Notes under the pieces: generated by a model
Databases searched by the model: none
The model's input: the letters and a program-made list of their open reading frames with translations, nothing else
What the model was told of the DNA's origin: nothing
Assembly (NCBI GenBank): GCA_013178155.1
Contig: JABLXH010000081.1
Location: 1-33,137 of the forward strand
Length of the DNA: 33,137 nt
Direction of reading: 5' to 3'
From: Armatimonadota bacterium
GTDB taxonomy: Bacteria > Armatimonadota > Zipacnadia > Zipacnadales > UBA11051
Shown: piece after piece, positions 1-33,137 of the stretch
How the letters are laid out: each line of letters starts with the position of its first letter
Numbering within the stretch: the first letter of the stretch is position 1
Translations under genes and position numbers: made by a program

Positions 1-1218
1 GTGGCTGAAGACCTCTATGCCCGCGGCCGCGGCGCCTACGTCATCGGGCTGCCGTTGGCTGACGAGACCGAGAGGCTGGCCTACATTCAGCACCTGCTGC
101 AGCGGCCGGAACTGCTGGTCCGTCCCGGGGCGGCCCCCCCTGACCTCACCGACCTGCTCGAGGTAAGCCCTGAGGTCCTGGCCAAGCAGACCAACGGCCT
201 GACCCGCTTGCAGGTGGGGGCCATCGTCCGGCAAGCGGTTCAGGCTCGGGAACCCATATCGAACCGCGTAATCACCTGCAGCAAGCGCCGCCAGATCGAG
301 ACCGAGATCGGTGATCTCGTCGCCTTCACCATGCCCCGCTATGGACTCGAAGCGGTAGCGGGAGTGGGCCAGCAGAAGGAACTGCTCCTGGGGACGGCAC
401 GGGCGCTGCGGGAGGGACGGACGGAAGTGGTGCCCAAGGGCATCCTGCTGGTAGGGCCGCCGGGCTGCGGCAAGACCTTCACCATGGAATGCTTCGCCCA
501 CGACTGCGGCATCCCGTTCCTGGAACTGAAGAACGTCTTCAACAAGTACGTCGGGGCCACGGAGTCCAACCTGGAGAAGCTCTTTCACTACCTCGATGCG
601 CTAGCTCCGGTGTTCCTGTTCATCGATGAGTTCGACCAGTCCTACGGCAAACGTGTCGCCTCTGATAGCGACAGCGGCGTCTCGCGGCGAGTCTTCGCCA
701 TGTTCAACAGCTTTCTGTCCGACGAGTCGCGACAGGGCAGGGTGATGGTGGGTGCCGCCACCAATCGGCCTGACCTGGTGGATGCCTCCACCCTCCGGGC
801 GGGGCGCTTTGACCTGAAAGTGCCGTTCCTGCTGCCGGACGCTGCGGCGCGGGAGGCGATTCTCAGGGTCACGCTGGACACCCTGCAAGTACAGGCAGAG
901 AGCCTGGACCTGTCAGTGTTTGCGGCGCGTACCGCCGGCTACTCGGGAGCCGACCTCAAGGAGCTGGTGCGCGTCGCGCAGCGCCGGAGTGCATTTGCGG
1001 GGCGCGATGTGGTGGTGCAGGATGATCTGGAGTTTGCCCTGGAGGATTATGTGCCCGGAGGAGGCCTGCAGCAGGACCATGTGCGCTACATGGAGCTTTT
1101 GGCCGTAGCCGCTTGCACCTCGCGCTCGCTGCTGCCCGAACCGTACCGCGAGGCGGTGGGCACGGGGGTGCTGCAAGCCGAACTGGAAAAGCTGCGCGCG
1201 AAGCTTCTGTTGGGGTAG
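1..1218 (+). CDS. AAA ATPase, Ycf46-like (5' partial)
   Basis: The reading frame is open from the first base, so the true start is probably left of the window; 405 residues are visible. Residues about 1-120 resemble the lid part of a degenerate first AAA module, followed by a complete AAA module. That module has Walker A GPPGCGKT at 152-159, Walker B FLFIDE ending at D209-E210, sensor-1 region ATNRPD at 253-258, and an arginine-finger segment RAGRFD at 266-271. A degenerate module followed by an active one is the plan of the Ycf46 family, whose cellular role is poorly known. ATP hydrolysis that remodels a protein partner is inferred from the fold. The next gene converges on it. An FtsH- or CDC48-type protein is less likely, because no protease or membrane domain follows and the C-terminus ends soon after the lid. 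Confidence 0.8.
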   Translation: MAEDLYARGRGAYVIGLPLADETERLAYIQHLLQRPELLVRPGAAPPDLTDLLEVSPEVLAKQTNGLTRLQVGAIVRQAVQAREPISNRVITCSKRRQIETEIGDLVAFTMPRYGLEAVAGVGQQKELLLGTARALREGRTEVVPKGILLVGPPGCGKTFTMECFAHDCGIPFLELKNVFNKYVGATESNLEKLFHYLDALAPVFLFIDEFDQSYGKRVASDSDSGVSRRVFAMFNSFLSDESRQGRVMVGAATNRPDLVDASTLRAGRFDLKVPFLLPDAAAREAILRVTLDTLQVQAESLDLSVFAARTAGYSGADLKELVRVAQRRSAFAGRDVVVQDDLEFALEDYVPGGGLQQDHVRYMELLAVAACTSRSLLPEPYREAVGTGVLQAELEKLRAKLLLG

Positions 1219-1235
1219 CGACGGCTCGATGTGCT

Positions 1236-1306
1236 GGGGGTCAGTGCGGGTGGCGGCGCCGCTGCCACCAGGCCAGGAAACAGCGGTTCCGTCCCGACTG
1301 ACCCCC
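1236..1306. terminator. Structured nested hairpin between convergent genes
   Basis: A perfect 10-base inverted repeat (GGGGGTCAGT at 1236-1245, ACTGACCCCC at 1297-1306) extends to about 14 pairs with one bulged base. Inside it lies a second hairpin (GTGGCGGC, loop GCC, GCTGCCAC, one G-U pair). It sits between the AAA gene and the convergent phosphatase gene, so a bidirectional terminator is the simplest reading. No good T-run follows, so a structured RNA element is also possible. Confidence 0.45.
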
Positions 1307-1353
1307 GAGCCTCGTTGTCTCCCCCCTGCTATCCCAGTGGCGCGTCGCCACCC

Positions 1354-1830
1354 TCAGGCGAGCTGGGCGAGCTCCTTGCCCGGCATGAGCCATACCAGCA
1401 CTCCGGCTCCCGGCGCCAGTCCCTGGACCGAGAGGCAGGCGATGGCCCCCTTGCGCATCTCGACGCGTCCGCGGCCGATGAGTTCACCCACCAACTGGCT
1501 GAAGTCGGGTTCATGCCCCACGAACATCACGGGCCCCGAGACATGGTGTTCCTCCATGGCCTCGGCCAGTGACTCCAGGTGGCAGCCTGGCCCTATCCTC
1601 TCGTCTTCAACAACGGGGGTGCCAAGTCCTGCCCCGACGATTTCGGCCGTCTGTCGCGCCCGCACCAGGGGGCTGGTCAGCACCAGACTGAGCTCCACTC
1701 CCAGTCGCTGCAGCACCTTGACGGTATCGCGGGTCCGGCGCAGCCCCTTATCGGTTAGGCGTCGCCCGGCGTCGGCCTGACCCGGCGCCGCCGGTTCGGC
1801 ATCCGCATGTCGCATCATGTAAACGAACAT
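1354..1830 (-). CDS. sixA: SixA-type phosphohistidine phosphatase
   Basis: A 158-residue member of the histidine phosphatase (RHG) superfamily, about the length of E. coli SixA. The N-terminal MRHADAE carries the catalytic RH pair. The TSPLVRARQTAEI segment and the later GHEPD motif supply the other phosphate-pocket Arg and His residues. SixA proteins dephosphorylate phosphohistidine on carrier proteins of signalling or phosphotransfer systems; the substrate here is unknown. I chose ATG 1830 because AGGAGG lies 9 bases upstream; an in-frame GTG at 1839 sits next to that site and is unlikely. There is no signal peptide, so it is cytoplasmic. It is divergent from a two-component operon, which makes a signalling role attractive but unproven. 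Confidence 0.85.
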   Translation of the reverse strand: MFVYMMRHADAEPAAPGQADAGRRLTDKGLRRTRDTVKVLQRLGVELSLVLTSPLVRARQTAEIVGAGLGTPVVEDERIGPGCHLESLAEAMEEHHVSGPVMFVGHEPDFSQLVGELIGRGRVEMRKGAIACLSVQGLAPGAGVLVWLMPGKELAQLA

Positions 1831-1930
1831 GGCCACCACCCTCCTGAGTTCGCGAGCTCAGGGCAGCAGACCTGCCCCCCTGCACGGCTGCGCGCCTGCC
1901 GCAAGAGGAGAAGTTCCCGTCGGTACCGAA

Positions 1931-1992
1931 ATGGTTCCAAGGTCCCGTTTTGTGCGCCAATCTTACCATGATTGCGGAACCATGGGCGCATA
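1931..1992 (+). promoter_or_regulatory. Interleaved inverted repeats, pseudoknot-like, upstream of response regulator
   Basis: Two inverted repeats interleave. ATGGTTCC (1931-1938) pairs with GGAACCAT (1976-1983). TGTGCGCC (1951-1958) pairs with GGCGCATA (1985-1992), allowing one G-U pair. The A-B-A'-B' order is that of an H-type pseudoknot if transcribed; as DNA it could be overlapping operator half-sites. It lies in the 220-base divergent gap before the regulator gene. I found no convincing sigma-70 promoter in this gap. Confidence 0.35.
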
Positions 1993-2050
1993 AAGTACCG
2001 TTATCGGCAGTGAGAAGTACGGCCAGCCAGTGACCGGGGAGGCGTGCCTC

Positions 2051-2758
2051 GTGCCCCAAGTGCTCATCGTGGATGACGACCAGAGCGTGCGCGAACTGCT
2101 GCGCATGTACTTTGCGCGCGAGAACTTCGAGGTGCGGGAGGCGGCCACCGGTCCCGAAGCGCTTGAGGCCGCTGAAGCCAGCACCCCTGACCTGGTGGTT
2201 CTGGACATCATGCTGCCCGGGATGGACGGCTACGAGGTCTGCCGCGCCTTGCGCCAGCGCGGTGAGATTCCCATCATCTTCCTCACGGCCCGGGACGACG
2301 AGATCGAACCCATCGTGGGCCTGGAGCTGGGCGCTGACGACTACGTGACAAAGCCCTTCAACGCCCGGGAGGTGGTCGCGCGCGCCCGGGCGGTGCTGCG
2401 CCGTTCCCGTACCTCGACCGCTACGACGCCCCAGCAGGTCATTGATCACCCGGAGTTCCATCTTGATCCGGCCACCCGGGAGGTGCTGGTGCGGGGCAAG
2501 CCCGTCGCCCTCACCCCCCACGAGTTTGACATCATCCACTTGCTGGCCTCCAGGCCTCGCATCGTGCTGCCTCGCAAGGAGATCATGCAGACGGTCTGGG
2601 GCTACGATGCCGACTACGGGGACTACCGGACCGTGGACACCCACCTCAAGCGCGCGCGGCAGAAACTCAAGGATGCTGGCCTGACCGCCTGCCGCATTGA
2701 GACGGTGTGGGGGATCGGTTACCGCTTCGTAGTGGAGGGGAGCGAGGCGGGCTCCTGA
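2051..2758 (+). CDS. OmpR/PhoB-family response regulator
   Basis: A 235-residue regulator with an N-terminal receiver domain and a C-terminal winged helix. From the chosen start the acidic pocket is D8-D9, the phosphorylated Asp is D52 (VLDIMLPGMDG), the switch Thr is T79 and the conserved Lys is K101 (TKPF). Residues about 135-230 form the DNA-binding domain (EFDIIHLLASRP through the TVDTHLKRAR and IETVWGIGYRF motifs). The start is GTG 2051, with GGGGAGG 8 bases upstream; the earlier GTG at 2030 lies upstream of that site. The kinase partner starts 38 bases downstream, so the two form an operon. The pair resembles PhoBR or WalRK in layout; the regulon cannot be read from sequence. Confidence 0.93.
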   Translation: MPQVLIVDDDQSVRELLRMYFARENFEVREAATGPEALEAAEASTPDLVVLDIMLPGMDGYEVCRALRQRGEIPIIFLTARDDEIEPIVGLELGADDYVTKPFNAREVVARARAVLRRSRTSTATTPQQVIDHPEFHLDPATREVLVRGKPVALTPHEFDIIHLLASRPRIVLPRKEIMQTVWGYDADYGDYRTVDTHLKRARQKLKDAGLTACRIETVWGIGYRFVVEGSEAGS

Positions 2759-2796
2759 GCCGTCTCCCGCTTCTCTCCGGTCCGGGAGCCCAGGGC

Positions 2797-4614
2797 ATGC
2801 GCACACTCCTGGTCCGCCTCTCAATCAGCCACTTCCTGGTGGCGCTGGGTTCCCTCGCGCTGCTGCTTTGGCTGTCCCCGCGGCTGTTCCTGCACTATTA
2901 TCTGGTGGCGGAGCAGCAGCGCCTGTCGGTGGCCGTGCGCGGCCTGGCAGCCACCGCTGAGCGACTCGCCCAGTCCCCCGGCCGCGAAAACGACCTTGCC
3001 CTGCTGGTGCGGACCTCGGGCATCATGCTCGGCGGCGAGGTGGCCCTGATCGGTGGCGACGGCGATCGGGTGTTGCTGGCCAGCCACGGCAGCCCGGCCA
3101 CTGCAGGCTGGGCCCTGGCAGCCTGGGAGACCTATCGCCAGACGGGTCGCCCCCCTTCCATGCCCCTGGGCCAGGCCACGACGATTACCCTTGTGGCCCC
3201 AACGGGCCGGGCGAATCCCTTCGCGTCAGCCCTGGTCGTCCGCCATCGCGCTCCGGAGCTGCAGACCCTGCTGCGCGCCCATCGCCTCATGACCGCCGCC
3301 TCAGCGGCCATTGCCCTGGCCCTCGCGCTGATACTCTCACTGGTTGTCTCCCGGGCCGTGGCCTCTCCGCTGGTGGCCATGTCGCGGGCGGCCCAGCATC
3401 TCGCCGCCGGTGATTTCTCCGTCACGCTGCCCGAGCGTGGTCCGGCCGAGGTCACCAGCCTCGCTGCCAGTCTGAACCGGATGGCCAGTGCACTGGCCGC
3501 CACCTTCGCGGCTCTGGAAGGGGAGCGCCAGCGTCTTGCCGACGTCCTGGCCACCATGGGTGAGGGGGTCATCGGGTTGGACGCCGCGGGAAGGATCACT
3601 ATCGCCAACCGGGCCGCCAGCGAACTGCTTGGTCAGGACCTCCCCCCGGGCTCAGACCTGACAGGAGCGATCCCTGCCGAACAGGTGGCGCAGGCAGTGG
3701 CGGCCTTTGCGGCCGGTTCGCCTCTCAGTTTCGCCTTCAGCCGCGGTGACCGGTACCTGAGTTGCAGCCTCACGCCAGCAGCCGGTGGAGGCGCGGTGCT
3801 GGTAATGGCCGACATCACGGCCACCCGCCAACTGGAGAACATGCGGCGTGAGTTCGTGGCCGCTGTCTCTCATGAGCTTCGGGCGCCGCTTACCTCCATC
3901 CGGGGCTTCCTGGGCGCGATTCTCGACGGCACTGCCCGCGAGCCAGACGAACTCGACCACTGCATCCGGGTGGCGGACCAGGAGGCAGCCCGCATGGCAC
4001 GCCTCGTGGAGGAGTTGCTGGAGCTCTCGCGGCTTCAGGCCGGGGTCATGGAGTTTGAGTTCGCCCCGACCGACGTGGGTGACGTGGTGCGAGGGGTTGC
4101 CATTGCCTTTGCGCCACGGCTGGCGCAGACCGGCCTCCGTCTCGACCTGGACGTGGAAGAAGGCCTGCCGCTGGTGGAGGCCGATGGCGACCGGCTCGCC
4201 CAGGTTTTCACCAACCTGCTGGACAACGCGCTGCGGTATAGCCCGCCAGGGGGCGCACTGAGCATCCACTTGCGGCCAGTGACGCCCGCCGAACTGACTG
4301 AACTCCGCTTTGGGGAGACGCCGGTGTGCGAACTGTGTCTGCTGGGCAGCGTCCGCGACCAAGGACCAGGCATCGTTGAGACCGACCTGGGCCGTATCTG
4401 GGAGCGCTTCCACAAGTCCGACCGGGCCCGTACGCGGACTGACCCGGGGGCGGGTCTCGGGCTGGCCATTGTCCGCGAGATCATCCGGGCCCACGGCGGC
4501 GATGTCTTCGCCCGCAATCACCCGGCGGGCGGAGCAGAAGTCGGCTTCTGGCTGCCATTTGATGGGTCTTCCGCGGCTGCCGAGAGGCCTGAGGGCCGCC
4601 GGAATCAGTCGTAG
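2797..4614 (+). CDS. PAS-containing membrane sensor histidine kinase (PhoR/WalK-like)
   Basis: A 605-residue kinase. Transmembrane helix 1 is near residues 8-34, then about 130 extracytoplasmic residues, helix 2 near 164-188, and a HAMP linker. A PAS domain follows (DVLATMGEGVIGLD from 249). The HisKA domain has H359 in SHELRAPLTSIRGF. The ATPase domain has N-box NLLDNALRYSPPGG (N473, N477), DQGPGI and GAGLGLAIV. All catalytic motifs are intact. ATG 2797 is preceded by GGGAG at 8 bases; upstream in-frame starts overlap the regulator gene and would put hydrophilic residues before the first helix. It should autophosphorylate on H359 and pass phosphate to D52 of the upstream regulator. Its 3' end overlaps the convergent hydrolase gene by 10 bases. 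Confidence 0.93.
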   Translation: MRTLLVRLSISHFLVALGSLALLLWLSPRLFLHYYLVAEQQRLSVAVRGLAATAERLAQSPGRENDLALLVRTSGIMLGGEVALIGGDGDRVLLASHGSPATAGWALAAWETYRQTGRPPSMPLGQATTITLVAPTGRANPFASALVVRHRAPELQTLLRAHRLMTAASAAIALALALILSLVVSRAVASPLVAMSRAAQHLAAGDFSVTLPERGPAEVTSLAASLNRMASALAATFAALEGERQRLADVLATMGEGVIGLDAAGRITIANRAASELLGQDLPPGSDLTGAIPAEQVAQAVAAFAAGSPLSFAFSRGDRYLSCSLTPAAGGGAVLVMADITATRQLENMRREFVAAVSHELRAPLTSIRGFLGAILDGTAREPDELDHCIRVADQEAARMARLVEELLELSRLQAGVMEFEFAPTDVGDVVRGVAIAFAPRLAQTGLRLDLDVEEGLPLVEADGDRLAQVFTNLLDNALRYSPPGGALSIHLRPVTPAELTELRFGETPVCELCLLGSVRDQGPGIVETDLGRIWERFHKSDRARTRTDPGAGLGLAIVREIIRAHGGDVFARNHPAGGAEVGFWLPFDGSSAAAERPEGRRNQS

Positions 4615-6041
4615 TCCACCGCCCAGCTCCCACCGCCACCCGTAGCGCACCCCGCACTTCGCCAAAGGTCCATGACCTCTTCCGAAGCCCCGTGAGCTGC
4701 CAGATGGTCCAGCAGAAGGGCGTGCAAATCTCTGCAGACCTGCGGATGGTCCGCCGCGACATTGGCCTCGGCCAGCGGGTCTGCGGCGAGGTCGTAGAGC
4801 TCCGGGGTGCCGTAGGCGCCCACCGGCGCGTACCCCCAGCGCTCCGTGATCACGAATGGGGTGGAGGCGCAGCGGGGCGGAACGCCGCTTACCGGGCGCA
4901 CGTGGCAGCCGCTGATGGCGTAATCGCGATGCCGCGCGGTACGGCCCAGCACGGCCCCGGCGAAGGACTGGCCCTCCAGCGGCTGCGGTGGATCTATCGC
5001 CGCGCCCGCCAACTCGCAGAGCGTCGGCAGGATGTCCACTGGTTGCGCGAATATGGGCAGGCTCTGGCCCCGGGGAACCTCCCCCCCTGCCAGCAGGAAG
5101 GGCACGTGCCCGAGCTCAGGGTACAGCGGCCAGTAACGCTGGTCACTATCGCTGATGTTGGACTTGCCTGTGCGGGCATGCTCACCGATGGACATGCCAT
5201 GATCGCTGGTGATCGCCACTATGGTGTTATCCCAGAGCTGCAGGTCGTCCAGCTTCTGTAACACACGCCCGACCCAGCGGTCCACCAGCTCGGATTCGGC
5301 AGCATAGTGGGCCCAGAGGTTGTGCAGCTCAGCGTCGGTGTAGGCCTGGGCGAGACCGTAGTTCGGGTGCAGCATCGGCGGACCGTCGTAATCCGGATCA
5401 TACCGCCGCACCAGATACTCCGGGGCGTCCCAGGGCTCGTGCGGGTCGAAGAAGTCCACCCAGAGGAAGAACGGATCCGCCGTGGAGTTCTCCTCTAGCC
5501 AGCGGATCGTGGTGCTTCCGGTCTTGGCGGGGAAGGTATCCGCTTCGCACTCCGGGTAGCGGTTGACCCAGCGGTGGATGTCCACCAGGGTGCGCCCCCG
5601 GAACTCCGGATGCAGACGCGTCTTGTCACGGGCCACGACCTCAGGGATGGGGTCGTTGAGCCGCAGCAGATGGCGATCGGCTTCCTGGCCGCGGTGCTGG
5701 AAGGCAGCGTCGAAACCGTGCTGGAAGCGGCTGTTGAACAGGTGCGGGCAGTCGCAGATGAGTTGCGACACATAGCCGGTCCCCCGCAGCAGGGCAGCCA
5801 CATGGTTGCGGCTGCTGACGTCTATGGGCTGCCACCCGTAGTGCGGCCAGCCCAGGACACCGGTGGCCACATCGGTGCGGTGCGGAATGGTGGGGAAGCT
5901 TCCGGTGTAGAAGCCCTCCACGGCGGTGGCACGCTCGGCGGCGAACCGGTCCAACTCGGGAGTACGAACGGGGCGGGCCGCACGCCCCGCCAGGCTGTCG
6001 TAGCGGAAGGTGTCTGTGATGATCAGGATGATGTTTTTCAC
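4605..6041 (-). CDS. Sulfatase-fold hydrolase with Thr at the nucleophile site
   Basis: A 478-residue protein of the alkaline phosphatase/sulfatase superfamily. Metal ligands are recognisable in IILIITDTF (D10) and TSDHGMSIGEH. The C/S-x-P-x-R signature that becomes formylglycine in sulfatases reads T51-I-P-H-R55 here. With Thr in place of Cys/Ser, maturation to formylglycine is not expected, and a Thr nucleophile as in nucleotide pyrophosphatases/phosphodiesterases is possible. The substrate is unknown. GTG 6041 was chosen because AGGAGG lies 5 bases upstream and the protein then begins directly with the first beta-strand; longer in-frame options add unrelated residues. There is no signal peptide, so it is cytoplasmic. 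It follows the dehydrogenase gene by 22 bases, and the two are probably co-transcribed. Confidence 0.85.
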   Translation of the reverse strand: MKNIILIITDTFRYDSLAGRAARPVRTPELDRFAAERATAVEGFYTGSFPTIPHRTDVATGVLGWPHYGWQPIDVSSRNHVAALLRGTGYVSQLICDCPHLFNSRFQHGFDAAFQHRGQEADRHLLRLNDPIPEVVARDKTRLHPEFRGRTLVDIHRWVNRYPECEADTFPAKTGSTTIRWLEENSTADPFFLWVDFFDPHEPWDAPEYLVRRYDPDYDGPPMLHPNYGLAQAYTDAELHNLWAHYAAESELVDRWVGRVLQKLDDLQLWDNTIVAITSDHGMSIGEHARTGKSNISDSDQRYWPLYPELGHVPFLLAGGEVPRGQSLPIFAQPVDILPTLCELAGAAIDPPQPLEGQSFAGAVLGRTARHRDYAISGCHVRPVSGVPPRCASTPFVITERWGYAPVGAYGTPELYDLAADPLAEANVAADHPQVCRDLHALLLDHLAAHGASEEVMDLWRSAGCATGGGGSWAVDYD

Positions 6042-6063
6042 GTCGCCCTCCTGGCCGAGCTCT

Positions 6064-7038
6064 TTAGTCCATGTCCCATCTGAGCAATACGGCGCCGGCT
6101 TCGTGGGAGCGGAAGTTGAGCATGTCATAGATCTCGGGCGCCATCGTATACGGCACGTTGTGGGTGACGATGCGTTCCACTGGCAGTTTCCCAGCCTGCA
6201 GGAGCTTCATCGCCTGGAGCTGTAGCTCTGGTGAGTAGTCATAGTCGGTGCCGCCACCGAGGAGGTCTTTGTTGAGGAACTCGTGGCGGAGAATGGTCAG
6301 ATGCTCTGAGTGGATACCCAGGAGGACCACACGCCCTCCTGTGGCCGTGATTCGCTGCGAGAGCTCGAAAGCCTCCACATGGGCGCCAGCGGCGCAATGG
6401 ATGGTGCATTGGGCCATCTTGCCGTGCGTGAGAGCCCGCACGGCCTCAACAGGGTCGCCCTCCGCCGGGCAGACAAGATGCTCGGCTCCGGCCGCGGACG
6501 CCAGTCGTAGCCGCGAGGGCGCCAGGTCCACCGCGATGACCTGAGCTGGCCCCCGCAGGCGGGCCCACATGATCATCAACAGCCCCACCAGTCCCGCGCC
6601 AACAACGGCAACAGTCTCCCCCGGCCGGATGTCGGCCTTCATGGTCCAGTTGTAGCAACTGCGCCCCCACAGCACGAAGGGCGCCCGATCCCATTCGATG
6701 TCATCGGGTAGAGGCAGGGGGGAGCGGATGTCGTCACCGACCGCCGGGCTGACTACGTACTCCTGGTGGTGCTGCATGGTGGCGACCCGCTGGCCAACCT
6801 GGAAAGTGTCCACCTCGGCGCCAACCTCCACCACTACACCGCTGGTGGCGTAGCCCAGGTCATGGTTGGGCCACTTGCTGTCCCTATCACCCGGGAGCCG
6901 ACGGATGCGGTTCAGCTCGGAACCGGGGCTGACCAGTGACCGCACGGCCTTGACGAGCACACCGCGGGGTCCGCAGTCCGGCCTGGGCACGTCGGCCACC
7001 ACTACCTTGTCTGGGGCCGCGGCGATCAGCTTGTGCAT
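6064..7038 (-). CDS. Medium-chain dehydrogenase/reductase lacking zinc ligands
   Basis: A 324-residue MDR-superfamily oxidoreductase. The GroES-like half is followed by a Rossmann fold with VVGAGLVG at 145-152 for NAD(P)H. Where zinc alcohol dehydrogenases carry the catalytic Cys in GxCGxD, this protein has SLVSPGSE (34-41), and the four-Cys structural zinc lobe is absent. This pattern occurs in a subgroup annotated as threonine or polyol dehydrogenase-like, including the bacteriochlorophyllide dehydrogenase type, but the substrate cannot be told. ATG 7038 has GAGGG about 8 bases upstream. The gene leads a two-gene unit with the sulfatase-fold hydrolase, suggesting one catabolic pathway for a modified sugar or alcohol. 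A TTGACG at 7109-7114 (minus strand) lacks a good -10 box. Confidence 0.82.
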   Translation of the reverse strand: MHKLIAAAPDKVVVADVPRPDCGPRGVLVKAVRSLVSPGSELNRIRRLPGDRDSKWPNHDLGYATSGVVVEVGAEVDTFQVGQRVATMQHHQEYVVSPAVGDDIRSPLPLPDDIEWDRAPFVLWGRSCYNWTMKADIRPGETVAVVGAGLVGLLMIMWARLRGPAQVIAVDLAPSRLRLASAAGAEHLVCPAEGDPVEAVRALTHGKMAQCTIHCAAGAHVEAFELSQRITATGGRVVLLGIHSEHLTILRHEFLNKDLLGGGTDYDYSPELQLQAMKLLQAGKLPVERIVTHNVPYTMAPEIYDMLNFRSHEAGAVLLRWDMD

Positions 7039-7182
7039 GGTGCTGCCCTCGCTGTCGGACTCCCTCAGTCTGTCCCATGAATAGAGACACAGGGTTCGGG
7101 ACCCGGGGCGTCAACTCCTTCGCGCCGGTCACGCGTTCGTGATGACGACGAGCTCAGGATCTGGCCAGGAAACCCGCAGTGT

Positions 7183-7211
7183 TTGACAAACGCCGGGCGT
7201 TGTCTTAGTAT
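7183..7211 (+). promoter_or_regulatory. Sigma-70 promoter with operator-like palindrome in spacer
   Basis: TTGACA (7183-7188), a 17-base spacer and TAGTAT (7206-7211) form a near-consensus promoter for the CHASE2 kinase gene, with transcription expected near 7218. The spacer holds the perfect palindrome AACGCC-G-GGCGTT (7189-7201). Allowing one bulged A, the symmetry extends outward through GACA and TGTC. An operator at this place would block RNA polymerase, so repression is inferred. Confidence 0.75.
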
Positions 7212-7286
7212 GCTTTAGCGTGGCGAGCGGGGCGGGAATGCGCCTTCGTCGCCGGTGACGCGGCCATGGCGCAATGACTGGGGGCC

Positions 7287-9407
7287 ATGCCGGTGCATGC
7301 CATCTTCAAGGGCAGCCGGCGCCCCGGCGTCGGCCCACCAAAAGAGACTCCCGAAAGACCCCGCAGGGGGGTCGACCGCTTTCGTGTGTCGTGGTGTCGG
7401 CTGGTCCTGAGCAGTGTGGTGGTCAGCGCCGTCGTCTGTCGTCTAGCTCCTGTCCTGTCCCCCTCCGAGTTCCGTCTCCTTGACCACTGGTTGCGCTGGC
7501 GTCCGCCACGCCTGCCCGACGACCGCATCGTCATCGTGGCGATTGAGTCCCAGGACATCGAGGCGGCGCAGACTCATCGCGATTTCGCTTGCTCGTGCCT
7601 GGCGGTCTCTCGCGCCGACCTCGCCCGGGCGATCACGCGGCTGAAGCAGGCCGGAGCGATGGCCATCGGCCTGGACCTCAGGCTCGAGGTCGCCTGTCCA
7701 TACAAGCGCGGGACGCCGGCCGGGCATGACGACCAGTTGGCTCGCGCCCTGGACTTGCCGGGCGAGACGGTTCTGATCGCGGGGGCTCTGCCAACGCCCG
7801 AGCGGACCTTCTTCAGTCTGCCCCTAATCTGGTTCGTGGGCCGTCCGGGGAAGGAGCGACTGGTCGCCTCGCCGGAGGTAGACCGCCAGGGGGACATACG
7901 AGGTGTCTCCCTGATCCAGTACGGCGTACCGGTCCGCGGCAACCCTGATGAACCAGCGAGTGTGGAGCGCATCGGCCAGCAGTTCGCTCCGCTGTGTGTG
8001 GCGCTGCTGGGGGTCCTGCGTGGCCAGCCCGACGACCTGCCCAGCGCTGTTTCCCCCTACGAGGTCAGTTTCGCCGGCCAGACGATCCCGGTCCTGCCTT
8101 CGCGCCGCCTCAGCCTTGTCGAACTGGGCAGGCAAGATCCAACAGCCGGAAGGCACTCCATGCTGATCAACTGGGTGGGGCCCGTCGGGTCGTTCCCTAC
8201 CTACGCGCTCTCCAGCGTCCTGGAAGCTGACACGAAGGGCCTGCGGGAGCGCTATGGCGGCAAGGTGGTCCTGCTGGGGAGCCTGGCCGAGCGGTTCTTC
8301 ACGCCTATGAGCGGCCGGTCGGCGCAGCCTCGTCCGGGCTCTGTAAACCAGACGGCGGAAACCAGTCTCAGTGGCACCGAGATCCATGCCAACGCGCTCA
8401 ATACGCTCCTCACGGAGCGTTACCTGGTGACTGTGCCGCGCCCGCTTCAGGTAGTGCTGGTCTTCGTCCTGGCCTTCGTGGCGGCGTATGCTTTCCAGAC
8501 CTGGAGCGAGAAGGCAGCACTCGCCCTTGCCGGCGCCCTCCTGCTTGCTCTGGTGGTGGCGGCATATCTGCTGGCCTGCCATGACATCTGGCTGCCGGCC
8601 GCCATCCCGGCTGTGGCCTTCCTGAGCAGCGCGGTGGTCTCGGCCTTCTGGGGCTTTGCGCGGGTGCGACAGGAGGCCGAGAAACTGGCCGTGGAAATGG
8701 AGGTCCGGGACGCCGCCACGGAGACCGTGGTTCACGACCTCAAACAGCCCCTGGCGGCGATTGGTGCCCTGACTTCGGTACTGCGTCGCCGGCAGGAGCG
8801 AACAGCGGGTCCCTCGCAGGAGAGTCTGGAGGTGCTGGGGCATATTCAGCAGCAAGTAGATCGCGCCATCGGCGATATTGACGATCTTCTGGCCGCGACG
8901 CCCGGTCGCGAGGTCGGCCTGGTGCGGCAGCGCTTCGACCTGGTGGCCCTGGCACGCGAGACGGCTGAAGTCCAGCGCATGCGCAGCTCCTACCACGACG
9001 TCGAGATTGAGGCCCCGGAAGAACCCGTCTGGGTGCATGCTGACGTACGTTACATGAGCCGTGTGCTCAGCAATCTCGTGGACAACGCGCTGAAGTACTG
9101 GCCGGAGGGGGGAACCGTGCGGGTGGTCGTGCGACGGAACCCGCCGTGGGCGGAGGTCAGCGTCATAGACCACGGCCTGGGCATCAGCCCGGAGCAAAAG
9201 GACCGCATTTTCGCGCGATTCACCCGCTCGGTCCCCGCGGGGGCTAACATCCCAGGCAGCGGCATAGGACTTTACTCCGTGCACCGCATCGTGGATGCCC
9301 ATGGCGGCGAGGTGAGCGTCGAGAGCGAGGTGGGAGTGGGCTCAACGTTTGTCGTTCGCATCCCCTGCGCTGATGAGGCTGCGGAGGAAGATACAGGAGA
9401 CCGGTAG
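7287..9407 (+). CDS. CHASE2-domain sensor histidine kinase
   Basis: A 706-residue protein. One hydrophobic segment near residues 40-56 is followed by a large extracytoplasmic CHASE2 domain (about 62-378, beginning with the typical DDRIVIVAIESQDIE). Three closely spaced helices lie near 381-465, then the kinase region. H483 sits in VVHDLKQPLAAI; the ATPase domain has NLVDNALKYWPEGG, IDHGLGI and GSGIGLYSVHRIV. CHASE2 is a known extracellular sensor module fused to kinases or cyclases. No response regulator is adjacent, so it may signal to a distant partner. ATG 7287 is used; an in-frame GTG at 7293 is better spaced from the G-rich stretch at 7280-7284 and is possible. Its end is close to or overlaps the next gene, indicating translational coupling. 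Confidence 0.9.
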   Translation: MPVHAIFKGSRRPGVGPPKETPERPRRGVDRFRVSWCRLVLSSVVVSAVVCRLAPVLSPSEFRLLDHWLRWRPPRLPDDRIVIVAIESQDIEAAQTHRDFACSCLAVSRADLARAITRLKQAGAMAIGLDLRLEVACPYKRGTPAGHDDQLARALDLPGETVLIAGALPTPERTFFSLPLIWFVGRPGKERLVASPEVDRQGDIRGVSLIQYGVPVRGNPDEPASVERIGQQFAPLCVALLGVLRGQPDDLPSAVSPYEVSFAGQTIPVLPSRRLSLVELGRQDPTAGRHSMLINWVGPVGSFPTYALSSVLEADTKGLRERYGGKVVLLGSLAERFFTPMSGRSAQPRPGSVNQTAETSLSGTEIHANALNTLLTERYLVTVPRPLQVVLVFVLAFVAAYAFQTWSEKAALALAGALLLALVVAAYLLACHDIWLPAAIPAVAFLSSAVVSAFWGFARVRQEAEKLAVEMEVRDAATETVVHDLKQPLAAIGALTSVLRRRQERTAGPSQESLEVLGHIQQQVDRAIGDIDDLLAATPGREVGLVRQRFDLVALARETAEVQRMRSSYHDVEIEAPEEPVWVHADVRYMSRVLSNLVDNALKYWPEGGTVRVVVRRNPPWAEVSVIDHGLGISPEQKDRIFARFTRSVPAGANIPGSGIGLYSVHRIVDAHGGEVSVESEVGVGSTFVVRIPCADEAAEEDTGDR

Positions 9408-9409
9408 CG

Positions 9410-12400
9410 ATGTCTTTGAGCAGACTCCTATGTGCCTGCCTGCTGTCGCTGGCGCTTGGCAGACCGTCTCGGTGGCTGCGGCGCAAGGTCCCCGGGCCAC
9501 GTTGACCCGTGTGCGCGGGACCGTGCGCGTGATGCGGGCCAACACGCGGCAGTGGGCAACTGTGCGGCAGTCGCGCCAACTCCTGCTATATGCAGGGGAT
9601 CAGGTGCAGGCCCTGCAACGTTCGCGCGCGACCATCCTGGTGGACGGCGCCCGGGTCGAGCTGGAACCCGGGGCGCACATCACGATCACTGCTGCACGCG
9701 CCAACCGGACAGAGAGGGGTTACCTGTCACTACTGGCAGTCATGGGGCGGGTCTTCGTCTGGCTGGCCAGCTCGGCAGGGTTTGAGCTGGGGGCCGAAGG
9801 TGTGGTTGCTGGCGCCGGCGGTACGCAGTTTGTCTTTGAGGTCTCGGCCGAGGGAGTCACTACCGTAACCGTCCTCGAGGGCTCGGTGTACCTTTACAAC
9901 GACCTGGGTCGCGTCGTCATCCAGGCCGGTGAGCAGAGTCAGATCAGAAAAGACATTCCCCCCACGCGGCCGCGTCAGGTAGACGTCTCCGGGTACCTGG
10001 AGTGGGAGGGGACCCTGGAAAACCTCTGGCTTGGCTGGGAGACGCGTTACACCCCCGGCGCTACGCGTGAGGCCCTGCAACAGGCAGCGTCGGCTGCAGT
10101 ACAGGCCGCTGACCGGACCCCGACTGACACCACACTCCAGCTCCGGGCCGGTGAAGCACTGCAGGACCTAGGCGACCTCAAGGCTGCCGAGGAGCGCTAC
10201 CGCAAGGCACTGGAGAGCAGCGCCGGTGACCCGGCCGTCCTGCTGCACCTGGGCTACTGTCTCCTGGAGCTGGGCCTGCCCGATGAGGCCAACGCGACCT
10301 TTGCGCAGGCCCTCACCGCGGTGCCGGGCGAGCCGGAGGCCGAACTGGGCCAAGTGCTGGCGCTGATGGCATCGGGGGACCCGTCCCGCGTCGCCGAGGC
10401 GCGAGCCAGTTTGGGCCAGTTCGTCACCAGACATCCGGAACATGGGCGCGGACACCTGGCGGCGGCGCTGCTGGCGATCAGAAGCGGTGATGCCACGGGA
10501 GCGCAGACCGCTCTGGCTCAGGCCTTGCGCCTGGATCCAGGCAGCTACCATGCTCTGGCCTATCAGTCGGGGCTGGCGCTGGCACGCGGCGACGCCGCTG
10601 CCGCCCGCACCGCGGCTGAGCAGGCGGTGGCGGCGGCTCCGGCGTCGGCCCTCGCCCAGCAAAGCCTGGCGGCCGTCCTGTTTTACGCCGGTGACCTCGA
10701 GGGCGCCGCGGGAGCGGTGCGGACGGCGTTGGCGGCCAATCCCCTCTCTGCCATGGCGCATCTGCTGGCGGCGGACGTGGCTCTGGCGAGCGGAGACCTG
10801 GAAGGCGGCGCGGCCGAAGCGGAGATGAGCGTGGCGCTGGACCCCACCCTGGCTCCGGCGCTAAGCACGCTCGGCATGGCCCGCCTGGCCCGCAACGAGT
10901 TGCCCGCGGCCGAGAGTGCCTTTGCTCGCGCCCTCCAGGCGAGTCCGCAACTGGTTGCCGCGCAGACGGGCCTGGGCGCCACCTACCTGCGGCAAGGCCG
11001 GTTGGATGAGGCCCTGCGGGCCCAAGCTGCGGCTTTGGCCTGGGACCGCGACGCGGTATCCACGCATAATAACCTGGGTGCTGCCTACTTGGCGGCAGGG
11101 CGCCTGGAGGAGGCCTATGCTCAGTTCGCAGAGGCCATTCGTCTACAGCCCGACTCGGCCATCGCCCACGCCAACCTGGCCCTGGCTGCCCTGGAGTTGA
11201 ACCGCTTTGCGGAGGCCGTCGCCGAGGGCGAGAAGGCGGTACGTCTGGGTGACCGCTCAGCGCGCCTGCGCACCACGCTGGGCCGTGTCTACCTGAAGCA
11301 GAACCGGGTGCTGCAGGCCTGGGCGGTCCTGCGCCAGGCGCGGGAACTCGACCCGGACTATGCCCTGGCGGATCTGTATCTGGCCGAGGTCAACTCTCGC
11401 CTGGGCCGGTCCCGGGACGCGGTCCGTGAGACCTTGGTCGGCGTGTCGAAACAACCCTCGGCGGCGCTTGACGACCGCGAGTACGCGCGGACGATCGTCC
11501 GGGCGGCGGCGGGCGACGACACGCTGATTCGGGCGCGGACCGATGGCCGGGGGGCCCGCGGCCAAAACTCCTACTACCTGGCGGCCGAGCACCGCGAGTC
11601 CGACTGGGATGGGACCCACAGCGACTACCGTGAGACGACGGCACTGGGGATCGTCGGACGGCAGACGGCTTTCCAGCGCACTGACGTGCTGGTAGCGAGT
11701 GGACAGTGGGACAAGCGTGACCGGCCCGGGACCTCAGCGGCAGCGGGAACGGTCGGCGACGGGGATTACCACACGACCTTTCGGGGCGTCGATGCCCACT
11801 ACCTGGCCCGCCGGCCGGTCAGCGACGGTGTCGTGACTCTTCGCCTGGGCTACCGCGACACCGATTCCGACGACCACAACCCCGATAGCCTCGACCCCGA
11901 TCCGAAGCCTTACCGGCATATCTCGCTGGACTACCACGGACCCATGGTGGAGGTCCGCCTGGACCGCCCGAGCACGGGAGGTGCCAGGCTGGTGGCCGGC
12001 GCGGTGATCTCTGACCAAATCCGGCAAATCAGCGGCCTCATTGGCACGCGAAACCCGGCTGGCAGCGATCCGCCCGCCCGCTTTGTGCCCTTCGGCGACG
12101 ACCTGGACCGGCAGGTCGGTAGCTTCTACGTGGACTACGGCTGGCCGCTGGCTGACAAGACACGGCTTGTCCTGGGAACGCGAGGGGCGGTGGCGGACGA
12201 TATGAGTCCGGTCTGGCGGCCCCGCCTGACCTTGCGTCACGCCCTAGGCCCCGACAGCACGCTGCTCTTGCTCAGTTGGCCGGTTCTGAGTGACGATGTG
12301 AGCGAGATCTCACCCGTGGAGGAATGGGCGCTGGCTGACCCGCTGTCGCCCCTGGACCTGGCGCGAGGCGGCTACAGCCAGAGCCACGAGGCGCAGTACC

Positions 12401-12927
12401 AGCGGCTGACGCCGGGAAGATCGCTGGTCCGTGTGGGAGTGTTCCACCGCGACCTGCGGAACCTGCTGATTGATCTCGAGGACCCGGCTCGGTCGGCGGG
12501 AGTGGCGCCGACGGTGATCGGCTCGGGGTATGTGCGAGGCATCAAGCTGGAGGCGGAGCGGCGCCTGGGCCGTGACGTGACCGGAGGTCTGACGGTGGCC
12601 TGGCAGGACAGTCGCAACGACGCCACCGGCCGCGATCTGCCTTACCAGCCTGAGCTGACAGGCTCCCTGCGCCTGGATTACCTGAGCTACAGCGGCTGGC
12701 GAGGTGAGGTGGCAATGGACTGCGTTGGCCGCCGGTATTCGGACCCCGGAGCAACAGTGCGGCTGGACTCAACCCAGCTTTGGCGCCTGACACTGGCCAA
12801 GCAACACAGCATACAGGCAGACTTCTTTCTGACCATCCTGAACCTCTTTGACGAGGACACCGGGTTCTGGCGGGGCTACCCGGCCTCCGGCAGGAGAGTG
12901 AGTGGGGGGGTTGAGTACCGCTTCTAG
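9410..12927 (+). CDS. FecR-TPR-beta-barrel envelope protein, N-terminal frameshift
   Basis: The body is one long frame read from about 9458 to 12927 (roughly 1,160 residues). It holds a FecR domain at about 9500-9950 (VRGTVRV, AGDQVQ, ILVDGARVELEPG), a long run of TPRs at about 10050-11460, and a region of alternating polar/hydrophobic strands at about 11520-12927 ending in YRF. That ending is typical of outer-membrane barrels folded by BamA. The best start, ATG 9410 with AGGAGA 9 bases upstream, encodes a fine signal peptide (MSLSRLLCACLLSLAL), but that frame stops at 9503. The body frame lies one base back and supplies WQTVSVAAAQG, a plausible cleavage region. One extra T at 9456-9457 would join them. 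The in-frame ATGs at 9349 and 9430 lack a proper signal peptide. The gene is coupled to the CHASE2 kinase. Confidence 0.85.
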
Positions 12928-13014
12928 GTGCGAGGTCTGTGGGGCGAGGCGTGAGAGGTGAGCGGGGCGGTGCGCGGGGGTTGGGACTGGCGTCACGGCT
13001 GAGGGTTCGTCGTC

Positions 13015-13044
13015 CGGGAATCTGGCCGTGGCAGCCAGATCCCG
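13015..13044. repeat. Inverted repeat downstream of barrel gene
   Basis: CGGGAATCTGG (13015-13025) pairs with CCAGATCCCG (13035-13044) with one bulged base across a 9-base loop. It lies in the 214-base gap after the barrel gene and may help end transcription, although no T-run follows. Nearer the lipoprotein gene, GGCGCC-GCAA-GGCGCC (13105-13120) forms a 6-pair hairpin with a GNRA-type loop. Confidence 0.4.
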
Positions 13045-13141
13045 ACTCCCGAGTGACGAGACAGCCGCCGCGCGGCGCGCAACGCGAGAGTTGGAGCTCA
13101 CTGCGGCGCCGCAAGGCGCCAAGACGAGGCAGGGCCAGCGT

Positions 13142-14140
13142 ATGAGACAAGCAGTTTTCCGCAGTTCATGCAGGGACATGGGGGCCGTACTGGCGGTGGT
13201 AACACTGCTGCCGGTCGTCTCGCTGGTGGCAGGTTGCTCTGGTGCCGGCGTGAGCGCCGCGGGTCTCAGTGGGGCGGAGGTCCAGACACTGGGCACAGAT
13301 CAGATGAGCGTTCTGGTGCTGGTGCGCGGCTGGCTGAAGGTCATGTTCCCTGAGCCCACTTCGGGAACGCCCCAGGTCGAGTTCGAGTGGCTGGACGACG
13401 GCTACAGGATGTACGGGGTCGATAGCCTGGGCCATCCTTTTGACTACTTCGGCGCCTGGGATGGCAGCGGCCACGGCACCTGGCAGACGGCTGACGGACA
13501 GCCGGTGTCGGGCTCCTGGGACGCCCCCACGGGCGACACCGTGCATGTGCAGCACATGCACTACGAGTACCCCGACATGACCCTGGAGTTCACCAGTGAG
13601 GTGGACTTCGGGAACATGGTAGGCAATCTCGCACCAACCACGTGGGAGGGCACCCAGACGATGCAGGACGGACGGGTGCTGGCGTTCCGTTGGCATAGCA
13701 ATGCGGCAGACACCCAGACGCTGCGCTTGGACTTGCCCGCCGCCGGCCTGCGACTGGAGATTGCAGTGCCTGTGGCCTTCGTGAAGGACTATGGCTTCTG
13801 GCCCCTGCCGGCCTCCAAGGTTCTGGGGACGGCGCAGGCTCCAAACGGAGCGTTGACGTTCACACTGAGCGGCACCAATGGTGTCTGGGAACGTCTGCGG
13901 GTGGCCAGGGGCCAGACCACCGGGACCTTTGTGCTGTCTGGCGAAATGGCCGGAGGGGGGCGATTTGAGGAGAACGGCCAGGTCAAGGCGGTCATGAACT
14001 GGCCCGAAAGCCTGGTGGCGCGGCTGGACCTGACGTCACTTGAGACTGTGGAGGTCACGCCGGTGGCCGCCGCGCGGGACCTCGCCATTGACCGGTGGAT
14101 CAGCAGCCTGGCCGCTTTGTCACCCATGTCGGTCCAGTAG
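13142..14140 (+). CDS. Predicted lipoprotein of unknown function
   Basis: A 332-residue protein that I do not assign to a family. The N-terminus has a charged region, a hydrophobic core and a lipobox SLVAGC with C32 as the lipidated residue, so it should be anchored in the membrane after export. The mature part is rich in short beta-like stretches with repeated Gly and Asp (for example around the DGSGHGTWQ segment near 13460-13500), suggesting a beta-sandwich or barrel-like repeat. ATG 13142 is chosen because it begins the signal peptide and has a GCAGGG stretch 7 bases upstream; the longer in-frame start at 13028 would add 38 hydrophilic residues before the signal. It follows the FecR-TPR-barrel gene and precedes a small beta protein by 23 bases. 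Confidence 0.75.
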   Translation: MRQAVFRSSCRDMGAVLAVVTLLPVVSLVAGCSGAGVSAAGLSGAEVQTLGTDQMSVLVLVRGWLKVMFPEPTSGTPQVEFEWLDDGYRMYGVDSLGHPFDYFGAWDGSGHGTWQTADGQPVSGSWDAPTGDTVHVQHMHYEYPDMTLEFTSEVDFGNMVGNLAPTTWEGTQTMQDGRVLAFRWHSNAADTQTLRLDLPAAGLRLEIAVPVAFVKDYGFWPLPASKVLGTAQAPNGALTFTLSGTNGVWERLRVARGQTTGTFVLSGEMAGGGRFEENGQVKAVMNWPESLVARLDLTSLETVEVTPVAAARDLAIDRWISSLAALSPMSVQ

Positions 14141-14163
14141 GACCGCAAAAGGGAGGGAGCCGG

Positions 14164-14445
14164 ATGTCCTACACAGTCTCCGGACAGGTTGTGAACGAGA
14201 ACAACCAGGCCGCGCCCACGGGCACCAGGATCTGCCTCGGCAGTGGCACCGGCGCCAGCCACACTTGCCAGTACGGCCCCCAGACGGTGGGGACGGGAGG
14301 AAGCTTCCGGTTCACCAACGTTGAGGCCGGTAGCTACAACGTGCACATCGTCAAACCCGGTGGTGGGAACTGCTACAACGCCACTCCCAGCCCGGTCATC
14401 GTGGACTCAAACGAGGTGATCAGGATCACGGCTTCGTGCCTCTAG
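14164..14445 (+). CDS. Small carboxypeptidase-regulatory-like (transthyretin-type) protein
   Basis: A 93-residue protein consisting of a single beta-sandwich. The pattern SYTVSGQVVNEN, then GSFRFTNVEAGSYNVHIVKPG, is typical of the carboxypeptidase regulatory-like/transthyretin fold, which mediates binding or adhesion. There is no signal peptide, unusual because such domains mostly occur in exported proteins. Four Cys residues (in RICL, HTCQ, GNCY and ASCL) could form disulfides or bind metal. ATG 14164 follows GGAGG by 7 bases, a strong site; an in-frame ATG at 14095 lies inside the lipoprotein gene and is rejected. The lipoprotein gene ends 23 bases upstream, so both are likely on one mRNA. 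The function is unknown. Confidence 0.78.
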   Translation: MSYTVSGQVVNENNQAAPTGTRICLGSGTGASHTCQYGPQTVGTGGSFRFTNVEAGSYNVHIVKPGGGNCYNATPSPVIVDSNEVIRITASCL

Positions 14446-14760
14446 GCTCGGGCTTGGCCGTCGGACTGTCTCCTTGCCGCGGTCCAGCCCCCGTGCCCTG
14501 GCCGTGACCGGTCGTGCAGGACGTTCCGGTAGCTCAGTGGTCCTGACATAGTGCTTGCCTCCAGGGGTCAGCATCGCACCCGCCCCCTGCTCCCGTGAAA
14601 CGCATCACGCGAGGGCATATACACGACCGTCCAGCAGGTCCTCGGCCAACACGACGGCGAAGAGGTTGCTGCAGTACGTGATCCGAATGAAAGCCTGCCT
14701 CTGTGGCCGCGCGGGGACCCGGCAAGCGGCCGTGAGGGCCAGCGAGAGGATGACCCTGGA
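14446..14760. other. 315-base gap with no convincing gene
   Basis: I see no promoter, terminator or gene on the plus strand that I can support. On the minus strand an open frame from about 14760 down to the stop at 14605 has high third-position GC over its last 30 or so codons (ending DLLDGRVYALA). It continues antisense into the neighbouring propeller gene and has no family resemblance that I recognise. It could be a decayed gene end or chance. Confidence 0.4.
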
Positions 14761-16302
14761 GTGCCCACCAAGCGTAGCGTACCGCCGGCCATCAACATCG
14801 GTTCTCGTCTGGAGCCCATGGTTGACGAGGCGCTGATCCGGTCGTTCAGGGGTGCAGCCCGGCTCAAACTGCACGAGCCGCAGCGCCGTGAGATCGTCTT
14901 CGAAACCGATGCGCCCTGGGAGGGCAATGCCTGCGGCTACCCCTCGATCGTGCGGGCCGACGAAAACTGGCGCATCTACTACCACGGACTGCACTATCGG
15001 CACAGTGGCCCTTCGGCCCAGGCGCTGACTGACCATCCGGCGGTGCTGTGCTATGTCGAGAGTAGTGATGGCCTGACCTGGTCACGGCCGAACCTGGGGC
15101 AGTTCGCGTTCAACCGCTCCAAGCGCAACAACATCGTCCTGACGCCGGAGGCTGTGGCGGAGGTCGGGGGCGACCCGGCACACACCGCGGTTCTTCGCGA
15201 CACGAACCCGGACTGCCCGGCCAACGCCCGCTACAAGGTGGTCATGCTCAGCCTGACCCCGGAGAAGCATGGTCTGTACCTGCTGCAATCGCCGGACGGC
15301 GTTCGGTTCGAACTGATGAGCGACCGACCGGCGATTACCGAAGGGGCCTTTGATTCCCAGAACCTGATGTTCTGGGACCCGGTGCGGGGTGAATACCGGG
15401 AGTACCACCGGGTATTCACCAATGGTGTTCGCGACATCGTCACCGCGGTGTCTGTTGACCCCACCTGTTTTCCGAGACCGAAACGTCTGCGGTTCCCGGG
15501 AGCGCCGATCGAGCACCTCTACACGAACCAGATACTGCCCTACTACCGGGCGCCGCACATCTTCATGGGCTTCCCCGCGCGGTACACGGAACGGGAGTGG
15601 TCAGCCCCGCTCTATGCGCTGCCCGGTCTGCAGGAGCGGATCGCGCGGTCGCAGGTGCACCCCCGGTACGGCGGGGCAGTGACCGACACGCTGTTCATGA
15701 CCAGCCGTGATGGTCTGACCTTCAAGCGCTGGCCCGAGGCCTTCATCCGTCCGGGCCCGCGTCAGGCCCAAAGCTGGGTCTACGGCGACAACTACACCTT
15801 CTGGGGCATGATCGAAACGCCGTCGTCCCTGGAGGACGCGCCCAATGAGATATCGCTTTACTCCAGTGACGGCTACTGGGAGGGGGTCTCAAACAGCTTC
15901 CGGCGCTATACTATCCGGCTGGATGGTTTTGTCTCCATCAACGCACCACTCGCCGGTGGCGAGATCCTCACCAGGCCTCTCATCTTCGACGGGGGTAACC
16001 TGGCGCTGAACATGGCAACCTCGGGGGCGGGAGGCATCCGGGTTGAGATTCAGGATGCCCACGGCAAGGCCATCCCGGGCTATGCTCTGGAAGACTGCCC
16101 GGAGATCATGGGCGACAGTGTCCGCCACATCGTCCGCTGGTACAAGCGCGGGGGGGATGTGCGCAGGCTGTCGGGCAAGGTGGTGCGTTTGCGCTTTGTG
16201 CTCCGCGATGCAGACCTCTACAGCCTGCAGTTCGTGCCCTACGCGCCGGAGCCGCCGTTGCCGGACCTGAGTGGCATACCCTTTGAGACCAAGGGGCCAT
16301 GA
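14761..16302 (+). CDS. Beta-propeller glycosidase-like protein
   Basis: A 513-residue protein of a family widespread in Armatimonadota and Planctomycetota. Its N-terminus (INIGSRLEPMVDEALI, then LHEPQRR and DAPWEGN) matches the conserved opening of that family (R-x-E-x-x-V-D-x-x-L-I, D-x-P-W-E-G). The remainder looks like the five-bladed propeller of GH32/GH43-like enzymes, with SSDGLTWSRP and SPDGVRFELM blade motifs. A C-terminal beta-sandwich (about 16000-16290; IRVEIQDAHGKAIPG, VRLRFVLRDADLYSLQF) is common in the family. Catalytic acids cannot be placed confidently, and members lack proven activity as far as I know. GTG 14761 is kept because the conserved N-terminal motif begins before the next ATG at 14818. 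No signal peptide is seen, so it may be cytoplasmic. Confidence 0.8.
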   Translation: MPTKRSVPPAINIGSRLEPMVDEALIRSFRGAARLKLHEPQRREIVFETDAPWEGNACGYPSIVRADENWRIYYHGLHYRHSGPSAQALTDHPAVLCYVESSDGLTWSRPNLGQFAFNRSKRNNIVLTPEAVAEVGGDPAHTAVLRDTNPDCPANARYKVVMLSLTPEKHGLYLLQSPDGVRFELMSDRPAITEGAFDSQNLMFWDPVRGEYREYHRVFTNGVRDIVTAVSVDPTCFPRPKRLRFPGAPIEHLYTNQILPYYRAPHIFMGFPARYTEREWSAPLYALPGLQERIARSQVHPRYGGAVTDTLFMTSRDGLTFKRWPEAFIRPGPRQAQSWVYGDNYTFWGMIETPSSLEDAPNEISLYSSDGYWEGVSNSFRRYTIRLDGFVSINAPLAGGEILTRPLIFDGGNLALNMATSGAGGIRVEIQDAHGKAIPGYALEDCPEIMGDSVRHIVRWYKRGGDVRRLSGKVVRLRFVLRDADLYSLQFVPYAPEPPLPDLSGIPFETKGP

Positions 16303-16376
16303 GGCGCAGCCCCGGCCCGCCGAACCGCCATCCAGAGGCCAGCGTCCAAGGGCACAGAAGGTGCGTCTGGGTCGCG

Positions 16377-16405
16377 TTGACGCCCCCCTGGTGATGTGCT
16401 ACACT
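16377..16405 (+). promoter_or_regulatory. Sigma-70 promoter for the secreted helical protein pair
   Basis: TTGACG (16377-16382), a 17-base spacer and TACACT (16400-16405) give a good promoter match 85 bases before the first gene of the pair. Transcription should begin near 16412, leaving a leader of about 80 bases. Confidence 0.7.
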
Positions 16406-16490
16406 CGCGGCGAGGCCAGTAGTGGGCATGGGGAAGCGCTGAACGGCCCAGACTGGTCGAGGATACCCCCAAAGACAGGGCGGAGTGCCC

Positions 16491-17378
16491 ATGAACAGCT
16501 CGCGCCTGTTACTCGTTCCCCTGTTGTTGCTCTTCCTGCTGTCGGGTTCGGCGGCCTGGTGCACGCCTGAAGAGGATGCCAAGCGCCTGGATGAGGAGCT
16601 CTACGTCCTGGACATTGCTCGAACGCTGAACCTCACGCAGGCCCAGTGCCAGGCACTGATCCCGGTGGTGGAGGAGATCCAGACGGCCTTCAAGGCCCGG
16701 GACGCCGGGATAGAGGACATCTGGAAGCAGACGAAGGACGCCATCGAGGCGGTCAACAAGGCCTGGGAGACGCGGACAGCGCCAGACCCAACGGCCAAGG
16801 CCACTGCTGACCAGGCCGAGGGGCTCCACCGGTCCATCATCGAGGCCACCCGCCAGGCAGTGGACAGGGCTGCGGAGAAGGCCCGGGCTGTGCTGACAGC
16901 AGAACAGCGGGCCCTGATTGAGACGCCGCAGCAGGCAGAACTCCGACGCTCCAACCAGGCCATGTATCAGGGCGCCAACTCACTCGCGGAGTACCTCGCC
17001 CGTGACATTGCGGCGCTCCGGCAACTGCGCGAGGAGGAGTACGAGGCAGCGCGAGTGGCCCTGGCTATGAATCTCGCGACGCGGGTCACCACCATTCAGG
17101 ACCCGGGCTTTCGCGTGGCCCTCAACCAGGCCCTGGACCTTGAGGACACTTGGCGTCGCATGCCGGATGCCGAGTTCAACCGTCGGGAGGATGGCCTGCC
17201 GGAGCTCCTGGCTCAGTTCCTGCAGACTCCCGAGGACCCCCAGGTCCTTCAGGCGCCCGTGACCCTGGATGAGTTCCTGCGTTTCCTGACCAGTCCGTAC
17301 ACGGCGGAGCTTCTTAAGTCCTACCAGCCGTCGAGCGGCGGAGCGCCGGCGACACCCCAGGGAGGTGGTGGGCAGTGA
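16491..17378 (+). CDS. Secreted alpha-helical protein, Spy/CpxP-like opening
   Basis: A 295-residue exported protein. The N-terminus MNSSRLLLVPLLLLFLLSG is a signal peptide, with cleavage likely just after SAAWC. The mature part is nearly all helical, rich in Ala, Glu and Gln, and suggests coiled coils. LNLTQAQCQALIPVVEEI near residue 42 resembles the LTxxQ motif of Spy/CpxP periplasmic chaperones, but the protein is twice as long and lacks a clear second copy, so a chaperone role is only a guess. The tail is flexible (TPQGGGGQ). ATG 16491 follows GGAG by 5 bases; the in-frame GTG at 16485 overlaps that site. The next gene overlaps by 4 bases and encodes a protein of similar plan. Confidence 0.75.
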   Translation: MNSSRLLLVPLLLLFLLSGSAAWCTPEEDAKRLDEELYVLDIARTLNLTQAQCQALIPVVEEIQTAFKARDAGIEDIWKQTKDAIEAVNKAWETRTAPDPTAKATADQAEGLHRSIIEATRQAVDRAAEKARAVLTAEQRALIETPQQAELRRSNQAMYQGANSLAEYLARDIAALRQLREEEYEAARVALAMNLATRVTTIQDPGFRVALNQALDLEDTWRRMPDAEFNRREDGLPELLAQFLQTPEDPQVLQAPVTLDEFLRFLTSPYTAELLKSYQPSSGGAPATPQGGGGQ

Positions 17379-18268
17379 GAGTGTTAAGCCCGATGATCGG
17401 CCTGGCCCTGCTGACCGCGATGGGAGCATCGCTGGCGGCTGACCCCCGCCCGGAGCTCTCCAAGGCGCTGGACTATGCCCACAGCATGTTCATATTCTAC
17501 CGCCTGGACCCCACCGCCGAGGACCTGGCGGCCCTCTTGCGGGCCTCGCGCAACATCATCCGGCTGCAAAGCGAACGTGAGAAGGAACACCTTGCGGCCT
17601 TGGTCAAGGCGGCTCCCGATCTGAAGATTGCGCGCGATGCGCTACTGGCCGGCCAGGCCATCCCCCAGGCTGTACAGGATGCTCTGGATAGGCTGAGCGA
17701 GACTGAGACCGCTGCTGACGACGAGCTGCACGAGGACGTTGCCAATGAGATGGTCATGCTGCAGCGACAGTTGTCGGAAGAGTCCGCTCGCCTGGTGAAC
17801 TGGCGGATCCCCTGGGACTACCCCTTGCCGCCGGACGACGAAGCCAATGTGGAGCGCCTGGAGCAGCTAGCCGCGCGCATCACTAGCTGCGGCAACATGC
17901 TGGAGAGCATCCGTTACCTGAACGCGGCCGACTTCGTCACTACGCGCATGTGGCGCCTGCAGGAGTTTCTGGACGAGTATGGGATAGAGCCGGACACACG
18001 CGAGTACGAGGAGGCCATGGACTACCTGACCCGGCTCACTGACGAGATGCGGGTTCAGCCGGAGGAGCAATGGCCTGACCTGCGGTTCCTCTATGCGGCG
18101 AGGGCCCTGGTCTATGTGGGCGGGTTGGAACAGGAGCAGGAAGAAGCTGAGCAGGAGACCCTGTTTGGCTTCTGGGATATTCTCGAGTGCCTGAGCGACC
18201 CTCAGACCCCGGAGCTGCTGTCGAAGCTGCTGGACGCCATGAACACAGGTGCCGGTGGCGGCCAGTAG
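17375..18268 (+). CDS. Secreted alpha-helical protein, probable paralogue of preceding gene
   Basis: A 297-residue exported protein of unknown function. The signal peptide MRVLSPMIGLALLTAMGASLA ends in a good cleavage site before ADP. The mature region is helical and acidic, with EQEQEEAEQE near the C-terminus. The start GTG 17375 overlaps the previous stop (GTGA), indicating translational coupling and balanced production. The two proteins have almost equal length, the same signal-plus-helices layout, a similar late motif (LSDPQTPELLSKLL here, LTSPYTAELLKSY before) and Gly-rich ends in GGGQ, so I infer an old duplication. Partnership in a periplasmic complex is plausible but not shown by the sequence. 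Confidence 0.75.
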   Translation: MRVLSPMIGLALLTAMGASLAADPRPELSKALDYAHSMFIFYRLDPTAEDLAALLRASRNIIRLQSEREKEHLAALVKAAPDLKIARDALLAGQAIPQAVQDALDRLSETETAADDELHEDVANEMVMLQRQLSEESARLVNWRIPWDYPLPPDDEANVERLEQLAARITSCGNMLESIRYLNAADFVTTRMWRLQEFLDEYGIEPDTREYEEAMDYLTRLTDEMRVQPEEQWPDLRFLYAARALVYVGGLEQEQEEAEQETLFGFWDILECLSDPQTPELLSKLLDAMNTGAGGGQ

Positions 18269-18303
18269 CCCGGTCCACCGAGGGTGTGCCTGGACATGTT
18301 GCT

Positions 18304-18326
18304 GACGGCCCCGCGCAGGGGCCGTC
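18304..18326 (+). terminator. Hairpin before pyrE
   Basis: GACGGCCCC, loop GCGCA, GGGGCCGTC: a perfect 9-pair stem starting 36 bases after the helical-protein gene and ending 28 bases before pyrE. Only TT follows, so it may be a weak terminator or an attenuator for pyrE. Confidence 0.55.
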
Positions 18327-18354
18327 TTGCTGAGGGTCAGAAGGAGAGCACACA

Positions 18355-18924
18355 ATGGCCCTGGACCTGACTGTTGCAGAGTGCCGTGCCCGGCTGGCCG
18401 AGATCATCAAGAACAAGGCATTGCGCTTCGGTGAGTTCGTGCTGGCCTCCGGGCAGACGAGCACCTACTACATTGACGGCAAGATGGTGACCCTGGACAG
18501 CGAAGGGGCCTATCTGCTGGCCCGCTGCCTGCTGGACCTGCTGGGGGAGGAGCAGGTGGATGCGGTGGGCGGCATGGCCATCGGAGCCGACCCCATGACC
18601 GGCGCGATGGTGGCCCTGGCAGGCGCCCAGGGACGCCGGCTCAGTGGCTTCATGGTCCGCAAGGAGCCCAAGGGGCGCGGGACCAACCAGCAAGTGGAGG
18701 GGCCGCTGGCCCCGGGGGCCCGCGTCGTCATGCTGGAGGACACTATCACCACCGGCGGCTCAACGCTGCAGGCGATTGCTGCGGTGGAGCGCGAGAGGCA
18801 GGCCCGCGTGGTGAAGGTGCTGGCTATGGTGGACCGTCTGCAGGGCGCCCGGGAGGCGCTGGGAGCAGCCGGCTACCCACTGCAGTCGGTCTTCACCATT
18901 GAGGATCTGGGTGTGAAGCCCTGA
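18355..18924 (+). CDS. pyrE: Orotate phosphoribosyltransferase
   Basis: A 189-residue enzyme of normal length that joins orotate and PRPP to give orotidine 5'-phosphate in pyrimidine synthesis, in the cytoplasm. The PRPP-binding loop VMLEDTITTGGST spans 125-137. The flexible catalytic loop is at 102-110 (RKEPKGRGT), with K103 and K106 present. The residue usually His in RKEPKxHG is R108 here, which is odd because that His contributes to catalysis in studied enzymes. AAGGAG lies 8 bases before ATG 18355. No other pyr gene is in the window; a small unknown gene follows by 17 bases. The hairpin just upstream may control expression. Confidence 0.95.
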   Translation: MALDLTVAECRARLAEIIKNKALRFGEFVLASGQTSTYYIDGKMVTLDSEGAYLLARCLLDLLGEEQVDAVGGMAIGADPMTGAMVALAGAQGRRLSGFMVRKEPKGRGTNQQVEGPLAPGARVVMLEDTITTGGSTLQAIAAVERERQARVVKVLAMVDRLQGAREALGAAGYPLQSVFTIEDLGVKP

Positions 18925-18941
18925 CCTGATGGAGGTCCACG

Positions 18942-19286
18942 ATGCCTGGCGACTTCCCCGATGTGCTAACCGATGTGCCCGTAACCGTCCATGACTTTGT
19001 CACCGGCGAGATCATCGCCTGTGGCCGCATGAATGTTCGTTTCATTGAGCACACTGACAGACTGCGTGTCATGCGCGCCCGCTTCACCGGCGAGTTCACG
19101 CCCGACACCCCGCAGGACAAGGCCGCGCTGGACCGTGAGATCATCACTGCCATATCAGCCGGCACCATGGGGCACAAGCTGCAAGTGGAGCACGGCGGCA
19201 AGACTTGGACGCTCACGGTGAAGTTCGAGCCAGGTGATGTCGTCTTCCCGTTCACCGGTCGCCAGGACCCGAAGGTGGTAGCCTGA
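18942..19286 (+). CDS. Small conserved-looking protein of unknown function
   Basis: A 114-residue cytoplasmic protein without signal peptide or membrane segment. I do not recognise a family. The sequence alternates short strands (VPVTVHDF, EIIACGRMNVRFI, KTWTLTVKF) with a central helix containing PQDKAALDREIITAIS, so a small alpha/beta or beta-barrel fold is likely. ATG 18942 is preceded by GGAGG at 6 bases. It starts 17 bases after pyrE and is probably in the same transcript, but this does not establish a link to pyrimidine synthesis. The following gene converges on it. Confidence 0.75.
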   Translation: MPGDFPDVLTDVPVTVHDFVTGEIIACGRMNVRFIEHTDRLRVMRARFTGEFTPDTPQDKAALDREIITAISAGTMGHKLQVEHGGKTWTLTVKFEPGDVVFPFTGRQDPKVVA

Positions 19287-19323
19287 ACACAGCCCTTCGC
19301 TCCGGTGGGACTGGCCGGGGCCG

Positions 19324-20361
19324 CTACCCGAGCCGCTCCCGCACGAAGTCCCAGACCCGCTGCTTGTAGTACCGATGGCCGTCTGGCCCCACATAGAGCT
19401 CAACGTTGCCGGGAGCGCCGGCGGCGGTGTACATGGCCTGGACACGCTCGAAGGCGACCTGTACTCCGGCCAGGGGAAAGATGCTGTCATGCTCCCCGGA
19501 GACGATGAGCAGGGGTCGCGGCGCAATCAGACCAGCCACATCGTACATCTCACAGAGATTGAGCAGGCCGGGGACGTAGTTGCAGTCACAGTGGGTCATC
19601 GCCAGGATGGAGTGGCGGAAGGTGCAGAAGTAGCAGCTCGGGATGGACACAGCAAAGCGGCTGTCCAGTGCGGTGGCAAAGAGAGTGACCGTGGCCCCGC
19701 CGGACTGGCCCGTGCACACGATCTTGGCCGGGTCCACCTCCGGCAGGGCTGTCAGGTAGTCCACGCAGGAGATGACGTCCAGCACCCGCATGCCCAACAG
19801 CGTGCGACCCACCATGATGGCGCGCATGGCAAGCTGCTGGCAACTGCTGCCGCGGTCGGCATCCAGGTCATCCTGAAGCATCAGCTCGCCGAAGCCGCGC
19901 AGGTCCGGCGCCAACGCGATATGTCCCTCCCGGACCGCCTGGACAGCGAAGTCTCGCTCACCCTCGACCGTCAGCGGACGGCCCTTGACGTCCTGTCCGA
20001 AGTCCGCCGGGACGACCTTCCCCGGGCCATGGCCGTGCAGACAGACAACGGCGACGGCAGGACTGGCCAGCGTCTTGGGTATCAGGAGGAAGGCTGGAAT
20101 GACGACGCCGTCACGGCTGGTGATGCGCACGTAACGACGCAGGTAGTCGCCCATGTCACGCTCGTCGCCTGTCTCGGCCACGACCTCCTGCTCCTCACCG
20201 GGGTGCACGGCCAGCAACGATGACAGCGCCTCGCGCAGTTGGCGTTGCCAGCCCCGGAAGTCGTCGGCGAACTCGGGATCATAGCCCAGCGAGCGCAGTC
20301 CTGCGGCCATGAGCTGGTCGAAGCGGGCCTGCAGACTCAGGTTAGCTGGTTCATTGAGCAT
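19324..20361 (-). CDS. Alpha/beta hydrolase, acetyl-xylan-esterase/dienelactone-hydrolase-like
   Basis: A 345-residue hydrolase with the full catalytic triad: S220 in GQSGG, D292 in SGEHDSIFP and H329 in GPDGHRYY. The oxyanion-region motif is CLHGHG at 107-112. The N-terminal 80 residues form an extra helical region, as in the Abhydrolase_7 group found next to carbohydrate genes in Planctomycetota and related phyla. An esterase on acylated sugars is plausible; the substrate is not determined. There is no signal peptide, so it acts in the cytoplasm. ATG 20361 follows AGGGAG at about 7 bases. It converges with the small gene downstream of pyrE and diverges from gatB. Confidence 0.85.
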   Translation of the reverse strand: MLNEPANLSLQARFDQLMAAGLRSLGYDPEFADDFRGWQRQLREALSSLLAVHPGEEQEVVAETGDERDMGDYLRRYVRITSRDGVVIPAFLLIPKTLASPAVAVVCLHGHGPGKVVPADFGQDVKGRPLTVEGERDFAVQAVREGHIALAPDLRGFGELMLQDDLDADRGSSCQQLAMRAIMVGRTLLGMRVLDVISCVDYLTALPEVDPAKIVCTGQSGGATVTLFATALDSRFAVSIPSCYFCTFRHSILAMTHCDCNYVPGLLNLCEMYDVAGLIAPRPLLIVSGEHDSIFPLAGVQVAFERVQAMYTAAGAPGNVELYVGPDGHRYYKQRVWDFVRERLG

Positions 20362-20425
20362 GGCGGACTCCCTCGGTCAGGGTCAGGGCACGGGTTCGCG
20401 GCTGGGTGCCCGCAGACCTCCTACC

Positions 20426-20454
20426 TTGCCTGCGCCTGCGGTTGCTGGTAGAAT
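20426..20454 (+). promoter_or_regulatory. Sigma-70 promoter for gatB
   Basis: TTGCCT (20426-20431), a 17-base spacer and TAGAAT (20449-20454) lie 35 bases before the gatB start. Transcription should begin near 20461, giving a leader of about 30 bases that has no clear ribosome-binding site. Confidence 0.65.
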
Positions 20455-20489
20455 GCGGCCACCCCTATCGGACTCGGATGTGATCTCCG

Positions 20490-21914
20490 ATGTATGAGCC
20501 AATCGTGGGCGTCGAGGTCCACGCGCAGTTGACCACCAGTTCCAAGATGTTCTGCTCGTGCCGGGCGGAGTTCGGCGCCGAACCCAACACCAATGTCTGC
20601 CCAGTCTGTCTGGGCTTGCCTGGCTCACTGCCGGTGACCAACCGAAAGGCAGTGGAGCAGGTCATCCGCACCGGGCTGGCTCTCGGCTGCGAAGTCGGGA
20701 CCCTGTGCCGCTTCTACCGCAAGAACTACTTCTACCCGGACCTGGCCAAGAACTACCAGATCAGCCAGTACGATGAGCCATTGACCTTTGGGGGGCGGAT
20801 GGAGCTGTCCGTGGAAGGACGTCCGGTGAGCATCCGCATTCGCCGGGCTCACCTGGAGGAGGATACGGGCAAGAACATCCACCTTCCCAATGGCCGTTCG
20901 CTGGTGGAGTATAACCGCTGCGGTGTACCGCTGATGGAGATTGTCACCGAGCCGGATTTCCGCAGCGCGGCGGAGGTGCGGGAATACCTCCTGCAGTTGC
21001 GCCGGCTGTTGTGGTACCTGGGCGTCTCCACGGCCAATATGGAAGAGGGTGCCTTGCGGGCCGAACCGACGGTCAACCTGCGTGATCCTGAGACCGGCGA
21101 GCGGACGCCTAAGGTCGAGATCAAGAACCTGGCTTCCATCCGGGCGGTGCACGATGCGGTGGAGTATGAGATCCGGCGGCAGTACCACTGCCTGGAGACT
21201 GGCGAGCCGATGCAGCAGGAGACGCGCCGATGGAACGAGGCCCAGGGGATCACGACGGTGATGCGCACCAAGGAGTCCGCCGAGGACTACATGTACTTCC
21301 CTGAGCCCGACCTCGTGCCCATCGAGCCCGAGCCGGAGTGGGTCGAGGCAATCCGGGCGGCTCTGCCGGAGCTTCCGCAGGCCCGACAGCAGCGCTTCGT
21401 GGCTGAGTATGGCCTGCCCGAGTACGACGCCCAGGTCCTGACCGAAGACCGAGCCACAGCCGACTACTTTGAGGCTGTGGTCCAGGCCTGTGGTGAGCCC
21501 AAGGCCTGCAGCAACTGGGTCATGGGCGATTTGCAGCGTCTGCTGAATGAAAGCGGGTGCTCGATCACCGAGTCGCGCGTGTCGCCACAGCAACTGGCGG
21601 AGCTGATCGGGACCATCAAGGACGGGACCATTAGCCACAATATCGCCCAGGCGGTACTGCCCAAGATGTGGGCCACCGGTCACTCAGCGCGCGAAGTCAT
21701 TGCCGCGGAGAACCTGGCTCTCATCAGCGATGCAACCGAGATCGAGAAGCTCGTGGATGAGGCCATCGCCGCCAACCCCAAGGCTGTCGCGGACTACCGG
21801 GGGGGCAAGGAGAAGGCACTGGGTGCCATTGTCGGCCACGTGATGCGGCAGACAAAGGGACAGGCGAACGCGGCTGTGGTCAACGAGCTGATACTGGCGC
21901 GCTTGAACGGCTGA
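20490..21914 (+). CDS. gatB: Aspartyl/glutamyl-tRNA(Asn/Gln) amidotransferase subunit B
   Basis: A 474-residue GatB, full length. It works with GatA and GatC in the cytoplasm to convert misacylated Glu-tRNA(Gln) or Asp-tRNA(Asn) to the amide form; GatB binds the tRNA and activates the acyl group. The opening YEPIVGVEVHAQL is the family signature. Four zinc-type cysteines C22, C24, C37 and C40 (FCSC and CPVC) are present, as in zinc-containing GatB. The catalytic cradle motifs LEEDTGK and DYMYFPEPDL are clear, and the C-terminal helical and YqeY-like tail domains are complete. gatA and gatC are not in the window. ATG 20490 has a weak ribosome-binding site, but its position matches the family N-terminus. 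Confidence 0.97.
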   Translation: MYEPIVGVEVHAQLTTSSKMFCSCRAEFGAEPNTNVCPVCLGLPGSLPVTNRKAVEQVIRTGLALGCEVGTLCRFYRKNYFYPDLAKNYQISQYDEPLTFGGRMELSVEGRPVSIRIRRAHLEEDTGKNIHLPNGRSLVEYNRCGVPLMEIVTEPDFRSAAEVREYLLQLRRLLWYLGVSTANMEEGALRAEPTVNLRDPETGERTPKVEIKNLASIRAVHDAVEYEIRRQYHCLETGEPMQQETRRWNEAQGITTVMRTKESAEDYMYFPEPDLVPIEPEPEWVEAIRAALPELPQARQQRFVAEYGLPEYDAQVLTEDRATADYFEAVVQACGEPKACSNWVMGDLQRLLNESGCSITESRVSPQQLAELIGTIKDGTISHNIAQAVLPKMWATGHSAREVIAAENLALISDATEIEKLVDEAIAANPKAVADYRGGKEKALGAIVGHVMRQTKGQANAAVVNELILARLNG

Positions 21915-21949
21915 GGGGGACCCAACTCGGGCGTGGAGGCTGTCTGCCC

Positions 21950-22726
21950 ATGACTCCCGGTGCGGTCGGCGGCGTGGTTTTCAACGTGTCGGTGATGGTG
22001 CTATGCCTGATGGCCGCCGCCTATCCGGTCTACCGGGTCGTGGCGCTCTGGTTCGACCGGGCCATCTCCACGGCCGAAGCTGTCATCTACGTCACCCTGC
22101 TGGTGTTCCTGATTGCCGGCATCATGGCGACTCTGGGCTCGCCGCTGGGCTATGTGCTCATAGCCGCGCTCATAGTCAGTTGCGTTGGTGTACCGGTTCT
22201 CAACCATCTGGCAGACCAGGTCTCCTTGCGCCGGATGGAGGACCAGGACATCACCGAGTTCCGCATGACCCTCGTGCACCAGCCCGGCAACAAGTATGCC
22301 CACGAGCGTCTTGCCCGCATCTACTGGCGGCGCCAGCAGTATGACGACGCCCTGGCACATGTCGAGGCGGTCCTGAAACAGGAACCCCAGGAGCCGACCT
22401 TCCGGCTGCTCAAGGAGCGCCTCGAGACCGACCGCCGTCGCGCCATCACGAAGGCCAAAGTCTGCCCCAAGTGCTTCGTTGAGAACCCGCCCGATGCCGC
22501 GGCCTGCCTGGAATGTGGCTTCGCGTTCATGGACCCCGGCGACCTGGTGCGGATGCTGCTGGGTGACACCGGCCAGCAGGCGCTGCGCTGGGCCGGACTG
22601 AGCTTCGGCCTGCTGGGACTGATCCTGCTGCTGGTGGGCGTGGCCGTGGCGGCTGCCGGCCTGCTTTTCCTCTTCGGCATTGTCTGCCTGATGCTCTACC
22701 TGTACGCGCGTCTGAGCGCTCGCTGA
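21950..22726 (+). CDS. Membrane protein with TPR-like segment and zinc ribbon
   Basis: A 258-residue protein with no family that I can name. Hydrophobic helices at about 12-34, 43-62 and 67-85 are followed by a TPR-like helical stretch (about 100-160, KYAHERLARIYWRRQQYDDAL). A zinc ribbon with C172, C175, C186 and C189 (CPKC, CLEC) comes next, then two C-terminal helices at about 213-253. The soluble part probably faces the cytoplasm, because zinc ribbons usually do. GGAGG lies about 10 bases before ATG 21950. It begins 35 bases after gatB and is likely co-transcribed, though a role in translation is not implied by the sequence. It ends 10 bases from the convergent phosphoesterase gene. Confidence 0.78.
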   Translation: MTPGAVGGVVFNVSVMVLCLMAAAYPVYRVVALWFDRAISTAEAVIYVTLLVFLIAGIMATLGSPLGYVLIAALIVSCVGVPVLNHLADQVSLRRMEDQDITEFRMTLVHQPGNKYAHERLARIYWRRQQYDDALAHVEAVLKQEPQEPTFRLLKERLETDRRRAITKAKVCPKCFVENPPDAAACLECGFAFMDPGDLVRMLLGDTGQQALRWAGLSFGLLGLILLLVGVAVAAAGLLFLFGIVCLMLYLYARLSAR

Positions 22727-22736
22727 AGCGGTGGCC

Positions 22737-23285
22737 CTACAGCAGCACCTGGCCTGACCCCAGGTCCAGGATCTGCGGCACGCCGTCCACAATGCGAGCG
22801 CACGTGGGACGACGCAGCGCTTCTTCCTCCGCCAGCGGGTACGTGGGCGTCCCCGGGTTGATGTGGGTCAGGCTGCCATGTACGGTGATGTGCGGCCGGT
22901 GGAAATGGCCATTGACGAGGTAGTCAATGCGCCAACGCCCGGCCAGCTCCAGGAGCTTCTCAGGTGGCTCGAGATGGCCGTGCGTCACCAGGAAGCGTTT
23001 CCCTTCAAGCAGGGCGAACGCGTAGGGCGACTGTATGGGCTGGTGAACGAAAAGGCCGTCGACCTCCGAGTCGGCATTCCCGCGGGCGATGAGCAGGGGT
23101 ACGCCGCAGTTGTTGATGGCCTCGGCCAGGGCCCTCGGGTTGTAGCTCTCGACGGGGTCAAAGCGTGGCCCGTGGTAAAGCAGATCGCCGGGACAAAGCA
23201 GCACCTGGCAGCCCCGAAGCAGCTCCAGTGCCCGTTCCCAGCCCGCCAGGTTGCCGTGCAAGTCTGAGACGATACCGATGTACAT
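22737..23285 (-). CDS. YfcE/MJ0936-type metallophosphoesterase
   Basis: A 182-residue cytoplasmic phosphodiesterase-like protein. The binuclear metal-site motifs occur in order: SDLHGNL (8-14), CPGDLL (31-36), RGNADS (68-73), THGH (100-103) and NGHFHRP (124-130). The length and motif spacing match the YfcE family, whose members hydrolyse phosphodiester substrates in vitro with unclear physiological targets. ATG 23285 has AGGAGG just upstream on its strand. It converges with the TPR/zinc-ribbon gene and faces away from a 419-base gap. Confidence 0.88.
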   Translation of the reverse strand: MYIGIVSDLHGNLAGWERALELLRGCQVLLCPGDLLYHGPRFDPVESYNPRALAEAINNCGVPLLIARGNADSEVDGLFVHQPIQSPYAFALLEGKRFLVTHGHLEPPEKLLELAGRWRIDYLVNGHFHRPHITVHGSLTHINPGTPTYPLAEEEALRRPTCARIVDGVPQILDLGSGQVLL

Positions 23286-23704
23286 ATAAACCTCCTGGGG
23301 CCAGGGTTTCCGTCTGACGGCGGCGCCAACCTGCGCCTTGACAGAGGCCGATGGTCATGGTTGACTGCTGCTGACCCCATTGACGGGAGTGCAACCGAAT
23401 GGACGAAGATCCGAAGCGCCGGTCTGAACCGGAGCCAGTTGGCCCGGCCTGCAGCCTGGATCACGGAGCCTATGGCTGACCCTTTGCCATGCTGGTCACG
23501 TGGATCGTGACCGGGATCGCCGCCCTGGCGCGGCAAGTGGCCAGACTCTTCAGACGGCAACCGCCATCCTAGGTACAGAGAGGCACTTCGTGCCACGGTA
23601 ACGGCTCTGCGTCGTGGGTGCAGCCTCTGCAGCATCTTCCGCGGAGGCCGGTGCCGCGTATTGCTGGCAAGAGCCCCTGAAGACGCACTGACGCCCCCAC
23701 CGCC
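23286..23704. other. 419-base gap without a confirmed gene
   Basis: The only coding signal is a possible small plus-strand ORF split by an in-frame TGA (listed separately). A TTGACA at 23338-23343 has no acceptable -10 box at normal spacing. I see no strong hairpin with a T-run and no long open frame with codon use like the neighbours. Confidence 0.5.
23399..23572 (+). pseudogene. Possible small membrane protein interrupted by in-frame TGA
   Basis: ATG 23399 follows GGGAG at about 9 bases and encodes 26 hydrophilic residues (beginning MDEDPKRRSEPEP) before TGA at 23477-23479. The same frame continues for 30 codons to TAG 23570-23572. This second part gives PFAMLVTWIVTGIAALA, a membrane helix, then the basic tail RQVARLFRRQPPS. 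An acidic/charged head, one helix and a basic tail is a normal small membrane protein. The stop may be a mutation, a sequencing error of TGG, or recoding; chance is not excluded. Confidence 0.25.
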
Positions 23705-25255
23705 CTACGGGTGCTCCTCCCCAAAGACCTGAGCGGTGAACACTGAAAGCTGCGCGCCCCGTCGCCAGGCGTCCGCCGGCAGTCCGGCTTTGTCGGAGCA
23801 CAGGTGGTCAAGCATCGTCTCGCGGTCCCAGCCCTGCTCGGGCGCCACCTGGGGCAGAAAGACGCCCGAACGCCCGCCCTGCCGCACGATGACACCATGC
23901 TTACCGACGACGATCTCTTCCGGATCCTCGACAGGCCGAACCGGCGAAAGCACACTGATCTCCACCCGAATGCTCGGTAGCTCCGCGGCCTCCACGGGCC
24001 TGAACCGGGGGTCCTCCGTGGCCGCAGCGATGGCCATGTCCCGGACCGCCAGGTATATCGGTCCCCGAGGCTCCAGACCGCCGATGCACCCACGCAACTG
24101 CCCGTGGGCGGTCAGAGTGACGAAACACGCCCGCGGCTTGCGCAGGGCGGGGTCGTCGGTGTGCGGCTGAAAGCGCTTGCCGGTGCGGATCAGGGCATCC
24201 AGAGTCCGACGGGCGATGTGCAGGAGCTCTTCCTGCTGGTGGCGGCCCAGCTCTCCGGTGGTGTTGCCGGGGTCGGCCCCCGAAACTCCTGTCGGCGGAC
24301 TCTCAGGGCGGCAGAATGCGACCGCAGCGTAGCCAACGCTGCGGTCGGCGGTCTCGCGAACAACCTGTCCAGAGTTCGTGTAGTGCAGCCGAACAGCTCT
24401 TGAGGCTCCGAGTTCCTTGGCCGCGACCATGGAGACGGCCACCGGGGCCAGACCACAGAGCGTGCAAACCAGCCCTGGCACGCCACTGGCCAGCATCCGT
24501 TCCTGTTCGGTGAACAGGCGGTCAGCATCACCTGATAGCAGAGTCCTGAGGGTCGTCCCATCCACCTCTGCGCAGGCTTCCGTCGGCGGGTAGTGGGCGA
24601 GGTCGGTACTGGCGACAATCAGCGCTTTTCGTCCCTGCACCGCCGCGGCGAGGGCCTCGCCCAGCTTCCGACATTCCGCAGGCGAGGGGTCACCGAGGAC
24701 GATAGGAACGATGCGGAAGTCATCGAGAACGGTCTGCAGGAATGGGAGCTGGACTTCCAGGGAATGCTCTTCGGCATGGGCCAGCTCATCTTCCGCGTAC
24801 CCGGCCCTGCAGTCCAGAAGTGATGCGGCCAGGGCACGGTCAACAGGGACCTCGCCAAGCGGTGTCTGCCACGCCTCTGCGGGTGACAGTGCGGCACCGC
24901 GGACCGGCACCCGGTGGCTCGGTCCCAGTAAGACGATGGTGTCGTAGTGCCGTCCGACAAGCGTTCGATAGGCGTGGGCGGCGGTGGCGGCCGAGTACTC
25001 ATAGCCTGCATGCGGCACGATCAGGGCGACTGGCGGTCCGGGAAGCGTGACCGGCTTGGTGGCGGCCAGATGGCGGTCCACGGCCGACTGCAGTTCGGTG
25101 GCAGAAGCCGGGTAGAACTGGCCAGCAACGGCTGCCGATCGCACCCGCGGATGTGAACTGACAGCACGAGGGCGGGAAAGGTCTTCACGGCGCGGAGCAC
25201 AGGCCCCCGCCAGCAGAACCACGGTCAGCACCACAGCAGGCGCTAAGCGCGTCAT
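23705..25255 (-). CDS. Exported MEMO1-AMMECR1 fusion protein
   Basis: A 516-residue fusion of two domains usually encoded as separate AmmeMemoRadiSam proteins B and A. Residues 1-19 form a signal sequence ending in a relaxed lipobox (LLAGAC, C19), so it is probably exported and perhaps lipid-anchored. The MEMO domain (about 38-315) has H82, H114, H221 and C267, which by spacing match the metal-site residues of human MEMO1. The AMMECR1 domain (about 335-510) carries LRGCIGG from 387. MEMO proteins resemble LigB-type dioxygenases, and the bacterial function is unsettled. No radical SAM partner is in the window. ATG 25255 has GGAGG about 10 bases upstream. The gene lies 33 bases after moxR and is probably co-transcribed. 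Confidence 0.88.
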   Translation of the reverse strand: MTRLAPAVVLTVVLLAGACAPRREDLSRPRAVSSHPRVRSAAVAGQFYPASATELQSAVDRHLAATKPVTLPGPPVALIVPHAGYEYSAATAAHAYRTLVGRHYDTIVLLGPSHRVPVRGAALSPAEAWQTPLGEVPVDRALAASLLDCRAGYAEDELAHAEEHSLEVQLPFLQTVLDDFRIVPIVLGDPSPAECRKLGEALAAAVQGRKALIVASTDLAHYPPTEACAEVDGTTLRTLLSGDADRLFTEQERMLASGVPGLVCTLCGLAPVAVSMVAAKELGASRAVRLHYTNSGQVVRETADRSVGYAAVAFCRPESPPTGVSGADPGNTTGELGRHQQEELLHIARRTLDALIRTGKRFQPHTDDPALRKPRACFVTLTAHGQLRGCIGGLEPRGPIYLAVRDMAIAAATEDPRFRPVEAAELPSIRVEISVLSPVRPVEDPEEIVVGKHGVIVRQGGRSGVFLPQVAPEQGWDRETMLDHLCSDKAGLPADAWRRGAQLSVFTAQVFGEEHP

Positions 25256-25288
25256 GGCTGGCTGCCTCCGTGTGGGGCGACAGGAAGT

Positions 25289-26320
25289 TCAGGGCCGGAC
25301 GGCCTCCACGAGCCGCCGGGCGATGTCCGCGCTGGACACGCCGTCGGCCTCCGCGGCGAAGCTGGGAATGATGCGGTGGCGGAGTGCCGGGAGCGCCAGT
25401 TCGCGGACATCGTCCCGCGAGGCGCTGAGCCTGCCGTCCATGAGGGCCTTGACCTTGGCTCCCAGAACCATGGCTTGAGCGGCCCGGGGGCCGGCTCCCC
25501 ATTGCACCCACTGTCGCACGAACTCCGGCGCCTCTGCCTCTCGCGGCCTGGTGGCACGCGCCAGGCGCACGGCGTATTCCACCACGTGCTGCCCGATGGG
25601 GGCATCTCGCACCACCCGCTGCAGACGCAGGATTTCGTCCCGACTCATCACAGCCTCGACTTCGGGGGCATGGCCGGACGTCGTCTCCAGCACGATGCGT
25701 GTCTCTTCTGCGGCGGAAGGGTAGTCGAGATACACGCTGAACAGGAACCGGTCAAGCTGGGCCTCCGGGAGGGGATAGGTGCCCTCTTGCTCCACCGGAT
25801 TCTGGGTCGCCAGCACCAGCAGGGGAGGCGGCAGCGGATAGGTCTGCCCCCCGACTGTCACCTGCAGTTCCTGCATGGCCTGCAACAGCGCACTCTGCGT
25901 CTTGGGCGGTGTGCGGTTGATCTCATCGGCCAGGATGACATTCGCAAAGACCGGGCCTGGCAGAAACTGGTATTCGCGGCGGCCGGTGCTTGGGTTCTCC
26001 TGGATGATCTCCGTGCCGGTGATGTCGGCGGGCATGAGGTCAGGCGTGAACTGAATGCGAGAGAACGACAGGTCCAGGGCACGGGCCAGGGTGCGTACCA
26101 GAAGCGTCTTGCCGAGGCCAGGAACCCCCACGAACAGGCAGTGCCCCTGAGCGAACAGGGCGATCAGCAACTGGTCAACGACCTCACGCTGGCCGACGAT
26201 AACCCGGCCGATCTGCTCGACGAGGGCACGATGGCCGTCGGCGAGGCGCTCCGCGGCCGTCAGATCGTCCACTGGGGAGGCTGGCAGGGCGTCTGGTTCG
26301 GGAGACGGGCGAGCAGTCAC
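25289..26320 (-). CDS. MoxR-family AAA ATPase
   Basis: A 343-residue MoxR-type AAA ATPase. Walker A is GVPGLGKT at 65-72 and Walker [10 protein letters not shown] at 128-136; sensor 1 is LATQNP, followed by the typical [14 protein letters not shown] segment. MoxR proteins act as cytoplasmic chaperones that help assemble metal- or VWA-domain-containing complexes. The usual DUF58 and VWA partners are not next to it; the only downstream gene is the exported MEMO-AMMECR1 fusion. GTG 26320 is chosen because a promoter places the transcription start at that codon, giving a leaderless mRNA. The earlier TTG at 26356 falls within the -35 box and cannot be the start. Confidence 0.9.
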
Positions 26321-26326
26321 AGGGAG

Positions 26327-26356
26327 ATGATAGCACCCGCCTTCCGACAGCGTCAA
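26327..26356 (-). promoter_or_regulatory. Promoter for moxR, predicted leaderless
   Basis: Read on the minus strand: TTGACG (26351-26356), an 18-base spacer and TATCAT (26327-26332). Six bases separate the -10 box from GTG 26320, so the transcript should begin at or next to the start codon. No ribosome-binding site precedes that codon. Confidence 0.65.
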
Positions 26357-26371
26357 GGCGAGCCCCGTCCG

Positions 26372-26400
26372 TTGACTTGGAGTTAGGCTTCGCCTATGAT
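26372..26400 (+). promoter_or_regulatory. Promoter for the capA-like gene
   Basis: TTGACT (26372-26377), a 17-base spacer and TATGAT (26395-26400) are close to consensus. The predicted start near 26407 leaves a leader of about 55 bases. It is back to back with the moxR promoter, with 15 bases between the two -35 boxes. Confidence 0.75.
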
Positions 26401-26461
26401 GGGCTATCGGCGCAAGTCAGGCAGGGGGGAACCTTCGCCGGCCAGGAGCATCTAATCCTCA

Positions 26462-27631
26462 ATGAGCCGTCGCTACCGGCCGCTGATACTGGCGGCAGTC
26501 CTGCTGGTCGGGCTGTGCATGGCGCTCTGGGTCTCCTCGGCGCCGGGCAACGACGGCCAGGCAGGTCTCGATCGGGCCGATGATCCGCGGCTTCACCAGG
26601 GGTCAGCACCGACCTCCACGGTGATCGCCTCCCCGCGTCCCCGGCAGTTCACGATGGTCGCTGTCGGCGATGTGATGACCGACCGCAACGTGGGCAAGGC
26701 CATCCGGGCCAACGGCATGCGCAGCATCCTGGCGCGAGTGGCTGATCTGACTTCGTCGGCTGATGTCTCGTTCGCCAACCTGGAGTGTCCGCTCTCGACC
26801 GAAGGTCCCCACGACCCGGCCAACTGCTGTTTCCGGGCCCGCCCCGAGACCGTCCAGGTGCTACTCCACGGTGGCTTTGACATCGTCTCATTGGCCAACA
26901 ACCATAGCCTGAACGCCGGCCGCGCGGGTGTCTTGCAGACCCTGCAGACCCTGGACAGGAATCGCATCGCCTATTGCGGGGCCCGGTATGACCGAGACAA
27001 AGGCGGGGAACCGACTTTCCTGACTGTGGGAGACCCACCGGTGAGGCTCGGTTTCCTGGCGGCCACCGATCTCAGCTTTGAGCATGGATCGTACAACAAG
27101 GTGGCGGCCGACCGCTCCAACCTGGTGGCCCAGATCCGCAGCACGCGCCCCCAATGTGACCTGCTCTTCGTGTCCCTGCACTGGGGCGACGAGTACCAGA
27201 ACATGCCAAACCAGCGCCAGCGCAACACAGCGCATATCCTGGTGGACGCCGGAGCCGACGTCATTCTGGGGCATCACCCGCACACGCTGCAGGGCGCTGA
27301 GGTCTACCGCGGCAAGCTTATTCTGTACTCGATGGGCAACTTCGTGTTTGACCAGCGCGAGGGCGAGCGCATGGAGAGCGCGATCTTCTACCTGAAGTGG
27401 ATAGAGGGCTGGGGGTGGCAGGTTTTCGCCAAGCCCATATGGATCCCGCGGTCCCGCATGGGACCGATCTACCCATCCGCGTCGCGCCGGGACAAGATAC
27501 TGGCCCGCCTGCAGCGCATCTCCGAGCCGCTGGGTACGAGGTGGCTGATCCAGGGCGGTAAGGCGTGGCTCGAGGTACCCGCGTCTGCTGGCGCAAAGAC
27601 GGCACACGTACCTACAGCAGCCGCCTACTGA
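26462..27631 (+). CDS. CapA-family metallophosphatase-like protein
   Basis: A 389-residue membrane-anchored or secreted protein. A hydrophobic segment at about 8-26 (LILAAVLLVGLCMALWV) is followed by a linker and a PGA_cap metallophosphatase domain. Its motifs appear in order: AVGDVMTDRNVG, FANLECPLS, VSLANNHSLNAG, SLHWGDEY, ILGHHPHTLQG and LYSMGNFVFDQ. Founding members are poly-gamma-glutamate capsule proteins, but most homologues are isolated and of unknown substrate; no capB or capC is present, so capsule synthesis is not claimed. AGGAG is 13 bases before ATG 26462, somewhat far. The foldase gene follows by 35 bases, so an operon is likely. Confidence 0.87.
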   Translation: MSRRYRPLILAAVLLVGLCMALWVSSAPGNDGQAGLDRADDPRLHQGSAPTSTVIASPRPRQFTMVAVGDVMTDRNVGKAIRANGMRSILARVADLTSSADVSFANLECPLSTEGPHDPANCCFRARPETVQVLLHGGFDIVSLANNHSLNAGRAGVLQTLQTLDRNRIAYCGARYDRDKGGEPTFLTVGDPPVRLGFLAATDLSFEHGSYNKVAADRSNLVAQIRSTRPQCDLLFVSLHWGDEYQNMPNQRQRNTAHILVDAGADVILGHHPHTLQGAEVYRGKLILYSMGNFVFDQREGERMESAIFYLKWIEGWGWQVFAKPIWIPRSRMGPIYPSASRRDKILARLQRISEPLGTRWLIQGGKAWLEVPASAGAKTAHVPTAAAY

Positions 27632-27666
27632 GAGCCAGGGCGCGGAACCCTGATGAAGGTGAGACG

Positions 27667-28644
27667 ATGAACCAGAAAGCAGTGATGTACCTGTGCCTGG
27701 CCGCTATCCTGGGCACGTTGTCCCTCGGCTGGGGCCAGGGAGGGGAGCAGCCTGCGGCTCCAGCGTTGCCGCAACTCAGTGTGGGTTCGGCCGACAAGCC
27801 GGTGGCCAAGGTCAATGGCGAGCCGATCAGCGAGCTGGCCTTCCTGACCGTCCTGACGGCCCGGTACGGCGGTCCGTGCCTGAGTGACCTGATCGAGAAC
27901 CTGATCATCAAGCAGGCAGCCGCCAAGGCAGGCGTTACCGTTGATGCCCAGGAGGTCCTGCGCCGCTACGTCAACACGGAGCGGATGGTCGAGACCCGCG
28001 CCCCCATTACTGGCGAGAACTTCGATATGTGGCTGGCTCAGCGGTCCCTGACGCGGGACTCCTTCCGCACCGAGCTTTACTACCAGATGCTGGTGGAGAG
28101 AATGGTAGCTGACCAGGTCAAGATCGAGCCCAAGCAGGTTGCGGACTTCTACGCCGCCAACAAGGAGCAGCTACGCGAGCCCGCCATGGTCCGCGTGGCC
28201 CACATCTGCGTGGCCACGGAGGAGGAGGCTCGCAAGCTCAAGGCCAGCATCGTGCAGGGCCAGATCACCTGGGAAGACGCAGCCAAACAGCACAGTCTTG
28301 ACCCCTGGACCAAGGACAACGGCGGTGATATGGGTTTCATGGAGGACACGGGAACCCCCTTCCACAAGGCCGCCTTCGCTCTGGCCGCCAATGGTGACAT
28401 CAGCGACCCCGTGCAGACGCGAATGGGCTTTCACCTGCTCAAGCGCCTCGCCTACAAGCAGGAACGCATCCCCCCCTTCGAGGAGATCGAGGAGACCATC
28501 AGGCAGCGGCTGGAAGCGCGCTCCCTGGCCAACCTGTCGAGCCAGAAGCGAGCCGAGCTCATGCGCGCTGCCCAGGTCGAGATCCTGCAGCAGATGCCCA
28601 CTGAACCGTCACCGGTGGCCCCCCCTGCTGCTCCTGCCCAGTAG
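27667..28644 (+). CDS. Parvulin-type peptidylprolyl isomerase, SurA/PrsA-like
   Basis: A 325-residue exported foldase. A signal peptide (hydrophobic LCLAAILGTLSLGW, residues about 9-22) is followed by a SurA-like N-terminal helical domain that includes the common KVNGEPIS opening. A single parvulin domain spans about 171-262 (MVRVAHICV, then DNGGDMGFME and TRMGFHLLKRL). The C-terminus is Pro/Ala rich. It should catalyse prolyl isomerisation and chaperone proteins outside the cytoplasm, perhaps including barrels such as the one at 9410-12927. ATG 27667 starts the signal peptide and has AAGGTGAG nearby upstream; the longer in-frame start at 27565 lies inside the capA-like gene. Confidence 0.88.
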   Translation: MNQKAVMYLCLAAILGTLSLGWGQGGEQPAAPALPQLSVGSADKPVAKVNGEPISELAFLTVLTARYGGPCLSDLIENLIIKQAAAKAGVTVDAQEVLRRYVNTERMVETRAPITGENFDMWLAQRSLTRDSFRTELYYQMLVERMVADQVKIEPKQVADFYAANKEQLREPAMVRVAHICVATEEEARKLKASIVQGQITWEDAAKQHSLDPWTKDNGGDMGFMEDTGTPFHKAAFALAANGDISDPVQTRMGFHLLKRLAYKQERIPPFEEIEETIRQRLEARSLANLSSQKRAELMRAAQVEILQQMPTEPSPVAPPAAPAQ

Positions 28645-28695
28645 GCGAGCCGGGGGCCACGTCGCGTCGGCAGGTCATGGGCCAACTCGGCACGA

Positions 28696-28723
28696 ATGAC
28701 CCTTTCGCCTTATCTTGTATACC
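28696..28723 (+). promoter_or_regulatory. Weak promoter candidate for aminotransferase gene
   Basis: ATGACC (28696-28701), a 16-base spacer and TATACC (28718-28723) lie 22 bases before the gene. The match is partial and read-through from the foldase gene is equally possible. Confidence 0.3.
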
Positions 28724-28745
28724 AGCAACCGGGAGGTTGAGACGA

Positions 28746-30011
28746 ATGGACGCAGCATCCGCGGACCGCATTCTTGGCAGCCACAAGCTCGAAGTGGCAT
28801 GGCCCAATGAGCCGCTGCTTGGTGGCTACTATGGAGAGGAGGAGATGGAGGTCATCAACAAGACCGTCCGCGACTCCTTTGACCCCACCCGTGGTTTTGG
28901 TTTCATCTGCAAGGAGATCGAGGACTTCGAGGCCGCCCTGGCCGAGTACTGCGGCACCAACGACTGCGTCACGGTCAACGGGGCGGGCACGGGACTGGAT
29001 ATGACACTGATGTGCCTGGACCTGCGGCCGGAGGACGAGGTCATTGTGCCCTCGATCAACTTCAAGGCCGCCTTGCTGGCGGTCATCGGCCAGAAGGCCA
29101 AGCTTGTCCTGTGCGAGGCGGATCCGCAGACGCTCTGCGCCGACGTGGCCGATGTGGCACGAAAGATCACGCCACGCACCCGTGCCATCATGGTCACCCA
29201 CATGAACGGCTATTCAGCGCCGATGGACCAGTACCAGGAGATCGCAGCGGCCAACCCGCACCCGGAGTTCGGGCCCGCCAAGGTGATCGGTGATGTCGCT
29301 CGCTGCATGGGCGGCATGTACAAGGGCAAGCGCAACACGGCGGGCGTGTGGATGAGCGTCCTGTCGTTCCATACCCAGAAACTCATGACCACCCTGGGCG
29401 AGGGTGGGGCGGTAACCGTGGACGATCCCGACCTGGCGGTGCGTCTGCGCAGCCTCCGGCAGTTCGGCTGGAGCGACGGTCGGTGGGGCAGCAACTACAA
29501 GCTGACCAAGGTCCAGGCGGCCGTGGGACTGGTTCAGCTCCGCAAGCTGGACCAGATGATCGAGGAGCGGCGAGCAGTGGCTGCTGCCCGCAATGAGATG
29601 CTGGCTGACATTCCGGAGCTCACCCTGCCCTATGAGCCTGAGACGGTGAAGCATACCTACTATCTTTACACCCTTCTCGTCCCCGAAGACTGGGCGGGAG
29701 CGAAACGCGACCAGTTGATGCGCATGCTGTGGGACGATTACCAGGTCTCCAGCGTGGTCGCAAACCCGCCGTGCCACAGCACGATCCCCTTCATCGGTGA
29801 GTACACCCAGGGGCAGGAACTGCCGGCGTCGGAACTCCTGGCCAAGCGGCTGTTCTGCGTGCCGATACATCCGTGCATGTCGCAAAACGACAATGAGTAC
29901 ATCTGTGCGGCAGTCAGCAAGGCGGTCGAGCGCATCCGGTCCGGGGATACGACGTACCTGGAGGCTGGGGAGGCCGAAGCTACGAGGGCCATTACCGGTC
30001 GAGCGGGGTAG
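28746..30011 (+). CDS. DegT/DnrJ/EryC1-family PLP aminotransferase
   Basis: A 421-residue fold-type-I PLP enzyme. K212 in HTQKLMTTLGEGG is the expected Schiff-base lysine, and the upstream GDVARCMGG supplies the Asp that pairs with the pyridine nitrogen. VNGAGTGLDM is the phosphate-side turn. Members mostly transaminate keto-sugars in nucleotide-sugar or cell-surface glycan synthesis, using glutamate or glutamine; some are dehydratases, but the Lys excludes that subgroup. No sugar nucleotide gene is near, so the substrate is open. ATG 28746 follows GGGAGG by 9 bases. The gene ends at a strong hairpin, and no later gene shares its strand in the window. Confidence 0.9.
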   Translation: MDAASADRILGSHKLEVAWPNEPLLGGYYGEEEMEVINKTVRDSFDPTRGFGFICKEIEDFEAALAEYCGTNDCVTVNGAGTGLDMTLMCLDLRPEDEVIVPSINFKAALLAVIGQKAKLVLCEADPQTLCADVADVARKITPRTRAIMVTHMNGYSAPMDQYQEIAAANPHPEFGPAKVIGDVARCMGGMYKGKRNTAGVWMSVLSFHTQKLMTTLGEGGAVTVDDPDLAVRLRSLRQFGWSDGRWGSNYKLTKVQAAVGLVQLRKLDQMIEERRAVAAARNEMLADIPELTLPYEPETVKHTYYLYTLLVPEDWAGAKRDQLMRMLWDDYQVSSVVANPPCHSTIPFIGEYTQGQELPASELLAKRLFCVPIHPCMSQNDNEYICAAVSKAVERIRSGDTTYLEAGEAEATRAITGRAG

Positions 30012-30039
30012 CCGTCAGGTCTCCGAAGCAGAACAACAC

Positions 30040-30067
30040 GCGGGGCGGCACAGGTGTGCCGCCCCGC
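30040..30067 (+). terminator. Terminator hairpin after aminotransferase gene
   Basis: GCGGGGCGGCAC, loop AGGT, GTGCCGCCCCGC: a perfect 12-pair stem 28 bases after the stop codon, followed by TGTCTTC. It probably ends transcription of the capA-foldase-aminotransferase group. Confidence 0.8.
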
Positions 30068-30118
30068 TGTCTTCATCGGTGCCGTCCGGGACTTGCTGCG
30101 CCCTCGGGATGAGCAAAG

Positions 30119-30155
30119 GCACAAGCCGGGCACCCCTTGGACGCCCGGCTTGTGC
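30119..30155 (-). terminator. Terminator hairpin after rpsR
   Basis: A perfect 13-pair stem (GCACAAGCCGGGC and GCCCGGCTTGTGC) with an 11-base loop lies 19 bases past the rpsR stop. On the minus strand it is followed by CTTTGCTC, a short T-rich stretch, supporting rpsR as its target. Confidence 0.8.
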
Positions 30156-30174
30156 GTCGCCTGCCAAGCAAAGC

Positions 30175-30438
30175 CTAGCTGGGAACGTAGGGCAGAAGAG
30201 CCATCTCCCGCGCCCGCTTGATAGCCCCCGCCAGCCGGTTCTGGTGCCGGCGGCAAGTGCCTGTCTGGCGAGCCTTGCGGACGCGCTTGCGGTCGTCTAT
30301 GTACTGCTCCAACATGCGCAGGTTCTTGTAATCGATCACATAGGTCTGGGGCTCGGTGCAGAACATGCAGACCTTCTTCCGTCGGCGCCGCATGCCGCCA
30401 CGGCCCTCGCCTCTACCGCCGTAACGCTCGTTAGCCAA
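30175..30438 (-). CDS. rpsR: 30S ribosomal protein bS18
   Basis: An 87-residue bS18, part of the small-subunit platform, where it pairs with bS6. The core KVCMFC, IDYKNLRMLEQYI and the end TGTCRRHQNRLAGAIKRAREMALLPY are unmistakable; VCMFC and TGTC supply Cys residues of a zinc-type S18. The TTG start at 30438 gives a Gly/Arg-rich 15-residue extension, with AGGAAGG 12 bases upstream and GGAG directly adjacent. ATG 30393 would give the canonical short form of 72 residues and cannot be excluded. Unlike the usual rpsF-ssb-rpsR-rplI order, the gene stands alone between its own promoter and terminator. Confidence 0.95.
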   Translation of the reverse strand: MANERYGGRGEGRGGMRRRRKKVCMFCTEPQTYVIDYKNLRMLEQYIDDRKRVRKARQTGTCRRHQNRLAGAIKRAREMALLPYVPS

Positions 30439-30476
30439 CTCCGAAACATCCCTTCCTGTATCGGCTTAGAGGGTCT

Positions 30477-30505
30477 ACTATAGCAGATTGCCGCCAGGGG
30501 GTCAA
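30477..30505 (-). promoter_or_regulatory. Strong sigma-70 promoter for rpsR
   Basis: Read on the minus strand: TTGACC (30500-30505), a 17-base spacer and TATAGT (30477-30482), near consensus and at ideal spacing. Transcription should start near 30470, leaving a leader of about 33 bases. It fits a highly expressed ribosomal protein gene. Confidence 0.8.
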
Positions 30506-30588
30506 CCTTTCCCCCTTGCTCACAGGGCTACCCCATCGCTTGGCCCGGCGACCCATGCTGTAAGCGAGGCAGGAGCCGTGCATCGGCC

Positions 30589-31509
30589 TCACGACGTCCC
30601 CATCTCGCCGCTGGCATCCCGACGGCGGGCCCGGGGGTGTGTGGCATCATAGACCTCGCGCTTCCGCGCCGCCGAGACGTGAGTGTAGATCTGGGTCACT
30701 CCGAGGCTGGAGTGACCCAGCATCTCCTGGATGGAACGCAGGTCAGCGCCCCCCTCCAGCAGGTGCGTCGCAAACGAATGCCGCAGGGTATGGGGGGAGG
30801 TGTCCTCCGGTATCCCCGCCAGCCGGCAGTACTGTTTCACGTTCTGCCAGAAGCGAACCCGCGTCATGGGTCGGCCACGGCGGGTGAGGAAAAGACCGTC
30901 CTCGCCCTCGTACTTCTCAAAGTGCGGGCGGACCTCCTGCAGGTAAAGCTGCAGGAGGTCCAGCGCCAGGGGCGCGATGGGGATGACCCGCTCCTTGCTC
31001 CCCTTGCCGCGCACCCGCAATACCCCGCGCTCGGCATCTATGGTGTGGCGTCTCAGGCTTACCAGCTCCGACACACGCAGACCGGTGGCGTACATCAGCG
31101 TGAGCATCGCGGCGTCGCGCAGCCCCTCCGGGGTCTGCAGGTTGGGGGCGTCCAGCAGCGTCAGGCACTGCTGCACTGTGAGCACTTTGGGCAGGCGTCG
31201 CGCAGGTTGTGGGGTGGCAAGGTTGCGCGTGGGATCCTTGTCGGTGAGACCCTCGCGCACCAGGAACTTGTGCAACTGTCGTAAGGAGGAGAGCTTGCGC
31301 TGGACGCTGGCCCGGCTGAGGCCCCGGTGTCGCAGTGTCCCCAGGTAGGCGGTGATGTCTTCTTCGGTGGCCTGCAGGAAGCTACTCCCGTGCGCCAGGA
31401 GATGCTCGGCATACTGCTGCAGGTCGCGCCGGTAAGCGCTCACCGTGTGGGGCGAGACCCCTACCTCGGCGACGAGATAGGCCACAAAGGCGTCGATATC
31501 CTCCTGCAC
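30589..31509 (-). CDS. xerD: Tyrosine recombinase XerD/XerC
   Basis: A 306-residue tyrosine recombinase, close to E. coli XerD in length. The N-terminal SAM-like domain covers residues 1-90. The catalytic set is complete: R145 (ATGLRVSEL), K169 (RGKGSKER), H240 and R243 (HTLRHSF), H266 (LGHSS) and nucleophile Y275 (QIYTHV). Xer enzymes resolve chromosome dimers at dif with FtsK. GTG 31509 is used because GGGGAGG lies 7 bases upstream and it matches the family N-terminus; an earlier start at 31677 would overlap the DUF4446 gene. Housekeeping neighbours argue against a phage integrase. XerC versus XerD cannot be decided here; no dif-like site was recognised. Confidence 0.9.
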   Translation of the reverse strand: MQEDIDAFVAYLVAEVGVSPHTVSAYRRDLQQYAEHLLAHGSSFLQATEEDITAYLGTLRHRGLSRASVQRKLSSLRQLHKFLVREGLTDKDPTRNLATPQPARRLPKVLTVQQCLTLLDAPNLQTPEGLRDAAMLTLMYATGLRVSELVSLRRHTIDAERGVLRVRGKGSKERVIPIAPLALDLLQLYLQEVRPHFEKYEGEDGLFLTRRGRPMTRVRFWQNVKQYCRLAGIPEDTSPHTLRHSFATHLLEGGADLRSIQEMLGHSSLGVTQIYTHVSAARKREVYDATHPRARRRDASGEMGTS

Positions 31510-31550
31510 CGAGTAGCCTCCCCTGCCGCAGATGATCTGGTGGAGCGCTC

Positions 31551-32042
31551 CTATCCCCTCAGGGCCTGATCCAGCGCCGTCTGCTCTTCCGGCAGCAGCG
31601 GGTGGTCGGTCTTGCCACTCACGATCCCTCGCAGGAAGATGCGGCAGCCCTCGAGGCTGTATATCGAAGTCAGACACACGCCATGGTTCCGGGCGTCCAG
31701 CATCACGAGCGCAAAGCTCAGATTGCCACCCAGGCCCTCATGGGCATTGAAGCGCTCCAGGCCCACCTTCTGAACCGCGCCGCGCAGTTGGTTCCCGAGC
31801 TGTTCTGTCCTGCTCTCCACCTCCAGCAGGCGCTGCCCGTGGGATACCAGCTGGCTCTGCAGTTCCGCCAGCAACTGCTCCCCTCCGGGTCCAGCCAGGC
31901 GTTCCTGTAGCCGACGCATGGCCGGCGTGGGGGTGGACATCCGGTAGGCTCGCAAAGCAAGTACGGCAGCCAACACCGCCAGGACCAGGGCCAGGCTTGA
32001 TACGACCAGCGGCAGCCAACCCAGCGGTGCGGACAGGCTCAT
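31551..32042 (-). CDS. DUF4446 family membrane-anchored protein
   Basis: A 163-residue protein. One N-terminal transmembrane helix (LPLVVSSLALVLAVLAAVLAL, about 10-31) is followed by a coiled-coil-like region (about 45-88) and the conserved DUF4446 domain. That domain has the motif VQKVGLERFNAHEGLGGNLS and later LTSIYSLEGCRIFLRGI. The function of this family is unknown. The ATG at 32042 overlaps the yajC stop by four bases (ATGA), so the two are translationally coupled, suggesting a link to membrane protein handling that remains inference. xerD starts 41 bases further on. Confidence 0.88.
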   Translation of the reverse strand: MSLSAPLGWLPLVVSSLALVLAVLAAVLALRAYRMSTPTPAMRRLQERLAGPGGEQLLAELQSQLVSHGQRLLEVESRTEQLGNQLRGAVQKVGLERFNAHEGLGGNLSFALVMLDARNHGVCLTSIYSLEGCRIFLRGIVSGKTDHPLLPEEQTALDQALRG

Positions 32043-32335
32043 AGCTCGTCCTTCTCATCCTGACGGCGACGCAGCGCGCGGCGGTCCAACTTGAGCTTGA
32101 GGTTGGGGGCCACCTCCAGGTCCACGCTCTCCTCCCGGACCTTCAGTATCTTGCCGTAGATGCCTCCTACGGTCACCACCTGGTCCCCTTCCTTGATGGA
32201 ATCGATGAGCTGCACATGCCGCTGCTGCCGCCGCTTGGCTGGCTTGATGACGATGAACCAAAACATCAGCAGCATCGCCACCATCAGCAGCAGCGGCGGG
32301 GCGATCTCTTGCCAGTTGACCTGCTGTCCTGCCAT
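32039..32335 (-). CDS. yajC: Preprotein translocase subunit YajC
   Basis: A 98-residue YajC, an accessory subunit of the Sec translocon that associates with SecDF in the inner membrane. A single transmembrane helix (LLLMVAMLLMFWFIVIKP, about 15-32) precedes the conserved basic region and the small beta domain (SIKEGDQVVTVGGIYGKI). ATG 32335 is preferred, giving the usual short N-terminus; GTG 32347 is in frame but has no spaced ribosome-binding site. secD and secF are not in the window, and the downstream partner is DUF4446. Confidence 0.92.
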   Translation of the reverse strand: MAGQQVNWQEIAPPLLLMVAMLLMFWFIVIKPAKRRQQRHVQLIDSIKEGDQVVTVGGIYGKILKVREESVDLEVAPNLKLKLDRRALRRRQDEKDEL

Positions 32336-32389
32336 ACGCCTCTTCACTCCCCGGCCTGGCCGCGCAACCGACCAAGTTGGGCTATTGAG

Positions 32390-33137
32390 CTACTGGTGAT
32401 GTTTGAGCAGGTTCCATACTTTGCGGGCGGTGTCGGCCATGGTGTGCATGTTGGGCGCCTTGGCCTCCCGGGGGATGCACTCACCGCTGTTGAGGATCAT
32501 CCCGCCGTCCGCCATCAGTCGGACCTGGCGATCGGTTTCGGCTGCCACCTGCGACGCTGACCCTAGCTGCAGAAGGTTGATGGGGTCTATGTTACCGAGG
32601 GTACAGATATGGCCCCGGAAGGCGTCGGCGACTACTGCCCGGTCGATGCCCGGCCCAGTGCTCAAGGCGCTGGGCTCGGTCTCCGCCTGTAACCTGAGGG
32701 CCTCAAGGTTCTCGTCACTGTTATGCAGGAAGACCAGGGCCCCGGCCTCCTTGAAGGTGCGGCAGACGCGTCTGCATGGCTCCAGGGCCCATTCCTCGAA
32801 CTGGCCGGGTGAGATCAGATGACTGGAGGCGTTGCAGTCGCCGTACCAGATGGCGTGCGCGCCTGCCTCGATCTGGGCCAGACCCCACGAGGTCGCCTGC
32901 TCCTCGGCGAACTTGAGGGCGTCCCGGAACAGCCCGGGATTGTCCACCAGAGTGTAGAACGATTCCTGCATACCGAAGATCAGGGTGACGGCGGAGAAGG
33001 GGGCGGCCACCCTCCCCGTAACACAGGTTTGGTCGCCGCGGGCTTCACGTAGGCCGGCGATGGCGTCCAGCAGCAGCGGCATGCGGCACGAATGACGAGG
33101 ATCAGGCACCTTGAGGCGGGACAAGGTTCGCTTGTCG
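32390..33137 (-). CDS. Uroporphyrinogen decarboxylase-family protein, MtaA/CmuA-like (5' partial)
   Basis: The C-terminal 245 or so residues of a UroD-superfamily protein; the frame stays open to the right edge, so the N-terminal third is missing. The visible part begins with the typical LKVPDPR and MPLLLDAI segments. Further on it has FLHNSDENLEAL, GNIDPINLLQLGS, and MADGGMILNSGEC with the following PREAKAPNMHTM. Related methyltransferases (MtaA, CmuA) use a His-x-Cys plus Cys zinc site; here the first motif reads H-N-S, although the later Cys (GEC) remains. True haem-pathway HemE is less likely because its signatures are absent. The substrate is unknown. It precedes yajC by 54 bases on the same strand. 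Confidence 0.82.
   Translation of the reverse strand, partial: DKRTLSRLKVPDPRHSCRMPLLLDAIAGLREARGDQTCVTGRVAAPFSAVTLIFGMQESFYTLVDNPGLFRDALKFAEEQATSWGLAQIEAGAHAIWYGDCNASSHLISPGQFEEWALEPCRRVCRTFKEAGALVFLHNSDENLEALRLQAETEPSALSTGPGIDRAVVADAFRGHICTLGNIDPINLLQLGSASQVAAETDRQVRLMADGGMILNSGECIPREAKAPNMHTMADTARKVWNLLKHHQ

Follow-up and report, generated by a model that had tools for sequence, protein, structure and literature searches.

An NsrA-like FecR-TPR-barrel protein beside a CHASE2 histidine kinase in Armatimonadota: a candidate transenvelope receptor

NsrA, encoded on pSymB of Sinorhizobium meliloti, is a protein of 1200 aa in which Pfam finds a FecR domain at residues 66-160 and TPRs, and it adjoins CyaK, which joins CHASE2 to a cyclase. 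According to two reports, NsrA sits in the outer membrane as the receptor for those plant signals that raise cAMP by way of CHASE2 cyclases; published genetics show that signal perception by these cyclases requires NsrA, and residues 600-1200 form a barrel whose outer loops are acidic (PMC7529298, PMC13001267). The first report has NsrA responding to a proteinaceous plant signal and proposes that the acidic loops bind it (PMC7529298). What CHASE2 domains themselves sense is listed as unknown in a statement quoted in PMC5192318.

The locus described here lies on contig JABLXH010000081.1 of an Armatimonadota bacterium (GCA_013178155.1), in a window of 33,137 nucleotides, by which we mean the whole stretch of DNA that was analyzed. 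It consists of a CHASE2 histidine kinase gene followed by a gene, called gene 2 below, for a one-piece FecR-TPR-barrel protein; this arrangement, proposed in an earlier note on the sequence, is confirmed by Pfam, a structural model, and PF04773 matches in relatives. Like NsrA with CyaK, CyaD1, and CyaD2, it places a FecR-TPR-barrel protein of about 1200 aa next to a CHASE2 transmembrane protein, with FecR on the N-terminal side, then the TPR array and a C-terminal barrel. The homology runs end to end (hhalign of NsrA against the gene 2 profile, Prob 99.9, E 3.7e-34, 1060 columns), and BLAST of NsrA against the window protein gives 31% over 165 aa in the barrel region (E 1e-9). The suggestion of the earlier note that the complete architecture may be undescribed therefore falls, given that NsrA is a FecR-TPR-barrel protein beside a CHASE2 cyclase and homologous along its length. 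The differences lie in the partner, which is a histidine kinase here and an adenylate cyclase with cAMP output there; in the gene order, nsrA preceding cyaK; in the phylum; in the paired CHASE2 domains, which are distant; and in a conserved lipoprotein, with none homologous annotated beside nsrA. Three of these features are new: the kinase branch, the phylum, and the conserved lipoprotein. The open-licence papers searched showed no CHASE2 kinase together with a barrel-FecR protein.

Other systems share parts of this layout. In cell-surface signaling by FecA, a 22-strand barrel works with FecR to pass a surface signal inward, and the barrel here, which shares that fold, would do so with its FecR domain as well. 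Unlike FecA-FecR-FecI, this locus has no plug, no TonB was found in the genome, FecR is fused to the barrel, and the receiver would be CHASE2 rather than a sigma factor, of which there is none among the window genes scanned. Slam, PgaA, and BcsC likewise have periplasmic TPRs and then an outer-membrane barrel, but they have export roles and no FecR, and their barrels belong to other families with other strand numbers (14 strands in Slam). The BiofilmReg operon of Burkholderia also has a FecR protein adjoining a CHASE2 histidine kinase; there, however, LysM takes the place of the TPR-barrel, no outer-membrane barrel is reported, and the operon includes a response regulator (PMC5192318). In the CHASE2 adenylate cyclase cluster of Campylobacterota, the CHASE2 protein comes with a FecR-domain outer-membrane protein and a TPR protein, but FecR and TPR are reported as separate proteins, and the cluster has a cyclase and phosphodiesterase and no kinase (PMC9239204).

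The kinase and the barrel protein

The kinase (706 aa, positions 7287-9407, plus strand, like the other parts of the locus) is kept in relatives. Pfam places CHASE2 at aa 46-399 (PF05226, E 1e-27; 7422-8483), HisKA at 478-535 (PF00512, 2e-6), and HATPase_c at 586-694 (PF02518, 1e-25), the last two together spanning 8718-9368; with both, it is a histidine kinase of the two-component kind. Hydropathy marks transmembrane segments at 32-50, 380-398, 411-429, and 436-454, one before and three after CHASE2, and the CHASE2 domain they flank should therefore be periplasmic. A sigma-70-like promoter candidate, TTGACA-N17-TAGTAT, lies upstream at 7183-7211 (10/12 in a consensus scan, 0.1 expected by shuffling).

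As the earlier note had observed, no response regulator adjoins this kinase in the window, and a scan of flanking genes in five relatives found no REC domain. The sole response regulator of the window (ORF 2030-2758, REC at 2060-2386) has a HAMP-PAS histidine kinase of its own right behind it at 2707-4614; this ordinary pair precedes the CHASE2 kinase by 2.7 kb. The host genome (assembly 5.53 Mb) has 41 REC domain matches.

Gene 2 directly follows the kinase gene on the same strand. As assembled, its frame runs from a TTG at 9349 to 12927 (1192 aa). This TTG sits within the kinase gene and yields no signal peptide. An ATG at 9410, 3 bases past the kinase stop codon, opens the signal peptide MSLSRLLCACLLSLALG (9410-9460) out of the gene 2 frame. 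Probably, then, the TTG start is wrong and the ATG at 9410 is the true one. In the complete relatives examined, a signal-peptide-like start is in frame with gene 2, which points to a frame break of one base near 9425-9460 in the assembled gene. The break stems from an error in the assembly or is a genuine mutation, which would stop export; with its frame broken near the start, the copy in the window may be nonfunctional.

The remainder of the protein was modeled with AlphaFold2 (window 9475-12924, a single chain with a 14-row alignment; mean pLDDT 78, pTM 0.65). The FecR domain is placed at 9496-9948: Pfam gives no FecR match in the window's own protein, PF04773 is matched by 12 of the 14 aligned relatives (best 2e-15), and the model has a beta domain at the aligned place. 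A predicted TPR superhelix of about 27 helices, or 13 to 14 repeats, follows at 10066-11469 (Pfam TPR, 1e-34), and the matches listed in a sequence search of solved structures are TPR proteins. The C-terminal part, 11491-12924, matches the TonB-dependent receptor barrel (PF00593, aa 756-1166, E 2.7e-14) and is modeled as a barrel of 22 strands; the barrel that had been supposed from the sequence, in a protein ending in YRF as reported, thus passed the structure-prediction test. Loop length alternates: the eleven odd loops are long, with up to 30 residues, and the ten even turns have 2 to 5 (p 0.001), the pattern expected of an outer-membrane barrel whose two ends both lie in the periplasm. The best Foldseek matches of the barrel are TonB-dependent receptors (Cir, E 1.7e-15, PqqU, PfeA, and BtuB), and structure comparison gives VIA at Z of about 22 over about 455 residues, again the TonB-dependent receptor fold. 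Between the last TPR helix, which stops at model residue 665, and the first strand, which starts at 673, a gap of 8 residues leaves no room for a plug domain. The outer loops are acidic (29 D/E versus 10 K/R) and no less conserved than the strands.

Conservation of the locus and its lipoprotein

A profile search across 291 Armatimonadota genomes (cutoff E < 1e-60) found relatives of gene 2 in 27; a degenerate search used a 9-row alignment, an 18-row one not being conserved enough, and a search of plasmids with gene 2 gave no match. Those relatives that carry a name are from MAGs of Armatimonadota, and several belong to Candidatus Zipacnadia; anoxic marine sediments are the source from which this class was described (PMC10290634). 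A CHASE2 protein lies directly upstream of gene 2 in 22 of the 26 loci with enough upstream sequence, so the two genes are indeed neighbors in relatives, as the proposal required. Loci in the clade of the window have a kinase as output (the window, L031-L040, and L052, with L053 in broken frames; at L031 the kinase end alone is visible, at a contig edge), and those of the other clade, the sister loci L044-L049 and L100-L102, have an adenylate/guanylate cyclase. At L041-L043, a protein with a C-terminal FlgD_ig domain stands upstream of the NsrA-like gene instead of CHASE2, with the lipoprotein still downstream; these genomes encode CHASE2 proteins elsewhere. The genome of L105 has no CHASE2 match. 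In the single-contig genome of L102/L103, an NsrA-like gene is cut within the barrel, as an inversion or a misassembly would leave it: its front part leads into a NIF3-domain reading frame, and the rear of the barrel is encoded on the opposite strand at a distance of about 650 kb, preceded by an FG-GAP protein.

A lipoprotein gene with the lipobox LVAGC (13142-14140) follows gene 2. Homologs adjoin gene 2 in most assessable relatives, directly downstream and with a conserved lipobox in 20 loci and upstream of the sensor in L048. The lipoprotein belongs to the system, as this conservation shows; its role is presumably that of an accessory to the barrel. It matched no Pfam or NCBIfam family, and a family search gave nothing credible. 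The model is mostly antiparallel beta (pLDDT 81). We do not regard it as an OspA homolog, Foldseek giving only weak OspA-like single-sheet matches (TM 0.2-0.3). A second copy of the family is present at the same locus in L040 (13473-14537) and in L068.

CHASE2 domains and FecR neighbors

The CHASE2 domains adjoining gene 2 form one clade (SH-aLRT 99), to which that of the window belongs, and kinase and cyclase outputs both fall inside it; the grouping of CHASE2 hence tracks the partner, not the output. The gene 2 tree has the same split. Fifteen other CHASE2 domains, 13 drawn from the Armatimonadota genomes searched and two from plasmids, all lie outside the clade. The CHASE2 domain of CyaK falls outside the paired clade, on a long branch.

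More generally, in 12 Armatimonadota genomes, 32 of 49 FecR places are within 4 kb of a CHASE2 domain, compared to 0.4 expected, and 32 of 51 CHASE2 domains are within 4 kb of a FecR domain; the FecR place of the window was entered by hand in this count because Pfam misses it. The host has a second CHASE2 protein, with cyclase output (G000:C130, L050 4232-7355), followed directly by a FecR protein without a barrel, and a third (L051) with no FecR neighbor in the stretch fetched. On plasmids of Methyloprofundus (L055) and Ensifer (L056), CHASE2 cyclases adjoin stand-alone FecR proteins; the Ensifer plasmid also has a separate TPR gene, like gene 2 split up.

Correlation of distances was examined by the Mantel approach and set aside. 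The overall r of 0.99 over 17 pairs is due to the kinase/cyclase split and shared ancestry. Within the kinase group, the CHASE2-FecR correlation went from r 0.68 (p 0.0004, n 7) to r 0.28 (p 0.16) once L039 was added and the domains were retrimmed, and we accordingly do not count it as evidence of contact.

Proposed signaling across the envelope and other readings

We think it fairly likely that the locus encodes an NsrA/CyaK-type transenvelope receptor whose output is a kinase, with a FecR/TPR arm signaling to CHASE2. The gene 2 product would be exported and its predicted plugless 22-strand barrel inserted into the outer membrane, where the conserved acidic outer loops may bind or monitor something at the surface. 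By the usual dimensions of TPR superhelices, 13 to 14 repeats together with FecR would extend over most of the periplasm. Judging from that length, the TPR rod and the N-terminal FecR could form a single rigid periplasmic arm that spans this space. We imagine that a surface signal changes the barrel and that the TPR rod hands this change to FecR; the FecR end, perhaps with the TPRs, would then contact CHASE2 of the adjacent kinase and set its activity, as the NsrA genetics, the gene pairing, and the tree suggest. The kinase may in turn phosphorylate an unlinked response regulator, for which the REC domains of the genome offer candidates. The lipoprotein, with its anchor in a membrane leaflet, would serve the barrel as an accessory, and the sister systems would have the same input wired to an adenylate/guanylate cyclase.

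Arguing for the transenvelope receptor are the position of the CHASE2 gene upstream of gene 2, the homology to NsrA and its layout and genetics, the single clade of paired CHASE2 domains, the linkage of FecR with CHASE2, the 22-strand barrel, and the lack of Plug and TonB_C matches in the host genome. Against it stand the FlgD_ig protein replacing CHASE2 in L041-L043, the frame break in gene 2, the failed correlation test, the CyaK domain outside the paired clade, and the single-chain nature of a model built from 14 sequences with a pTM of 0.65. The earlier note had a surface barrel reporting through FecR and TPR to the kinase, and this agrees with what genetics in S. meliloti has shown for NsrA and the CHASE2 cyclases (PMC7529298, PMC13001267); the physical complex is something we infer. 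That reading holds in part. It overlooked that a lipoprotein gene is conserved beside gene 2, that sister systems have a cyclase output, that plug and TonB are missing, and that the frame of gene 2 breaks near its start.

Gene 2 might alternatively be an export platform, a Slam-like TPR-barrel translocon bringing the lipoprotein (or, at L041-L043, the FlgD_ig protein) to the surface while the CHASE2 protein only monitors it. TPRs and a barrel do adjoin a conserved lipoprotein, the FlgD_ig protein neighbors the gene in three relatives, TPR_Slam matches, if weak, occur in 11 of 14 relatives, and the lipoprotein model has its weak OspA-like matches. The barrel, however, has 22 strands of the TonB-receptor type rather than the 14 of Slam, the TPR_Slam matches are a general TPR signal, NsrA acts as a signaling receptor, and no homologous lipoprotein is annotated beside NsrA; we consider export unlikely. 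We also find it improbable that the barrel, arm, and CHASE2 form a ligand-free chain gauging outer-membrane assembly or membrane spacing. Such an envelope-integrity sensor would fit outer loops conserved like the strands, which do not suggest a diversifying receptor, and a barrel needs outer-membrane assembly in any case, but NsrA answers a proteinaceous plant signal with acidic loops as the proposed binders (PMC7529298), and the loops are acidic here too. A TonB-type importer with FecA-like signaling on the side is largely refuted: the barrel has the fold of TonB-dependent receptors, but no plug separates it from the TPRs, the host genome (95.6% complete) has no Plug or TonB_C match, and FecR is fused to the barrel protein rather than being a separate anti-sigma protein, so that gene 2 has a TonB-receptor barrel without being a TonB-driven importer. 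That the two genes are chance neighbors without a functional link is scarcely credible, for although three relatives lack the CHASE2 neighbor, the pairing in 22 of 26 loci, the single clade of paired CHASE2 domains, and the general FecR-CHASE2 linkage refute it.

The transenvelope receptor lends itself to a wider proposal, which we put forward tentatively: CHASE2 may be a general reader of FecR-bearing envelope proteins, and here a TonB-receptor barrel, in a genome that gave no TonB match, may have lost its plug and become a pure signaling receptor with a built-in TPR-FecR arm and a dedicated lipoprotein, its input being rewired between kinase and cyclase in evolution. The lone NsrA/CyaK case would then become a cross-phylum hypothesis, in which a FecR-bearing partner is the direct input of many CHASE2 proteins, because 32 of 51 CHASE2 domains are near FecR and the barrel-paired ones form their own clade whatever the output. 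It would also be a case of a predicted TonB-receptor barrel that works with neither plug nor TonB and carries its periplasmic arm on the same polypeptide. Elsewhere in the window, positions 23705-25255 encode a single protein fusing Memo and AMMECR1 domains.
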